From assembly GCF_003986975.1 (NCBI RefSeq), contig NZ_PIPO01000001.1, positions 62,001 to 126,000 of the forward strand: a stretch of 64,000 nt of DNA, in the 5' to 3' direction. Position 1 is the first letter of the stretch; the number at the start of each line of letters is the position of its first letter. The notes under the pieces were generated by a model. The model searched no databases. It saw only the letters and a program-made list of their open reading frames with translations, and was not told where the DNA came from. Of this stretch, positions 1-64,000 are shown piece after piece. This DNA is from Aliidiomarina soli (lineage in GTDB: Bacteria > Pseudomonadota > Gammaproteobacteria > Enterobacterales > Alteromonadaceae). A program made the position numbers and the translations under genes.

Positions 1-1085
1 AAAGGCGTTATCGGCAGTTCCGCCAGCGGTGTCTCCGGAGCCTCGTTGGCTGGCCATTCGAGGGTGAACCATGCCGGGTCGCTGTTGATTACAGAATGGT
101 GATGAGTAGTTTGCGTTGGCAGTACCTTGATGCTGTTGTCACTGGTGTCCGTATCAGCTGACGGCACATTGGCGAGTTGCTCGCGCAGCTCACTGAAGCC
201 AGCAAGCTGCCAGTTCACCTTTAAGTGGGCTAACCGGTAGCGGCGGTAGAGGTCGCAACCAATGAAGAGCAGGGCTCTTGGTACTATGGCGTAAAAGAAC
301 AGGCAGGCGAGTAACCAGATGGCGATTGCGCGCTGACTTGCTGCATCGCCAGTGGCGCCGAAGGTGACCAGAGGTTGCTCGAATGCAAAAAGCCCCGGCA
401 CAATATGAAGGACATCGACCAGGGTGGCCACGTTAGTTTCACTGAGTAAGGTGGTGCGCCATACAAACTGATAATCAAACCCAATAAAGCGAATCACCAG
501 GGTGACAAAGGTGGTAGCGAGCAGCAGTAACCAGAAGCCATGAGTAACGGCCGATAAGGTGGGTCGCATCAACCCCTGGTGAAGTGCTAGACTGGTATGC
601 GCCTGCATAATGGGAAGTAACGACGGACTACGCACCACACCAGGCAGATAGTGCAGTACCCAGGCGCCTATCCCGCCAGGCTTGCCGCGGATAAGTATGC
701 CAGCTGCCCAGGCGATCATGAGCAGTGTATTAATTAGCAGTAAGGCTATCATCGCGTCTAATAAACTAATGGTGCGAGCGTGCTGGGGGCTGATGCTGCT
801 GGCTAAGGTAATTCCGCTGATCACAGCGAGCAGGGCCAGAAGGCTTAGGGCTAACGCGAGTAGCCGACGATAGCGCTGAATGTCATTATCAAGAGCGAGG
901 TCGTGGCAAAGTCGAGCCGCGCGGGTCAGTAATTTGTCATCCGGGTTGCTGCAGGTAGCCGCCATCCGTCGTGCGGCGTCGTCAGCCACGGGGCCCCAGT
1001 GCAGTTCACGCTGACGAATAATTTCAGCCTGCCAGTGGCGCAGAAACTGCCCCTCAGTGGTGGTTTGATGTGTGCGATTACTCAT
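1..1085 (-). CDS. DUF2868 family membrane protein (C-terminus outside window)
   Basis: The reading frame is open from an ATG at 1085 on the minus strand to the window edge, about 361 codons with no stop. The start overlaps the end of the upstream diguanylate cyclase gene by 8 bases (ATGAGTAA), so the two are probably co-transcribed and translationally coupled. About four hydrophobic segments are visible: residues ~78-100, ~105-130, ~183-205 and ~255-280. Family-type signatures include a DYQFVWRTTLL stretch and an FFYAIVPRALLF stretch, both typical of DUF2868 proteins. Function is unknown; relatives often sit next to a DUF3482 GTPase, which would lie beyond the window if present. An inner-membrane location is inferred from the hydrophobic segments. 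Confidence 0.75.
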   Translation of the reverse strand, partial: MSNRTHQTTTEGQFLRHWQAEIIRQRELHWGPVADDAARRMAATCSNPDDKLLTRAARLCHDLALDNDIQRYRRLLALALSLLALLAVISGITLASSISPQHARTISLLDAMIALLLINTLLMIAWAAGILIRGKPGGIGAWVLHYLPGVVRSPSLLPIMQAHTSLALHQGLMRPTLSAVTHGFWLLLLATTFVTLVIRFIGFDYQFVWRTTLLSETNVATLVDVLHIVPGLFAFEQPLVTFGATGDAASQRAIAIWLLACLFFYAIVPRALLFIGCDLYRRYRLAHLKVNWQLAGFSELREQLANVPSADTDTSDNSIKVLPTQTTHHHSVINSDPAWFTLEWPANEAPETPLAELPITP

Positions 1086-2646
1086 CTGAGTCATACAACG
1101 CCTGGCTCGGTTGCAACAGAGTACTGATAACGCAATTTCGTCCTTCCTTTTTCGCTTGGTAGAGAGCCTGGTCGGCTTGTTGTAAGAGGTTGTTAGCGAG
1201 AATCGCTGCCGATGCGGAGGGATCATCTCCGCAGTCTTCCGGTGCGCAGGCAATGCCAATACTCAGACTTAGCAAACCGCTTTCTGCAGCAGCGTGATGA
1301 ATACCAAGCTGAGCCATCTTTTCCAGCAGGTGGCCGCCGCTTTCCACCGCCTGGCTTTTATTTGCGCCAGGTAATAATACAGCAAACTCTTCACCGCCAA
1401 AGCGGCAGACCAGTTCGCCACTGCGTTTAAAGTGGCTGTGTAATAAATTGGCGACGGTACGCAAGGCATCGTCACCATTTAAATGACCATAGGTGTCATT
1501 AAACGATTTAAAGTGGTCGATATCAATCATCAGCAGGCTTAGCGGTTGCTGCTGGCGCATCGAACGACGCATTTCGGTATCCAGTTCATGGTCGAACTGA
1601 CGGCGGTTGGCTAAACCCGTCAGACTATCCTCACCGACCAGTTGATGTAATCGCTGGTTAGCTTCGATCAGTTGACGCTGGGTGGCGCTAAGCGCTTTCA
1701 GATATTGTTGGCTTTGCAATGCTTGGGCAATGATTTCACCCACAAGCTTAAGGCGGCGAATATCCGCTTCTGACCAATGGCGCTGGCGGGCGACCATATC
1801 GCAACCAACAAAGCCGATCAGCTGGCCGCCTGCCTGCATAGCCACACAGACGATTGAGCGAATATCTTCGCTGTCGAATAATTCACGTTCGTTGCTCGCT
1901 TCGGCTGACAATGTGGCGACATCGTGAACCACCATTAGCCCTTCTTCGCGCATGTTGGCAAAGAACCAGGGGAGATCCTCCTGCGCAATATGCTGTAGCT
2001 CGTCAAGATGGGCACTTACCCCTTCGCGGACCCATTCGTGGCTATTATGTATCTGGTCCAGGGTGGCGTTAAACTGAAAGACGTAGCAGCGGTCAGCCAG
2101 ACCGAACTGGCCCATGGCTGCCAATGCGGCTTCTATATGCTGGTCGATTTGGCTGCCTTCAGCATTAATCAGCCGCGAAGAGAGTTCAGATATCAATTTA
2201 TCGAATGCCAGGGTATCGCGCAGGGATAACTCAATACCTGACATGTCACCGGTTTCTGCAGACTCTATAAACAGGCGATGATCACGTGGCTGTATTAGAG
2301 CCGCGCAAACCTGCTGCTGGTTGACGCTGAAGCGAAGCGATTTCAAATGGAGCGGGAGCTGGCCGAACAGCAGATCCCGGCGGTCAATCAATTCCCCATC
2401 CAGAGCCTGTTGAATCGGGTTGGGTAACAAAGCTTCGCTGGTTTTTTTGATGCTAAGTTCAGTATCCATGGTTAGCGCCAGGGCGTTGATGTCAGCTATT
2501 GATAATTCGCCTGTATCAAGCTTCAGCAAACGCTGTGCGGCGGGGTTGCAATAAACGCGTTGGGTTGCCGTGTCAGGCTCGAGGTAGCGCCAGAGAACGC
2601 CTATGGGTAACTGCTCAATAAGGGCGTCTGAGAATGTGTTGTGCAT
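1078..2646 (-). CDS. GAF-GGDEF diguanylate cyclase
   Basis: Soluble 522-residue protein predicted to make cyclic di-GMP from two GTP. The N-terminal ~115 residues look like a weak PAS-type region, residues ~150-312 like a GAF sensor domain, and ~340-505 are a GGDEF domain. The active-site signature GGEEF is intact at 417-421, as are DSLTGLANRR (340-349) and the metal-binding DIDHFK region (375-380). The inhibitory I-site, normally RxxD six residues before the first G of GGEEF, reads RSGE (408-411), so product feedback may be altered. There is no transmembrane segment and no EAL domain. The start has an AGGA ribosome site nine bases upstream. The ligand sensed by the GAF domain cannot be read from sequence. 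Confidence 0.9.
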   Translation of the reverse strand: MHNTFSDALIEQLPIGVLWRYLEPDTATQRVYCNPAAQRLLKLDTGELSIADINALALTMDTELSIKKTSEALLPNPIQQALDGELIDRRDLLFGQLPLHLKSLRFSVNQQQVCAALIQPRDHRLFIESAETGDMSGIELSLRDTLAFDKLISELSSRLINAEGSQIDQHIEAALAAMGQFGLADRCYVFQFNATLDQIHNSHEWVREGVSAHLDELQHIAQEDLPWFFANMREEGLMVVHDVATLSAEASNERELFDSEDIRSIVCVAMQAGGQLIGFVGCDMVARQRHWSEADIRRLKLVGEIIAQALQSQQYLKALSATQRQLIEANQRLHQLVGEDSLTGLANRRQFDHELDTEMRRSMRQQQPLSLLMIDIDHFKSFNDTYGHLNGDDALRTVANLLHSHFKRSGELVCRFGGEEFAVLLPGANKSQAVESGGHLLEKMAQLGIHHAAAESGLLSLSIGIACAPEDCGDDPSASAAILANNLLQQADQALYQAKKEGRNCVISTLLQPSQALYDSDE

Positions 2647-2769
2647 GGTAATTGATTCCTGCTTTATGATTGTTATTGTTGACTCAGCTGTCCGAGCAGT
2701 CTGTTAAAACTACCTTAGTCCACTTCGTTGTCAATTAGCAGTATTTGTTGAGAAATTTGGCCGCAGTTC

Positions 2770-2798
2770 TCGACGTGAGCGGCGCAGCTGGCTATAAT
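2770..2798 (+). promoter_or_regulatory. Probable sigma-70 promoter of tig
   Basis: A perfect TATAAT (2793-2798) lies 17 bases after TCGACG (2770-2775, 4 of 6 consensus), upstream of tig and inside the 243-base gap shared with the divergent diguanylate cyclase. No other strong signal was seen in this gap. Confidence 0.55.
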
Positions 2799-2889
2799 GT
2801 CGCGTCAATTTTTAACGTGAGCTCATCCAAGCGATTCAAATAAGCGACTCGATGAGCAGCCATCCAGGTGATGTTGAGGTAGGTTAGTA

Positions 2890-4194
2890 ATGCAGGTTTC
2901 CGTAGAAACAACTCAAGGTTTAGAGCGCCGCGCAACGATTACAGTGCCGGCAGAAAAAATCGATAACGAAGTTAAGAAGCAGGTTCAACAAGAAGCTCGT
3001 CGTGCCCGTATCGATGGCTTCCGCCCGGGTAAAGTACCGGTAAGCGTGATTGAAAAGCGTTATGGCCAGGCCATTCGCCAGGATGTTGCGATGCAAACTA
3101 TGCAGCAGCATTACGTTGAAGCGATGATTCAGGAAAAACTGAACCCAGCTGGCGCACCAAAATTTGAACCAAAAACCAACGAGAAAGGTAAAGACCTTGA
3201 GTTCGTTGCTATTTTTGAAGTGTATCCAGAAATTGAATTGAAAGATCTGGAAAAAGTTGAAGTTGAAAAGCCGGTCGCGGACGTGACTGACGCTGACGTC
3301 GACACCATGATGGATACGCTGCGTAAACAACACGCTGGCTGGAAAGAAGTGAAGCGGAAGTCAAAAGCAGATGACCGTGTCACTATCGACTTCGTGGGTA
3401 GCATTGACGGTGAAGAGTTCGAAGGCGGTAAAGCTGAAGACTTCGCACTGGAAATGGGCAAAGGCAGCATGATTCCAGGGTTTGAAGATGGCATCGTTGG
3501 CATGAAGACCGGCGAAGAAAAAACCATCGATGTAGCATTCCCGGATGACTACCACGCTGAAAACCTGAAAGGTAAGCAGGCTCAATTCGCGATTACCGTG
3601 AAGAAAGTTGAAGAGCAGGAATTGCCTGAACTGACTGACGAGTTTGTGGCTCAGTTTGGTATCACCGAAGGTGGTGTCGATGCGCTGCGCGCTGAAGTGA
3701 AGAAAAACATGGAGCGCGAACTGAAAAGCGCGGTCAATAACAAAGTTAAGCAACAGGTGATTAAAGGCTTGTTGGCTGCGAATAGCGACGTTGAAGTTCC
3801 GGCTGCACTGAAAGAGCAGGAAGTGAACACCTTACGTCAGCAGGCGCTGCAGCGTTTTGGCGACAACGCCAAGAACATGCCTGAACTGCCGGCTGAGCTA
3901 TTTGAAGAGCAAGCGAAAGAACGCGCGCAGGTTGGTATTTTGCTAGGCGAAGTTATTCGCACCAACGAACTGAAAGTAGATGACGCTAAGGTCAAAGAAC
4001 TGATCGAAACCACTGCGTCTGCGTATGAAGATCCGCAAGAAGTGATCGACTACTACAACACCAACGAACAGCTTATGCAGCAGGTTCGTAATATGGCGTT
4101 GGAAGAGCAGGCAGTTGAACTGATTCTGGAAAAAGCTCAGACCACTGAGAAGCAGATGAAGTTTGACGAGGTGATGAATCCGCCACAGCAATAA
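2890..4194 (+). CDS. tig: Trigger factor, ribosome-associated chaperone and prolyl isomerase
   Basis: At 434 residues this is the normal trigger-factor length. The N-terminal ribosome-binding domain carries the FRPGKVP signature loop (about residues 44-50), which docks on ribosomal protein L23. The central FKBP-type peptidyl-prolyl isomerase domain covers ~155-245 ([19 protein letters not shown] and the [12 protein letters not shown] region). The C-terminal helical part (~250-430) forms the chaperone arms. The protein binds nascent chains at the ribosome exit tunnel in the cytoplasm. It stands first in the conserved tig-clpP-clpX-lon order, linking early folding to ATP-dependent proteolysis, but a terminator separates it from clpP. 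Confidence 0.97.
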
Positions 4195-4223
4195 GCATTG
4201 CTGAATTAGTTCGGAATTGGTTT

Positions 4224-4258
4224 AATGGCTCGGGTGGGATTTCACTCGAGCCATTTTT
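4224..4258 (+). terminator. Rho-independent terminator after tig
   Basis: An inverted repeat (ATGGCTCGGGTG with CACTCGAGCCAT, one mismatch) is followed by TTTTTATT. It lies between tig and the clpP ribosome site (AAGGAG at 4262-4267), so clpP may depend on readthrough or its own promoter. Confidence 0.75.
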
Positions 4259-4278
4259 ATTAAGGAGCATTTCGTTTT

Positions 4279-4896
4279 ATGCACAATTCTACCCCTGATC
4301 CAATGGGCGCATTGGTGCCTATGGTCATTGAGCAAACCTCGAAGGGTGAGCGCTCGTTTGACATTTATTCCCGGTTGCTGAAAGAGGGTGTTATTTTCCT
4401 TTGTGGCCAGGTTGAAGAACATATGGCCAACCTGATTGTGGCGCAAATGCTATTTCTGGAGTCTGAGAATCCGGAAAAAGACATTAATATCTATATTAAT
4501 TCACCAGGTGGCTCGGTTACGGCCGGTATGGCGATTTATGACACCATGCAATTCATCAAAAATGATGTGAGCACTGTGTGTATGGGCCAGGCCGCCAGCA
4601 TGGGCGCATTTTTACTGGCCGCAGGGACTAAAGGCAAACGCTATTGCCTGCCAAACTCGCGGGTGATGATCCACCAGCCTTTAGGCGGTTTCCAGGGCCA
4701 GGCATCGGACATAGAGATCCATGCCAGAGAAATTCTGTATATTAAAGATAAACTAAACCGTATTTTAGCTGAGCACACTGGTCAGGATGTTGAGCGGGTC
4801 GCTATGGATACCGACCGTGACAACTTTTTGAGTGCGCAGAGTGCGGTGGAATATGGTATTGTGGACTCTGTACTGACTCATCGAGGCAACAAATAG
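4279..4896 (+). CDS. clpP: ATP-dependent Clp protease proteolytic subunit
   Basis: Serine peptidase of 205 residues that forms the tetradecameric barrel docking to ClpX or ClpA. The catalytic triad is readable as Ser107 (GQAASMGAF), His132 (MIHQPLGG) and Asp181 (DRDNF), each exactly four residues lower than in the E. coli precursor numbering. This implies a short propeptide removed during maturation. The start is supported by AAGGAG upstream. It is followed 45 bases later by clpX, the usual two-gene unit. No sigma-32 type element was found in the short gap upstream, unlike at lon, grpE and dnaK in this window. Confidence 0.97.
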
Positions 4897-4941
4897 TAGT
4901 CAGGAGAATCAGTCAGCAGAGAATCAGCGCTGGAGAGTTAG

Positions 4942-6222
4942 ATGACAGATAAAACAAGCGGCGACGGCGAGAAAGAAGGTAAAGCACTGTACTGTACCTT
5001 CTGTGGCAAAAGCCAACACGAAGTACGCAAGTTAATCGCCGGCCCTTCGGTGTTTATTTGCGACGAGTGTGTCGACCTGTGTAATGACATTCTGCGCGAG
5101 GAAATTAAAGAAATTTCTCCGCAGCGTGATGAAGATGACGTACCGACGCCGCATGACATCCGGAAGAACCTGGATGATTACGTAATTGGTCAGGACCGCG
5201 CGAAGCGAGTCCTGTCGGTGGCCGTTTATAATCACTATAAACGTTTGCTCAATTCTGGTGTGTACGAAAATGTAGAGCTTGGCAAAAGTAATATTTTGCT
5301 GATCGGGCCAACTGGTAGTGGTAAAACGCTGCTCGCAGAAACCTTAGCCCGTTTCCTCGATGTGCCTTTTACGATGGCGGATGCCACCACCCTGACCGAA
5401 GCCGGTTATGTGGGTGAGGACGTTGAGAATATTATTCAGAAGCTGCTGCAAAAATGCGATTACGACCCGAAAAAAGCGGAACGTGGTATCGTTTATATTG
5501 ATGAAATCGATAAGATTTCACGCAAGTCAGATAACCCTTCGATTACCCGGGACGTATCAGGCGAAGGCGTGCAGCAGGCACTGCTTAAACTGATTGAAGG
5601 AACCATCGCATCGGTTCCTCCGCAGGGCGGACGTAAGCATCCACAACAGGAGTTCTTGCAGGTTGATACCTCTAAGATTCTGTTCGTCTGTGGTGGTGCC
5701 TTCTCAGGCCTGGACAAAGTGATCGAGCAACGTCTGGCGGTTGGTGCAGGTATTGGTTTCTCAGCGGAAGTTAAAGCGAAGAAGAGCAAACCGAGTGGCG
5801 ATATTCTGGCTCAGGTTGAACCGGAAGATTTGGTCAAATACGGTCTGATTCCAGAGTTTATTGGGCGTCTGCCAGTGGTAGCCAGCCTCAATGAGCTAGA
5901 TGAAGATGCGTTGGTGCAAATCTTAAAAGAGCCGAAGAACTCACTGACCAAGCAGTATGCAGCGTTGCTGGCCATGGAAGAGGTTGAACTGGAGTTTCGT
6001 GATGACGGTTTACGTGCGATAGCGCGTAAAGCATTGGCACGCAATACCGGTGCTCGTGGTCTGCGTTCTATCGTTGAGGATGTGTTGTTGGGAACCATGT
6101 ATGACCTGCCATCTCAGGAAGATGTCAGTAAAGTGGTGATTGACGAAACGGTAATTAACGGTGAATCTGACCCGATTTTGATTTATGGCAACAAGAAAGA
6201 TGCGAAGGCATCTGGCGAATAA
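4942..6222 (+). CDS. clpX: ClpX, AAA+ unfoldase of the ClpXP protease
   Basis: Protein of 426 residues. An N-terminal C4 zinc-binding domain (CTFC...CDEC, ~15-40) recognises substrates and adaptors. The AAA+ core has Walker A GPTGSGKT (122-129), Walker B with IDEIDKI, and the GYVG pore loop that pulls substrate. The IGF tripeptide loop (within [10 protein letters not shown]) docks onto ClpP. A C-terminal AAA lid (ClpB-D2 type) completes the protein. It unfolds tagged proteins, including ssrA-tagged ones, and feeds them to ClpP. A strong terminator directly follows, ending the clpPX unit. Confidence 0.97.
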
Positions 6223-6246
6223 GTTGAATAAATCAGCAGTTGAATG

Positions 6247-6275
6247 AAAAAAAGGGCCTTATTGGCCCTTTTTTT
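6247..6275 (+). terminator. Rho-independent terminator after clpX
   Basis: Stem AAGGGCC/GGCCCTT (6252-6258 with 6264-6270), a short TTATT loop, an A-run before and a T-run after. The A/T symmetry would allow bidirectional action. Confidence 0.9.
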
Positions 6276-6285
6276 GTGCTAGCTA

Positions 6286-6312
6286 TTGAACTTTATAGCC
6301 AAGACCTCATAT
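6286..6312 (+). promoter_or_regulatory. Probable sigma-32 (heat-shock) promoter of lon
   Basis: TTGAA (6286-6290), then 14 bases, then CCTCAT (6305-6310) followed by AT. This is close to the sigma-32 consensus CTTGAA-N14-CCCCAT and sits about 40 bases before the lon start. Lon is a classic heat-shock gene. Confidence 0.65.
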
Positions 6313-6352
6313 TTAACATAGTAACTTTATTAGCGCCGAAATGGAGATAATG

Positions 6353-8719
6353 ATGACAGATAAGAACAGCGAGCGCTTAAGCCTTCCTGTGCTGCCACTG
6401 CGTGATGTAGTGGTTTACCCGCATATGGTGATTCCGTTATTTGTCGGGCGGGAGAAATCGATTCGCTGCCTTGATGAAGCGATGGACCGTGATAAGCAGG
6501 TTTTCCTGGTCGCGCAAAAAGATGCCAGCGTCGATGAGCCACACGCTGAGGATATCTATCAGGTTGGTGCGGTTGCCACTATTTTACAGATGCTGAAATT
6601 ACCCGATGGCACGGTAAAAGTGCTGGTTGAAGGTAAACAGCGCGGTAAAGTTGTTGAATTTGAAGACAGCGATGAGTTCTTTCAGGGTGACGTTGAACTG
6701 CTTGACGTTGCGCCTTTAGATGAGAAAGAAGAAGAAATTCTGGTCCGTTCAGCGATGAATCAGTTTGAAGGGTACGTCAAACTGAACAAGAAAATTCCTC
6801 CTGAAGTTATTACCTCGTTGCAGGGCATTGAGGATGCTGATCGCCTGGCCGATACGATGGCGGCACATATGCCATTAAAACTGGCTGACAAGCAGCATGC
6901 TCTGGAAATCATTGATGTACGCGAGCGCATTGAACATCTGATGGCGATGATGGAGGGTGAAATCGATATCCTCCAGGTGGAAAAGAAAATCCGCAGTCGT
7001 GTGAAGCAGCAGATGGAAAAGAGCCAGCGCGAGTACTACCTGAATGAGCAAATGAAAGCGATTCAGAAAGAGCTTGGTGAGAGCGAGGACGGTGTCGACG
7101 AATTTGAGCAGCTTGAACAGAAGATTGAAGATGCACAAATGCCGGAGGAAGCCCGCGACAAAACCAAAGCCGAGCTGCAGAAACTGAAAATGATGTCGCC
7201 GATGTCGGCAGAAGCGACAGTGGTGCGCGGTTATATTGACTGGATGGTATCGATTCCGTGGAAAAAACGTTCACGGGTGAAGAAAGACCTGGCCAAAGCC
7301 GAAGAAGTTCTGGATGCCGACCACTATGGTCTGGAGAAAGTTAAAGAGCGGATTATCGAGTACCTGGCGGTGCAGCAACGGACCAGTAAAGTGAAAGGGC
7401 CGATTCTATGTTTAGTCGGTCCTCCCGGCGTCGGTAAGACTTCGCTTGGCCAATCGATTGCTAAGGCGACGGGGCGCAAGTACATTCGTATGGCGCTCGG
7501 TGGGGTGCGCGATGAAGCTGAGATCCGTGGGCACCGTCGGACTTACATTGGTTCGATGCCGGGCAAACTGATCCAGAAAATGGCTAAAGTTGGGGTACGT
7601 AACCCGCTCTTCCTGTTGGATGAAATCGATAAGATGTCGTCCGATATGCGTGGCGACCCGGCTTCGGCGTTGCTTGAGGTCCTGGACCCGGAGCAAAATA
7701 GCAGCTTTAACGACCATTATCTGGAAGTTGATTACGATTTGTCTGACGTTATGTTCGTGGCCACATCAAACAGCATGAACATTCCAGCGCCATTGCTGGA
7801 TCGGATGGAAGTTATCCGGCTATCCGGGTATACCGAAGATGAAAAGCTCAACATTGCCAAGCGTCATTTAGTTGAGAAACAGATGGAGCGAAATGGCTTA
7901 CGCAAGAATGAACTGAAAATTGCGGATGACGCTATTACCGGAATTATTCGCTATTACACGCGTGAAGCCGGGGTGCGTAATCTGGAACGCGAAATTTCTA
8001 AACTATGCCGTAAAGCAGTTCGTAACATCTTGATTAAGAAAGATACCAAGTCGATAACCATTACCGGCAAAGAGCTTGAAGACTACCTTGGTGTGCAGCG
8101 TTTCGACTTTGGCAAAGCGGAAGAGAGCAACCAGATAGGTCAGGTGACTGGTCTTGCCTGGACCCAGGTTGGTGGTGATTTACTGACGATTGAAGCGACC
8201 AGCGTACCTGGGAAAGGCAAAACAACCTTCACCGGCTCGCTCGGCGATGTAATGAAAGAATCGATCAGCACTGCCATCACGGTGGTTCGTAGCCGTGCAG
8301 ACAAGCTTGGCATCGCCGACGACTTTTATGAAAAACGTGACGTGCACGTGCATGTGCCTGAGGGCGCGACGCCGAAAGACGGACCCAGTGCCGGTATCGC
8401 TATGGTAACCGCGTTGGTGTCGTCATTGACGGCGAATCCGGTACGTTCAGATGTCGCTATGACGGGTGAAATTACCCTGCGTGGTGAAGTTCTTGCTATC
8501 GGCGGGCTGAAAGAGAAACTGCTGGCAGCCCACCGTGGTGGGATTACCCGCGTCCTGATCCCGAAGGATAATGAACGTGATTTAAAAGAAATTCCAGATA
8601 ACATCAAGGGTGATTTAGACATTCACCCGGTGCAATGGATTGACCAGGTTTTACAGCTGGCATTGGAGAATAACCCGGTAAATGCAGTAAAAGTGGCGGG
8701 TGCAGGGAAGAAAAAATAG
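6353..8719 (+). CDS. lon: ATP-dependent protease Lon
   Basis: Lon degrades misfolded and regulatory proteins in the cytoplasm as a homohexamer. The start is placed at the third in-frame ATG (6353), six bases after GGAG (6343-6346), giving 788 residues. With this start the catalytic Ser is residue 679 (PKDGPSAG) and the Lys of the dyad is 722 (GGLKEK), the same numbers as in E. coli, which supports the choice over the ATG at 6341. The order is an N-terminal substrate-binding domain (~8-200), a coiled-coil linker, an AAA+ domain with Walker A GPPGVGKT (356-363) and LLDEIDKM, then the Ser-Lys peptidase domain. Heat-shock control is suggested by the upstream element. Confidence 0.97.
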   Translation: MTDKNSERLSLPVLPLRDVVVYPHMVIPLFVGREKSIRCLDEAMDRDKQVFLVAQKDASVDEPHAEDIYQVGAVATILQMLKLPDGTVKVLVEGKQRGKVVEFEDSDEFFQGDVELLDVAPLDEKEEEILVRSAMNQFEGYVKLNKKIPPEVITSLQGIEDADRLADTMAAHMPLKLADKQHALEIIDVRERIEHLMAMMEGEIDILQVEKKIRSRVKQQMEKSQREYYLNEQMKAIQKELGESEDGVDEFEQLEQKIEDAQMPEEARDKTKAELQKLKMMSPMSAEATVVRGYIDWMVSIPWKKRSRVKKDLAKAEEVLDADHYGLEKVKERIIEYLAVQQRTSKVKGPILCLVGPPGVGKTSLGQSIAKATGRKYIRMALGGVRDEAEIRGHRRTYIGSMPGKLIQKMAKVGVRNPLFLLDEIDKMSSDMRGDPASALLEVLDPEQNSSFNDHYLEVDYDLSDVMFVATSNSMNIPAPLLDRMEVIRLSGYTEDEKLNIAKRHLVEKQMERNGLRKNELKIADDAITGIIRYYTREAGVRNLEREISKLCRKAVRNILIKKDTKSITITGKELEDYLGVQRFDFGKAEESNQIGQVTGLAWTQVGGDLLTIEATSVPGKGKTTFTGSLGDVMKESISTAITVVRSRADKLGIADDFYEKRDVHVHVPEGATPKDGPSAGIAMVTALVSSLTANPVRSDVAMTGEITLRGEVLAIGGLKEKLLAAHRGGITRVLIPKDNERDLKEIPDNIKGDLDIHPVQWIDQVLQLALENNPVNAVKVAGAGKKK

Positions 8720-8873
8720 GCGAGAGGCACTTTTTTAACGAAAAACTTGTTAAAAATGCTGAAAAAGGCTTTTCATACGCAACGACTGTGATAGCCTTAG
8801 GAAAGTTACTCCAGCCCTTGCTGAGCAAGGTATAGAGGACTTTCGCAAATACTTTAGTAAAAGCACTAGTACC

Positions 8874-8902
8874 TTGAACTAAAGATATAAGCTTGTTATA
8901 AA
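8874..8902 (+). promoter_or_regulatory. Sigma-70 promoter of hupB
   Basis: TTGAAC (8874-8879), a 17-base spacer and TATAAA (8897-8902), about 66 bases before the GTG start of hupB. The 249-base lon-hupB gap also holds a small hairpin CCTTGC-TGA-GCAAGG (8816-8830) without a T-run, of unknown meaning. Confidence 0.7.
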
Positions 8903-8968
8903 CTTTTCTGGCCCATTTTTTTGATGGTTCCAAGGAACTCCATAATAACAATGTAAGGGGATGATACT

Positions 8969-9241
8969 GTGAACAAGTCTCAGCTAATAGACAAAATTGC
9001 AGCAGATGCTGAACTCTCAAAAGCGGCTGCAGGTCGTGCTTTAGACTCGATGATCGATGCAGTAACAGAAGCTTTGAAAAATGACGACCAGGTTGCTCTG
9101 GTTGGCTTTGGTACTTTCAGCGTTCGTGAGCGTTCTGCGCGCACTGGCCGCAACCCGCAAACTGGCGAAACTATCCAGATCTCTGCTGCCAAAGTGCCTT
9201 CTTTTAAAGCTGGTAAAGCGTTAAAAGACGCCGTTAACTAA
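8969..9241 (+). CDS. hupB: DNA-binding protein HU-beta
   Basis: A 90-residue nucleoid protein with the whole HU/IHF fold: an N-terminal helical dimerisation part starting [11 protein letters not shown], the [21 protein letters not shown] segment leading into the DNA-inserting beta arm (the RNPQTGE turn), and the terminal [10 protein letters not shown] helix. It bends and compacts DNA as a dimer. The start is GTG, preceded by AAGGGG (8955-8960). The position right after lon is the usual gammaproteobacterial arrangement for hupB rather than hupA. A hairpin and tRNA-Asp follow directly. Confidence 0.96.
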
Positions 9242-9262
9242 GCAAGGCAACAAAGAAATACA

Positions 9263-9293
9263 TTAAAGGCACCCGCGAGGGTGCCTTTAATTT
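9263..9293 (+). terminator. Hairpin between hupB and tRNA-Asp
   Basis: A perfect 12-bp stem (9263-9274 with 9279-9290, sequence TTAAAGGCACCC and complement) with a GCGA loop. Its weak T-tract (TTTAATTT) runs directly into the first base of the tRNA. It may be a leaky terminator or a processing element. Confidence 0.7.
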
Positions 9294-9370
9294 GGAGTGG
9301 TAGTTCAGTTGGTTAGAATACCGGCCTGTCACGCCGGGGGTCGCGGGTTCGAGTCCCGTCCACTCCGCCA
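9294..9370 (+). tRNA. tRNA-Asp (anticodon GTC)
   Basis: A 77-base cloverleaf. The acceptor stem GGAGTGG pairs with CCACTCC, the anticodon loop CTGTCAC carries GTC, the T-loop GGTTCGAGTCC is intact, and the discriminator G is followed by an encoded CCA end. It lies between hupB and ppiD. No separate promoter is evident, so co-transcription with hupB is likely. Confidence 0.97.
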
Positions 9371-9438
9371 TTTTTGTTAGCGAAAACTGCACCCGCAGAG
9401 ACTAATTGTGTTAGTATCTGGCGAGGTGACGACTTAAG

Positions 9439-9467
9439 AAGCGCACCGGATTCGGTGCGCTTTTTTT
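9439..9467 (+). terminator. Rho-independent terminator after tRNA-Asp
   Basis: Stem GCGCACCG/CGGTGCGC (9441-9448 with 9453-9460), loop GATT, then seven T residues. Confidence 0.92.
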
Positions 9468-9521
9468 ATAGTTAGTTTAACAAATAGCAGACAGTAATTA
9501 ACCCGATAAAGAGATTGCATT

Positions 9522-11381
9522 ATGCTCGATAGGATTCGTGAAGGTTCCAAGGGACCCGTCGCTAAAATTATCCTTTTCCTGATTATCCTTACCTTTGCCC
9601 TGACCGGGGTGAGTGGCTATTTGGGTGGAAGTGCCGACGACCATGTGGCCGAGGTGAATGGCGAAAAGATTTCACGTACGGATTTTGACCGTGCGTATCA
9701 GAATGAACGTGCTCAGATGGAAGAAGAACTTGGCGATTTTGTGGAAACGCTGTTCGCCGACGAAGCTTATATGCGCGAGTTCCGTCAGGGTGTGCTTGAA
9801 CGTTTGATCGAAGAGCGTCTGGCGACTCAGTTTGCAAGTGAGCAGGGTTTTCGCCCTGGTCCACAGCAGATCCGTAATGCTATCCGCAACATGTCGGATT
9901 TTCAGATTAATGGTCAGTTCAACAATGACCGCTATGTAGCGTTGCTGACCAATGCTGGTTTTACGCCTGAGCAATTTCGCGATTACATGGTGCGCGAACT
10001 TGGCCGCACGACCTTCCTGCAAGGCGCGTTGATGTCCGAATTCATGCTCCCGAACGAGGCAGAAGCGTATCAGCGCCTTCAGAATCAACGTCGTAGCGGT
10101 GAGTACATCCGCGTACCCGCACAGAGCTACACCGATGTTGTGAGCGTTAGCGAAGATGAAATCGAAGCCTTTTATGCCGAGAACGAAGCGCGTTTTGAAA
10201 CTGACGAGCGAGTTCGCGTTGACTATATTGTGCTCGAGTTTAACGACATGCTTGAGTCGGTCACGATTGATGATGCTCAGGCACGAGACTTCTATGAGCA
10301 GAATCCTGGCAATTTCCGAACGCCTGAACGTCGCGAGATTGCGCATATTCTGGTCGAAGGTAATGACGCCGATGCGCGTAGCCGGATTGAAGACATTGCC
10401 AGTCGCTTAGAGGCAGGTGAAGATTTTGCCGAGCTGGCAGCTGAGTATTCGGATGATACCTTTAGTGGACAGGATGGCGGACTGTTAGGACGCCTGGAAC
10501 GCGGTATGATCGACCCCGATATCGAAGATGCAGGTTTTGCCCTGGACAATGAGGGTGATGTATCTGATATCGTTGAATCAGAGTTTGGTTTTCATTTGGT
10601 TAAATTGACCTCATTACGCCCAACTCAGCTTGACCCCTATGAAGAAGTCGCTGAAACCATTAAAGAAAATTTACGTCAGCAGGAAGCTGAGCAGCAGTAC
10701 TTTACGCTGCAACAGACCCTATCACGAGTCAGCTTTGAAGCTCCTGAGAGCTTGCAGCCAGCCGCAGAAGAAACAGGCCTGGACATCCAGCGCAGCGAAT
10801 GGATGGATCGTGAGGGCGTGAATGAATTTGCCGATCAGCGTTTACTAAATGCGATTTTCGATTCCGACGTGTTGCGCGACAACCTCAACAGTGAACTGGT
10901 TGAAGTCGATGAACGCAGCTACGTAGTACGTGTGAACGAGTATGAACCTGCGAGTCTGACGCCGTTGGATGACGTGCGCAGTGACATCGAACAAGCTCTG
11001 GTGATGCGTAAAGCGCGTGACGAAGCCCGTCGGGCAGCGAATGAGTTGCTGGCCCAATACCGTGCTAACGAACTGCCTGAGGGTGTTGAGGCTGAAAGCT
11101 TTAGCGACGTTTCGCGCAACGACGCAGAGTTACCAGCCGGCGTGGTTAGCCAGTTATTCCGGTTACCAGCGCCCTCTGACGATGCGGTTTCAGCAGACAT
11201 CGCTGAGTTACGCGGTGGCGACTTAGCCATTGTCGCGCTGACTGACGTCATCGAAGGTGAAGTCAGTGACAATGGTGCGAGTGAACTGCGTCAGCGTTTT
11301 GAAAACCGTTACGCAGACGCTGCTTACCGTGCAATTATGGAAGCCTTGAAAGAAGACGCGAGTATTACCCGTAATCTTTAG
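9522..11381 (+). CDS. ppiD: PpiD, inner-membrane-anchored periplasmic chaperone
   Basis: Protein of 619 residues, close to the usual ~620. One N-terminal transmembrane helix (~15-34, IILFLIILTFALTGVSGYL) anchors a large periplasmic part. A SurA-type N-terminal chaperone domain follows (~35-190), then a single parvulin (PpiC) domain at ~268-362 (RREIAHILVE to FGFHLVKL), then a long C-terminal region. PpiD works near the SecYEG translocon on newly exported proteins; its parvulin domain is usually catalytically weak in this family. It has its own terminators on both sides. The location downstream of lon-hupB is conserved in gammaproteobacteria. Confidence 0.95.
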   Translation: MLDRIREGSKGPVAKIILFLIILTFALTGVSGYLGGSADDHVAEVNGEKISRTDFDRAYQNERAQMEEELGDFVETLFADEAYMREFRQGVLERLIEERLATQFASEQGFRPGPQQIRNAIRNMSDFQINGQFNNDRYVALLTNAGFTPEQFRDYMVRELGRTTFLQGALMSEFMLPNEAEAYQRLQNQRRSGEYIRVPAQSYTDVVSVSEDEIEAFYAENEARFETDERVRVDYIVLEFNDMLESVTIDDAQARDFYEQNPGNFRTPERREIAHILVEGNDADARSRIEDIASRLEAGEDFAELAAEYSDDTFSGQDGGLLGRLERGMIDPDIEDAGFALDNEGDVSDIVESEFGFHLVKLTSLRPTQLDPYEEVAETIKENLRQQEAEQQYFTLQQTLSRVSFEAPESLQPAAEETGLDIQRSEWMDREGVNEFADQRLLNAIFDSDVLRDNLNSELVEVDERSYVVRVNEYEPASLTPLDDVRSDIEQALVMRKARDEARRAANELLAQYRANELPEGVEAESFSDVSRNDAELPAGVVSQLFRLPAPSDDAVSADIAELRGGDLAIVALTDVIEGEVSDNGASELRQRFENRYADAAYRAIMEALKEDASITRNL

Positions 11382-11405
11382 TACTTAGTTTCTTCAGCAA
11401 TAAAT

Positions 11406-11440
11406 AAAAAAAGCTCGTGTCTTATGACACGAGCTTTTTT
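11406..11440. terminator. Bidirectional terminator between ppiD and batD
   Basis: Stem GCTCGTGTC/GACACGAGC with a TTAT loop, flanked by a seven-A run on the left and a six-T run on the right. The symmetry suits the two convergent genes. Confidence 0.92.
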
Positions 11441-11463
11441 GTTTCCCTTGACTCCATCGTCTG

Positions 11464-13224
11464 CTATCGCCCGGTCGGATAAAGTGAGGGAAGGCGGTGG
11501 TTATCAGTTTGCTGTTTGTTGCGCCGGTGTAGCAGCTGAATGCTTTGCCATAGCGCATCACCCTGCTGCCACTGGCTTTGTGGCCGGTAGAGGGCCTCTT
11601 GCAAGGCGTTCAACTGGGCGGTTAGTGGCGTACTGGCGAAATAGTTGCTGACCTCATCGAGTGTTGCACAGTGACGCTCCGTGGTGCTGTTGACCCAGGC
11701 GAGTAGTGCCTGGCGTGCGGCCTGAGGCTGATTGGCACGGCAAGCAACTTTCAGTTGCTGCAGGGGCTTGCGGCTTGCAGCCGGAACCTTGTCACTGGCT
11801 TTCTGAGCCGACGGTGATGAAGGCTGACGATGTCGAGTACGCCAGTAGAACCAGGCAAAGATGAGCAGAGTCAGCAGCCATAGAATCAATAGTACGACAC
11901 TGCTAATTTGCCATATAGCGTCTGCGCTAGTGCGGTCCGCATCTGGGCTGCTGACATCGGTAGAGTGCTCTGCTGCATTGTCAGTTGCACTACCAGTTGT
12001 AGAATCGGTTGCCGCGGGATCTTCAGTGGAGGAACCGTCGGCGGGCTGAGCTGAGGGAGAGGGCATTCCACCTGCCGGGGCGTGCACGGTAATTTCCCGA
12101 CTTTCAATGCGCGCGGTGCGCACTTGCTCGTTGTCGACATCCCACCAGCTAACTTCGACCGCTGGCAATTCAAAGGTGCCAGCCTGTGACGGTAAAATCA
12201 CCCCACGGAAGGTCGCCTGAGCGATACGTTCGCCATCGCGACTGTAGCTTTCCCGTTCGGTTCGCTCAGCGTAGTAACGCAGCCCTGTCGGATAGTCGGT
12301 GCTGATGTCGGGCAACTGCTCGTCGCGTACCCCTTGGGCTGTTAGCGTGATATGACGCGTTATGGGTTCACCAACGATGAAGCGCTGCTGGTCATTAAGC
12401 TCGTCATTCAGTACCACTTGTTTACTGGGTAACCAGCGACCATCGAAGCCGTCAACCTGCGGCTGCACATTGATTTCTATATCGGGCGCCAATGCAGTCA
12501 CACTTTGTGGACGGCTAAACGAGGCAAAGCTACGTTCGCTACTGTCGCGAATTTGTCCGTCAAAGCGGCTACCACCGATGGTAATCGCACCACTACGGCG
12601 GGGGGTAATGAAATAGGTTCGTTCAATTACCCGGTAGCGTGTGCCATCGATTAACTGCTGAGTTTCTTCGTCATTACCACTTTGCTGAATATCGGCGTGT
12701 TCGATTTCCGGCGGGCTTATTGAACCGCTTTCGAGTACCTGTGCCAGGTGCAAACGAACGGTGTAACGGACTTGCTGCTGAATATAAGGATTGTCATCGT
12801 CGATGCGGGCGGTGACAAACACCGGGCCTCGCTCGTTCTCGCTCTCGCTGGCTTCAATGACCTCGAGCTGAATCGGTGAGGTGCGTTGGCCGTCTATATC
12901 GAATGCGGGGATCCGATAGCTGCCCGGGCGTCTGGCGACTAAGGTGACTTGCCAGCGTGTTTGCCGGCTCATTTGGCCCTGGATAAGTCGTGTCGAACGG
13001 TCAACTGAGGTGGCGCCGACGACGAAGTCACGCAGCAAGGTCTCATTGCGAAATGCGTTGCGTGGTAAATCATCGCTCGCGGTGATGGTCAGGGTGAATG
13101 ACTCATTAACAATGACCGGATTTTTATCTACCTCAGCGTTGACGGTGAGCGCAAATGCAGAGCCGGAATGCAGCAGGGCGATCGCGAGCAGGGTTAGACT
13201 TAACCAGTATTTAGCGTGACTCAC
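11464..13224 (-). CDS. BatD family protein
   Basis: Protein of 586 residues with a cleavable-type signal (SLTLLAIALLHSGSAFA, ~9-25). A long periplasmic beta-rich region of the BatD (oxygen-tolerance) family covers ~27-390. A Ser/Thr/Asp-rich low-complexity linker follows (~395-425), then one transmembrane helix (~432-455) and a cytoplasmic tail. It is the last gene of the MoxR-Bat operon and overlaps the preceding gene by four bases. The Bat operon was named for aerotolerance in Bacteroides; in proteobacteria its role is generally tied to envelope stress or MoxR-dependent maturation, so the precise function is uncertain. Confidence 0.85.
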   Translation of the reverse strand: MSHAKYWLSLTLLAIALLHSGSAFALTVNAEVDKNPVIVNESFTLTITASDDLPRNAFRNETLLRDFVVGATSVDRSTRLIQGQMSRQTRWQVTLVARRPGSYRIPAFDIDGQRTSPIQLEVIEASESENERGPVFVTARIDDDNPYIQQQVRYTVRLHLAQVLESGSISPPEIEHADIQQSGNDEETQQLIDGTRYRVIERTYFITPRRSGAITIGGSRFDGQIRDSSERSFASFSRPQSVTALAPDIEINVQPQVDGFDGRWLPSKQVVLNDELNDQQRFIVGEPITRHITLTAQGVRDEQLPDISTDYPTGLRYYAERTERESYSRDGERIAQATFRGVILPSQAGTFELPAVEVSWWDVDNEQVRTARIESREITVHAPAGGMPSPSAQPADGSSTEDPAATDSTTGSATDNAAEHSTDVSSPDADRTSADAIWQISSVVLLILWLLTLLIFAWFYWRTRHRQPSSPSAQKASDKVPAASRKPLQQLKVACRANQPQAARQALLAWVNSTTERHCATLDEVSNYFASTPLTAQLNALQEALYRPQSQWQQGDALWQSIQLLHRRNKQQTDNHRLPSLYPTGR

Positions 13225-15050
13225 GGCTGACGGGCTCCTCTTGGTGGTTGATTATACTGGCGGCGCTCTGCCTCCAGCCGCATGCGGTTACGCAGTAGAA
13301 TAGCAGGGTCGCTCTCCATCCGTCGTAACAGCTGTTCAAGCTCAGCACGCTCTTCATCGCTAAGATCATCCTCGTTTAGTCTCTCTTGATCTTCTGCAGT
13401 CGCTGGCGGCTGTCCGTCCAGCTCTGACTCATCGCTATCGCCGGGTTCGGATTCCGACGCTTGCTGCTGTTCTGACTGCTCGCTTTCTATTTCTTCTTCG
13501 GCTTCATTTTCAGGCTGCTCATCCGAAGGCGGAGACGGTGCGCTATCAGACCCTGTTTCCGGCTCATCAGATTGCTGCTGATCGTCAGACTGCCCCTGTT
13601 CGTTTTGAGCGGACTGTTCCCGCTCATCGGTTTCGCTCTGTTGCTCACCTTGCGACTCGTTTTGTTGCTGCTGTTCGCGCATTTGCTCCACGGCCGCTTT
13701 ATTCTGCTCCGCTTCAGACCATCCGGGACGCTTTTCCAGGGCGCGCTGGTACGCTTCGATCGCCTCATCGAACTGACCAAGCTGGGCGAGGCTGTTGCCG
13801 CTGTTGTACCAGCGCTCGGCGCTATCGCCTGTCTCCGAATAAGCGCTTAAGGCCGCTGCGTAGTCACCTGCACGATACAGTGCATTGGCGCGCATCATGG
13901 GGTCGGGGAAAAGGGAGGCAGCCTTTTCATAATCGCCTTGCTGATAGGCTTCATCAGCACGTTGCTGTCGATTTTGAAAGGCGTTATCAAGCACGTCGCT
14001 TTGCGTCTGCTGTGCTGAGACCGGGCTGTGGAACGCTGCGAAAGGAAGGCAAAGCAGACATAGCAATGCCCCCCGACGTGCCATTAGTAAGGCGAGAGGA
14101 AGCAACAGCCAGGCCAGATAAGGGCCGCGGTCAATCCACTGGTCACTGCTCATATCATCAGCCTGCTCGCCGGCACGTTCATTCAGTGGCCCCTGGTCAA
14201 CAACACGTTGAATGTCGTTGTCACCGGCTTCTACCCGCACACTCACACCTCCGGTGGCGACACTGACACGCTCAAAGAAGCGCGCGTTAAGCCGGGCCAT
14301 GGTTATGCGGCCAAGGGTATCGCGAAGCATTTCGCCACTGCTTAAGCGAATGGGCGTGCTTTCGTCATCGCCGGCGATAATAGTGCTGACCCGATGCTGA
14401 CGAGAGCGGAAAAACTGAGTGAGTTCCTGCAGATCATCCTGTTCCATCCCGGCTGCAAACCAATAAATTTCGCCCTGTTCAAATCCGGCATCGCGCAACA
14501 TGCGGTCTGCTTCGCGCATTGCCAGTAGCGGATAATTGCCAGCCACTGGCATGATCTCTGGTGACATGGCGGGCAACATCGCCTGAATATTACCGTGGTC
14601 GTGGGTTAACGGAGATATTGCAAATGCATCGCCGGCATAGGCGATAAGGCCGATCTGTGCGTTGTCCAGCTCAGCGACAAGGTCCAAAGCCTTAAAGCGT
14701 AACCGGGTAAGCCGGTCAGGACTAATGTCGGTGGCCCGTGTATTCATGCTCATATCCATCACGATCACTGTGCCGCGTTCGGTTTGATATACCGGGGCTG
14801 GGGCTTTCTCCCATGCTGGGCCGGCCAGGGACAGGCTGGCAATCACCCAGGCGGCACAAAGTATCAGCAGTGACGCGGTGCGACGACTGCTTTCGCCGCT
14901 GGGAGCCAAAAGAACCGGCTGCAAATGAGTGGCAATGACTTTTTGCCAGCCACTGTTACGACCCAGTTGTGACCACAGCCAGGGGAGCAGGACAACAAGC
15001 CCGATTAGACTGAATAACCACCCGGGGCGGAGGAAGTGAAAGTCTTCCAT
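13221..15050 (-). CDS. BatB/BatC-like membrane protein with VWA domain and TPR
   Basis: Protein of 609 residues that joins a BatB-type von Willebrand A half to a BatC-type TPR half. Two N-terminal transmembrane helices (~10-25, ~58-75) precede the VWA domain (~92-290), a third hydrophobic segment lies at ~312-345, TPR repeats at ~375-450, and a very Gln/Glu/Ser-rich acidic tail at ~455-585. The VWA metal site looks degraded: the DxSxS motif reads DMSMN, and the usual TDG near the third ligand reads AAG (FAAGMEQ). The gene overlaps batA by one base and batD by four. It is presumed to form a membrane complex with BatA, with the VWA part facing the periplasm. Confidence 0.85.
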   Translation of the reverse strand: MEDFHFLRPGWLFSLIGLVVLLPWLWSQLGRNSGWQKVIATHLQPVLLAPSGESSRRTASLLILCAAWVIASLSLAGPAWEKAPAPVYQTERGTVIVMDMSMNTRATDISPDRLTRLRFKALDLVAELDNAQIGLIAYAGDAFAISPLTHDHGNIQAMLPAMSPEIMPVAGNYPLLAMREADRMLRDAGFEQGEIYWFAAGMEQDDLQELTQFFRSRQHRVSTIIAGDDESTPIRLSSGEMLRDTLGRITMARLNARFFERVSVATGGVSVRVEAGDNDIQRVVDQGPLNERAGEQADDMSSDQWIDRGPYLAWLLLPLALLMARRGALLCLLCLPFAAFHSPVSAQQTQSDVLDNAFQNRQQRADEAYQQGDYEKAASLFPDPMMRANALYRAGDYAAALSAYSETGDSAERWYNSGNSLAQLGQFDEAIEAYQRALEKRPGWSEAEQNKAAVEQMREQQQQNESQGEQQSETDEREQSAQNEQGQSDDQQQSDEPETGSDSAPSPPSDEQPENEAEEEIESEQSEQQQASESEPGDSDESELDGQPPATAEDQERLNEDDLSDEERAELEQLLRRMESDPAILLRNRMRLEAERRQYNQPPRGARQP

Positions 15051-16060
15051 TAGCGTCTCCTCGTTCGTGGCTGAGCGCGCAACTGGCGCAGGTGCAGGCC
15101 TCGTTGCAGCAGCAAGAACAGACTTAAGGTAAAAGCGACTGATAATGGCCAGTGGGCCAGAGCGGTGCGCGGGCGCATATACTGGTCGTCACCCAATACG
15201 GGTTCTAACTGGTCAATAATGTCATACGCGCGGCGCATTTCAGCCTCGTTGCGGGCCCGGAAATAGTCACCGCCAGAAACAGACGCAAGCTCATTGAGGA
15301 AGCCCTCGTCCAGTTCGGCACTGGGGTTGATGCGTCGCTCTCCAGACCAGCTTTGCACCACCATTTCGTCAGACCCGATACCAACGGTATGCACGCGGAT
15401 GCCGCCATTGCGTGCGAGAGTCAGAGCTTCACGGGCATCGATAGCGCCTGAATTGATCATGCCATCGGTGAGCAGGAGGATAACGTTGTTCTCGGAATCA
15501 CGTTCACGCAGGGTGCGGATGGCTAAACCTACCGCATCACCCAATGCGGTTCGCTGACCAGCCAGTCCCAGTTGAGCCTCGCGGGCGAGCTGAGCCAGCG
15601 CCGTCAGATCAGAGGTTAACGGCGAATAGACAAACGCATTGTCGGCATACACGATAAGGCCAATACGATCGCCATGGCGACGTTCGATGAATTCAGCAAG
15701 AATGTGGTGAGCGGCTTGTAAACGAGTGACCTGACGCCCATTAAGCGTCATATCGTCGGCCTGCATACTGCCCGACAAATCGAGTGCAATCATCATTTCA
15801 CGCCGCTCTTGCTGCATAGGGACTGGTTCGCCAACCCATTGTGGTTGGGCGAGGGTGGCTACTAACGCAAGCCAAACCAGGCCTGGGAGCAACCAGAGAC
15901 GAATTCTTCCGGGGTGCTGAACCTGCCGCGGCGAAATAAAACGCGCGGCCCTGGGCAGACTAAGCGGAATTTGTGACTGACGTTGCTCGGGGCTGACTTT
16001 ACGAACTATCCAGGGTAACGGGAGCAAAAACCAGACCCACCAAAGGGCAAATTCAAACAT
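15050..16060 (-). CDS. BatA-like VWA domain membrane protein
   Basis: Protein of 336 residues. Two N-terminal hydrophobic segments (~5-20, ~54-72), a VWA domain (~88-275) and one C-terminal transmembrane helix (~303-322). The metal-ion-dependent adhesion site is complete: DLSGS for DxSxS, a Thr in SPLTSD, and LLTDG, unlike the neighbouring BatB-like protein. The intact site suggests divalent-cation-dependent partner binding. It overlaps the genes on both sides by a single base, a sign of tight translational coupling. Confidence 0.88.
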   Translation of the reverse strand: MFEFALWWVWFLLPLPWIVRKVSPEQRQSQIPLSLPRAARFISPRQVQHPGRIRLWLLPGLVWLALVATLAQPQWVGEPVPMQQERREMMIALDLSGSMQADDMTLNGRQVTRLQAAHHILAEFIERRHGDRIGLIVYADNAFVYSPLTSDLTALAQLAREAQLGLAGQRTALGDAVGLAIRTLRERDSENNVILLLTDGMINSGAIDAREALTLARNGGIRVHTVGIGSDEMVVQSWSGERRINPSAELDEGFLNELASVSGGDYFRARNEAEMRRAYDIIDQLEPVLGDDQYMRPRTALAHWPLSVAFTLSLFLLLQRGLHLRQLRAQPRTRRR

Positions 16061-16527
16061 TACGCAGCTCCTTGGCGATGCTTAGGTGGCCAGGCCGCAT
16101 TCGCCCAGTCAGCAATTAGCTGCTGATACGCGGCAACCGTTGCTGCGTCGTGCGGTTGATACTGGAGTGCCTGAAACTGATTAAAGCGCGGCGCGAAAGC
16201 CGCGTGTTTTTGCGGCGGCAACTGTTCCAGCAGGAAAGCCTGCCATTGCTCAGAATGCAACGCCGCTATTTGCTGGCGTGGGTAATAGAGCAAGGCGGCC
16301 TGTTTGAGAGTCAGATTGACGGCCGACAACGAGGGTAAGGGGTGTTTAAGCTGCGCGCGCAACAGGCGCAAACCGCGACGCTGACGGGCTCGCTGTATAA
16401 GCCAGAAACACACACCGCCGAGAAGTACTATCAATAGAGTGATAAGTACCCACCAACCCCAGGCCAGAGGCCACCAACTGACGCTATAGGTATCGGCAAT
16501 GTCATGTAAGCCGAGATCTGAACTCAT
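16060..16527 (-). CDS. DUF4381 family membrane protein
   Basis: Protein of 155 residues with one strong transmembrane helix (~22-44, WWVLITLLIVLLGGVCFWLI) followed by a basic helical cytoplasmic domain. The start is set at the ATG at 16527, which has AGGAG seven bases upstream and forms an ATGA overlap with the stop of the DUF58 gene; a GTG at 16545 is also in frame but has no such signal. DUF4381 proteins occur almost only inside MoxR-Bat operons. The biochemical role is unknown. Confidence 0.82.
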   Translation of the reverse strand: MSSDLGLHDIADTYSVSWWPLAWGWWVLITLLIVLLGGVCFWLIQRARQRRGLRLLRAQLKHPLPSLSAVNLTLKQAALLYYPRQQIAALHSEQWQAFLLEQLPPQKHAAFAPRFNQFQALQYQPHDAATVAAYQQLIADWANAAWPPKHRQGAA

Positions 16528-17483
16528 CGCTGCAACTCCTGCCACTGCAGTGACAGTGGCTGGCTGGCATCGATCGAGGTGGTGCTGATACGCGCCTGCG
16601 CCAGAAGCTGGACCCGTTTGTCCAGCCAGGTACTGCTTTGCTGTTTATAGATAGCGTTGGTCCGTTTATCGCCTAGCCAGAACTCGCGGGTGAAGTCTTC
16701 ATCTACTGCCTGAACCCTGGTTGCTTGGACCTGCGGTAATTCGTGTTCGAGCGGATCACTAAGCAAAATAGCCTGCACTGCATTGTGCTGACTAAGGGCT
16801 CGCAAGTCGCTGATCATGCTCTCGTTCAGTTGATGAAAGTCACTTAGCAAATAGACTTGAGCGCCGGTTTTAACCACCTGGCGTAAACGTTTCAGGTTGC
16901 TGGCAAACGTTCCGGCGACTGGCATTGGCCCGACTTCGTTATTCAGTTCGGTGACATGATGCAAAAAACGCAACACGCCCTTATCGCGCCCCAGTGGTTT
17001 GGCTTCGACATGGCGGCGTTGATTAAAGACCAGACCGCCGATGCGATCACCACGGTAGGCAGCTTGCCAGGCAAGCGCGGCACAGACGTGGGCGGCCTGT
17101 ACCGATTTAAACAATAATTGGCTGCCAAACTGCATGCTGGGGCCTAAGTCGACAAAAAAGAACAAGGGGCGTTCTTTCTCTTCGCGGAATAACTTGGTGT
17201 GTGTTTTACCGGTGCGTGCGGTGACCCGCCAGTCGATGGCACGAATGTCATCGCCGCTTTGGTAGTGGCGCACTTCATCAAATTCCATGCCGCGGCCTTT
17301 CAGTTTACTCAGGCTACTGCCGCCACGGCCGCGGGCTGGTAGCCGGTTTTGCCGACCGAGCTGGACCGTACGCAACTGACGGTAGGCGAGAAGTTCGTCC
17401 AGACACAGGTTATGGCCGCTACTTTGTAACGCATTTAACCACTCTGTGCTGGTTTGTTGAGGCTGAATTCGCTGAATTGACAT
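16524..17483 (-). CDS. DUF58 domain protein of the MoxR operon
   Basis: Protein of 319 residues, soluble by composition. The DUF58 signature is clear at about residues 68-110 (MEFDEVRHYQSGDDIRAIDW, then the TKLFREEKERP segment), followed by a VWA-like fold (LFFFVDLGPSMQFG, ~125). It starts four bases after moxR ends. DUF58 proteins are regular partners of MoxR ATPases and are thought to link the ATPase to VWA-domain clients; this is family-level knowledge, not read from the sequence. Confidence 0.88.
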   Translation of the reverse strand: MSIQRIQPQQTSTEWLNALQSSGHNLCLDELLAYRQLRTVQLGRQNRLPARGRGGSSLSKLKGRGMEFDEVRHYQSGDDIRAIDWRVTARTGKTHTKLFREEKERPLFFFVDLGPSMQFGSQLLFKSVQAAHVCAALAWQAAYRGDRIGGLVFNQRRHVEAKPLGRDKGVLRFLHHVTELNNEVGPMPVAGTFASNLKRLRQVVKTGAQVYLLSDFHQLNESMISDLRALSQHNAVQAILLSDPLEHELPQVQATRVQAVDEDFTREFWLGDKRTNAIYKQQSSTWLDKRVQLLAQARISTTSIDASQPLSLQWQELQR

Positions 17484-17487
17484 CGGT

Positions 17488-18444
17488 TTATGGCGCAGGC
17501 ACTAATTGCAAAATGGTATCCAGAACCTTATCCGCGGTGACACCATCGGCTTCTGCCTGATAGCTAAGGATCAAGCGATGGCGCAGTACATTGTGAGCCA
17601 CTGCCGCAACGTCATCAGGGGTGACAAAGTCCCGGCCCAGCAGCCAGGCACGCGCCCGGGCACAACGCTCAAGTGCTATTGAGGCACGTGGACTGACACC
17701 ATACTCAATCCAGTTGGCCAGTTCGTCGCTGTATGCGGCGGGTCGGCGAGTGGCCATCACCAGCTGGACCAGATAGGTTTCTATCGATGTTTCCATGTGC
17801 AGACTCAGGGTGGCTTTACGTGCCGCGAAAATAGCATTCTGACTAAGCGGTTGCGGCATGCTGTGTTCGCCCTGAATTGATTCATTGCGGGTTAGCTGCA
17901 AAATACGCTGCTCGGTTTCTGCGTCCGGGTAATCAAGGACTAAATGCAATAAAAAACGGTCCAGTTGAGCCTCTGGTAACGGGTAGGTCCCTTCTTGCTC
18001 AATCGGGTTCTGCGTTGCCATAACGGTGAACAGGGGCGGTAACTTATAGGTTCGTTTGCCGACCGTGATTTGCCGTTCGGCCATTGCTTCAAGTAGTGCG
18101 GACTGAACTTTTGCCGGCGCCCGGTTAATTTCATCGGCCAGGATCAGGTTATGAAATAACGGACCGCGCTGGAACTTAAACTCACCAGTTTCAGGCCGGT
18201 AAATGTCGGTTCCGGTGAGGTCGGCCGGGAGTAAATCCGGGGTGAACTGGATGCGGTGGAAGTCACCTTCAATACCTTTGGCCAAAGCATTGACTGCTCG
18301 GGTTTTGGCCAGGCCTGGCGGGCCTTCAACCAATAAATGACCGTCCGCAAGGAGGGCAATGAGCAGGTGCTCAGTCAGCTCGGGCTGGCCGATAACCTGA
18401 CTGTTGAGAAAGTCTCGTAATTGTCTAAAGGCGTGAACTGCCAT
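17488..18444 (-). CDS. MoxR-type AAA+ ATPase
   Basis: Protein of 318 residues, the first gene of the six-gene minus-strand operon. Walker A GPPGLAKT (41-48), Walker B LILADEINRAP (~105-115), sensor region ATQNPIEQEGTYPLPEAQLD (~147-166) and a C-terminal AAA lid domain. MoxR proteins act as chaperones that help metal or cofactor insertion or complex assembly, together with VWA-domain proteins such as BatA. AAGGA precedes the ATG. The operon diverges from fadIJ across 187 bases. Confidence 0.92.
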   Translation of the reverse strand: MAVHAFRQLRDFLNSQVIGQPELTEHLLIALLADGHLLVEGPPGLAKTRAVNALAKGIEGDFHRIQFTPDLLPADLTGTDIYRPETGEFKFQRGPLFHNLILADEINRAPAKVQSALLEAMAERQITVGKRTYKLPPLFTVMATQNPIEQEGTYPLPEAQLDRFLLHLVLDYPDAETEQRILQLTRNESIQGEHSMPQPLSQNAIFAARKATLSLHMETSIETYLVQLVMATRRPAAYSDELANWIEYGVSPRASIALERCARARAWLLGRDFVTPDDVAAVAHNVLRHRLILSYQAEADGVTADKVLDTILQLVPAP

Positions 18445-18599
18445 GCTATGTCCTTCTCGTGATTGTTGCGTCTTCGTCTATTCTTATGCACACACTCTGA
18501 TATTAAAGTGCCAGGATAGTTCGGGTAATAAGGTCAGTGTACCGAAAATCAATGGTTTAAATCTGCTAAATTTGACGTTAGAATCAGGGTAATAATTCG

Positions 18600-18612
18600 T
18601 GGTCTGACCAGT
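18600..18612 (+). promoter_or_regulatory. FadR-type operator upstream of fadIJ
   Basis: TGGTCTGACCAGT contains the perfect palindrome TGGTC-T-GACCA and matches the gammaproteobacterial FadR consensus core CTGGTCnGACCAG at most positions. It lies 20 bases before the fadI start, where a bound repressor would block transcription until long-chain acyl-CoA releases it. A TTGACG lies at 18572-18577, but the matching -10 is unclear. Confidence 0.75.
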
Positions 18613-18631
18613 AACCGTATAGGGGAGTTCT

Positions 18632-19945
18632 ATGTCAGCTTCAGCACAGTCGATTAAGACCGCGAACGGGGAGCGTATTGCCATCGTCGATGGTCTGCGT
18701 ACACCGTTCGCAAAACAAGCCACTTATTTCCACGGCGTTCCAGCTTTGGACATGGGAAAAATGGTCGTTCAGGAGCTTATCAACCGTTCCGATTTAGATC
18801 CAGCGCTGGTTGAGCAAGTCGTATTTGGTCAGGTCGTGCAAATGCCGTCTGCGCCGAACATTGCACGGGAAATCGTGTTAGGTACCACGCTGCCGGTCAC
18901 CACAGACGCGTATAGTGTTAGCCGGGCCTGCGCGACCAGTTTCCAGTCGACAGTGAATATTGCTGAAGCGATGATGGCCGGTAACATTTCGGTCGGTATT
19001 GCTGGTGGTGCAGACTCATCGTCGGTATTGCCAATTGGGGTATCCCGTAAACTGGCGCATGCGCTGGTCGACCTTAACAAAGCTCGCAGTCTGAGTGCGC
19101 GGCTGAAAATATTTAAGCGTCTGAGCTTTAAAGACCTGTTACCAGTCCCGCCTGCAATTGCTGAGTACTCAACGGGTCTGAGCATGGGCGAAACGGCTGA
19201 ACAAATGGCGAAGAGCCATCAAATCAGTCGCGCGGATCAGGACAAGCTGGCTCACCGCTCGCATACCTTAGCCCACCAATCCTGGGAAGATGGCAAGCTG
19301 AGCAGAGAAGTGATGGCAGCCCATGTTGCGCCGTACACCGACTTCCTGGAGCGTGATAATACGGTTCGCTCAGACTCAAAAGAAGATGGCTATGCGAAGT
19401 TACGGCCGGTCTTTGATCGTAAACACGGGTCTGTCACAGCCGCCAATTCGACGGCTCTCACCGATGGTGCTTCAGCGGTTATCATGATGACTGAAAGCAA
19501 AGCAAAAGAGCTTGGCTACAAACCACTTGGCTATATTCGTAGCTATGCATTCAGTGCCATCGACGTTTGGGAAGACATGTTGATGGGGCCGTCGTACGCC
19601 ACCCCGCTGGCACTGGAACGCGCCGGAATGCAGCTCAGTGACCTGGATTTAATTGAAATGCACGAAGCCTTCGCGGCGCAGACACTGGCCAACGTGAAAA
19701 TGTTTGCCAGCAAGAAGTTCGCTGAAGAGAAGCTTGGCCGCAGTCAGGCGATTGGCGAAATTGATATGGACAAGTTCAATGTCATGGGCGGGTCACTGGC
19801 GTATGGTCATCCGTTTGCCGCGACCGGCACCCGTTTAATTACCCAAACGTTGAATGAACTGCAACGACGCGGTGGCGGCACCGCACTAACGACGGCCTGT
19901 GCAGCAGGTGGTCTGGGTGCAGCGATGATCCTGGAGACAGAATAA
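18632..19945 (+). CDS. fadI: 3-ketoacyl-CoA thiolase FadI
   Basis: Thiolase of 437 residues, beta subunit of the FadIJ fatty-acid oxidation complex. It cleaves 3-ketoacyl-CoA with free CoA to release acetyl-CoA. The acyl-accepting Cys is in SRACATSF (~102), the catalytic His in [12 protein letters not shown] (~393), and the second Cys in TACAAGGLG (~423). FadI rather than FadA is supported by the length (FadA is nearer 390) and the FadI-then-FadJ order. GGGGAG precedes the start. The stop overlaps the fadJ start by one base. Confidence 0.94.
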
Positions 19946-22086
19946 TGAGTGAGTTAACGCAAATGGATACGCAGCAGGGCGCTTTTACTTTAACCAAGCG
20001 GGACGATGGTATCGCGATTATCACCATCGATGTGCCCGGAGAAAGTATGAACACGCTGAAGTCGAGCTTTGCAGATGAAGTAACGACGCTGCTGGATAAA
20101 ATTGAAGACGACAGTGAAATAAAAGGGGTAGTCCTTATCAGCGGTAAGCCCGGGTCGTTTGTGGCGGGCGCTGATATTCGCATGATCAGTGAATGTGAGA
20201 CGGCAGCCGATGCGGAGAGCCTGGCGCGCCAGGGGCAAGCGTTATTTGACCGTATCGAAGGACAGCGAATTCCGTTTATTGCCGCGGTTCATGGTGCCTG
20301 TCTCGGTGGTGGTCTTGAGCTGGCGATGGCCTGTCACGGCCGGGTTATTTCGGATTCAGCGAAGACGGTAATGGGGCTTCCAGAAGTGCAGTTGGGTCTG
20401 TTGCCAGGTTCTGGCGGCACCCAGCGGTTACCACGGATTGTCGGCGTCCAGCAGGGCTTAACGATGATGCTGACGGGTAAACAGTTGCGACCGAAGCAGG
20501 CGAAAAAGCTGGCGTTAGCGAATGACGTTGTGCCGGAGAGTATTCTTCTCGATGCGGCGATAGAGCTGGCCAAGAAAGGTAAGCCAAAGAAAGCCAAAGC
20601 GAAGCAGGGCACCATGCAAAAGGTGTTGGAAGGGCCTCTCAGTTCAGTGTTATTCAACAAAGCACGGGAACAGGCGCAGAAAAAAGCGCAGGGCAACTAC
20701 CCGGCGATTGACCGCATTATCGATACCGTACGTCATGGTATGAGTAAAGGCTTCAAAGCAGGGCTTGAACTGGAAGCTAAGAACTTTGGCGAGCTCGCGA
20801 TGACGGCACAGAGCAAGCAATTGCGTAATATCTTCTTTGCCACTACGGAAATGAAAAAAGAGACTGGTGCCGATGGCGTGCAGCCGGATAAAGTGAAGAA
20901 AGCTGCAGTGTTAGGTGGTGGTTTAATGGGTGGTGGTATTGCCCATGTCACGATTAGCAAAGGCAAACTGCCGGTACGACTAAAAGACATTGGTCAGGAA
21001 GGTATTAAGAACGCACTGAACTACCACTATAAGCTGCTCAAGCCTAAGGCGAAGCGCAAGATTATACGTCAGTCAGAGCTGGAAAAGCAGATGCTGATGC
21101 TGAGCGCGACGACGGATTACTCCGGTTTTAAAGATGTCGATCTGGTGGTTGAAGCGGTATTCGAGGATCTGGATCTGAAACAAAAAATGGTGGCAGACAT
21201 TGAGCAGCATGCGAAGACGGAGACTATCTTTGCGACCAATACCTCGTCGTTGCCTATCACCAAGATTGCGGCGAAGGCAGAACGTCCTGAGCAGGTGATC
21301 GGTTTGCATTACTTCTCGCCGGTCGAGAAAATGCCATTGGCGGAAATTATTACCCACCCGGGAACCTCGGCGAAAACCATCGCCACTACGGTTGCGTTCG
21401 CCAAAGCACAGGGTAAAACACCTATCGTGGTGCAGGACGGTGCTGGTTTCTATGTCAACCGGATCCTGGCCCCGTATATGAACGAAGCGGCCCGTTTGCT
21501 GCTTGACGGAGAGCCGATCGAACATTTGGATAAATCGCTGGTTAAATTCGGCTTCCCGGTAGGCCCGATCACCTTGCTGGATGAGGTTGGTATTGACGTT
21601 GGAGCCAAGGTTGCGCCGATTCTGACGGACGAGTTAGGCGAACGTTTTGCCGCGCCAAATGCGTTTGATAAGTTACTGGAAGATGGTCGTAAGGGCCGTA
21701 AGACGAAGAAGGGCTTCTATAAATACGAGGGCGGCAAAAAAGGCAAGGAAGTCGACAGTAGCGTGTATCAGATACTGGGAATTTCGCCGCAGAAACGCTT
21801 GTCACAGGATGAAGTTGTTGAGCGTTGTATGTATCCGATGCTGAACGAGGCGGCCTGGTGTCTGCAGGAAGATATTATTCGCTCCCCACGGGACGGTGAT
21901 ATCGGCGCTATCTTTGGTATCGGCTTCCCGCCGTTCCTGGGTGGCCCATTCCGTTACATGGATAGCCTTGGTATCGAGCAGGTGGTTGAGACGTTACGCC
22001 GCCTGGAAAAAGAGCAGGGTAGCCGTTACGCGCCTTGTGAGCTGTTACAGCAGATGGCTAAGGACAAGACTCGCTTCTATGGCTAA
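19945..22086 (+). CDS. fadJ: FadJ, multifunctional fatty-acid oxidation alpha subunit
   Basis: Protein of 713 residues. The N-terminal crotonase domain (~1-190) has enoyl-CoA hydratase and isomerase activity, with the two catalytic Glu in [10 protein letters not shown] and [10 protein letters not shown] central NAD-binding 3-hydroxyacyl-CoA dehydrogenase domain starts at the GGGLMGGG loop (~324) with the [15 protein letters not shown] segment, and two C-terminal dehydrogenase domains follow. It hydrates and oxidises acyl-CoA intermediates that FadI then cleaves. Start and stop are tightly coupled to fadI. A short tandem repeat begins exactly at the last codons. Confidence 0.95.
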
Positions 22087-22140
22087 CAATGTGGGCTAAC
22101 AATGTGGGCTAACATGTGAGCTAACAACACGGGTTAACAA
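22081..22140 (+). repeat. Tandem 13-bp repeat at the fadJ stop
   Basis: About 4.5 copies of a 13-base unit GGCTAACAATGTG start at 22081, 22094, 22107 (12 bases, one deletion), 22119 and 22132, becoming more divergent to the right. The first copy contains the real fadJ stop codon TAA. Because 13 is not a multiple of three, successive copies put TAA in other frames. Confidence 0.85.
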
Positions 22141-22153
22141 ATTAAGCGAATTG

Positions 22154-22184
22154 AAAAGGGCGGTGATTTCACCGCCCTTTTTTT
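22154..22184 (+). terminator. Rho-independent terminator of fadIJ
   Basis: Stem GGGCGGTG/CACCGCCC (22158-22165 with 22170-22177), ATTT loop, preceded by AAAA and followed by seven T. Confidence 0.93.
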
Positions 22185-22216
22185 GTACAATAAGGGCCTT
22201 AAGTAAAGGGGGTTGT

Positions 22217-22423
22217 ATGTTAGTTCTACCCGTTATTAGTGTGTTATCCGCAGTTTACTTTTACATTCAGGCACTTAAAAACGCCATGGGTGCAAAACGC
22301 TGGTGTCTGTTAGGGCTCTTGCTGGGTCCTTTGCTACTGCCTATGTTCAATACGCATAAACGTCTACTGGGTTTGCGCGCATCCAACTGTGCCACCCCAA
22401 GCCCGGATAGCTTCCACGCCTGA
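22217..22423 (+). CDS. Small hydrophobic protein of unknown function
   Basis: A 68-residue product starting at ATG 22217 behind AAAGGGGG. An earlier in-frame start at 22151 is rejected because it lies inside the fadIJ terminator. Two hydrophobic stretches (~2-20 and ~28-43) suggest a small inner-membrane protein, joined by a short basic loop (KNAMGAKR), with a polar tail containing a Cys. It does not match a family I can name. It is convergent with the M16 protease gene, with only 25 bases between. The good ribosome site and clean stop support it as real. Confidence 0.6.
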   Translation: MLVLPVISVLSAVYFYIQALKNAMGAKRWCLLGLLLGPLLLPMFNTHKRLLGLRASNCATPSPDSFHA

Positions 22424-22448
22424 TTAACGTATCGGAGAAGCTAGCAGT

Positions 22449-25211
22449 TTATCGGTCCCGGCCTTCAGCCTGACTCTCTTCGCTTTCGCAAGTAAGCCAC
22501 AGCGCAGCGGCCTGGGTAAGTAGCCGACTACTGGCAGACTCGACCAGCGTTGATAATTGCGTACTGCTCACTTTATCGGCCATAGCCTGAGCCAGGCTAA
22601 AGTCGGTATCATCAATATTAATGCTGGTCCACATCCGCTGCGCACGAACCCGTAAATTCGGGTCACGGTCTGTTAGCTGAGCAATGACGCTTTGCTTGGC
22701 GGATTGCCATACAGCATCCGGCACCTCGCTCAACTGCTCACAGAAACTGCGAATAAAATCCCGGATAGCAGTTTCCATGTCATCCAGACTGGCATGCGGG
22801 GACTGCACATAAAACAACAAGCCAGGGCGTCCATTCATAGGTACATAGCTGGTTCCTACCATGTAGCCCAGTTGCTGTTCAGTGCGCAGTTCAGAAAAGA
22901 AGCCCGGCGAGATCAGTTGATTTAACAGTAGGAAATGGGCTTTCTCATCGAGGTTGAGCGACTGCCCCTGACAGAAATAGGCAATGGCGTTGTCCGGGTG
23001 AGGCAGACGGCAATGAAACCGCTGATCACGGCCTGGCTCGAGTAGCCGCACTTCGCGCAATGGACCTTGCTGGGGACGGTTCTGTAAGCCCAGCCCCTGG
23101 GTAACCATGGTGGTTAGCTGCTGGGCGGTATCGATGGGCCAATCGCCGTGGATCAGCATAATCGCGTTCATTTGCCTGAAGATTTCCGGCATATGATGCT
23201 GAAACTTACTCGCGGTCATCGTTTTCAGCTCAGCGGCGAGGTCGGGACCAATATAGCAACCGCGCTGTAAGGTTTGGTTAAGAACCGTGAACAGATGGTT
23301 AATCGGCTTATGCCGATTGAGAGCGATCCAGTTGTGGTAGAGGTGCTGCTGAATGGCGCTGAAACGCTGTTCATCAAACTCGAAATCAGTCAGCGCTTTG
23401 ATAATTTGCTGCAGCAACTCTGGTTGGCGCTGAGAAAAACCACTGACATGAATGCTGATCCCGGATTGCTGTGGATAGACATTAAACTGGATGCCAGCCA
23501 CTTCTGCGTCGTAGCAGCGCTCATTTAGTTTATCCAGAACCAGTTCACACCATACCCGCGCGTGAGCGAATGCCAGGGTGTTATTTGTCGCTTCAGGCAG
23601 GACCAGTGACAGGTATATGTGTCCTTTGGGAACCCGGAAGTCAGCGTCCTGCAAGTGCCATGACTGCAATGCCGGGGCACTGGCTAAAAGTCGAGGTAAT
23701 CGTGCACTTGGCTCACGCAGCGGCTGTGGTTCAACCTGTTGGGGGATAAACGGATTAGGCGAAGGGAACTGGCACAGCGGTTGGTCTGGCTCGTGATTGA
23801 GCGCGCGCAGCTGCTCGCTGCTGAACTTCTCAGCACGGTACGCTGTATCGTAGAGCGAGGTCGTCTGATTGACCGGCAGTGAATGATGAATAAGCATTAA
23901 CCGGCATTGCTCAGGGCGCATGTAGTCGAGCAGGCTGGACAGCTTACTGTGGTTCATACCCTGCATCAGATAGTCGCCGGAAATAATATGCTCAGGGGCG
24001 TAATGCATCATGTTAATGGATAACTGCGACGCTAAATCAATGCTGCGGATAGCGTCTTGATAGCGATAAGACAGCGCCACCATTTGTTGCCGCTCGTGAT
24101 AGTGAAAGTCTTCAATGCCTTGCTGGCGCAACGCATCGATCGCATTGAAGATAAAGTGCGCTACCTGCAAATAATTGTCTAAGCCACGCTGGGTAAGCTG
24201 AATATTAAAATTGAAGTCTTTGAAGTTACTGCCGCTGATGCCGCCTCCGGCAGACAGATCGGTAATCCAGCCCTTCGTTTTTAGCTCAGAACAGAGACTT
24301 CCAGGTCCCTCGTAGCCGAGCATATGAGCCAGTAAGCTTGTGCTTTTGAACGGGTAGTCGTCGTTGATGCCGGGCAGGGGCAAGGTGAGGATCATGCGAC
24401 AGGCATTTTTTAATGGCCGCACATGTATAACGACCCCTTTTTGCGCCTCGGTGTAGAGCGGCTCACTGATGGATTCCGGCACTTGCGCGGTGTTATCCGG
24501 GGTAATCTCAGCAACGTCGCTAAAATAGGTGGAAGCCAGTTCATGAAGTTCATCTAACGATTGCGGCCCGACCAGAACCAGAGTCATGTTCGCGGCATGG
24601 TACCAGCGCTTAAAAAATGCCTGTAAATGCTGTTGCAGACTTCCATCCTGGTTTCCGACAAGAGTTTGCGCGTTGCCGACCGAGAACTTAGTAAATGGAT
24701 GGTTTGGATTGGCGGTCTCTTTATGAACCTGATACAGACGGCGAAGCTCGTCATTCAGCTTCATCCGATACTCAGACTCAACCGCTTGCAGTTCTTTATC
24801 TATCCATTGTGGCGAAAAGCCGGGGGCAATGAATAAACGGGAAAAACGCTCAAGTGCCGGAGCAAAATGCTGCGGCCGAATATCAAAATGAAAGTTGCTA
24901 TGTTCGGTTCCCGTCCAGGCGTTGTGCTGACCGCCATGCTGGTCAACAAAATCAGGATATTCATCAGGGTCGGGAAAAGCGTCTGTACCCATAAAGAGCA
25001 TATGTTCAAGGAAGTGAGCCAGCCCCTGTACGTCTGGCGGGTCCTGAAAATGCCCCGCATTAATGGCAACAGAGGCGGCGCTGTGCAGGGCGTCAGCGTC
25101 GTGCACCAGTAATACGGACAGGCCATTGTCCAGTTCAGTAAGCTGATACTGGCGATGGTCGTTTGGACTCTTTTCTAACCTTGTGCTCGGAGAGCTATTT
25201 TCAGGCACCAT
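22449..25211 (-). CDS. Pitrilysin-like M16 zinc metalloprotease (insulinase family)
   Basis: Protein of 920 residues, near the ~960 of E. coli protease III. The inverted zinc motif HxxEH is readable as HFLEH (66-70), with the third ligand Glu147 in AVESEY. Four M16 half-domains are expected; the active one is N-terminal (~25-240), the inactive ones follow (WFFS-like FFSELRTEQQLGYMVG at ~745-765 is a family hallmark). Unlike E. coli pitrilysin there is no N-terminal signal peptide (the protein begins MVPENSSPSTRLEKS), so it is probably cytoplasmic, degrading small peptides. AAGGAA precedes the start. Confidence 0.9.
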   Translation of the reverse strand: MVPENSSPSTRLEKSPNDHRQYQLTELDNGLSVLLVHDADALHSAASVAINAGHFQDPPDVQGLAHFLEHMLFMGTDAFPDPDEYPDFVDQHGGQHNAWTGTEHSNFHFDIRPQHFAPALERFSRLFIAPGFSPQWIDKELQAVESEYRMKLNDELRRLYQVHKETANPNHPFTKFSVGNAQTLVGNQDGSLQQHLQAFFKRWYHAANMTLVLVGPQSLDELHELASTYFSDVAEITPDNTAQVPESISEPLYTEAQKGVVIHVRPLKNACRMILTLPLPGINDDYPFKSTSLLAHMLGYEGPGSLCSELKTKGWITDLSAGGGISGSNFKDFNFNIQLTQRGLDNYLQVAHFIFNAIDALRQQGIEDFHYHERQQMVALSYRYQDAIRSIDLASQLSINMMHYAPEHIISGDYLMQGMNHSKLSSLLDYMRPEQCRLMLIHHSLPVNQTTSLYDTAYRAEKFSSEQLRALNHEPDQPLCQFPSPNPFIPQQVEPQPLREPSARLPRLLASAPALQSWHLQDADFRVPKGHIYLSLVLPEATNNTLAFAHARVWCELVLDKLNERCYDAEVAGIQFNVYPQQSGISIHVSGFSQRQPELLQQIIKALTDFEFDEQRFSAIQQHLYHNWIALNRHKPINHLFTVLNQTLQRGCYIGPDLAAELKTMTASKFQHHMPEIFRQMNAIMLIHGDWPIDTAQQLTTMVTQGLGLQNRPQQGPLREVRLLEPGRDQRFHCRLPHPDNAIAYFCQGQSLNLDEKAHFLLLNQLISPGFFSELRTEQQLGYMVGTSYVPMNGRPGLLFYVQSPHASLDDMETAIRDFIRSFCEQLSEVPDAVWQSAKQSVIAQLTDRDPNLRVRAQRMWTSINIDDTDFSLAQAMADKVSSTQLSTLVESASSRLLTQAAALWLTCESEESQAEGRDR

Positions 25212-25340
25212 AGTTTCCTTAACTAACTATCCTTGGTTAAGCCGCATTGCTCAGAAGTTGGGATCAGGCCTTTGGAAACGCTTGTGAAACCACTCTCGTA
25301 CTATACGACAACAAGGTGCCTGCTGGATTTACTTTTTACA

Positions 25341-25688
25341 TTAATCAATCAGGGGGACGTCAAACTGTTCCGGCTTGTCGAAATCACCACTGATATCAGC
25401 AAGCAGGTCATCGTCGAAGTGAACTCGGAATTCGCGCACAGTCACGTCGCCACGGCCGGGTTTCATCCGGTACATATAAACCCAGTCCTCGTTACGAAAA
25501 CTATTGTCGACAACCGGAGTTCCGAGAACAAATTTAACCTGTTCACGGCTCATTCCTACACGCAGTTCATCGACGTCGCGTTGTTCAATAAAGTTTCCCT
25601 GAGGGATATTGATCTTATAGACCAAAGGGTCAATAAGCGAACATGCTGACAGACTAACAACAGCAATGGCTAGAATAAGTGCTTTCAT
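25341..25688 (-). CDS. bamE: BamE, lipoprotein of the outer-membrane assembly complex
   Basis: A 115-residue SmpA/OmlA-family lipoprotein. The start is set at the ATG at 25688, so the signal begins MKALILAIAVVSLSAC with lipobox LSAC; the ATG at 25700 would add four residues. The mature part contains the family motif VGMSREQVKFVLGTPVVDNSFRNEDW split across ~49-75 (G-M-S...LGTP...W), followed by FDDDLLADISGD. It sits at the inner face of the outer membrane, stabilising BamA-BamD. The neighbourhood bamE-recN-nadK facing grpE is standard in gammaproteobacteria. Confidence 0.93.
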   Translation of the reverse strand: MKALILAIAVVSLSACSLIDPLVYKINIPQGNFIEQRDVDELRVGMSREQVKFVLGTPVVDNSFRNEDWVYMYRMKPGRGDVTVREFRVHFDDDLLADISGDFDKPEQFDVPLID

Positions 25689-25830
25689 GACGTACCACAT
25701 TTTATAATGAATGGCTGGATGATAACGAAAGCGCCCGAGGTTTACTAGCCTAGCAATAGTGGCTGGCGAGATTCATCAGGCGCAATTAGATGGACTCTGC
25801 GGAAGGTAAAAAGTTCGCGCCAGTTTATGC

Positions 25831-27498
25831 TTAACTGGCTAAAAGTTCCTGGGCATTGGCGAGCGCTTTCTCACTCACTTCATCGCCCCCTAACAAGCGA
25901 GCAACTTCGATAATACGCTCATCCCCTTGTACCGGTACCATAATGGTTTCAGTTGAGTTTTTGCGATGGGTCTTCTCGACCCGCATTTGTTGGTGGGCCT
26001 TGGCCGCAACCTGAGGTAAGTGGGTTACACAGATAACCTGGTTTGTTTCGCCGAGACGACGTAGCAGTGAACCTACGGTGGCAGCGGTGGGGCCACTCAC
26101 ACCAACATCGACCTCGTCGAACATCAGCGTAGGCGTGTTGGCGCGGTGGGCGGTAATCACCTGAATAGCAAGGCTGATGCGTGACAATTCGCCGCCGGAG
26201 GCGACCTTCTGCAGTGGCTGCAATGGTTGCCCTGGGTTAGTACTGACATTAAACAGAACATGGTCAATACCTAATGTAGAGGCATGCTCAATACTGCTAT
26301 CAACGCTGACCTTAAATTGGGCAGCCTTCATATTCAGCTGCTGCATGCTGTCTGTGATATTTTTAGCCAGTTTGGTGGCTGATTTTATACGTGACTGGGA
26401 AAGGCTGTTGGCCGCAGTTATGAAGGCTTGTTTGGCCTCGATCAGAGCTTCGTCAAGATGCTCGGCTTTATCGCTGCACTGTTCTATTTCAGCCAACTCC
26501 GCTTCGAGTTGCTGGCGCAGTTCAGGCAGTTGTTCAGCACTGATCTGATGTTTTTTCGCCAGTTGAATAGCGGATGTCATACGCTTCTCCAGCTGCACCA
26601 GTTCCTCTGAATCAACATCAATGTCGTCATGGTAATGACGCAACTCACGGACCGCTTCTTCAATTTGTACGCCAGCCTCAGCGAGTAAATCCACCACTGG
26701 CTGTAACGATGCGTCGACACTGGTTTGTTCGCTGAGCCGTTCGATCACCGTTTGCACCAGCGAAAAGGCATTATTGTGCTCACCGTCGAACATACAATTA
26801 ATGGCAAATGCTGATTCGTCGCGCAGGGTGCTGGCGTGAGCCAGGCGCTGGTGGTCGGTTTCAATTTGCGTAAATTCGCCTTCCTGCAGGTTGAACTCCT
26901 GCAACTCTTTAACCTGGTAGCGAATCAATTGCTGACGTGCGCTCAGATGCTCAGAGCGCTCCATAATCTGTTTCTTTTCTTTGCGCAGTTGCTGCCATTC
27001 ACGCCAATGTTTGCGCACTGTCTGCAGTAATGAGGAATGGTCAGCGTAGTGATCTAATAAGCGCAGCTGGTGGTCTGGCTGACTGAGCAACTGGTGCTCG
27101 TGCTGGCCGTGAATATTAACCAGTAACGGGGCCAGCCCTTTCAGCAGGCTAATAGGCGCGGGGGCTCCATTGATATAGCCTTTAGAGCGGCCTTCTTTAC
27201 TCAAGGTGCGGCGTAAGATGCAGTCATGATTGTCGTCGACTTCAAGTTCATGCTCCTGCAGCCATTGTTGGGCAAGGAGATTGTTTCTGATATCAAAAAC
27301 GGCACTGATTTCTGCTTTTTCGGCACCGGGTCGAACCATACTGGCTTCAGCTCTGTCACCCAGACACAAGCCAAGTGCATCAAGGGCAATGGATTTACCA
27401 GCGCCGGTTTCGCCGGTGATAGCAGTCATCCCAGCTTTTAATTCGATATTCAGGTCTTTAACTATCGCAAACTGACGAACCTGTAATTGCACTAACAT
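25831..27498 (-). CDS. recN: DNA repair protein RecN
   Basis: SMC-like ATPase of 555 residues for double-strand break repair. Walker A GETGAGKS (29-36) and the C-terminal signature VASGGELSRISLAIQ (~435) with Walker B TLMFDEVDVGVSG (~463) enclose a central coiled coil (~155-370). RecN gathers broken ends and works with RecA. The start ATG at 27498 has GAGG six bases upstream. Two overlapping LexA boxes lie 29-57 bases upstream, so it is very probably SOS-induced. Confidence 0.96.
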   Translation of the reverse strand: MLVQLQVRQFAIVKDLNIELKAGMTAITGETGAGKSIALDALGLCLGDRAEASMVRPGAEKAEISAVFDIRNNLLAQQWLQEHELEVDDNHDCILRRTLSKEGRSKGYINGAPAPISLLKGLAPLLVNIHGQHEHQLLSQPDHQLRLLDHYADHSSLLQTVRKHWREWQQLRKEKKQIMERSEHLSARQQLIRYQVKELQEFNLQEGEFTQIETDHQRLAHASTLRDESAFAINCMFDGEHNNAFSLVQTVIERLSEQTSVDASLQPVVDLLAEAGVQIEEAVRELRHYHDDIDVDSEELVQLEKRMTSAIQLAKKHQISAEQLPELRQQLEAELAEIEQCSDKAEHLDEALIEAKQAFITAANSLSQSRIKSATKLAKNITDSMQQLNMKAAQFKVSVDSSIEHASTLGIDHVLFNVSTNPGQPLQPLQKVASGGELSRISLAIQVITAHRANTPTLMFDEVDVGVSGPTAATVGSLLRRLGETNQVICVTHLPQVAAKAHQQMRVEKTHRKNSTETIMVPVQGDERIIEVARLLGGDEVSEKALANAQELLAS

Positions 27499-27526
27499 AG
27501 ATACGCCTCATATACGCAAAAATGAA

Positions 27527-27555
27527 CTGTGTATTTATACAGTAACTATATACAG
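27527..27555 (-). promoter_or_regulatory. Tandem LexA (SOS) boxes of recN
   Basis: CTGTGTATTTATACAG (27527-27542) matches the CTGT-N8-ACAG consensus exactly. A second site, CAGTAACTATATACAG (27540-27555), has one changed base in the left arm and overlaps the first by three bases. E. coli recN also carries more than one LexA box. Confidence 0.88.
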
Positions 27556-27647
27556 TGTTTATCCAGTAGTGCAAACTTTTTTCGCTGATTTCTTCAGCAC
27601 TTTGCCGGCGAATCAGCGAAAGCGCACATCGAGCAGCACCTGTGGCG

Positions 27648-28538
27648 TCAGAAAAGACGGCTGCCCCATTTTAATTTGTTGCGCAGTACGTGGTAGTAGT
27701 TGTAACTTCGCGGATGGATCAGGCGCAGCTGACGGGGATGCTTTTCGATGACGACATCGTCGCCGGGGCGCACCGCCATGGTCACGTGGCCATCGCAGCT
27801 GACGTGCAAAGGGTCGTTGTCGTGGGCGATACGAATACGCACCTGACTGTTACCGTCGACCACAATCGGCCGACTGCTGAGAGTGTGTGGAAACATGGGG
27901 ACCAGTGTCATAGCGTCCATATGAGGGGTCAGAATGGGACCGCCTGCCGACAGAGAATACGCAGTTGAACCGGTTGGCGTGGCGACGATTAGACCGTCTG
28001 AACGTTGTGAAAACATGAACTCGTCGTCAACGTACACTTCAAACTCGATCATGTGCGCAACTTTGTCGGAGTGCAATACCATTTCATTAATGGCGTTGTT
28101 GCGAGCTGCAGGCTGGCCGTCGTGACAGACACTGGCTGACAACAAATAACGAAACTCTGTTTTGTAGTCGCCTTTCAATACCTCGAGCAGTGGTTGCAGT
28201 GCATCGTCCGGATTGAGATCAGTCAGAAAGCCAAGGTTGCCGCGGTTGACGCCAATCACCCCAATTTCATACTGGCTAAGCACGCGTGCGGCCCCGAGCA
28301 TATTGCCATCACCACCCACAACGACCGCCAGGTCAGCGCGTTGACCTATTTCATCAATGCTACAAAGTTCTGCGCCGGCCGGGTGGTCCAGCATTTCCCA
28401 GCTACTGTGTTCAAGCAGAATTTGGCAGCCATGTTCCAGTAGGCCATGGTAGAGCGCGATCAAGCTGTGCTGAGCCTCCGGCATGCTTGCTTTACCCATT
28501 AGACCGATACAGGTAAATGGTGGGGTAGTGACTGGCAT
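27648..28538 (-). CDS. nadK: NAD kinase
   Basis: Protein of 296 residues that phosphorylates NAD to NADP. The conserved [11 protein letters not shown] motif (~73-83) includes the catalytic Asp, NEMVLH (~146-151) and [15 protein letters not shown] (~185-199) complete the family pattern. AGGAG precedes the ATG. It faces grpE across 206 bases, which carry the grpE heat-shock promoter. The gap to recN (149 bases) holds the recN LexA boxes and nothing else evident. Confidence 0.96.
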
Positions 28539-28643
28539 TGGCGTCTCGCTCCTGAAGTTTGTTTCAAAGTACGTATTTTAACGGTTTAAATCAAGCATCT
28601 GCTGGTTGCGAGTGGAAAAGATGACAGTGAATATAAAAAATGG

Positions 28644-28669
28644 CTTGAATCGCTGCTAACTGCCCCCAT
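28644..28669 (+). promoter_or_regulatory. Sigma-32 (heat-shock) promoter of grpE
   Basis: CTTGAA (28644-28649), exactly 14 bases, then CCCCAT (28664-28669): a perfect match to the sigma-32 core elements, about 75 bases before the grpE start. Confidence 0.88.
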
Positions 28670-28744
28670 TGTGTAGTTCATCCAACAACGAATAGCGTTT
28701 TAAAAATAGAGCGCCTTGTTAATCTGACGTTTAGGGAGTCATTC

Positions 28745-29377
28745 ATGACCAAGCCAGATAATTCACAGTCAGCTGAATCGCATGATCAGCAGCAACCTCA
28801 GGATGCAGCGCCGTCATCGGAGCAGCAGGCCGATAACCAGCAGCCCAATGGTCAGGCTGATGAACAAAGCCAGCTGCAGCGCATTGGCGAACTGGAAGCG
28901 GCACTTGCTGCTGCCGAAGGCGAGGCGAGCGCACGTAAAGATGCAGCTTTGCGCGCGGCTGCCGAGGCGGAAAATGTTCGCCGTCGTGCAGCGCAGGACG
29001 TGCAAAAAGCACGTGACTTTGCGTTGGAGAAGTTTGCCGGCGAGTTACTGCCAGTGGTAGACAACCTTGAACGGGCGATGCAGTCAATGGATGCGGAAGA
29101 GGACGCGATTAAGAGTGTCCTCGAAGGCATCGATATGACTTACAAAAGTTTTCTTTCAACGCTGGAAAAGTTTGGCGTTGAAGTAGTTGACCCCGAGGGG
29201 CAACCGTTTAACCCGGAGCATCATGAGGCGATGGGCATGCAGGAAAGCGAAGAGCACGCACCGAATACAGTGATGGCGGTGATGCAAAAAGGCTACACCC
29301 TCAACGGGCGTTTATTACGTCCGGCAATGGTGATGGTGTCCCGGGCGCCAACGTCTGGTGTGAACACGACCGCCTGA
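28745..29377 (+). CDS. grpE: GrpE, nucleotide exchange factor of DnaK
   Basis: Protein of 210 residues. The N-terminus (~1-50) is Gln/Ser-rich and disordered, then a long dimerising coiled coil (~52-130) and the beta-domain at ~140-200 with the family pattern [18 protein letters not shown] and [18 protein letters not shown]. It releases ADP from DnaK and acts as a thermosensor. It lies 142 bases upstream of dnaK, which has a further heat-shock promoter. The ORF start follows an AGGGAG ribosome site. Confidence 0.96.
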
Positions 29378-29411
29378 TCGCTGAATAAGGTCGAGAAATT
29401 TTTGTCACGGC

Positions 29412-29437
29412 CTTTAAAAATAAATAACCGCCCCCAT
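29412..29437 (+). promoter_or_regulatory. Sigma-32 (heat-shock) promoter of dnaK
   Basis: CTTTAA (29412-29417), 14 bases, CCCCAT (29432-29437) followed by TTTA. One base differs from CTTGAA in the -35; the -10 is perfect. It lies about 80 bases before the dnaK start. Confidence 0.78.
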
Positions 29438-29519
29438 TTTAAGGGTATTGAAATTTAGAGCCGTCACCCACAGTTAGGTGACAACTCAGTAGCAAATTGC
29501 AAATGAATTGGAGAACATC

Positions 29520-31445
29520 ATGGGCAGAATTATCGGAATCGACTTAGGTACAACCAACTCGTGTGTGGCCGTACTTGATGGTGAAAAAGCGCGCGTGATT
29601 GAAAACGCGGAAGGTGATCGTACAACCCCGTCTATCGTGGCGTTTACCGAAGATGGCGAAACCCTGGTTGGCGCACCAGCGAAGCGTCAGGCTGTAACCA
29701 ACCCGCAGAATACGTTGTTCGCGATTAAGCGACTGATTGGTCGTCGTTTCGAAGACGAAGAAGTCCAGCGCGATATCGGCATTATGCCGTTTGGTATTGT
29801 TAAAGCGGACAATGGCGATGCCTGGGTTGAGGTTAAGGGTGAAAAGAAAGCACCACCACAAATCTCAGCTGAAGTGCTGAAAAAAATGAAGAAGACCGCT
29901 GAGGACTACCTTGGCGAGAGCGTGACCGAAGCGGTTATTACAGTACCAGCCTACTTTAGTGACGCTCAGCGTCAGGCAACCAAAGATGCCGGCCGTATCG
30001 CAGGTCTTGATGTTAAGCGTATTATCAACGAGCCAACAGCGGCAGCGCTGGCATACGGCATGGACCGCAAGAAAGGCGACAACGTGATTGCGGTGTACGA
30101 CTTAGGTGGTGGTACATTCGATATCTCAATCATCGAGATTGATGAAGTTGAAGGTGAACACACCTTTGAAGTACTGGCGACCAATGGTGATACTCACTTA
30201 GGTGGTGAAGACTTTGATAACCGCGTTATCAACTACCTGGTTGAGCAGTTCCAGAAAGATCAGGGCATTGACCTGCGTAAAGATCCACTGGCCATGCAGC
30301 GTTTGAAAGAAGCTGGTGAGAAAGCCAAAATTGAACTGTCCTCAGCCCAGCAGACTGAAGTAAATCTGCCTTATATTACGGCTGATGGAAGTGGTCCTAA
30401 GCATTTGGCTATCAAGCTGACTCGTTCGAAGCTGGAGTCACTGGTTGAAGATTTGATTAGCAAATCACTTGAGCCACTGAAGCAGGCCTTAGCGGATGCT
30501 GATCTTAAAGTAGGCGAAGTGGATGACATCATTCTGGTCGGTGGCCAGACACGGATGCCGAAAGTGCAGGAAGTGGTTACTGACTTCTTTGGTAAGTCGC
30601 CGCGTAAAGACGTTAACCCTGACGAAGCGGTAGCAGTTGGTGCTGCGATTCAGGCTGGCGTGCTGTCTGGTGAAGTGAAAGACGTACTGTTGCTGGACGT
30701 ATGTCCGCTGTCGCTGGGTATCGAAACCATGGGCGGCGTGATGACCAAGCTGATTGAGAAGAACACAACGATTCCGACGAAGCAGTCGCAAACGTTCTCA
30801 ACCGCGGAAGACAATCAGTCGGCAGTTACCATTCATGTGCTGCAGGGTGAACGTAAGCGCTCTGGCGATAACAAATCGTTAGGCCAGTTTAACCTGGAAG
30901 GTATTCGCTCAGCGATGCGTGGCCAACCTCAAATCGAAGTTACCTTCGATATCGACGCCGATGGTATTCTGAATGTGTCAGCGAAAGATAAAGACACTGG
31001 GAAAGAGCAGAAAATTACCATTAAGGCTTCGTCTGGTCTGAACGAAGACGAAGTTGAAAAAATGGTGCGTGACGCTGAAGCCCATGCGGAAGAAGATAAG
31101 AAATTCGAAGAAATGGTGCAGGTTCGTAACCAGGCTGACGGTCTTGTTCATGCAACCCGTAAGCAGATGGAAGAAGCTGGTGATGAGTTGTCGGAAGATG
31201 ATAAAGCACCGATTGAAACTGCAATTAGTGAACTAGAAGACGCTATCAAGGAAGGCGATAAAGAGGCAATCGAAAGCAAGCAGCAAGCGCTGATTGAAGC
31301 CTCGGCCAAATTGATGGAAATCGCCCAGCAGAAAGCGCAGCAACAAGGCGCGGATGCGGGTGCCGATGCTGACGCTGCAAACAACGCTGCAGATGACGTA
31401 GTTGATGCAGAGTTCGAAGAAGTGAAAGACGACGACAAGAAATAA
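29520..31445 (+). CDS. dnaK: Chaperone protein DnaK (Hsp70)
   Basis: Protein of 641 residues starting [15 protein letters not shown] at ATG 29520, behind GGAG; an in-frame TTG at 29508 overlaps that ribosome site and is rejected. The actin-like ATPase domain (~1-385) carries [22 protein letters not shown] and the [13 protein letters not shown] segment. The substrate-binding domain (~390-505) and helical lid follow, ending in an acidic tail with EEVKD near the terminus. It folds and disaggregates client proteins with DnaJ and GrpE, both encoded here. Confidence 0.98.
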
Positions 31446-31472
31446 GCTTGTTGGCGAGGTAACTTCTGATGG

Positions 31473-31501
31473 CACGGGCGTTGGCGAAAGCGGCGCCCGT
31501 G
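31473..31501 (+). other. Hairpin in the dnaK-dnaJ gap
   Basis: An 8-bp perfect stem CACGGGCG/CGCCCGTG (31473-31480 with 31494-31501) and a 13-base loop in the 93-base gap. The downstream sequence GTGTTTGT is not a strong T-run, so partial termination or mRNA processing that lowers dnaJ expression is more likely than full termination. Confidence 0.6.
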
Positions 31502-31538
31502 TGTTTGTAAACAGCAAGGTGACAGAGAAGACGTAGTT

Positions 31539-32684
31539 ATGGCAAAAGCGGATTATTATGAAATCCTTGGCGTAGGCAAAGACGCGAACGAACGTGATAT
31601 TAAAAAAGCCTACAAGCGTATGGCAATGAAATATCATCCCGACCGCACCAAGGGTGACAAAGAGTTAGAGGCTAAATTCAAAGATGTGAAAGAAGCCTAC
31701 GAAATACTGAGTGACTCTGCTAAGCGCCAGGCATATGACCAGTATGGCCATGCCGCGTTTGATCAGTCACGAGGTGGCGGCGCTGGCGCAGGTGCTGGTG
31801 GTGCTGACTTCTCAGATATCTTTGGCGATGTATTTGGCGACATTTTTGGTGGCGGACGGCGTGGCGGCGGTGGCCCCCGGGCTAGTCGTGGCGCAGACTT
31901 GCGCTACAACCTGGAAATGTCACTGGAAGAAGCGGTTCGCGGTAAAACCGTCGAACTGGAAATTCCAGCATTGACCGAATGTGGCGACTGCCACGGCAGT
32001 GGCGCGGCAAAAGGTTCTAAGGCTGAAACCTGTGATTACTGTCATGGTGCTGGCCAGATTCAGATGCGTCAGGGCTTTTTCGCAGTGCAACAAGCTTGCC
32101 CACAGTGTGGTGGCCGCGGAAAAGTCATTAAAAACCCGTGCCGCACATGCCATGGTGAAGGACGCGTTGAAAAAAGCAAAACGCTGAATGTGAAAATACC
32201 TGCCGGTGTTGATACCGGTGACCGGATTCGCTTGAGCGGTGAAGGGGAAGCGGGCGAGCATGGAGCGCCTGCGGGTGACCTGTACGTTCAGGTACACGTT
32301 CGCGAGCACAGTATTTTCAAGCGTGACGGTAGCAATTTATATTGCGAAGTTCCGATTAGCTTTACCCATGCGGCGATCGGTGGGGAAGTTGAAGTGCCGA
32401 CTTTAGATGGCAAAGTTAAACTTAAAATCCCGACCGAAACCCAGACTGGACGTATGTTCCGTTTGCGTGGCAAAGGCGTTAAGTCAGTCCGCAATGGGGT
32501 CACTGGTGACTTGATCTGTAAAGCGGTAGTTGAAACGCCGGTCAATCTGTCAGAGAAACAAAAAGAGCTGTTGCGTAGCCTCGATGAGTCAATGGGTAAA
32601 GGCGATGAAGCCGCCCGTTACCGGCCAAAAGAGCGCGGTTTTTTTGATGGTGTAAAAAAGTTCTTTGATGACTTAACCAGTTAA
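31539..32684 (+). CDS. dnaJ: Chaperone protein DnaJ (Hsp40)
   Basis: Protein of 381 residues. The J domain has the HPD motif at 33-35 (needed to stimulate DnaK ATPase). A Gly/Phe-rich linker follows (~75-115), then the zinc domain with four CxxCxGxG repeats ([32 protein letters not shown]) and the C-terminal substrate-binding domains. It delivers unfolded proteins to DnaK. It is read from the dnaK transcript through a hairpin region and ends at a clear terminator. Confidence 0.98.
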
Positions 32685-32727
32685 TCTAAGTGGTGAATGC
32701 CACGGTGATTATAAACCGGCAGTTTAT

Positions 32728-32755
32728 AAAAGGAGCAGTTTACTGCTCCTTTTTA
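32728..32755 (+). terminator. Rho-independent terminator after dnaJ
   Basis: Stem AAAAGGAGCAG/CTGCTCCTTTT (32728-32738 with 32743-32753), TTTA loop, T-run. Confidence 0.93.
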
Positions 32756-32809
32756 CTTTTTAAGGGTTTATCATATACTTCAGACACGGCTTAAACGTGA
32801 AGGATTAGC

Positions 32810-33652
32810 ATGAAATCTATTGTCTCTAAACTTACTGTTTCGGTGCTCGCGCTCGGTATTGTGGCAGCTTGCAGTACCTCACCGACCGGACGGTCACAGC
32901 TGAACCTGTTGTCGTCATCACAACTGAATCAAATGGGTGCTGACTCCTGGAATGAAATTCGCCAGCAGGAAGCGCTTTTGCAGGACGCCGAGGCCGACCG
33001 CTATATTCAGTGTATTACCGATGCCTTGGTCGAAGTCCTGCCAGAGGAGTACCAGATTGACAGCTGGGAAGTCGAGATCTTTGATTCGGAGATGGTCAAT
33101 GCGTTTGCCTTGCCTGGTGGCTACATTGGAATGTATGTCGGCATGATGCGGCTGGCTGATAACCAGCATCAACTGGCTGCAGTCATGGGCCATGAAATCG
33201 GCCATGTGATGGCGGAGCACAGTAATGAGCGGGTGTCACAAAACCTGCTGGTTACCGCAGGCTTGCTGGGCGCTGATTTTGCCTTTGCTGACCGCTCTCC
33301 GCAGCAGCGCAGCCTCATTATGGCGGGGCTTGGTATTGGCGCCCAGGTCGGCTATATGCTGCCGTACAGCCGCCGGCACGAGTCTGAGGCCGACGAAATA
33401 GGTATGGAGCTAATGGCGGATGCAGGTTTTGACCCGAAGGAAGCGCCAAAACTGTGGCAAAACATGCAGGCGCTTGGTAGCGGAGGGACACCGGAAATGC
33501 TATCGACTCACCCATCGCCGGGCTCACGTATTGATGCCCTCAACGAACAGCTGCCCTCAGTGATGCCAGCTTATGAAGCTCGTCTGGCGGAGCGTGCGGC
33601 GCCGACCTGTAAGGCACCGGAGTGGGCCCACAAAGAAAAGCCTGAAGCCTGA
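32810..33652 (+). CDS. M48 family lipoprotein metalloprotease (LoiP/YcaL-like)
   Basis: Protein of 280 residues with a lipoprotein signal (VLALGIVAAC, Cys at about residue 21). The zinc motif HExxH reads HEIGH at 128-132, and the third ligand Glu is in SEADEIGMELM (~192). The domain order fits the short periplasmic M48 peptidases LoiP and YcaL rather than BepA, because no TPR tail is present. It is probably an envelope quality-control protease at the outer membrane. A TATACT -10-like box lies at 32774-32779. It follows dnaJ, but behind a terminator, so it is a separate unit. Confidence 0.85.
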   Translation: MKSIVSKLTVSVLALGIVAACSTSPTGRSQLNLLSSSQLNQMGADSWNEIRQQEALLQDAEADRYIQCITDALVEVLPEEYQIDSWEVEIFDSEMVNAFALPGGYIGMYVGMMRLADNQHQLAAVMGHEIGHVMAEHSNERVSQNLLVTAGLLGADFAFADRSPQQRSLIMAGLGIGAQVGYMLPYSRRHESEADEIGMELMADAGFDPKEAPKLWQNMQALGSGGTPEMLSTHPSPGSRIDALNEQLPSVMPAYEARLAERAAPTCKAPEWAHKEKPEA

Positions 33653-33690
33653 ACTTTTAGTTATATCAAAGAACAACACGTGCTTGTTGC

Positions 33691-33727
33691 AAAGCCGCCG
33701 CCTGACTTAAGGTGGCGGCTTTGTTGT
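33691..33727 (+). terminator. Hairpin terminator after the M48 protease
   Basis: A ~13-bp stem (AAAGCCGCC-G-CCT against AGG-T-GGCGGCTTT, one G-T pair) with a six-base loop, followed by TTGTTG. The T-tract is imperfect. Confidence 0.7.
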
Positions 33728-33751
33728 GTTTGATAACTAAGGAAAAGGCTC

Positions 33752-35011
33752 ATGTTAAAAGCCTGGTTGGCAATTCCATTCTGGCAGCGTGTGCTGGGCG
33801 GTTTTTTACTGGGTGCTGCACTGGGTGTTTTTAGTCCCGCCAGTGGCATCGCGATGCAGCCTTTTGGGCAGCTGTTTATACAGGCCATTCAGATGCTGGT
33901 GGTGCCGCTGATTTTTTGCGCCATTGTCAGCGCTATTACTAGCTTGCAGCAGCATCACAACATGGCACGGCTGGCCAGCAAAACGGTCTTTCTTTTTGTG
34001 CTGACCGCATTGATAGCCAGCATTATCGGTCTGGCGGTGGGAACCTGGGTCGATCTGGCACCGGCTATGGAACTGACTGCTAGTGAGGTGGTTGAGCGTG
34101 ATATTCCTCCGTTTAGCCAGATCCTGCTGAATCTGGTACCGAGCAATCCGTTTGCGGCTATGGTGGAAGGAAAGGTACTGCAGATTATTGTGTTTGCAGT
34201 GCTGGTCGGCATCGCCATCAACCAGCTTGCAGAAAAGGCGGAGCCTGCGCGGGCCTTTTTCCAGTCGGGTGCAGAGATTATGTTTCAGATCACCCGTCTG
34301 GTACTGGAGTTAACCCCGCTGGGTGTCTTCGGGTTAATGGCCTGGGTGGTCGGCTCCTTTGGTTTGGAAACCCTGTTACCTTTGGGTAAGTTTATTTTTG
34401 CAATGTATCTGGCCTGCATCATTCATATCGTGCTGACGTATGGCTTGCTGGTGCGCTACGGGGCGAAACTCAAGCCGTGGCAGTTTCTGAAGGCGATTTT
34501 TCCGACTCAGGTGGTCGCCTATTCGACATCCAGTAGTTACGGGACGCTGCCTTCGACCCATAGCACCGTCACTGAACGCTTGGGTGTGGATAAACATTAT
34601 GCGAGTTTTTCATTGCCGTTAGGGGCCACCATTAACATGGACGGGTGTGGCGGTATTTACCCGGCAATCGCCGCTATTTTCATTGCCCAGTTGTATGGGA
34701 TCCCGCTGGGTGTGGTCGAATACGGAATTATTATGGTCACCGCTACGATTGCGGCCATCGGTACTGCGGGAGTACCTGGTTCGGCGATGGTTATGCTGAC
34801 GGTTACCCTGACCGCGGTTGGCCTGCCACTGGAAGGAATTGCCTTTATAGCAGCGGTAGATCGTTTGATTGATATGATGCGAACCGCCACCAATGTGACT
34901 GGTGATATGGTGGTCACCAGCGTCGTTGCACGATCTGAAGGGTTGATTGATGACTCGGTTGAGCCCAATGCAAAGGCGTTGCAGTTAACAGCTGTCAAAG
35001 AAAGCAGCTAA
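33752..35011 (+). CDS. Dicarboxylate/amino acid:cation symporter (DAACS family)
   Basis: Integral membrane transporter of 419 residues, similar in layout to GltP, GltT and DctA. About eight transmembrane segments and two re-entrant loops are expected. Family signatures are the Ser-rich loop TSSSYGTLPSTHSTV (~254-268, in place of the more usual SSSAATLP), the NMDGCGG motif (~285), and the GVPGSAMVMLT stretch (~340). It imports glutamate, aspartate or C4-dicarboxylates with protons or sodium; the substrate cannot be decided by eye. It lies in the accessory block between dnaJ and dapB. Confidence 0.9.
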   Translation: MLKAWLAIPFWQRVLGGFLLGAALGVFSPASGIAMQPFGQLFIQAIQMLVVPLIFCAIVSAITSLQQHHNMARLASKTVFLFVLTALIASIIGLAVGTWVDLAPAMELTASEVVERDIPPFSQILLNLVPSNPFAAMVEGKVLQIIVFAVLVGIAINQLAEKAEPARAFFQSGAEIMFQITRLVLELTPLGVFGLMAWVVGSFGLETLLPLGKFIFAMYLACIIHIVLTYGLLVRYGAKLKPWQFLKAIFPTQVVAYSTSSSYGTLPSTHSTVTERLGVDKHYASFSLPLGATINMDGCGGIYPAIAAIFIAQLYGIPLGVVEYGIIMVTATIAAIGTAGVPGSAMVMLTVTLTAVGLPLEGIAFIAAVDRLIDMMRTATNVTGDMVVTSVVARSEGLIDDSVEPNAKALQLTAVKESS

Positions 35012-35091
35012 TTTATAAATCGTATATGGAAACCGAGCAACAAGGAGTCATGGAGCTCTGATAATCTTGTTGCAAATTGAAACCCGCGGTT

Positions 35092-35139
35092 TGAAGTGAC
35101 CCCCAATAGTTGGACATTCCAATTACTGGGGGTTTTTTT
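35092..35139 (+). terminator. Strong hairpin terminator containing an IS3-like end sequence
   Basis: CCCCCAATAGTTGG pairs with CCAATTACTGGGGG (12 of 14), followed by seven T. The left arm reads TGAAGTGACCCCC then AATAGTTGGACA (35092-35116), which resembles the terminal inverted repeat of IS150-type IS3-family elements. No transposase is present. It separates the symporter gene from the Fur-controlled receptor gene. Confidence 0.75.
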
Positions 35140-35203
35140 ATGTGAATTTTATCTACTGCAGGGTGACGTCTGTCACCGGTTACACGAGCCTTTTTACTTT
35201 GCT

Positions 35204-35222
35204 GATATTGATAATCATTATC
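35204..35222 (+). promoter_or_regulatory. Fur box of the TonB-dependent receptor gene
   Basis: GATATTGATAATCATTATC matches 18 of 19 positions of the classical Fur consensus GATAATGATAATCATTATC. It overlaps a TTGATA (35209-35214) that could be the -35, with a TATTGT -10 at 35231-35236. Iron-loaded Fur would block this promoter. Confidence 0.9.
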
Positions 35223-35271
35223 ATCTTGTGTATTGTATTTTTATTTTCAGAACTGGATCGAGAATAAAACC

Positions 35272-37554
35272 ATGTCGCATTTAAGCTTAGTTATGAATGT
35301 ATTAGCTGCCAGTAGTGGTGTGATGATGCTGATCAGTACCGTGTCGCTGGCCGACGAGCAAGAGCAAACGGAAAGAGAGAACACCACGATTGAAGTCATT
35401 ACGGTACAAGGGGAAAAACGCAATCGCTCATTGCAGGAAACCACCAGTAGTGTTGCGGTAACCACTGCGCAGCGAATTGAACAGGAGAATTTGGTGGGGC
35501 TATCTGACGTACTTAGCCGCACGGTGAATGTCTCACAGATGTACGGTGAGCGTGGATACACGATTCGCGGAATCAGTGATGAATCGAGTTCGGCCAATCC
35601 ACTGTCCACGATATACGTCGATGGTGCCGCTATTCCAGGTCAAATCAATGATGCGGGTCCGACTGATCTATGGGATATAGCGCAAGTGGAAGTTCTTCGT
35701 GGCCCACAATCGACAGTGCAGGGAGAAAATTCACTAGCTGGCGCGATTATTCTGCGTACTCAGGATCCGACCATGGATTGGTCGGGCAAAGTCCGCGGGC
35801 AATGGTCTGATCCCAGCGATCGGCGGATTGCATTTGCAGGAGGTGGTCCATTGCTGGATCAGCAGCTGGCATTTCGGGTGGCGGTCGAGAAACGTGATTT
35901 TGACGGCTTTATCTACAACCCAACCCGTGATACTCAAGAAGACCCCAAAGACTCTATAGTCAGCCGTTTTAAATTGTTGTGGACCCCTGATTTCCTGCCG
36001 GGATTAACCGCTCGTTTATCGCTGATGCGCGATGATCGTGAGGGTCCGTATATGTTTAATTATGCGCGCATTGATAGCGATGATTTTTATGATAACCGGA
36101 TAAATACTTCTGACCGACCGAATACTTCCGATATTACGACCGATATTCAGACTCTGGAAGTCGACTATGTGATTAATCCACATTGGTCCTTGTCGTCGGT
36201 AAGTTCTGGAGCGGACTCTGAGGCACTGCGTTATTTTGATATTGATTTGACTGCAGAAGATATCTCTCACGGGATGTTCGATGAAGAATTTAGTAATCGC
36301 TCCCAAGAGTTCCGTCTGCACTTTGAATACCCCGCTGTCAGTGGCTTAATGGGGGCGTATTGGTCGTCCCGTGAAATTGACACTCATGCCGACCGAATGA
36401 CTACTTTACCGACCCCAGTTAATACTATCGTTAATGTACTTGAGGGTGCTGGAGTTCCTCCCGCCACAGCGAATCAATTTGCAAATCAGTACGCTCAGGC
36501 ACTTCCCGACATTCCGGTGGCTTACCTGAGTGACGGGGTTAGTGAATCGACGAACCGTTCTGTATTTGCAGATATTGAATATCGACTGGTTGATGATGTG
36601 GCGTTGCTGGCTGGTTTTCGTTATGACAATGAGGATTATGTTTTTCAGTCGACTACCACTGCGGACTTTGCGGGCGTTTTGCCTGACCCTGGTAGTTATG
36701 GCGCAACAGGCTCTTCTGCCTATGGTTTGATTACTGGTATTAATAATGCTGTTTTAGATATGGTGGATCGTGCGGGTAGCGAGACGCCCGTTAGTAAACG
36801 AGACTTCAGTGCTTTTTTACCTAAGTTGGGAATACGCTGGGATTACGCTGAGAATGACTCACTGGCATTGACTGTGCAACGTGCTTACCGGTCAGGTGGC
36901 AGTGCTTTCAACCTGGCACGTGGCGATGTGTTTGCCTATGAACCTGAGTTTACTACCAATTATGAAATGGCCTGGCGTAGTCGCTTAGAAAACAATCTGT
37001 TTATCAGTAGTAACCTGTACTACGTAGACTGGACGGATAAACAAGTGAACGCGCAATTTGGACTGAATGCCTATGATTCGCATACAGTAAACGCTGGTAA
37101 AGCGCATTTATATGGAATTGAATTGGAAGCTCGTCAATACGTTAATAAGTATCTCGACTGGTATGCATCTTACGCTTATTCGCGCACCCAATACGATGAA
37201 TTTGAAACGGTAGCAGGCGCAACGATAACTGATCATGCAGGCACTGAATTTATCTTTGCACCTAAACATACAGCAGCGCTAGGACTAAATGCTTATTGGG
37301 GACAAAACTGGACGGTGAATGTGAACGCGAACTATCGCAGCGACGCATTGATGAACACGGGTGATGATCAGAGAGCCTCATCGCGGACTGTTTTTAATAG
37401 CAAGCTAAGCTACGAAACACTGGACTGGTCAGTGTATGTATTCGCTAATAATTTGTTCGATAAAGAATATATCGAGTATCAACGACTTAATATTCCATAT
37501 GCTGTTCTCGGTGCTCCACGTGAAATAGGAATTGGTGCCCAGTACGAGTTTTAA
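35272..37554 (+). CDS. Fur-regulated TonB-dependent outer-membrane receptor
   Basis: Protein of 760 residues from the ATG at 35272; an earlier in-frame ATG at 35233 falls within the promoter region. A signal peptide ends near VSLADEQ (~30). A TonB-box-like stretch (TIEVITVQG) leads into the plug domain (~45-160, with GYTIRGI and VEVLRGPQSTVQGENSLAGAI), and the beta-barrel ends in the typical aromatic terminus GAQYEF. The upstream Fur box points to uptake of an iron chelate; the ligand is not evident and no siderophore or periplasmic transporter genes are adjacent. Relatives are often loosely named siderophore or IroN-like receptors. Confidence 0.92.
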   Translation: MSHLSLVMNVLAASSGVMMLISTVSLADEQEQTERENTTIEVITVQGEKRNRSLQETTSSVAVTTAQRIEQENLVGLSDVLSRTVNVSQMYGERGYTIRGISDESSSANPLSTIYVDGAAIPGQINDAGPTDLWDIAQVEVLRGPQSTVQGENSLAGAIILRTQDPTMDWSGKVRGQWSDPSDRRIAFAGGGPLLDQQLAFRVAVEKRDFDGFIYNPTRDTQEDPKDSIVSRFKLLWTPDFLPGLTARLSLMRDDREGPYMFNYARIDSDDFYDNRINTSDRPNTSDITTDIQTLEVDYVINPHWSLSSVSSGADSEALRYFDIDLTAEDISHGMFDEEFSNRSQEFRLHFEYPAVSGLMGAYWSSREIDTHADRMTTLPTPVNTIVNVLEGAGVPPATANQFANQYAQALPDIPVAYLSDGVSESTNRSVFADIEYRLVDDVALLAGFRYDNEDYVFQSTTTADFAGVLPDPGSYGATGSSAYGLITGINNAVLDMVDRAGSETPVSKRDFSAFLPKLGIRWDYAENDSLALTVQRAYRSGGSAFNLARGDVFAYEPEFTTNYEMAWRSRLENNLFISSNLYYVDWTDKQVNAQFGLNAYDSHTVNAGKAHLYGIELEARQYVNKYLDWYASYAYSRTQYDEFETVAGATITDHAGTEFIFAPKHTAALGLNAYWGQNWTVNVNANYRSDALMNTGDDQRASSRTVFNSKLSYETLDWSVYVFANNLFDKEYIEYQRLNIPYAVLGAPREIGIGAQYEF

Positions 37555-37657
37555 TATCGCGGCTCGACGGAGCGGTTGACCTATCCTGGGTTGTAGGTGC
37601 ATAGCATCAGTCAGACTGGTAAACTAGCGCTCTTCAATATAATCAGGTGAAGTCATA

Positions 37658-38473
37658 GTGAGTAATAGCGTCAAGATAGCCGTTTTAGGTGCTTCCGGTC
37701 GAATGGGCCAGCAATTGATTAAAGCCATCCTGGCGGATGCAGAGTGTCAACTGGTAGCAGCAGTGACTCATCGTCAGTCATCGTCACTAGGGAAAGATGT
37801 AGGGAGTCTGATTGGTATGGCGGACGTTGGCCTCACCGTTACCCATGACCTGACGGCTGCCGCAACGGCAGCAGATGTCCTGGTGGATTTCTCATTGCCA
37901 CAGGCGCTGGCAGATAATCTGACAGTAGCCAGGCAGAGTGGAACTCCGATTGTTGTTTGTACAACAGGTTTAAATGAGCAACAAAACCAGGATTTACAGC
38001 TGGCAGCCGAACAAACTGCGGTACTGTATGCGGCAAACACCAGTCTCGGTGTTAATTTATTACGTGAGTTAGTCCGCACTGCCAGCAAGGCCTTGGGGGC
38101 AAAAGCAGATATTGAAATCCTTGAGGCTCATCATACTGCCAAGCGCGATGCTCCCTCAGGCACTGCACTTGCGTTGGGAGTCGCGGCCGCTGAGGGTCGT
38201 AATCAGGTCTTCAGTGACGTCGCTGAATATCAGCGTAATTATAACGACCAGCCTCATCAACCGGGCAGTATTGGCTTTGCTACTTTACGCGCTGGCGACA
38301 TTGTTGGTGAACACACGGTGTTCCTGGTTTTGGGAGGCGAACGACTGGAACTTACTCACCGCGTGGCAGATCGCAAAACTTTCGCCGAAGGGGCGCTGAA
38401 CGCGGCAATCTGGTTAAAGGGGCAAAAGGCAGGCTTTTATAGCATGAACCACGTCCTTGGGCTGGACGCATAG
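37658..38473 (+). CDS. dapB: 4-hydroxy-tetrahydrodipicolinate reductase
   Basis: Enzyme of 271 residues of the lysine and meso-diaminopimelate pathway, reducing the DapA product with NAD(P)H. The N-terminal nucleotide-binding loop GASGRMGQQLI (~10-20), and the catalytic EAHHTAKRDAPSGTAL segment (~155-170) with His and Lys, are intact. The start is GTG (37658) behind AGGTGA; a perfect TATAAT lies just upstream (37638-37643) but would leave an unusually short leader, so the promoter is uncertain. The dapB-carA-carB order is conserved in gammaproteobacteria. Confidence 0.95.
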   Translation: MSNSVKIAVLGASGRMGQQLIKAILADAECQLVAAVTHRQSSSLGKDVGSLIGMADVGLTVTHDLTAAATAADVLVDFSLPQALADNLTVARQSGTPIVVCTTGLNEQQNQDLQLAAEQTAVLYAANTSLGVNLLRELVRTASKALGAKADIEILEAHHTAKRDAPSGTALALGVAAAEGRNQVFSDVAEYQRNYNDQPHQPGSIGFATLRAGDIVGEHTVFLVLGGERLELTHRVADRKTFAEGALNAAIWLKGQKAGFYSMNHVLGLDA

Positions 38474-38557
38474 CGCATAATTCTGTAGACTATTTACAAT
38501 TTGTCGGGCGCATAAGAATTACGTGGTCGCGCAAAGAAACTTATGCATAGTTCATGC

Positions 38558-38596
38558 AAAACGGGGGAGTCAACTTATTGATTTACCCGTTTTTTT
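38558..38596 (+). promoter_or_regulatory. Leader hairpin with U-tract before carA (attenuator or dapB terminator)
   Basis: AAAACGGG (38558-38565) pairs with CCCGTTTT (38586-38593), and an inner AGTCAA/TTGATT stem can also form, followed by a seven-T run. It ends only about seven bases before the carA ribosome site GGAGG, so it can act as an intrinsic terminator in the carAB leader. A 12-codon ORF (38543-38581) stops inside the hairpin; its ribosome site is weak. Confidence 0.7.
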
Positions 38597-38612
38597 ATGT
38601 TCGGAGGTTACC

Positions 38613-39779
38613 TTGAGCATTATTGCGAGAAAAGCCGCGCGGAAAGCGATTCTGGTTCTCGCTGACGGCTCCGTTTTCCATGGCACTGCCATTGGAGCGA
38701 CGGGACAAGCCGTTGGTGAAGTAGTTTTTAATACGGCCATGAGTGGCTACCAAGAAATTTTAACAGACCCCTCCTACGCAGAACAGATCGTTACCCTGAC
38801 TTATCCCCACATTGGCAATTACGGCACCAACGCCGAAGATATCGAATCTGACAAAGTATGGGCCAAAGCACTGGTCATCCGCGACCTTCCTCTTCTCGCC
38901 AGCAACTTCCGCTCTGAACAATCCTTAAGTGACTATTTAAAAGCGAATCAGGTGGTTGGTATTGCTGATATCGATACCCGTCGTTTAACCAACCTGTTGC
39001 GCTCAAAAGGCTCAATGAATGGTTGTGTGGTCGCTGTGGAGAGTGGTGCAGAGGCGGACGTAGAGCAGGCATTAGCGGCTGCAAAGAGCTTCCCGGGCTT
39101 AAAAGGCATGGATCTGGCGAAAGAAGCGAGCTGTAAAGCCGCGCACCCGTGGACCGAAACCAGTTGGAAGTTGGGCAGTGGTTACGGTAAGCAAACCAAT
39201 ACTGATTTCCATGTGGTCGCCTATGACTACGGGGTTAAGCTGAATATTCTGCGCATGCTGGCAGACCGTGGTTGTCGTGTCACCGTGGTACCGGCACAGA
39301 CTTCTGCTGAAGATGTGCTGGCGATGAATCCGGACGGCGTGTTCTTGTCCAACGGCCCGGGTGACCCGTCGGCCTGTGACTACGCAGTGACTGCGATTAA
39401 AACCTTGCTAAGTAAAAACATTCCGTTATTTGGTATCTGCCTTGGCCATCAGTTGCTGGCGCTGGCAATGGGCGCTAAGACCGTCAAGATGCCGCATGGT
39501 CACCATGGTGCCAACCACCCGGTACTCGACATCGAGAAGGGCGTGGTTATGATCACCAGCCAGAACCATGGCTTCGCGGTTGACGAAGAGACGTTGCCGG
39601 CAACCTTAAAGGCGACTCATAAGTCGCTGTTTGATGGCACGCTGCAGGGGATTCAGGCAACAGACCAGCCCGCGTTTGGCTTCCAGGGACACCCGGAAGC
39701 GAGCCCGGGGCCGCATGATGCGGAGTCGTTGTTTGATAACTTCATTGATTTAATGCAGACCCACCAGGTTACCCAATAG
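38613..39779 (+). CDS. carA: Carbamoyl-phosphate synthase small (glutaminase) subunit
   Basis: Class I amidotransferase subunit that hydrolyses glutamine and passes ammonia to CarB for arginine and pyrimidine synthesis. The start is set at TTG 38613, with GGAGG just upstream, giving 388 residues (E. coli 382). A longer frame from 38523 would run through the leader hairpin and has no homologous sequence. The N-terminal domain has [17 protein letters not shown]; the glutaminase domain carries Cys276 in GICLGHQ and the His/Glu pair in [11 protein letters not shown]. It precedes carB by 11 bases. Confidence 0.95.
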
Positions 39780-39790
39780 GAGTTGCTGGC

Positions 39791-42700
39791 ATGCCAAAAC
39801 GTACAGATATAAAAAGTATCCTGATTATCGGTGCTGGCCCTATTGTGATTGGCCAGGCCTGTGAATTTGATTACTCCGGCGCGCAGGCATGTAAAGCCCT
39901 GCGTGAAGAGGGGTACCGGGTAATTCTGGTGAACTCGAACCCGGCTACGATCATGACTGACCCGGAAATGGCGGATGTAACCTACATCGAACCTATTCAT
40001 TGGGAAGTGGTTGAGAAAATCATCCAGATTGAAAAGCCTGATGCGATTTTACCGACCATGGGTGGTCAGACAGCGTTGAACTGTGCGCTGGAGCTGGATG
40101 AAAACGGCGTGCTGGAAAAGTACGGCGTGGAAATGATTGGCGCGACTGCCGATGCGATAGATAAAGCAGAAGACCGTGACCGCTTTGATAAAGCAATGAA
40201 GTCGATTGGCTTAGAAACGCCGCAGGCAGAAATTGCGACCAGCATGGAACAGGCGTTCGATGTGCTGGAACGGGTTGGATTCCCAGCCATCATCCGTCCG
40301 TCGTTTACCATGGGCGGCAGTGGTGGCGGTATTGCCTATAACCGTGACGAATTTGAAGAAATCTGTTTGCGTGGCCTTAAGCTCTCGCGCACCAATGAGC
40401 TGCTGATCGATAAATCGCTGATTGGTTGGAAAGAGTACGAGATGGAAGTGGTTCGTGACAAAAATGATAATTGCATCATTGTGTGTACGATTGAGAACTT
40501 CGATCCTATGGGTGTGCATACTGGTGACTCTATTACAGTCGCACCGGCACAGACCCTGACCGATAAAGAATTTCAGATTATGCGTAATGCGGCGATGGCT
40601 GTATTGCGTGAGATCGGTGTCGAAACGGGCGGCTCCAATGTCCAGTTTGGGGTGAACCCGGATACTGGCGACATGGTCATTATTGAAATGAACCCACGGG
40701 TCAGCCGTTCCTCTGCGTTGGCCTCGAAAGCGACAGGTTTCCCAATTGCTAAAGTGGCGGCGAAACTGGCAGTTGGCTACACCCTGGATGAACTGGCGAA
40801 CGAAATTACCGGTGGTGTAACGCCAGCCTCATTTGAACCGTCGATTGATTACGTTGTGACTAAAATTCCACGTTTCAACTTCGAAAAGTTTGCCGGCGCC
40901 AATGACCGTCTGAACACGCAAATGAAATCAGTGGGTGAGGTCATGGCGATTGGTCGTAACCAGCAAGAGTCGTTGCAAAAAGCCTTGCGTGGCCTTGAAC
41001 TTGGCTACAGTGGCTTTGACTCACTGGTTGATCTGAAGGACCGTGACGCGTCCAGAGCGACGATTATCCGCGAACTGAAAGAACCGGGTGCTGAGCGTAT
41101 CTGGTACATCGGTGATGCGTTCCGCTTCGGCATGAGCGTCGATGAGGTCTTTGAACTGACTAAAATTGACCGCTGGTACCTGGTTCAAATTGAAGAAATC
41201 ATTCAACTTGAACAGGAAATCTCTGAGATCGGACTGTCAGCGCTGGATGCCGATAGTTTGCGTTTACTCAAACGCAAAGGTTTCGCTGACGAGCGCCTCG
41301 CCTATTTGCTGGGTGTCAGTGAACAGGAAGTGCGTAAGCGCCGTGAATACTTCAAGATTTTCCCAGTGTACAAGCGGGTTGATACCTGTGCGGCTGAATT
41401 TGCTTCAGAAACCGCGTATATGTACTCAACCTATGATGAAGAGTGCGAAGCGCGGCCCACTGACAGAGAGAAAATCATGGTCATTGGCGGTGGTCCGAAC
41501 CGGATCGGCCAGGGCATCGAGTTTGACTACTGCTGTGTGCACGCAGCGTTGGCCATGCGTGAAGATGGTTATGAAACCATTATGGTCAACTGCAACCCGG
41601 AAACCGTGTCCACCGACTTCGATACCTCAGACCGTCTGTACTTTGAACCTATCACCCTCGAAGATGTGCTCGAAATCGTGCGTATCGAGAAGCCTAAGGG
41701 CGTTATCGTGCAGTATGGTGGGCAGACCCCTCTGAAGCTGGCGCGTGCGCTGGAAGCGAATGGGGTGCCAATCATTGGGACATCACCGGACTCGATTGAC
41801 CGGGCAGAAGACCGTAAGCGGTTCCAGAGTGCGGTTGAACGTTTAGGCCTGAAGCAACCAGAAAACTCCACGGTGACGAATTTCGATGAAGCGATGACTG
41901 AGTCGCGTCGGATTGGATACCCATTGGTGGTGCGCCCATCCTATGTACTGGGTGGCCGGGCAATGGAAATTGTTTATGACGAGCAGGATCTGCGCCGTTA
42001 TCTGACCGAAGCGGTGAAGGTATCAAATGACGCACCTGTACTGCTGGATCGCTTCCTTGATAACGCTGTCGAAGTTGATATCGACGCTATCTGTGATGGC
42101 GAAACCGTGCTGATTGGTGGCATTATGCAGCATATCGAAGAAGCTGGTGTGCACTCCGGTGACTCAGCCTGTTCGTTGCCACCGTATTCACTGAGTGATG
42201 TGATTCAGGCACGGCTTAGAGAACAGGTACGTAAACTGGCTTTTGAGCTGAATGTTCGTGGCTTGATGAACACTCAGTTTGCAGTTAAAGAAGATGATAT
42301 TTACCTGATTGAAGTCAATCCGCGGGCGGCACGGACGGTGCCATTTGTATCGAAAGCCACCGGGGTGCCACTGGCCAAAGTTGCAGCGCGGGTCATGGCC
42401 GGTCAAAGCCTTAAACAACAGGGCTATACCAAAGAAGTGATTCCGCCGTACTACTCGGTCAAAGAAGTGGTGGTGCCGTTCGCTAAATTCCCGGGTGTGG
42501 ATCCAATCCGCGGTCCGGAAATGCGCTCAACCGGCGAAGTTATGGGTGTCGGTGAGAGTTTTGAAGAAGCCTATGCCAAGGCGAACCTTGGTGCAGGGCA
42601 GGCATTACCGCGTAAAGGAAAAGCATTATTGTCAGTGCGCGAAGCTGATAAGAAACGGGTCTCTGATTTGGCCCGTGGCTTATTATCGCTCGGCTTTGAT

Positions 42701-43018
42701 GTCGAAGCGACGCGGGGCACCGGCGCCTATTTGCAGGAACAGGGTATCAAGTGTTCCATTGTCAATAAGCTGCAGGAAGGACGCCCGAATATTGTCGATT
42801 CGATAAAGAATGGCGAATACAGCTATATCATTAATACGGTGGAAGGTCGTCAGGCAATTGCTGACTCTGTCTACATTCGACGTGAAGCACTATTGAATAA
42901 TGTGATCTACACCACCACGTTGAATGCAGGCTTTGCTACAGTTAAGGCACACACCGTGAATGACAGAGCGCGGGTTAGCTCTGTTCAGGATTTACATAAG
43001 AGGGTTACGGAAGGATGA
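39791..43018 (+). CDS. carB: Carbamoyl-phosphate synthase large subunit
   Basis: Protein of 1075 residues, normal for the family. Two homologous ATP-grasp halves (carboxyphosphate half ~1-400, carbamoyl-phosphate half ~555-935) flank an oligomerisation domain, with a C-terminal allosteric domain (~937-1075) that binds UMP, IMP or ornithine. Motifs seen include [19 protein letters not shown] at the N-terminus and its second copy [19 protein letters not shown] (~560). It makes carbamoyl phosphate from bicarbonate, ammonia and two ATP. Its TGA overlaps the greA ATG by four bases. Confidence 0.98.
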
Positions 43019-43491
43019 ATCAGATCCCAATGACTGTGGACGGCGCGGAAGCGCTGCGCACTGAATTAAGACGTTTAAAACATGAGGACCGCCCACGCAT
43101 TATTCAGGCGATAGCGGATGCCCGTGAGCACGGTGACTTAAAAGAGAATGCTGAATACCATGCTGCACGTGAACAGCAAGGGTTTTGTGAAGGACGGATT
43201 CAGGAAATTGAAGCCAAACTGTCCAATGCTCAGATCATCGATGTGAAGAAAATGCCAAATACCGGCAAGATCGTATTCGGCGTTACGGTGACACTCTACA
43301 ACACCAGCACTGATAAAGAAGTGCGCTATAAAATAGTCGGTGACGATGAAGCAGATATTAAAAATAATCTGATTTCGGTCAACTCACCGCTGGCGCGCGC
43401 GATGATAGGTAAACAGGCTGACGACACCGCGGTGGTGACAACGCCCAGTGGTGAAGTAGAGTACGAAGTGGTTGCTGTTGAGTACCTGTAG
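43015..43491 (+). CDS. greA: Transcription elongation factor GreA
   Basis: Protein of 158 residues. The N-terminal coiled coil (~1-75), whose tip bears acidic residues (DLKENAEY, ~42-50), enters the RNA polymerase secondary channel and triggers cleavage of backtracked RNA. The C-terminal FKBP-like domain follows (~80-158). The start overlaps the carB stop (ATGA), so greA is the third gene of the carAB operon here. A bidirectional terminator follows. Confidence 0.97.
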
Positions 43492-43510
43492 ACAATCATT
43501 GTAACCAAGT

Positions 43511-43541
43511 AAAAAACCCGCATATTGATGCGGGTTTTTTT
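43511..43541. terminator. Bidirectional terminator between greA and the Ner-like gene
   Basis: Stem CCCGCAT/ATGCGGG (43517-43523 with 43528-43534), ATTG loop, A6 on the left and T7 on the right, between two convergent genes. Confidence 0.93.
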
Positions 43542-43544
43542 GTT

Positions 43545-43820
43545 TTAGTCTTGCGCGAGTTTTGCTTTGAGTTCGGCACGCTTCGCCGCCCGTTGGTCAA
43601 CGGACGGGTCAGTAACACCATGATAGGCGGGGATATCCGGGAATACCGTCTCTACAGGGATGCCGAGTGCTTTAGCAATAGCATGCGCCACCAGTGCCGA
43701 GCGAGCCTTGCGTGAAACCACCTTGGATACCAGAGACGGGCTCTTGCCAATGACTTCAGCGAGTAGACTGAAGTCATAACCTTTGTCCGCAAGTCCCTTT
43801 TTTATTTGATCTTTTTGCAT
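43545..43820 (-). CDS. Ner-like (phage Mu type) helix-turn-helix regulator
   Basis: A 91-residue protein whose first ~65 residues match the Ner/Nlp DNA-binding pattern: IKKGLADKGYDFSLLAEVIG, then SPSLVSKVVSRKAR, an IAKALGIP helix, and VFPDIPAY, comparable with the IWPSRY ending of Mu Ner. The rest is a basic helical tail. Mu Ner represses early genes by competing with the CI-type repressor. Here it faces a CI-like gene across ~79 bases with palindromic sites. No Shine-Dalgarno is seen before the ATG. No other phage genes are near, so it looks domesticated. It could instead be a small host Xre-type regulator. Confidence 0.75.
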   Translation of the reverse strand: MQKDQIKKGLADKGYDFSLLAEVIGKSPSLVSKVVSRKARSALVAHAIAKALGIPVETVFPDIPAYHGVTDPSVDQRAAKRAELKAKLAQD

Positions 43821-43822
43821 TT

Positions 43823-43866
43823 ATGTAATTACATATGAGTTCAAAGTGAGTTCACAAATGAATTCA
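43823..43866. promoter_or_regulatory. Operator-like palindrome array between the Ner-like and CI-like genes
   Basis: A 12-bp perfect palindrome ATGTAATTACAT (43823-43834) is followed by three near-identical sites TGAGTTCA (43836-43843), TGAGTTCA (43847-43854) and TGAATTCA (43859-43866), spaced 11 and 12 bases apart, about one helical turn. The array lies in the shared promoter region. A TATAAA (43873-43878) could be the -10 for the CI-like gene, and TTGTGA with TATGTA on the minus strand could serve the Ner-like gene. Confidence 0.6.
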
Positions 43867-43899
43867 CTCGAATATAAAATAATGTTCAAACGAAAACTT

Positions 43900-44430
43900 A
43901 TGACAAATAAAACACAAGCCCCCAGTAAAAGCAAGGTTGTCGAGCCGACACTGGACGAATACATGGAGCGTTTAAGCCGTTTGTCAGGTGAGAGCAAACC
44001 CGCAGCTATTCTTCGTTGGATGGGGGTGAGTGCGTCCAGTTACTCAAACTGGAAACGGCGGGGCACTATCCCGTATAAAACGCTGGTCAATGTGTTAATC
44101 GAACGGCGTATTTCGCTGAACTGGTTTTTTGCCCCCTATGCCAAGCTTGAAGTGCCGGTGATCAGGGATGCAACGCTACAGGAAGGTACTCAGACGTATC
44201 TGCAGCGGCAGCAGCTGGAAAAAGGCTCAGAACGCGAACAGGTGATTAAGGCGTACAGTGATTGTCGGGCTATTCTTCAGCGTAATAATGCGCAGCCGAG
44301 TGAAAACAATATGCGCCTGATGATCGACTTGTATCTTGCTGTCGGTGAACGAGTGGTGCAAAAAGAAATGGTACTGGAACAACTGGCGCAGAGCTTATCG
44401 ACCATTGACAATAACGCGGATGACGCCTGA
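43900..44430 (+). CDS. CI-type phage repressor-like regulator without peptidase domain
   Basis: About 176 residues from the ATG at 43900; in-frame starts at 43846 (GTG), 43858 and 43882 also exist, but the first two lie inside the operator array and none has a clear ribosome site. Residues ~18-80 (ORF from 43900) match the CI repressor N-terminal helix-turn-helix: ILRWMGVSASSYSNWKRRG then IPYKTLVNVLIERRISLNWFF. The rest is predicted helical. There is no S24 (LexA-like) Ser-Lys peptidase region, so RecA-triggered self-cleavage is not expected. It is transcribed away from the Ner-like gene and lies between greA and yhbY. Confidence 0.72.
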   Translation: MTNKTQAPSKSKVVEPTLDEYMERLSRLSGESKPAAILRWMGVSASSYSNWKRRGTIPYKTLVNVLIERRISLNWFFAPYAKLEVPVIRDATLQEGTQTYLQRQQLEKGSEREQVIKAYSDCRAILQRNNAQPSENNMRLMIDLYLAVGERVVQKEMVLEQLAQSLSTIDNNADDA

Positions 44431-44483
44431 TGGGTGCGCGGTAGAGCAGACTATGGGTGTAACGAAGAGATCGTAGCGAAGAA

Positions 44484-44507
44484 GCCCCAGACCTGAATCG
44501 GCCGGGG
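44484..44507 (-). terminator. Possible terminator of yhbY
   Basis: GCCCC/GGGGC outer stem with partly paired interior in the 84-base gap between the CI-like gene and yhbY. On the minus strand it is followed by TTCTTC, a weak T-tract, so termination is uncertain. Confidence 0.4.
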
Positions 44508-44514
44508 CAACAGA

Positions 44515-44811
44515 CTAACCGCGTGGAAGTTTAATGACAGGCTCTTCTGCCGGGCGATAGAGGACCAGCGTCTTACCTATGGTCTGCACAAATGCAGCCT
44601 CAGTTTCACGACAAATTGCTTCAGCAACTGCGTTACGGGTCTCACGGTCATCGGCAGGTACTTTAACCTTGATCAGTTCATGATGCGCTAACGCACCGTC
44701 AATTTCAGCCACCACACCTTCGGTGAGGCCATTCGCACCCATCAATACCACTGGCTTCAATGGGTGGGCTAACCCCTTCAAATACTGTTTTTGCTTGTTG
44801 GATAAGTTCAT
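44515..44811 (-). CDS. yhbY: Ribosome assembly RNA-binding protein YhbY
   Basis: A 98-residue CRM-domain protein that associates with pre-50S ribosomal particles. It begins MNLSNKQKQYLKGLAH, then LKPVVLMGANGLTEGVVAEI with the GxxG-type RNA-binding loop (about residues 24-27), and ends with the beta strand VQTIGKTLVLYRP. It is divergent from rlmE, the same arrangement as in E. coli. In E. coli greA is its direct neighbour; here two phage-type regulators lie in between. Confidence 0.94.
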   Translation of the reverse strand: MNLSNKQKQYLKGLAHPLKPVVLMGANGLTEGVVAEIDGALAHHELIKVKVPADDRETRNAVAEAICRETEAAFVQTIGKTLVLYRPAEEPVIKLPRG

Positions 44812-44867
44812 GCAGTGTCGTTTCCTGTTAATTTACCTGGGAAATGGCCTGCGAATTACCGGTTTCC

Positions 44868-44896
44868 CTTGAATTTAAGGTATTCTAACGCCATCT
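44868..44896 (+). promoter_or_regulatory. Probable sigma-32 promoter of rlmE-ftsH
   Basis: CTTGAA (44868-44873), 15 bases, CGCCAT (44889-44894) followed by CT. One base differs from CCCCAT. The E. coli rlmE-ftsH operon is heat-inducible, which supports the reading. Confidence 0.72.
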
Positions 44897-44937
44897 AGTG
44901 ATGTGAGCCAGCGATAGAAGAGGTCTTTAGTACCGAA

Positions 44938-45564
44938 ATGGGAAAAAAACGGACAGCCAGCAGTCAACGCTGGCTAAAAGAGCACTTTGATGACAAGTAT
45001 GTGCAGCAGGCGCAGAAGCGCGGGTTGCGTTCCCGTGCCGTGTTTAAACTGGAAGAAGTGCAGCAGCGCGACAAAGTATTAAAGCCAGGGCAGACCGTGG
45101 TTGACCTGGGCGCGGCGCCGGGTGGCTGGTCTCAGCTGGTGGTTGATGTGCAGCAAGGTAACGGTCAGGTGATTGCATGCGACATCCTGCCGATGGATCC
45201 GATTGCCGGCGTCGACTTTCTCGAAGGTGACTTTCGCGACGAACTGGTTTTGAATGCATTGTTAAACCGGATTGGCGGCGCTAACGTAGATGTATTGTTG
45301 TCTGATATGGCGCCCAATATGAGTGGCAACCAGACCGTTGATCAGGCCCGTTCGATGTATTTAGTAGAGCTGGCACTGGATATGTGTAAGCACGTGTTAA
45401 AACCGAATGGAAGTTTTGTGGTCAAAGTATTTCAAGGTGAAGGGTTCGATCCGTTTCTGGCCGATGTCAGAGCGGCTTTCAAGACTGTTAAAGTACGCAA
45501 ACCAGATTCGTCACGGGCAAGGTCCCGCGAGGTCTTCCTGGTGGCGACAGGGTACAAATTATAG
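44938..45564 (+). CDS. rlmE: 23S rRNA 2'-O-ribose methyltransferase RlmE (FtsJ/RrmJ)
   Basis: Protein of 208 residues that methylates U2552 in the 50S subunit A-loop using S-adenosylmethionine. The SAM-binding loop is [11 protein letters not shown] (~57-67); the catalytic K-D-K-E residues lie in [10 protein letters not shown] (Lys), [10 protein letters not shown] (Asp), [10 protein letters not shown] (Lys) and SREVFLV (Glu). It is a heat-shock gene in E. coli and here lies behind a sigma-32-like element. The ribosome site is weak, with GAGGT about 13 bases upstream. It precedes ftsH by 54 bases. Confidence 0.96.
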
Positions 45565-45618
45565 TAGGCTTGGCTACCAAGGCTATTTAAAAGCGAACAA
45601 GGTAATGAGGTAACAGCG

Positions 45619-47571
45619 TTGAGCGATATGGCGAAAAATTTAATCCTCTGGTTAGTCATCGCGGTGGTGCTAATGAGCGTCTTTCAGGGTTTCAGCCCAG
45701 GGACAGGTAGTACACCGACATATGACTACACCACATTCGTGCGTGAAGTAAACCAGGGCCAGATCCGTGAAGTGACGATTGATGGTCGGGTCATTACGGG
45801 CGTCGATAGCAGCAACCAGCCGTTTAAAACTGTTATGCCAATGCAGGATCAGAAGCTGGTTGATGAACTGATCGAACGTAATGTCACCATGAACGTGAAA
45901 GAGCCAGAGAGTCCAAGTATTCTTGGCACTATCTTTATTTCCTGGTTCCCGATGCTGTTACTGATCGGTGTGTGGATTTTCTTCATGCGTCAGATGCAAG
46001 GCGGTGGCGGTCGTGGGGCGATGTCCTTTGGCAAAAGCAAAGCCAAACTAATGGGCGAAGACCAGGTCAAAACCACGCTTGCTGACGTGGCAGGCTGTGA
46101 CGAAGCGAAGGAAGAAGTCGGCGAACTGGTTGATTACCTGCGCGACCCGACCAAGTTCCAGAAACTTGGTGGCCGTATTCCGACCGGCGTACTTATGGTT
46201 GGTCCTCCGGGTACCGGTAAGACCTTGCTGGCGAAAGCAGTTGCCGGTGAAGCAAAAGTCCCATTCTTTACTATTTCAGGTTCTGATTTCGTAGAAATGT
46301 TTGTCGGTGTCGGTGCCTCTCGTGTCCGTGACATGTTTGAGCAGGCGAAGAAGTCAGCACCTTGTATTATCTTTATCGATGAAATTGACGCGGTTGGCCG
46401 TCAGCGTGGCGCAGGCCTGGGTGGCGGTCACGATGAGCGTGAGCAGACCCTGAACCAGATGCTGGTTGAGATGGATGGCTTCGAAGGCCATGAAGGCATT
46501 ATCGTCATTGCTGCCACCAACCGTCCGGATGTGCTTGACCCTGCGTTATTACGACCTGGTCGTTTTGACCGTCAGGTGACCGTTGGACTGCCCGATATTC
46601 GCGGTCGTGAACATATTCTTAAAGTTCATATGCGTAAAGTCCCGCTTGGGGACGATGTTGAACCAGGGGTAATTGCCCGTGGTACACCAGGCTTTTCCGG
46701 GGCAGATCTGGCGAACCTGGTCAACGAAGCAGCTTTATTTGCTGCGCGTGAAGACAAACGCACCGTGAGTATGAGTGAGTTTGAGAAAGCTAAAGATAAG
46801 ATTCTGATGGGCTCCGAGCGCAAGTCAATGGTGATGAGCGAGTCAGAAAAAGAAATGACTGCGTATCATGAAGCAGGCCACGCCATTGTTGGGCGTATGG
46901 TGCCAGAGCATGACCCTGTTTATAAAGTGTCTATTATTCCGCGTGGCAGAGCGTTGGGTGTGACCATGTACCTGCCTGAGCAGGACCGGGTCAGCCATAG
47001 TAAGCAACATCTGGAAAGTATGTTGTCGAGCCTGTTTGGTGGACGTATTGCGGAGCAGGTGATTTATGGCGATGACAGAGTCACCACCGGCGCGTCGAAT
47101 GACATTGAACGGGCTACCGATATTGCCCGTAAAATGGTCACCCAGTGGGGCTTGTCGAGCAAGATGGGGCCGCTGTTGTACGCAGAAGAAGAAGGTCAGG
47201 TATTTCTTGGCCGCTCGGTTGCACAGAATAAGCAGATGTCCGATGAAACCATGCGTTCTATCGATGCTGAGATCCGCTCGGTTATTGACCGCAACTACTC
47301 TCGTGCGAAGCAGATCCTGGAAGAGAACGTGGATATTCTGCATGCAATGAAAGACGCATTGATGAAGTATGAAACCATTGATGCAGCGCAAATTGATGAT
47401 CTGATGGCCCGTCGTGAAGTGCGTCAACCACAGGACTGGCAGGACGTTGATAGCGGAACACCGCCTTCAGGCCCGACCTCAAGCGATGGTAAAGAGAAGC
47501 CTCGCGGTAAGTCGGAACACCCCGATGGGTCGCTGGATTTAGATAATCCGGACGGCTCTCCGGCGAAATAA
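45619..47571 (+). CDS. ftsH: ATP-dependent zinc metalloprotease FtsH
   Basis: Inner-membrane AAA+ protease of 650 residues. The start is given as TTG 45619, seven bases after GAGGT; an ATG three codons later ([10 protein letters not shown]) is also possible and is the commonly annotated start in E. coli. Two transmembrane helices (~7-22, ~107-124) bracket the periplasmic domain. Walker A GPPGTGKT lies near residue 194, with the FVG pore loop (FVEMFVGVG), and the zinc site HEAGH at 417-421. It degrades membrane proteins, sigma-32 and LpxC in E. coli. A strong terminator follows. Confidence 0.97.
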
Positions 47572-47577
47572 TTATCA

Positions 47578-47603
47578 AGCCCCGTTTTGCGGGGCTTTTT
47601 TTT
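47578..47603 (+). terminator. Rho-independent terminator after ftsH
   Basis: Stem AAGCCCCG/CGGGGCTT with a short TTTTG loop and eight T. Confidence 0.94.
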
Positions 47604-47650
47604 GACAGTTTTTTATAGTGATTGATGGTACTTCGACAACGAGATAGCGC

Positions 47651-48463
47651 ATGCGAGATAAACAGACGTTAACAGCGGTAATGGGCATACTGAACGTGAC
47701 CCCGGATTCATTTTCCGATGGTGGACAATTTAGTCATATCGACGACGCATTGCGGCGTACCGAGCGCATGCTCGATGAAGGGGCGAGCTGGATTGATGTC
47801 GGCGGAGAATCAACCCGACCGGGTGCGAAGGATGTCGAACTGAACCAGGAGCTGGACCGGGTAATTCCAGTTATAGACGCTATTCGGCAACGTTTTGATA
47901 CCCGTATTTCCATTGATACCAGCAAAGCGGGTGTAATGCGCGAAGCGGTCAACGCGGGTGCAGCTATGATTAACGATATTCGTGCACTGCGCGAACCCGG
48001 CGCGCTGGAGGCGGCTGCCGAGAGTAAGGCACTGGTGTGCTTGATGCACATGCAGGGACAGCCGCGCAGCATGCAGGAGGCACCGGATTATGATGATGTG
48101 ATGTGTGAGGTCAAAGACTTTTTGCAGCAACGTATGGAAGCCTGTCAGCAGCAGGGTATTGAGAAAGAGCGTCTGCTGCTTGACCCCGGCTTCGGTTTTG
48201 GTAAGACTGTGCGTCACAATTATCAACTGCTACAACGCCTACAGGCGTTCCACGAACTGAATGTGCCGCTGTTGATCGGCCTGTCGAGAAAGTCGATGCT
48301 TGGGGCAGTGACGGGTCGCAGCGTCGATGAGCGCCTCGCCGCGAGCATTGCCGGGGCGACCATTGCGTCGATGAAAGGGGCGCAGATTATTCGTGTACAT
48401 GATGTAGCAGCCACCGTGGACGCCATTAAGGTGGTTCAGGCGACGTTAACCGGGGAGTATTAG
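47651..48463 (+). CDS. folP: Dihydropteroate synthase
   Basis: Folate pathway enzyme of 270 residues condensing p-aminobenzoate with hydroxymethyl-dihydropterin pyrophosphate; it is the sulfonamide target. Motifs: [15 protein letters not shown] (~12-26), [11 protein letters not shown] (~54-64), NDIRAL (~104-109), [12 protein letters not shown] (~177-188) and the [12 protein letters not shown] loop. The TIM-barrel layout is complete. It precedes glmM by five bases, the conserved folP-glmM pair downstream of ftsH. Confidence 0.96.
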
Positions 48464-48468
48464 TTACA

Positions 48469-49800
48469 ATGGGGAAGTATTTTGGTACAGACGGGATCCG
48501 CGGCCGGGTCGGTAGCGAGCTGGTGGCACCGGATTTTGTCCTCAAATTAGGCTGGGCTGCCGGTAAGGTGCTGGCCGCCGAAGGGAACACCAAGGTGTTG
48601 ATTGGGAAAGACACGCGGATTTCTGGTTATATGCTGGAGTCTGCGTTAGAAGCCGGTCTTGCAGCAGCAGGCGTCGATGTCGAGCTGTTAGGACCTATGC
48701 CAACGCCTGCAGTCGCGTATTTGACCCGTACATTTCGCGCCTCGGCGGGGATTGTGATCAGCGCTTCACACAATCCATATTACGACAACGGCATTAAATT
48801 TTTCTCCGATACCGGGCATAAGCTTTCCGACCAACTGGAAGCATCGATTGAGGCCATGATTGACCAGCCGATGGCCTGTGTCGACTCAGAACAGCTGGGC
48901 CGCGCGTCGCGTATTACCGATGCCCCGGGTCGCTATATTGAATTTTGTAAGAGCGTCTGTCCGGGTGATATTTCATTTACCGGGATCAAAATGGTGGTCG
49001 ACTGCGCACATGGAGCGACCTATCACATTGCTGGCAATGTATTTCGTGAGCTAGGCGCTGAAGTAATTGAAATTGGGGCCAAGCCGGACGGGCTGAATAT
49101 TAACCAGGACTGCGGTGCAACCAACTTAAAGGCACTTAGCGAAGCCGTTGTAAGCCACAAAGCACAGCTTGGTGTAGCGCTCGATGGGGATGGTGACCGG
49201 ATTATGATGATTGACGCTCAGGGGCGAACCATCGACGGTGACGAGATTGTTTTTGCATTGGCGCGCGAAGCCATGCTGGCGGGCCACCTGGATGGCGGCG
49301 TGGTCGGCACGCTGATGAGCAATATGGGGCTGGAGCTGGCGCTGAAAGACCTGGGTATTCCTTTTGTCCGGGCCAAAGTTGGCGACCGCCATGTGATGGA
49401 AGCTTTGCGTGAAAATGGCTGGAGCATCGGCGGCGAGAATTCTGGCCACGTGATTAATTTACAGTACCACAGCACCGGCGATGGCATTATTGCCGGTGTG
49501 CAAATGCTCACCGCGATGGTACGCAAGAATTGCCAGCTGCGTGATTTACTTGAAGGCATGCACAAACTGCCGCAGCAGTTGGTGAACGTGAAGTACAGCG
49601 GCGACCAGGATCCATTGCAGGCTGATAATGTGAAATCTGCGGTGGAGGAAGTCGAGCAGGCATTAGCTGGTCAGGGACGGGTTTTATTGCGTAAATCCGG
49701 CACCGAGCCACTGATCCGGGTCATGGTCGAAGGCAACAATGAAAAAGCCGTTCGTGCCTTTGCCCAACAGATCGCTTCAGAAGTCAGTGCAGCGAGCTAA
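48469..49800 (+). CDS. glmM: Phosphoglucosamine mutase
   Basis: Protein of 443 residues converting glucosamine-6-phosphate to glucosamine-1-phosphate for UDP-GlcNAc, peptidoglycan and LPS synthesis. The phospho-serine is Ser100 in [12 protein letters not shown], the metal-binding loop is DGDGDR (~240-245), the sugar-binding loop GGENSGH (~323), and the phosphate-binding loop [12 protein letters not shown] (~405-416). GGGGAG within the folP end precedes the start, consistent with translational coupling. Confidence 0.97.
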
Positions 49801-49844
49801 GTAGTTAATCGCAAAGTAGTTAACTATTTACTTGCCGGGTGATT

Positions 49845-49871
49845 AAAGCGTGTCCAAAGACACGCTTTTTT
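49845..49871 (+). terminator. Rho-independent terminator after glmM
   Basis: Stem AAAGCGTGTC/GACACGCTTT (49845-49854 with 49859-49868), CAAA loop, T-run. Confidence 0.93.
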
Positions 49872-49944
49872 TAAGCGCGGTGCTTGTAACTTCTGGTGAG
49901 GTTAGGTACTATCAGCGCCGCTTTGAACAAGGGATGCGAAAATC

Positions 49945-50682
49945 ATGCGACAGTCGTTAGTGATTGCAAACTGGAAGTTAAACGGCAACCTTAAGCTGGT
50001 CGATGACATGGTCTCGGCGCTTGCTTCGGCTCGCTGTTCAGCCGATGTGGTTATTTGCCCTCCAGCACCGTATCTGGCAGCCCTTGAAACAGCCACGCAG
50101 CGCCTCAATATTGAAGTTGGCGGACAAAACTGCAGTGTTTATAGCAACGGGGCGTATACCGGTGAAATCGCAGCTGAGATGCTGGCTGAAGTCGGTTGTA
50201 AATATGTCCTGCTAGGTCACTCAGAGCGTCGTGCTTTATTTGCTGAAGACGACACGCTGATAGCAAAAAAGGTTCAACTCGCTCAGCAGGCCGGTCTTAC
50301 CGCTGTGTTGTGTGTCGGGGAAACTTTGCAGCAGCGTGAAGCGGGAAAGACGCTGGATGTGGTAAAAGCGCAGTTGAGTGCAGTACTCAACGATGTTGAT
50401 TTTAATCGCCTGGTGGTGGCATACGAACCTGTATGGGCCATCGGCACTGGTGAAACAGCAACGCCTGAGCAAGCTCAGGAGGTCCATGCAGCCATTCGCC
50501 AGTATGTGGCAACCTTTAATACCGATGCGGCAAGCAAATTAGCCTTGCTGTACGGTGGTAGTGTTAAGCCTGAGAACGCCGAGATCCTGTTTGCACAGGA
50601 TGATATTGATGGCGGCCTTATCGGTGGTGCCAGTCTGAATACAGACCAGTTCCTCGCTATTTGTAGCGCAGTGAAAGGATAA
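49945..50682 (+). CDS. tpiA: Triosephosphate isomerase
   Basis: Glycolytic enzyme of 245 residues interconverting dihydroxyacetone phosphate and glyceraldehyde-3-phosphate. Active-site residues are Lys11 (NWKLNG), His92 (LLGHSERR) and Glu161 (VAYEPVWAIGTG); the flexible loop-6 follows the Glu, and the phosphate loops are LYGGSVKPENA and DGGLIGGASL. It stands eight bases before secG, an arrangement seen in many gammaproteobacteria. Confidence 0.97.
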   Translation: MRQSLVIANWKLNGNLKLVDDMVSALASARCSADVVICPPAPYLAALETATQRLNIEVGGQNCSVYSNGAYTGEIAAEMLAEVGCKYVLLGHSERRALFAEDDTLIAKKVQLAQQAGLTAVLCVGETLQQREAGKTLDVVKAQLSAVLNDVDFNRLVVAYEPVWAIGTGETATPEQAQEVHAAIRQYVATFNTDAASKLALLYGGSVKPENAEILFAQDDIDGGLIGGASLNTDQFLAICSAVKG

Positions 50683-50690
50683 CGAGACTT

Positions 50691-50981
50691 ATGTACGAGA
50701 TTTTTTTAGTATTGTATTTACTTTGTGCTATCGCGTTGATCGCTTTAATTCTGATGCAACGTGGTAAAGGCGCTGACATGGGGGCGTCCTTTGGCTCTGG
50801 TGGGTCGAACACCGTATTCGGTTCTGCTGGTTCGGGCAATTTTTTAACCCGCACTACAACTATTCTGGCAGTGGCTTTCTTCCTGCTTAGCCTGATCCTT
50901 GGCAACCTGGCTTCCGGAACGGGCCCAGTAGAAGAAGACTGGAACGATTTAAGTGTTCCAACATTGCCGGATGACATGTAA
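50691..50981 (+). CDS. secG: Preprotein translocase subunit SecG
   Basis: A 96-residue inner-membrane protein with two transmembrane helices (~3-22 and ~53-72) joined by a Gly/Ser-rich cytoplasmic loop bearing the family signature LMQRGKGADMGASFGSG. It assists SecA cycling in the SecYEG channel. tRNA-Leu begins 14 bases after the stop, so the two are likely co-transcribed as in E. coli. Confidence 0.95.
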   Translation: MYEIFLVLYLLCAIALIALILMQRGKGADMGASFGSGGSNTVFGSAGSGNFLTRTTTILAVAFFLLSLILGNLASGTGPVEEDWNDLSVPTLPDDM

Positions 50982-50995
50982 GTAAGAAAAAATTT

Positions 50996-51082
50996 GCCGA
51001 AGTGGTGGAATTGGTAGACACGCCATCTTGAGGGGGTGGTGCTCTTCTGAGCGTACGAGTTCAAGTCTCGTCTTCGGCACCA
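50996..51082 (+). tRNA. tRNA-Leu (anticodon GAG)
   Basis: An 87-base class II tRNA with a long variable arm (GTGCTCTTCTGAGCGTAC region). The acceptor stem GCCGAAG pairs with CTTCGGC, the anticodon loop TTGAGGG carries GAG, the T-arm has GTTCAAGTC, and CCA is encoded. The same tRNA follows secG in E. coli. Confidence 0.96.
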
Positions 51083-51101
51083 AATCAAATACCCTATGGT
51101 A

Positions 51102-51129
51102 TTGAAGAAATATGCCATTTTAGTATAAT
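51102..51129 (+). promoter_or_regulatory. Promoter of the tRNA-fMet/rimP operon
   Basis: TTGAAG (51102-51107), a 16-base spacer and a perfect TATAAT (51124-51129), 14 bases before the tRNA-fMet 5' end. Confidence 0.78.
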
Positions 51130-51143
51130 GGTAAGTAATCGGA

Positions 51144-51220
<77 letters not shown>

Positions 51221-51246
51221 ATTTACAGGGTCCCAGTTTGGTATGA

Positions 51247-51274
51247 AGCCCCGACAGAGCAAGCGGGGCTTTTT
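51247..51274 (+). terminator. Terminator after tRNA-fMet
   Basis: Stem AGCCCCG/CGGGGCT (51247-51253 with 51264-51270), ten-base loop, TTTTT. Some readthrough into rimP is expected because no other promoter is obvious there. Confidence 0.85.
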
Positions 51275-51317
51275 GCTATCTGCCCTGTGATGAAGAATAT
51301 TATCGTCACCAAAAACT

Positions 51318-51337
51318 GGGCTTTAGGCCCTTTTTTT
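51318..51337 (+). terminator. Second hairpin with T7 tract just before rimP
   Basis: GGGC-TTTAG-GCCC followed by seven T, ending six bases before the rimP ribosome site GGAGG. The short stem suggests partial termination; two terminators between metY and rimP are also known in E. coli. Confidence 0.6.
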
Positions 51338-51353
51338 ATTTCTGGAGGACGCC

Positions 51354-51812
51354 TTGGCGACCATTACTGAACGTTTGACTAACATGTTGGCACCGGCGGT
51401 TGAAGCGCTGGACTACGAGTTGGTTGGTATTGAATTTATCCGTGCAGGCAAGCATTCCACTTTGCGCGTGTATATAGACCATCCGCAAGGTATTTCGGTG
51501 GATGACTGCGCGCATGTTAGCCGTCAGGCGAGTGCCGTACTGGATGTAGAAGACCCGATTAATGTTGAATATAACCTGGAAGTGTCATCACCAGGTATGG
51601 ACCGGCCATTGTTCACTGCCGCTCATTATGAGCAGTTTCAAGGTGAGATGGCCCAGGTGGTACTGAGTGTTCCAGTGGCAGGAAAACGTAAATTTACTGG
51701 CGTAATACGAACGGTAGTGGATAACACGGTGACTTTTGGTGTGGGTGAGGAAACCCTGGACGTAGAAGTTGCTACCATTAAGAAAGCAAATCTAGTCCCG
51801 AATTTTGATTAA
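51354..51812 (+). CDS. rimP: Ribosome maturation factor RimP
   Basis: A 152-residue protein for 30S subunit assembly. The start is TTG (51354) behind TGGAGG. The N-terminal alpha/beta domain includes ALDYELVGIEF and LRVYIDH; the NVEYNLEVSSPGMDRPLF signature (~68-85) is the family hallmark, and a C-terminal SH3-like domain follows. It is the first protein gene of the operon with nusA, infB, rbfA and truB. Confidence 0.95.
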   Translation: MATITERLTNMLAPAVEALDYELVGIEFIRAGKHSTLRVYIDHPQGISVDDCAHVSRQASAVLDVEDPINVEYNLEVSSPGMDRPLFTAAHYEQFQGEMAQVVLSVPVAGKRKFTGVIRTVVDNTVTFGVGEETLDVEVATIKKANLVPNFD

Positions 51813-51836
51813 GGATTTCGTTGGCGAGGCACGAAC

Positions 51837-53342
51837 ATGAATAAAGAAATTTTAATGGTCGCAGAGGCGGTGTCGAATGAGAAGGCCGTTCCTCGAGACA
51901 AAATCTTCGAAGCACTGGAATCAGCGCTTGCGACAGCAACAAAGAAAAAATATGACGGTGAAATTGAAGTTCGCGTAAACATCGATCGTCAAACGGGTGA
52001 TTTTGATACCTTTCGTCGCTGGAAAATAGTCCCTGACGACGCGCAGATGGAAAATCCATATGCTGAGATCAGCTTATCGGCTGCTCAGTACGATGAACCA
52101 GAGCTGCAGTTAGGTGACTACGTCGAAGAGCAGGTTGAGTCGATTAAATTTGACCGCATCACAACCCAAACGGCGAAGCAGGTTATCGTACAGAAAGTGC
52201 GTGAAGCTGAACGGGCCATGGTGGTTGAAGAATATGAAGACCAGGTCGGCGAACTGATCAGCGGTATCGTCAAGAAAACCACCCGTGATAATATTATTCT
52301 GGATCTGGGTAACAATGCCGAGGCGGTTATTTTCCGTGAGGAAATGCTGCCACGGGAAATGGTACGACCCGGTGATCGGGTGCGTGGTTTGTTGTACGCA
52401 GTACGTCCTGAATCGCGTGGTGCGCAGTTATTTGTCAGCCGTACTAACCCGAACTTTCTAATCGAGCTGTTCCGCATTGAAGTGCCGGAAATTGGCGAAG
52501 AAATGATTGAGATCAAGGGCGCAGCTCGTGATCCAGGGCTGCGTGCTAAAATTGCGGTGAAAAGTAATGATCGCCGGATTGACCCGGTTGGAGCCTGCGT
52601 TGGTATGCGCGGTGCCCGTGTTCAGGCAGTCTCCGGAGAGCTGGGTGGCGAGCGGGTGGATATCGTCCTGTGGGACGAAAACCCGGCGCAGTTCGTGATC
52701 AATGCAATGTCCCCGGCGGAAGTGGCTTCTATCGTAATGGACGAAGAAACCAAAACCATGGAAATTGCAGTTGAAGCAGACAATCTCGCGCAAGCGATTG
52801 GTCGTAATGGTCAGAATATTCGTTTAGCCAGTCAGTTAACTGGCTGGGAACTGAATGTGATGACTGTTGAAGATTTCAACGTGCGCAATGAAGAAGAGTC
52901 ATCACGATTAACCCAGCTGTTTACCGCGGGCCTCGACATTGATGAGGACTTTGCAGGGGTGTTGATTGACGAAGGGTTCTCTTCGTTGGAAGAAGTTGCC
53001 TATGTGCCAGTCGCTGAGTTACTGGCGATTGACGGCATGGACGAGGACACAGTTGAAGAACTGCGTACTCGAGCAAAAGATTATCTGACAACCAAAGCGT
53101 TGGCGACTGAAGAGTCGCTGGAAGGTGCTGAGCCTGAGCAAGCATTGCTTGATTTAGACGGCATGGACAAGCACCTGGCCTTTGAACTGGCAGCAATCGG
53201 AGTGAAAACTCTGGAAGATCTGGCAGAGCAAGGGATTGACGACTTGTCAGAGATAGAATCTTTAGGCGCTGAGAAGGCAGGCGAGCTGATTATGAAAGCT
53301 CGTAACATCTGCTGGTTCAGCGACGATGAAAATAGTCAGTGA
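51837..53342 (+). CDS. nusA: Transcription termination/antitermination factor NusA
   Basis: Protein of 501 residues. An N-terminal RNA polymerase-binding domain (~1-125), an S1 domain (~135-200, [18 protein letters not shown]), two KH domains (~205-345, with [14 protein letters not shown] and [15 protein letters not shown]) and two C-terminal acidic AR repeats (~365-425 and ~440-495). It controls pausing, termination and antitermination. The two AR repeats, needed for alpha-subunit and lambda N contacts in E. coli, are typical of gammaproteobacteria. Confidence 0.97.
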
Positions 53343-53354
53343 GGTGGGAAATAA

Positions 53355-56036
53355 ATGGCAGAAGTTAAAGTAGAAAAGCTCGCCAGCGATATTGGGACCT
53401 CCGTTGAACGGTTGTTAACGCAGTTTACTGAAGCCGGTATGAGCAAGAAAGCCGATGACAGTGTGACTGAAGATGAGAAGCAAAAGCTGCTTGCACACCT
53501 GAATAAGCAACATGGCGGAGCGGGTTCATCAGAGCCAGCACGGATGACGTTAAAACGTAAAACAAAGAGTACGTTAAGTGTTCCAGGTGGCGGTGGTAAG
53601 TCGAAAGCTGTGCAGGTGGAAGTACGCAAAAAGCGCACCTATGTAAAACGTCCGTCGGCGGAAGAGCTGGCTCGCGAAGAAGAAGAGCGTCTGGCTGCTG
53701 AACGTGAAGCGGAAGAGAAAGCACGTCTGGAAGCAGAAGCAGTGGCTAAGACCAAAGCCGAAGCAGAGCGCAAAGCGGCGGAAGAAAAAGCCAAAGCAGA
53801 CGAGAAGCGTAAAGCAGAAAAACTACGCAAAGAGAAACAGCGTGAAGAAGCTGAGAAAGCTGCTCGTGCGGCGATGACGCCAGAAGAGCTGAAAAAAGCA
53901 GACGAAGCGAAAGCCGAGGAAGAAAAACTGCGTAAAGCTCAGGAAGAAGAAGCCAAGAAAAAAGCTGAAGCAGAAGCGATTAAGCAAGCTGAAGAAGCAC
54001 GTCGCCTGGCTGAAGAAAACGAATCACGCTGGCAGGAAGAAGAAGCCAAACGCAAGCAAGCGGAACAGGAAGATGTTCACTTCACCACCTCTGAGACTGC
54101 GAAACAGGCAGAAGACCAGCAGGATACTGAAGAAGAGCGTCGCGCGCGCCGGGCGAAGAAAAAACGTAGCCGCAAAGACGAAGAGCGGGCGGAAGCTCCA
54201 CGTCGTGAACGTCGCCGTAAAGGTGGCAAAATGCGCGCCCCGTCTACTATGCAGCATGGCTTCCAAAAGCCAGCATCGCCAGTTGAACGCGATGTGCGTA
54301 TTACAGAAACCATCACCGTTGCTGAACTGGCAAACCGCATGGCAATTAAGGCCGGCGAAGTTATCAAGACGATGATGAAGATGGGCGAAATGGTGACCAT
54401 CAATCAGGTTCTGGATCAGGAAACCGCCGTACTGGTGGTGGAAGAGCTGGGTCACAAAGCGGTATTGGTTAACGACAACGCGCTTGAACAATCGGTACTG
54501 GATGATCGCCAGGAAGCGGGCGAGATGAAGCCTCGTGCGCCGGTAGTGACTGTAATGGGCCACGTTGACCATGGTAAAACATCGCTGCTTGATTACATTC
54601 GTAAAGCCAAAGTAGCCGCCGGTGAAGCGGGTGGTATTACCCAGCATATCGGTGCCTACCACGTCGACACCGGTCATGGCATGATCACCTTCCTTGATAC
54701 CCCGGGTCACGCGGCCTTTACCTCAATGCGTGCACGCGGAGCCGGAGCCACCGATGTGGTTATTCTGGTAGTGGCGGCCGATGACGGTGTGATGCCACAA
54801 ACCATTGAAGGTATTCAGCATGCGAGAGCCGCTGGCGTACCACTGGTGGTTGCGGTGAATAAAATGGATAAGCCAGAAGCGGATCCGGATCGGGTTAAGT
54901 CCGAACTTTCTCAGCATAATGTTTTGTCTGAAGAATGGGGCGGCGACGTTCAGTTCGTACATGTTTCGGCGAAAGAAGGCCTGGGTATTGACGAACTGCT
55001 TGAAGCTATCCTGCTACAGTCTGAACTGCTTGACCTTAAAGCAGACGACTCAGGCATGGCGCAGGGTGTGGTGATTGAATCGCGTCTGGATAAAGGACGT
55101 GGCCCGGTTGCCTCAATTCTGGTTCAGAGCGGTACCTTGCATAAAGGTGACATCGTCCTATGTGGCCTGGAATACGGCCGTGTTCGTGCGATGCGTGATG
55201 AAATTGGTAAAGATGTCGATACTGCCGGCCCTTCGATTCCAGTTGAAATTCTGGGTCTTTCAGGTGTGCCGCAAGCTGGTGACGAAGTAACGGTCGTCCG
55301 TGACGAGAAGAAAGCACGCGAAGTGTCGAACTATCGTCAGGGTAAATACCGTGATGTGAAGTTGGCGCGTCAACAGAAAGCCAAGCTGGAGAATATGTTC
55401 AGCAACATGGCGGAAGGCGAAGTGTCTGAGCTGAATATTGTTCTTAAAGCTGATGTTCAGGGTTCACTGGAAGCTATTTCAGAGTCGTTGCAGAAGCTGT
55501 CGACCGACGAAGTTAAGGTCAATATTATCGGCAATGGTGTAGGTGGTATTACCGAAACTGATATTACTTTGGCTGGTGCTTCGAATGCGATTGTGATTGG
55601 TTTTAATGTGCGTGCAGACGCTACAGCGAAACGTGCAGTTGAGCGTGAGCAGGTGGATCTGCGTTACTACAGCATCATTTACGACGTAATTGACGAAATC
55701 AGACAAGCGATGACCGGCATGCTGGCTCCTGAGTTCAGACAGGAAATCATCGGCCTGGCGGAAGTACGTGATGTATTTAAGTCACCAAAACTGGGCGCGA
55801 TTGCCGGTTGTATGGTAACTGAAGGTGTCATTAAGCGCTCAGCGCCTATTCGTGTACTGCGTGAGAACGTTGTTATTTACGAAGGTGAGCTGGAATCGCT
55901 GCGTCGCTTTAAAGACGATGTCCAGGAAGTCCGTAATGGGATGGAATGTGGTATCGGCGTGAAGAACTACAACGACGTTAAAGTTGGTGACCAGATTGAG
56001 GTCTTTGAAACGGTTCAGGTAGAGCGTACGCTCTAA
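53355..56036 (+). CDS. infB: Translation initiation factor IF-2
   Basis: A GTPase of 893 residues that positions fMet-tRNA on the 30S subunit and promotes subunit joining. An N-terminal IF2_N domain (~1-50) is followed by a long Lys/Glu/Ala coiled-coil region (~95-290), a second IF2_N domain (~300-350), the G domain with GHVDHGKT (402-409), DTPGHAAF and NKMDKPE, and domains II-IV ending in [12 protein letters not shown]-type sequence (here [12 protein letters not shown]). An ATG at 54231 preceded by AAAGGTGG could allow a shorter form, as E. coli makes IF2-beta; this is speculative. Confidence 0.97.
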
Positions 56037-56069
56037 GCTGAGACCCCGTTTACCGACAGTATCAAGATA

Positions 56070-56094
56070 ACATGGGGGCCTCGTGCCCCCATGT
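56070..56094 (+). other. Perfect hairpin between infB and rbfA
   Basis: A 10-bp stem ACATGGGGGC/GCCCCCATGT (56070-56079 with 56085-56094) with a five-base CTCGT loop. No T-run follows, so it is not a standard terminator; it may be an mRNA stability or processing element. Confidence 0.75.
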
Positions 56095-56116
56095 GTGTAT
56101 CTAACAGGAGCCGAAA

Positions 56117-56512
56117 ATGCCCAAAGAATTTAGTCGTACGGACCGCTTTTCACAGCAGTTGCAGCGTGAAGTTGCGCAGATCCTGCAACGCGAAATAAAG
56201 GATCCGCGAGTTGTGATGCCGACCGTTTCAGATGTCGAGGTATCGCGTGATTTGGCCTATGCCAAGGTTTTTGTCACTTTCCTCAATGAGGATGAAGCGG
56301 GCACCAAAGAAGCACTCAAAGTGTTGAACGAAGCCACAGGCTATATTCGTTCGATTCTGGGTAAGCGTCTGAAAGCACGTATTACGCCTAATTTGCGCTT
56401 TGAATACGACCCGTCATTGAATGAGGGGATCCGCATGGCGAAGCTGGTGGGCGAAGCCACCAAACGCGATGCACAACGCAAAAAAGATGCTGGCGATACG
56501 GAAGGCGAGTAA
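56117..56512 (+). CDS. rbfA: Ribosome-binding factor A
   Basis: A 131-residue KH-fold protein for late 16S rRNA and 30S maturation, important in the cold. It starts MPKEFSRTDRFSQQLQREVAQIL, with VSDVEVSRDLAYAKVFVTF (~35-55) and LRFEYDPSLNEGIRM (~96-110) typical of the family. AGGAG precedes the start. Its stop codon abuts the truB GTG with no gap. Confidence 0.96.
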   Translation: MPKEFSRTDRFSQQLQREVAQILQREIKDPRVVMPTVSDVEVSRDLAYAKVFVTFLNEDEAGTKEALKVLNEATGYIRSILGKRLKARITPNLRFEYDPSLNEGIRMAKLVGEATKRDAQRKKDAGDTEGE

Positions 56513-57448
56513 GTGGCAAGACGAAGTAAAAAAGGTCGCCCGATAAATGGTGTCGTACTGGTTAATAAGCACCAGGGCGAGTCATCCAACCGGGTGCTGC
56601 AACAGGTAAAACGTTTATACAACGCGCAAAAAGCAGGCCACACTGGTGCGCTGGACCCCTTGGCGACCGGCATGTTGCCAGTCTGCCTTGGTGAAGCGAC
56701 TAAGTTCTCTCAGTTTTTGCTGGATGCGGATAAAGTCTATCAGGTCCGGGCTCAGCTGGGCGTAAGGACGGATACCAGTGATGCTGATGGGACTGTGGTG
56801 GAAACCAAGCCGGTGGACGTGTCGGACGAGCAGTTAGCGGCAGCACTGGAGCAGTTTCGCGGTGATATAGAGCAGGTCCCATCGATGTTTTCGGCATTAA
56901 AGCACCAGGGAAAGCCATTGTACGAATATGCGCGCAATGGCATTACCATTGAGCGTCCGGCGCGACCGATACAAATATTCCGGCTTGAGCTACTGCAGCG
57001 GAACGATGATTTTATTGAGCTGGATGTGCACTGCAGTAAGGGTACCTACATTCGCTCGCTGGTCGATGATCTTGGTCAGTTACTTGGTTGCGGGGCCCAC
57101 GTGCAGGCGCTTCATCGCAGTGCGGTTGCAGATTACCCGGCCGAAGCCATGTTGTCAGTGGATGAACTGGCTGAACTGGCTACGGCGAATGAAGCCGAGA
57201 CCCCTGATTATACTGCCCTGGATGCTCAGCTATTGCCATTGGACAGTCCGGTAGCACGGCTACCGGTGATACTGGCAGCACTGGAGCAGGGTAATGCGTT
57301 TTTGCATGGTCAGCCAGTGACCGCTGACGTGTATCCGGCCGGAACCGCGGTGCGGGTCGAAAATGAGCATGGCTTGTTTTTGGGAGTTGGCGAATACCGC
57401 GAAGATAAAAGGGCCTGGCCGAAGCGGGTTGTTGTATTTGATACTTGA
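56513..57448 (+). CDS. truB: tRNA pseudouridine-55 synthase TruB
   Basis: Protein of 311 residues that isomerises U55 in the T-loop of tRNAs. The start is GTG immediately after the rbfA stop. The catalytic Asp48 lies in [15 protein letters not shown], the same number as in E. coli. The TruB family region [19 protein letters not shown] and the [13 protein letters not shown] motif follow, with a C-terminal PUA-like domain (~250-311). Confidence 0.96.
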
Positions 57449-57535
57449 ATAGGGCTTGGCGGATGCGTATAATCCGCGAAGATTTTAATCCCCGGCTGAA
57501 TTAGTGATCGGTTGGGCTAATTTTTGGAGATAACT

Positions 57536-57805
57536 ATGTCACTAAGTGCAGAAGTAAAAGCTCAGATCGTTAAAGATTATGGCCGTGTTGAAAATGATAC
57601 AGGTTCACCTGAAGTGCAGGTAGCCTTGCTTACCGCTCAAATCAACCATCTACAAGGTCACTTTAAAGAGCACATCCATGACCACCATTCACGTCGTGGT
57701 TTGTTGCGTATGGTTAGCCAGCGTCGTAAATTGCTGGACTACCTGAAAGGCAAGAGCAACGAGCGTTATGCAGACCTGATCAAGCGTCTGGAACTGCGTC
57801 GTTAA
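57536..57805 (+). CDS. rpsO: 30S ribosomal protein S15
   Basis: An 89-residue ribosomal protein. The start is the ATG at 57536, after TTGGAG; a TTG at 57524 lies in the ribosome-binding region and is rejected. The full S15 pattern is present: [39 protein letters not shown] and RRKLLDYLK. It binds the central domain of 16S rRNA. The rpsO-pnp arrangement is conserved, with a terminator between them that probably lets both rpsO readthrough and a pnp promoter contribute. Confidence 0.97.
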
Positions 57806-57816
57806 TCAGTTTGCTT

Positions 57817-57846
57817 AAAAAAAGGGGCCTTATGGCCCCTTTTTTT
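57817..57846 (+). terminator. Rho-independent terminator between rpsO and pnp
   Basis: Stem AAAGGGGCC/GGCCCCTTT (57821-57829 with 57834-57842), TTAT loop, A-run before and T-run after. A TATACT (57880-57885) further on may be the pnp -10, but its -35 is weak. Confidence 0.93.
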
Positions 57847-57955
57847 GTATTTCAGCTCTTATTTTATACGCGACTTCGTTATACTGTGTCGCGAGAAATA
57901 AGTGAAAGTAGGGCCTTGGACAAAAGGCCAACATAAAAGTAAAGGAAAAGACAAC

Positions 57956-60058
57956 GTGAATCCTATAACTAAACAATTCCAGTACGGCCGTCACACCGTG
58001 ACATTAGAAACTGGCGCCATTGCTCGTCAGGCTTCTGGTGCTGTATTGGCAAGCATTGATGACACTGCGGTTCTGGTAACCGTAGTGGGCAAAAAAGACG
58101 TGAACGAGGGAATGGACTTTTTCCCGTTGACGGTAAACTACCAGGAGCGTACCTACGCAGCCGGTAAAATTCCAGGCGGTTTCTTCAAGCGTGAAGGTCG
58201 CCCAACTGAAAACGAAACCTTAACCTCACGTCTGATTGACCGTCCAATTCGTCCATTATTCCCTGACGGGTTTAAAAACGAAGTACAGGTTATCGCCACT
58301 GTTGTTTCACTGAACCCTGAAATCGCGCCTGATATCGTTGCCTTGTTAGGTACGTCTGCGGCGTTAGCTGTATCAGGTTTGCCATTTAATGGCCCGATTG
58401 GTGCTGCTCGTGTTGGTGTGGTTAACAACGAATACGTTCTCAACCCAACCTCGACCGAACTGACCGAGTCGAACCTGGATCTGGTGGTAGCTGGTACTGA
58501 AGCGGCCGTATTGATGGTTGAATCAGAAGCCAACCTGCTGAGCGAAGAAGCGATGCTGGGTGCGGTGATGTATGGCCATGAGCAAATGCAAGCGGCAGTC
58601 ACAGCAATTAAAGAATTTGCTGCGGAAGTAAACACCCCGTCGTGGGACTGGCAGCCACCTGCAGTTGACAACGAACTGAAAAGCGCAGTGAAAGAACTGG
58701 CTGAAGCTAAAATTGGCGAAGCGTACCTGGTAACTGACAAATCAGAGCGCCGTGACAAGCTGAACGTGGTACGTAGCGAGATGATGGAAGCACTGGCAGC
58801 GAAATTTGAAGAGCTGGACCAGAAAGCGGCCGGCAACTTCTTCCATGATCTGGAAAGTGACGTTGTACGCAGCCGTATCATTAAGGGCGAGCCGCGTATC
58901 GATGGCCGTGAACCAGATATGGTTCGTGCGCTGGATATGTCGACTGGTGTGTTACCGCGTACGCACGGCTCAGCGGTGTTCACCCGTGGTGAAACCCAGG
59001 CTCTGGTTGTAGCGACTTTGGGTACTGAGCGTGATGGTCAGAACATTGACGAAATCATGGGTGCGCGCACTGAACGCTTTATGTTGCACTATAACTTCCC
59101 TCCGTACAGCGTTGGTGAAACTGGCTTTGTCGGCTCACCTAAGCGTCGTGAAATCGGCCATGGTCGTTTGGCGAAACGCGGTGTGATGGCAGTTATGCCA
59201 AACTCGGATGAATTCCCGTACACCATTCGTGTGGTGTCTGAGATCACTGAATCAAATGGTTCAAGCTCAATGGCTTCAGTCTGTGGTACGTCACTGGCAT
59301 TGATGGACGCTGGTGTGCCTATCAAAGCATCAGTGGCTGGTATTGCGATGGGTCTGGTGAAAGAAGGCGACGACTACGTGGTGCTTTCTGACATCCTTGG
59401 TGACGAAGATCATTTAGGTGATATGGATTTTAAAGTCGCTGGTAGCCGCGACGGTGTAACTGCACTGCAGATGGACATCAAAATCGAAGGCATTACCAAA
59501 GACATTATGGAAAAAGCGCTGGCTCAGGCCCGTGCTGCTCGCCTGCACATTCTGAATGTGATGGACGAAGCACTTAGTGGTGCACGTGATGAAGTATCAA
59601 GCTATGCGCCACGTTTCCATATGATGAAGATTAACCCTGAGAAAATCCGTGACGTGATTGGTAAAGGCGGTGCAGTGATTCGTGAACTGACTGAATCAAC
59701 CAACACCAATATCGAAATTGATGACGACGGTATGATTAAAATCGCAGCTACGTCAGAAGAAGACGCAAAAGCAGCGGTTGCTCGTATTGAAGCGATCACG
59801 GCAGACGTTGAAGTCGGTCGTATCTACCAGGGTAAAGTGGCTCGAATCGTCGATTTCGGCGCGTTCGTGACTGTATTACCAGGTAAAGATGGTCTGGTTC
59901 ATATCTCGCAAATCTCTGATGAGCGCGTTGAAAACGTGGCTGATCACATGAGTGTCGGTGATACCGTTGCGGTCAAGGTACTGGAAATTGACCGTCAGGG
60001 TCGTGTGCGTTTGAGCATGAAAGAAGCAGCTGAAAAAGCACCTTCAACTGAAGAATAA
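57956..60058 (+). CDS. pnp: Polynucleotide phosphorylase
   Basis: Phosphorolytic 3'-5' exoribonuclease of 700 residues, a degradosome partner. The start is GTG 57956 behind AAAGGAAAA, giving [20 protein letters not shown] in line with E. coli; the earlier in-frame start at 57902 has no homologous N-terminus. Two RNase PH domains (~10-140 and ~325-460) flank an alpha-helical domain, then a KH domain (~555-612, [14 protein letters not shown]) and an S1 domain (~620-690). The leader holds a small GGCCTT/AAGGCC hairpin (57912-57929); E. coli pnp autoregulates through a leader stem cut by RNase III. Confidence 0.96.
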
Positions 60059-60082
60059 GCGACTAACGTAGTCTCTGATAAG

Positions 60083-60113
60083 GCCAGCGTGGGAAACCAC
60101 GCTGGCTTTTTTT
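60083..60113 (+). terminator. Rho-independent terminator after pnp
   Basis: A 10-bp stem GCCAGCGTGG/CCACGCTGGC with a GAAA tetraloop and seven T. Confidence 0.95.
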
Positions 60114-60177
60114 ATGTCTGCTGGTTTATGCTGGGCAACGAGTTATACAACCAGCCTATTTTTTAAGGGGAACCAGC

Positions 60178-61908
60178 GTGCAATATCAGGATACTTTACC
60201 AAGGGTACCAGGCAAGCTATTAAAAGGGGCTTTGTGTGCCGTAGCGGTGGCAGTCAGTGTGCCAGCGCTCGCTTATGATCGGATTACCGGCCATCACTTC
60301 GCCTCACGTTCTGAGGTCATGGCACCAGAGGCAATGGCAGCCACCAGCCAACCGCTGGCGACTCAGGCCGCGCTTGAAGTCATGCGCAATGGCGGTAGCG
60401 CAGTAGATGCTGCTATCGCAGCCAACGCCTTACTGGGCCTTGTTGAGCCAACCGGCAACGGCATCGGTGGGGACCTCTATGCGATTATATGGGATGCAGA
60501 AAGTGAAACCTTACATGGCCTGAATGCTTCGGGACGTTCTCCGCAGAGTCTCACTCTTGAGCATTTTCAGCAGCAGGGTCTTGAGAAGATACCGGCACGA
60601 GGGGTGTTACCACTGTCAGTGCCAGGGGCAGTCGATGGCTGGTTTGAAATGCATCAACGCTTTGGTTCGTTACCAATGAGCGAGCTGCTTGCACCCGCTA
60701 TTCACTATGCCGAAAACGGTTTTCCGGTAAGCGAAGTCATTGCTTACTACTTTGAGCGTAACGCCGAAGTGCTGCAGCAGTATCCGGGCTTTGCCGAGGT
60801 CTTCATGCAGGATGGCGAGCCGCCACAGGAAGGTGAACGCTTTAGCAATCCTGATCTGGCCTGGAGTTATCGTCAACTGGCCGAACACGGCCGCGAAGCT
60901 TTTTACGAGGGCGAAATCGCCCAGCGTATCAGCCGCTTTGTTAGTGAGCATGGTGGCTTCCTCACTGCCGATGATTTAGCTGCACATAGCTCAGAATGGG
61001 TTGACCCGGTGTCGACCAATTATCGTGGTTATGACCTGTGGGAACTACCGCCGAATACCCAGGGCATCGCTGCACTGCAAATTCTGAATATTCTTGAAGA
61101 CTATGATCTGAGCGCTTGGGGGCATGACAGCCCTGAATATATTCATCACTTCGTCGAAGCGAAAAAGCTGGCGTTTGAAGACCGTGCACGGTTTTATTCA
61201 GATACTGCCTTCAACGAGATCCCAGTGGACTGGCTGATTTCCAAGGACTATGCCACTGAGCGACGTCAGCTGATTGATTCTGAACAGGCAGGGAATAGCT
61301 TTGAACCCGGTAACCCGCCAACCGAGGGGGACACAATTTACCTCACCACGGCGGACAAGGATGGCAATATGGTGTCCTTGATTCAGAGTAATTACCGTGG
61401 CATGGGTTCAGGTATTACGCCAGAGGGCACTGGTTTCGTACTGCAGAATCGCGGCGAGCTGTTTGCCCTGGAAGAGGGTCATATGAACCTCTATGAACCT
61501 GGTAAACGCCCCTTTCATACTATTATTCCGGCATTTGTAACCAAAGACGGTCAGCCTGTGATGAGTTACGGGGTGATGGGCGGTGCTACGCAGCCGCAAA
61601 TGCATGCGCAAATCCTGATCAATATACTCGATTTCGGGATGAACCTGCAGGAAGCCGGTGATGCTCCGCGTATACTGCATACCGGCTCGAGTCAGCCTAC
61701 TGGTGAGCAGATGACGGATGGCGGCGTGGTCAGCCTGGAAAATGGATTTTCGTCAGCAACGCGGCGTGAACTGGTGAAGATGGGACACCGTCTGCAGGAA
61801 GCTGTAGGCCCTTATGGCGGTTACCAGGCTATTTGGTATGATACTGAGCAAGAGGTCTATATTGGCGCCTCAGAAAGCCGTAAAGACGGGCACGCTGCAG
61901 GCTACTAA
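60178..61908 (+). CDS. ggt: Gamma-glutamyltransferase (glutathione hydrolase)
   Basis: Ntn-hydrolase precursor of 576 residues with a signal peptide (LLKGALCAVAVAVSVPALA, to residue ~32), so periplasmic. Autocleavage before Thr386 (EGDTIYLTTADKDGN) would give large and small subunits; that Thr aligns with the E. coli nucleophile Thr391. The small subunit has MGGATQPQMHAQ (~475). It hydrolyses glutathione or transfers the gamma-glutamyl group. The start is GTG behind AAGGGGAA. It sits between pnp and nlpI, normally adjacent genes, and has terminators on both sides. Confidence 0.93.
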   Translation: MQYQDTLPRVPGKLLKGALCAVAVAVSVPALAYDRITGHHFASRSEVMAPEAMAATSQPLATQAALEVMRNGGSAVDAAIAANALLGLVEPTGNGIGGDLYAIIWDAESETLHGLNASGRSPQSLTLEHFQQQGLEKIPARGVLPLSVPGAVDGWFEMHQRFGSLPMSELLAPAIHYAENGFPVSEVIAYYFERNAEVLQQYPGFAEVFMQDGEPPQEGERFSNPDLAWSYRQLAEHGREAFYEGEIAQRISRFVSEHGGFLTADDLAAHSSEWVDPVSTNYRGYDLWELPPNTQGIAALQILNILEDYDLSAWGHDSPEYIHHFVEAKKLAFEDRARFYSDTAFNEIPVDWLISKDYATERRQLIDSEQAGNSFEPGNPPTEGDTIYLTTADKDGNMVSLIQSNYRGMGSGITPEGTGFVLQNRGELFALEEGHMNLYEPGKRPFHTIIPAFVTKDGQPVMSYGVMGGATQPQMHAQILINILDFGMNLQEAGDAPRILHTGSSQPTGEQMTDGGVVSLENGFSSATRRELVKMGHRLQEAVGPYGGYQAIWYDTEQEVYIGASESRKDGHAAGY

Positions 61909-61910
61909 TT

Positions 61911-61935
61911 AATGCCACCTACGGGTGGCATTTTT
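61911..61935 (+). terminator. Rho-independent terminator after ggt
   Basis: Stem AATGCCACC/GGTGGCATT (61911-61919 with 61924-61932), TACG loop, T-run. Confidence 0.92.
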
Positions 61936-62000
61936 GTCCCTTGCTGGCTGCTGGTGTGCTATGGTCTACTATGTTGACTAAGCATAACGGAGCCAATAAC

Positions 62001-62927
62001 TTGAATTTACGAGCTTTCTGTATTGTCACTTTATCTTTATTGCTGACAGCCTGCGCGGCAGGTCCGGAACGTCAAAGTGACCAGGGGCGTACCGCCACCA
62101 TCAGTACTGAACAGCAAGTTCAGCCGTCTTCTCCTGACATCCGGGCGAATCAGTTCATCCTGGTAGAACCCCTGATGCCAAGCCCTCAGCGGCAACTGGA
62201 AATAGCGCAGATTACGCAGCTATTGCAGGAACAGGACCTCAACAACGAACAACGTGCAGTGTTACTGTACCGTCGCGGCGCCTTATACGATGCGCTGGGT
62301 ATGACCACGCTGGCTCGGGTTGATTTTAACCAGTTGCTGGAATACCGCCCGGGAATGGCCGATGCCTATAATTACATTGGTATTCATGCCACTCAGGGAG
62401 GCGACTATGAGAGCGCGTTTGAAGCCTTTGACAGCGTCATTGAGCTCGACCCCGATCATCCATATGTGTTGCTCAATCGCGGCATTGCAGCCTATTACGC
62501 GGGGCAATATGAACTCGCACAGGTAGACTTCGCGGACCACCACTACCAGGGGCAGGGCGATGCCTATCGTGTTCTCTGGCTGTTTTTTGCAGACCGAGCG
62601 CTGAATGAAGAGCATGCTTATCAGCTTCTGGAACAACGCAAAGCAAAGCTGGATGAAAGTTGGGAAACCAACCTGGTGCGTTTGTTTACCGGAGAAATCA
62701 ATGCTCAACAGCTGATGGCAAGTACGTTGCACGATGTCGAGGACCAGATAGTACTAATTGAGCGTCTCACGGAAGCCTATTTTTATCTGGGTAAATTCGA
62801 GCAACTGAATAACCAGAACGATGATGCAGCGAACTATTTCAAACTGGCGCTGGCGACCAACCTGTATGAGTTTGTGGAACACCGATATGCTCATCTCGAA
62901 CTCGATAAATTACGTCAACAGGGCTAG
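62001..62927 (+). CDS. nlpI: NlpI-like TPR lipoprotein
   Basis: Protein of 308 residues. The start is TTG 62001, eight bases after CGGAG, giving a lipoprotein signal that ends LLLTAC; longer in-frame starts at 61941 and 61971 lack a ribosome site. Mature TPR-type repeats are visible (~80-185: RRGALYDALGMTTLARVDFN, DAYNYIGIHATQGGDYESAF, VLLNRGIAAYYAGQYELAQV). In E. coli NlpI is an outer-membrane adaptor that brings endopeptidases such as MepS to the protease Prc. Identity is supported by position after pnp. The next gene starts nine bases later in the same frame. Confidence 0.9.
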   Translation: MNLRAFCIVTLSLLLTACAAGPERQSDQGRTATISTEQQVQPSSPDIRANQFILVEPLMPSPQRQLEIAQITQLLQEQDLNNEQRAVLLYRRGALYDALGMTTLARVDFNQLLEYRPGMADAYNYIGIHATQGGDYESAFEAFDSVIELDPDHPYVLLNRGIAAYYAGQYELAQVDFADHHYQGQGDAYRVLWLFFADRALNEEHAYQLLEQRKAKLDESWETNLVRLFTGEINAQQLMASTLHDVEDQIVLIERLTEAYFYLGKFEQLNNQNDDAANYFKLALATNLYEFVEHRYAHLELDKLRQQG

Positions 62928-62936
62928 GGCAATAGC

Positions 62937-64000
62937 TTGAGGACGTGGTTGTGTAAATTCAGTCTGTTTTTATTTTGCATTCTGGCGACCTTATCACTTC
63001 ATGGCAGTCAGTTGCAGACCCTGGCCTATTGGAATCAGATGTTTGCCCAGGCACCCGTGCGCTTCGCCTACCCGGCGAGTTATTTCGGTGTGGGTGAAGC
63101 CAGTCATTATTTGGCCGAAAAGTACTGGCGCGAGCATCAACGTGCCCGGGCGTTGAGTTTTTATCAGCGAGCTGTGCGTCAGGGGGATGCGGGTGCTGCC
63201 TATGCGTTGTCCGTGCATGTACCGGCGAAGTCCGAGCAATGGCTGCAGGCTGCTGCAGAGCTGGGCGACCGCGAAGCCTCCTTAACCATCGCCCGGCGTA
63301 TGCTTAATACGGATCCCAGACGCGCTTATGAGTTACTGCAAGCGCTTCAGCCTGACACGCAACGCGATACCCTGATGGCAAGGATTCTGCTCGCACGACC
63401 GGGCTTAGCTGCTGATACGCAGTGGCAGGATATTGCTCCGGATACCGAGCAGTGGTCTAAACGCCGGGACGTTGCACGGCGTTTAGATGAAAATCCGGTT
63501 CATTATGGCCAGCAGTGCCTGTATGGAGTGAATGTGTATCTGCAGGCGCGGCAAGCCAGAATTCGTTTATACGACTGGCTGGCTGAGTTTTATCAGCATC
63601 CATTTGCGCAACTCGACTTTTGTTTCACCCTGATCGACCGACCTGAGGCAGCAGAATGCCGCACTGACGATGCCCGGGTGGACTGCTGGGCTCGCGAAGC
63701 TACCAGTGAATACCGCTGGTTTGTAGCCGAGAAAGGACTTGCAAATGCACGTGCCAACGAGCTTCATTTGTCGATGAGTTCGAGCTTTGAAGTGCTTATC
63801 CATGAGCTGGGACACTGGTTTGGTCTTGCCGATGAGTACCCGATGCGGGAACCTATGGCGAGTGCATTTTGCGAAGGCCGTTTTCGCTTTGAAACGCAAA
63901 ACCTGGTGGTCACATCGTCCTCTTTAGTGGATGCGAGAACCTTAAAAGAGCTCGAAGAGAGTTTACCCTGGCGCGACCAGATCAACCAGCCTATTGCGAC
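62937..64000 (+). CDS. Exported Sel1-like and metzincin-like zinc protease (C-terminus outside window)
   Basis: The frame is open from TTG 62937 to the window end, at least 354 residues. The N-terminus has a hydrophobic signal segment (FSLFLFCILATLSL, ~8-21). Residues ~45-155 look like Sel1/TPR helical repeats (ASHYLAEKYW, ALSFYQRAVRQGDAGAAYAL, EQWLQAAAELGDREAS). The zinc motif HELGHWFGLAD at 289-299 fits HExxHxxGxxD, the metzincin pattern with Asp as third ligand, followed by EYP. Seven Cys occur after residue 190, some possibly disulfide-bonded. It is separated from nlpI by nine bases, so it is probably co-transcribed. The exact family was not recognised. Confidence 0.75.
   Translation, partial: MRTWLCKFSLFLFCILATLSLHGSQLQTLAYWNQMFAQAPVRFAYPASYFGVGEASHYLAEKYWREHQRARALSFYQRAVRQGDAGAAYALSVHVPAKSEQWLQAAAELGDREASLTIARRMLNTDPRRAYELLQALQPDTQRDTLMARILLARPGLAADTQWQDIAPDTEQWSKRRDVARRLDENPVHYGQQCLYGVNVYLQARQARIRLYDWLAEFYQHPFAQLDFCFTLIDRPEAAECRTDDARVDCWAREATSEYRWFVAEKGLANARANELHLSMSSSFEVLIHELGHWFGLADEYPMREPMASAFCEGRFRFETQNLVVTSSSLVDARTLKELEESLPWRDQINQPIA

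Follow-up and report, generated by a model that had tools for sequence, protein, structure and literature searches.

Regulators that phages leave on bacterial chromosomes are often short-lived, and a pair of them standing among core genes with no virus beside it raises the question of where the pair came from and what the bacterium does with it. Such a pair lies between greA and yhbY of Aliidiomarina soli (genome G000), in a stretch of 64,000 nucleotides that was analysed as a whole and is called the window here. An earlier note on the window had described two small divergent regulators at this point, one resembling Mu Ner and one the N-terminal domain of CI repressors, and had proposed a domesticated two-repressor switch kept without a phage. 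Both reading frames were found between greA and yhbY (Table 1). These two genes are neighbours and convergent in E. coli K-12, in agreement with the adjacency given in the note, so the module sits in a convergent gap. Pfam assignments confirm that core genes flank it on both sides: carA, carB and greA on one, and yhbY, rlmE, ftsH, folP and glmM on the other. Transposase A/B genes were not found downstream of ner, where core genes flank the pair instead, and the Mu-transposase C domain is absent from G000. Rfam at gathering scores gave no match in 43400-44600.

Table 1. Genes and candidate regulatory features of the greA-yhbY locus in the window, and CI-type site clusters in relatives
Feature	Position	Strand	Basis or description
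Candidate terminator (stem-loop) lying between the stop codons of greA and ner	43511..43540		A-run, stem (13 pairs), T tail; consensus scan only
ner-like gene	43545..43820	-	91 aa; HTH_35 / phrog_769
Palindrome TATGTAATTACATA just upstream of ner start	43822..43835		sequence
Candidate operator: TGARTTCA three times as direct repeats, at spacings of 11 and 12 bp	43836..43866		sequence, relatives
Promoter-like TTCACA-18-TAAAAT for CI-like gene	43851..43880	+	overlaps repeats; consensus match only, 10/12
Promoter-like TTGTCA-16-CATTAT for ner	43879..43906	-	consensus match only, 9/12
TTCAAACGAA, one mismatch from the YTCANNTGAR inverted repeat of relatives	43885..43894		sequence
CI-like gene	43900..44430	+	176 aa from conserved ATG; HTH and C-terminal helices; peptidase domain not found
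CI-type site clusters at exopolysaccharide (YjbH/YjbF) and capsule-type genes of three Pseudidiomarina	L190:5326-5497; L193:5387-5456; L194:5628-6266

The Ner-like protein matches Pfam HTH_35 at 26.8 bits, just above the cut-off of 25, and phrog_769 ('transcriptional repressor') at 5.3e-12. The CI-like protein matches PF07022 (Phage_CI_repr) at 26.2 bits against a cut-off of 22, over its N-terminal part only, and the HMM searches placed neither protein in an unrelated family. The likeness to the N-terminal domain of CI repressors was thereby confirmed. That to Ner stands at the level of the HTH_35 family and does not extend to Mu Ner itself, which, like E. coli SfsB, went unreported by a Ner profile of 15 locus copies (E<=10, filters off). 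The Mu c repressor was likewise unreported by the CI profile; the two Mu proteins lie beyond the reach of the locus profiles, and the 91-aa protein is Ner by position, an HTH protein in the ner position. Set against its orthologues, the CI-like protein probably begins at ATG 43900 (MTNKTQ...); the alternative start, GTG 43846, falls within the direct repeats. A whole-protein Pfam scan found no second domain in the CI-like protein, and a C-terminal S24 peptidase domain was listed by neither Pfam nor NCBIfam. The AlphaFold2 model of this protein has a confident HTH at residues about 18-77 (pLDDT near 90) and a short, helical C-terminal half that is less certain (model mean pLDDT 76.5, pTM 0.41). 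The top solved fold in Foldseek was 2fjr_A of bacteriophage 186, which we take to be the CI repressor of that phage (E 0.11, at a probability of 0.99), and in BFVD a repressor annotated as phage CI matched at 4.4e-3; neither PDB nor BFVD gave a match at E<=0.001.

The survey covered 62 genomes in the GTDB groupings of 17 Aliidiomarina, 26 Pseudidiomarina and 19 Idiomarina. The CI-like gene was found in 59 of them (16 Aliidiomarina, 24 Pseudidiomarina and all 19 Idiomarina) and lies between greA and yhbY in 58. In G277 (L070:523-1332 and 1721-2254) the CI gene adjoins yhbY, with other genes, not greA, on its other side of the contig; a 269-aa ORF, by eye presumably YebC-like, stands there. The Ner-like gene accompanies CI in 16 Aliidiomarina, 23 Pseudidiomarina and no Idiomarina, and in the window, as across these 39 of 62 genomes, the two genes diverge over a shared intergenic region. 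No ner was found in any of the 19 Idiomarina or in G287, though CI remains in all of them. An empty search in Idiomarina shows nothing by itself; gap lengths back it in 18 of the 19, where at most about 170 bp separate greA from the likely CI starts, less than the 276-bp ner gene and thus no room for it. Three genomes (G002, G265 and G368) have neither gene and a greA-yhbY gap of 65-74 bp, and because these empty sites are nested in the species tree they are probably losses. With core flanks and conservation across three genera, the locus is not a prophage remnant confined to one strain; the two-repressor pair of the note is present in 39 genomes and is not the part conserved throughout, CI being kept without ner in Idiomarina and G287. 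Titles and abstract openings of published work yielded no recognised description of the greA-yhbY locus.

Some features of individual copies may be recorded here. The CI of A. sedimenti is 98% identical. The CI stop codon overlaps the end of the convergent yhbY by 4-26 bp in, for example, L071, L073 and L095, so antisense effects are possible. Solo paralogues of ner also occur (two in G002 and one each in G001, G003 and G033; 10 neighbouring proteins were scanned), with additional ner paralogues in G108, G140, G238 and G253. That of G003 (L126:9027-9305) lies ~1.4 kb from a 608-aa ORF (10698-12524) with reverse transcriptase and trypsin matches, possibly a defence gene. The Ner alignment holds 15 locus-type rows together with solo rows, 20 in all, and the A1/A2 family alignments omit the near-identical G010 copy, 15 of the 16 Aliidiomarina CI copies being used.

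Descent of the locus was followed on a species tree of GreA, RlmE and YhbY (62 rows, midpoint root), on which CI presence needs two changes and ner presence five. The CI tree, of 59 rows and four phage relatives, keeps the genera apart at one change per genus (support 90 for Aliidiomarina, 92 for Pseudidiomarina and 55 for Idiomarina) and has 35 of 56 splits in common with the species tree. Within genera, distances on the two trees correlate at r 0.625, against a permutation maximum of 0.262. The finer branching of the CI tree is uncertain because of long branches and a program warning of false joins; by the median ratio CI evolves about 9.5 times faster than its neighbours. CI has been inherited mainly vertically, at one site. 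By a counting method dN/dS is 0.02-0.16 for CI (11 of 18 close pairs had finite dS and 7 were saturated) and 0.01-0.20 for ner (11 of 12 pairs); some of the dS values, being above 1, are rough. Both genes are under purifying selection and look functional, and this, with vertical inheritance at greA-yhbY, agrees with the proposal of domesticated phage-type regulators.

The origin of the pair was sought among more distant CI relatives. In 395 genomes of the wider GTDB family the CI profile matched 72, the 59 above and 13 others, none of the latter better than 2.2e-13, and in 295 genomes of the order the best match besides G000 was at 1.9e-13. That order-level search gave 28 matches besides G000, with G033 already included. 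Thirteen loci outside the three genera were fetched, 10 from the wider-family matches plus G547, G646 and G647; the wider-family matches G083, G111 and G164 were left unfetched. A homologous divergent pair is present in five of the 13 (G033, G158, G161, G263 and G646), and in the first four of these a Mu-type transposase lies beyond ner; the G646 pair gave no match to the transposases of the other four loci. G305 has ner and a transposase, its CI, on the same strand, lying about 3 kb off, and the remaining seven loci have no ner at E<=1e-3. At the four transposase-bearing loci the CI proteins match the CI profile with E of 5.5e-18 to 3e-10 and the ner-position proteins match the Ner profile with E of 2.2e-17 to 6e-7, and MuA/MuB-type genes are present. 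By PHROGs, the genes of this kind in G033 and G161 are a transposase and a transposition protein, and the G161 locus also has a match to a terminase small subunit. Among 58 records matching the G161 transposase, 51 are Pseudomonas phages, and identity is 31.8-42.9% in the 20 of the 58 that were listed. Because homologous divergent pairs stand beside Mu-type transposases, the locus is read here as a domesticated Mu-type immunity region, and it is very likely, from homology and gene order, that the ancestor of the three genera domesticated it at greA-yhbY. The phage CI relatives are 152-177 aa in all four cases, and the two scanned by Pfam carry PF07022 only, so the missing peptidase domain looks ancestral. 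The earlier observation that the CI-like protein has no LexA-type peptidase stands, as an apparently inherited trait and not a sign of domestication. In all four Mu-like loci the second gene downstream of CI is an ORF of 887-975 aa (L113:6328-9255, L114:8848-11553, L117:9098-11761 and L120:8939-11626).

Searches of phage and plasmid collections were mostly empty. Neither protein has a relative in the seven Mu-transposase-domain loci fetched from Aliidiomarina, and nothing matched when 50,697 phage records were searched by tblastn with the two window proteins. Scans of viral contigs (IMG/VR) with the A1/A2 family alignments returned no confirmed relatives, a weak negative given the back-translated patterns used; the phage CI of G161 picked out a single contig, L185, at 100% identity, and that of G158 none. 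The plasmid collection gave one partial HTH match.

The intergenic region carries candidate sites of two kinds (Table 1). Nowhere else in the 64 kb window do three TGARTTCA repeats fall within 30 bp, and the candidate ner promoter would put these direct repeats in the initial transcribed region of ner. The adjoining palindrome TATGTAATTACATA is similar in several Aliidiomarina copies and was not seen in Pseudidiomarina. An exact YTCANNTGAR site is absent from the window copy, which has the near-match alone. In the 115 nt that precede ner, counted across the 39 genomes with the pair, GARTTCA-type sites number 58 in 28 regions (shuffles average 2.8) and symmetrical YTCANNTGAR sites 36 in 29 regions (shuffles 0.74), both kinds being kept in most of these genomes, and the spacing of GAGTTCA-like units peaks at 11 bp (27 against 0.2) and 12 bp (14 against 0.1); the shuffles overstate significance because the motifs were picked by eye in the same regions as were counted, and sequences so related lack independence. 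Two GTCANNTGAC-like sites lie exactly 30 bp apart in 21 of 23 Pseudidiomarina copies (31 bp in G108, a single site in G188), one of the pair usually covering the CI start codon. The phage loci of G158 and G161, which were not used for motif finding, have CTCAATTGAG just before CI, of the same class as YTCANNTGAR; the motif was not found in the divergent pairs of G033, G263 and G646. The 20 CI-only genomes (19 Idiomarina and G287) have 0 sites of either kind, with the start estimated from the protein end. Since CI persists in genomes that lack ner and sites of either kind, it probably acts on something besides ner. In six Idiomarina copies (L156, L158, L160, L162, L163 and L164) the CI recognition-helix region differs from that of the other genera, for example NDYANWKRSNKLPF in L158, and the difference coincides with the absent operators.

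Sites away from the locus were scanned for in the 17 Aliidiomarina and 26 Pseudidiomarina genomes. Within G000, the genome of the window, matches to the strict tandem pattern lie at the locus only, as 2 overlapping ones (reversed control 1), and a 22-mer composite of the TATGTAATTACATA palindrome and the first repeat, with up to 3 mismatches, has a single match, again at the locus; with these two strict patterns, no sites were found elsewhere in G000. The tandem pattern is present in five of the 17 Aliidiomarina, at the locus in G000, G010 and G016 and once elsewhere in G002 and G005. The strict paired inverted repeat is present in seven of the 26 Pseudidiomarina (reversed-pattern control 0/26), at the locus in only four (G168, G238, G253 and G386) and away from it in five (G065, G168, G307, G345 and G386). 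The largest cluster, in G065 (L192:5902-6559; G065:C14, about 77.9-78.6 kb), is an array of 23 GTCANNTGAC-like palindromes, 19 of them exact, spaced mostly by 30-31 bp with two shorter gaps near its end. TCA and TGA are invariant in 23/23 and the two central bases free, an invariance due in part to the choice of sites with at most one mismatch. The array extends as far as the start of an ORF that has matches to methyltransferase and HNH (PADLOC mad2 at 2.2e-12), with NERD and type IV restriction-like genes nearby. In G307 five sites, three exact, lie in the first 65 codons of the called YjbH ORF of a YjbH/YjbF exopolysaccharide operon; they stand ahead of the YjbH Pfam domain and so probably before the true start. 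In G386 and G168 the sites lie between an epimerase gene and a Polysacc_synt_2 gene, the one case in which clusters away from the locus adjoin the same genes in different species. The clusters in G065, G307 and G386/G168 are, by their sequence, candidate targets of the resident CI; the G345 pair, within a kinase gene, may be chance. When viral sequences were scanned for CI-type sites repeated three times with a 30-bp period, 8 stretches came up, all of them 15-bp tandem repeats and judged unrelated; viral contigs L195-L202 contain such 15-bp repeats, with GTCANNTGAC inside them, and seem unrelated.

Taken as a whole, the account favoured here, which we consider moderately probable, is that the immunity-control region of a Mu-like phage, a repressor divergent from a ner-position gene, was captured between the convergent greA and yhbY at a time before the ancestor shared by the three genera Aliidiomarina, Pseudidiomarina and Idiomarina, and that the rest of the phage was lost while selection retained the control region. 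The CI-like and Ner-like proteins would bind the DNA between their genes, with the 11-12-bp TGARTTCA repeats and the YTCANNTGAR inverted repeats near the CI start as candidate sites, and each would regulate its own and the other's transcription; autoregulation through the shared intergenic region is likely. The selected role of CI is probably repression in trans of targets other than ner, as its retention without ner and without the old sites suggests; these could be incoming related phages, or host genes at which CI-type sites are clustered. The bistable switch over host genes that was first proposed would be a plausible possibility. Against the favoured account, three genomes live without the module.

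As to which targets CI would serve, host genes are favoured over phage immunity. That CI has been rewired to exopolysaccharide, capsule and other host genes through clusters of phage-type sites is quite possible, short of probable: in its favour are the G307, G386/G168 and G065 clusters, the last a 23-site array before a methyltransferase gene, with a 30-bp spacing equal to the one between the two CI-start sites in 21 of 23 Pseudidiomarina pairs, and the retention of CI alone by all 19 Idiomarina. Against this, only five of the 26 Pseudidiomarina genomes have such clusters, at differing genes, the G345 pair is inside a coding region, and the units at the CI start of G065 resemble its array no more closely than do the CI-start units of other species. 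Still more tentatively, one may picture a phage repressor turned transcription factor of this marine group, which kept its operator code of YTCANNTGAR inverted repeats in phased arrays while host loci such as exopolysaccharide/capsule operons gained clusters of such sites, and Ner, by then optional, was dropped in Idiomarina. Resident superinfection immunity, in which CI represses incoming Mu-like phages with similar operators and ner is a relic of the circuit, would fit the CTCAATTGAG sites before CI in the Mu-like loci of G158 and G161, which match the host YTCANNTGAR class, as well as the rapid evolution of CI and its retention without ner. It is nonetheless unlikely, for whole-gene comparisons show no sign of diversifying selection, the seven fetched Mu-transposase-domain loci of Aliidiomarina have no relative of either protein, and the phage records, like IMG/VR with the limited patterns used, gave no match.

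Two further explanations dispense with a trans role or with the phage. A self-regulating relic that has no other role and persists by slow decay would accord with the strict tandem pattern of G000 being confined to the locus, but it is largely contradicted by the purifying selection on the two genes and by CI being present in 59 of the 62 genomes; had the insert between the convergent genes been neutral, it could have been deleted, as it was in three genomes, and we regard this explanation as very improbable. Least probable is that the Ner-like gene is an orthologue of SfsB (Nlp) that moved within the greA region and is unrelated to phage. E. coli sfsB does lie about 6 kb from greA, and SfsB is of similar length (92 aa), yet the locus profile lends such orthology no support, leaving SfsB unreported at E<=10 while reporting the four Mu-like ner-position proteins, and the partner gene is a phage CI relative.

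Under the favoured account of a captured Mu-like control region, the interest of the locus lies in its persistence. A module kept without its virus at the same site in most sequenced members suggests a use of the bacteria's own, and here three genera retain a phage-free Mu-type immunity region at a single site, two of them with likely operator arrays. The pair present, CI alone and the empty site amount to a natural dissection of the locus, which opens to direct test the benefit that a bacterium draws from a phage switch once the phage is gone, and the way in which a repressor outlives its partner and its operators.

Among known systems, the PF07022 CI repressors, such as that of phage 186, have their HTH in common with the locus CI, whose C-terminal half is short, helical and without a further Pfam domain. 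The locus CI also differs from the LexA/lambda-CI type in having no C-terminal S24 peptidase domain, the seat of RecA-triggered cleavage. Mu Ner and E. coli SfsB are HTH_35 proteins, a family in which the Ner-like protein falls just above the Pfam cut-off, and the locus ner adjoins a repressor as that of Mu does; neither is reported by the locus profile. DicA/DicC of the E. coli Qin element form a CI/Cro-type pair in a cryptic prophage, and such pairs resemble the locus as divergent repressors on a chromosome; unlike them, the locus pair has no prophage around it and occupies one site across three genera. The closest likeness is to a Mu-like immunity region, in which a repressor diverges from ner, followed by transposase A and B. 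Sequence homology to Mu c or Mu Ner themselves is not detectable, no transposase or MuB gene stands beside the locus pair, the locus is inherited mainly vertically at one site, and a whole genus (Idiomarina) lacks ner. The arrangement of a repressor divergent from a small HTH gene is nevertheless that of Mu, and both proteins are homologous to those of Mu-like loci in related genera. The Mu repressor uses tandem repeats of about 11 bp, and the locus, too, has tandem 11-12-bp repeats between its genes.
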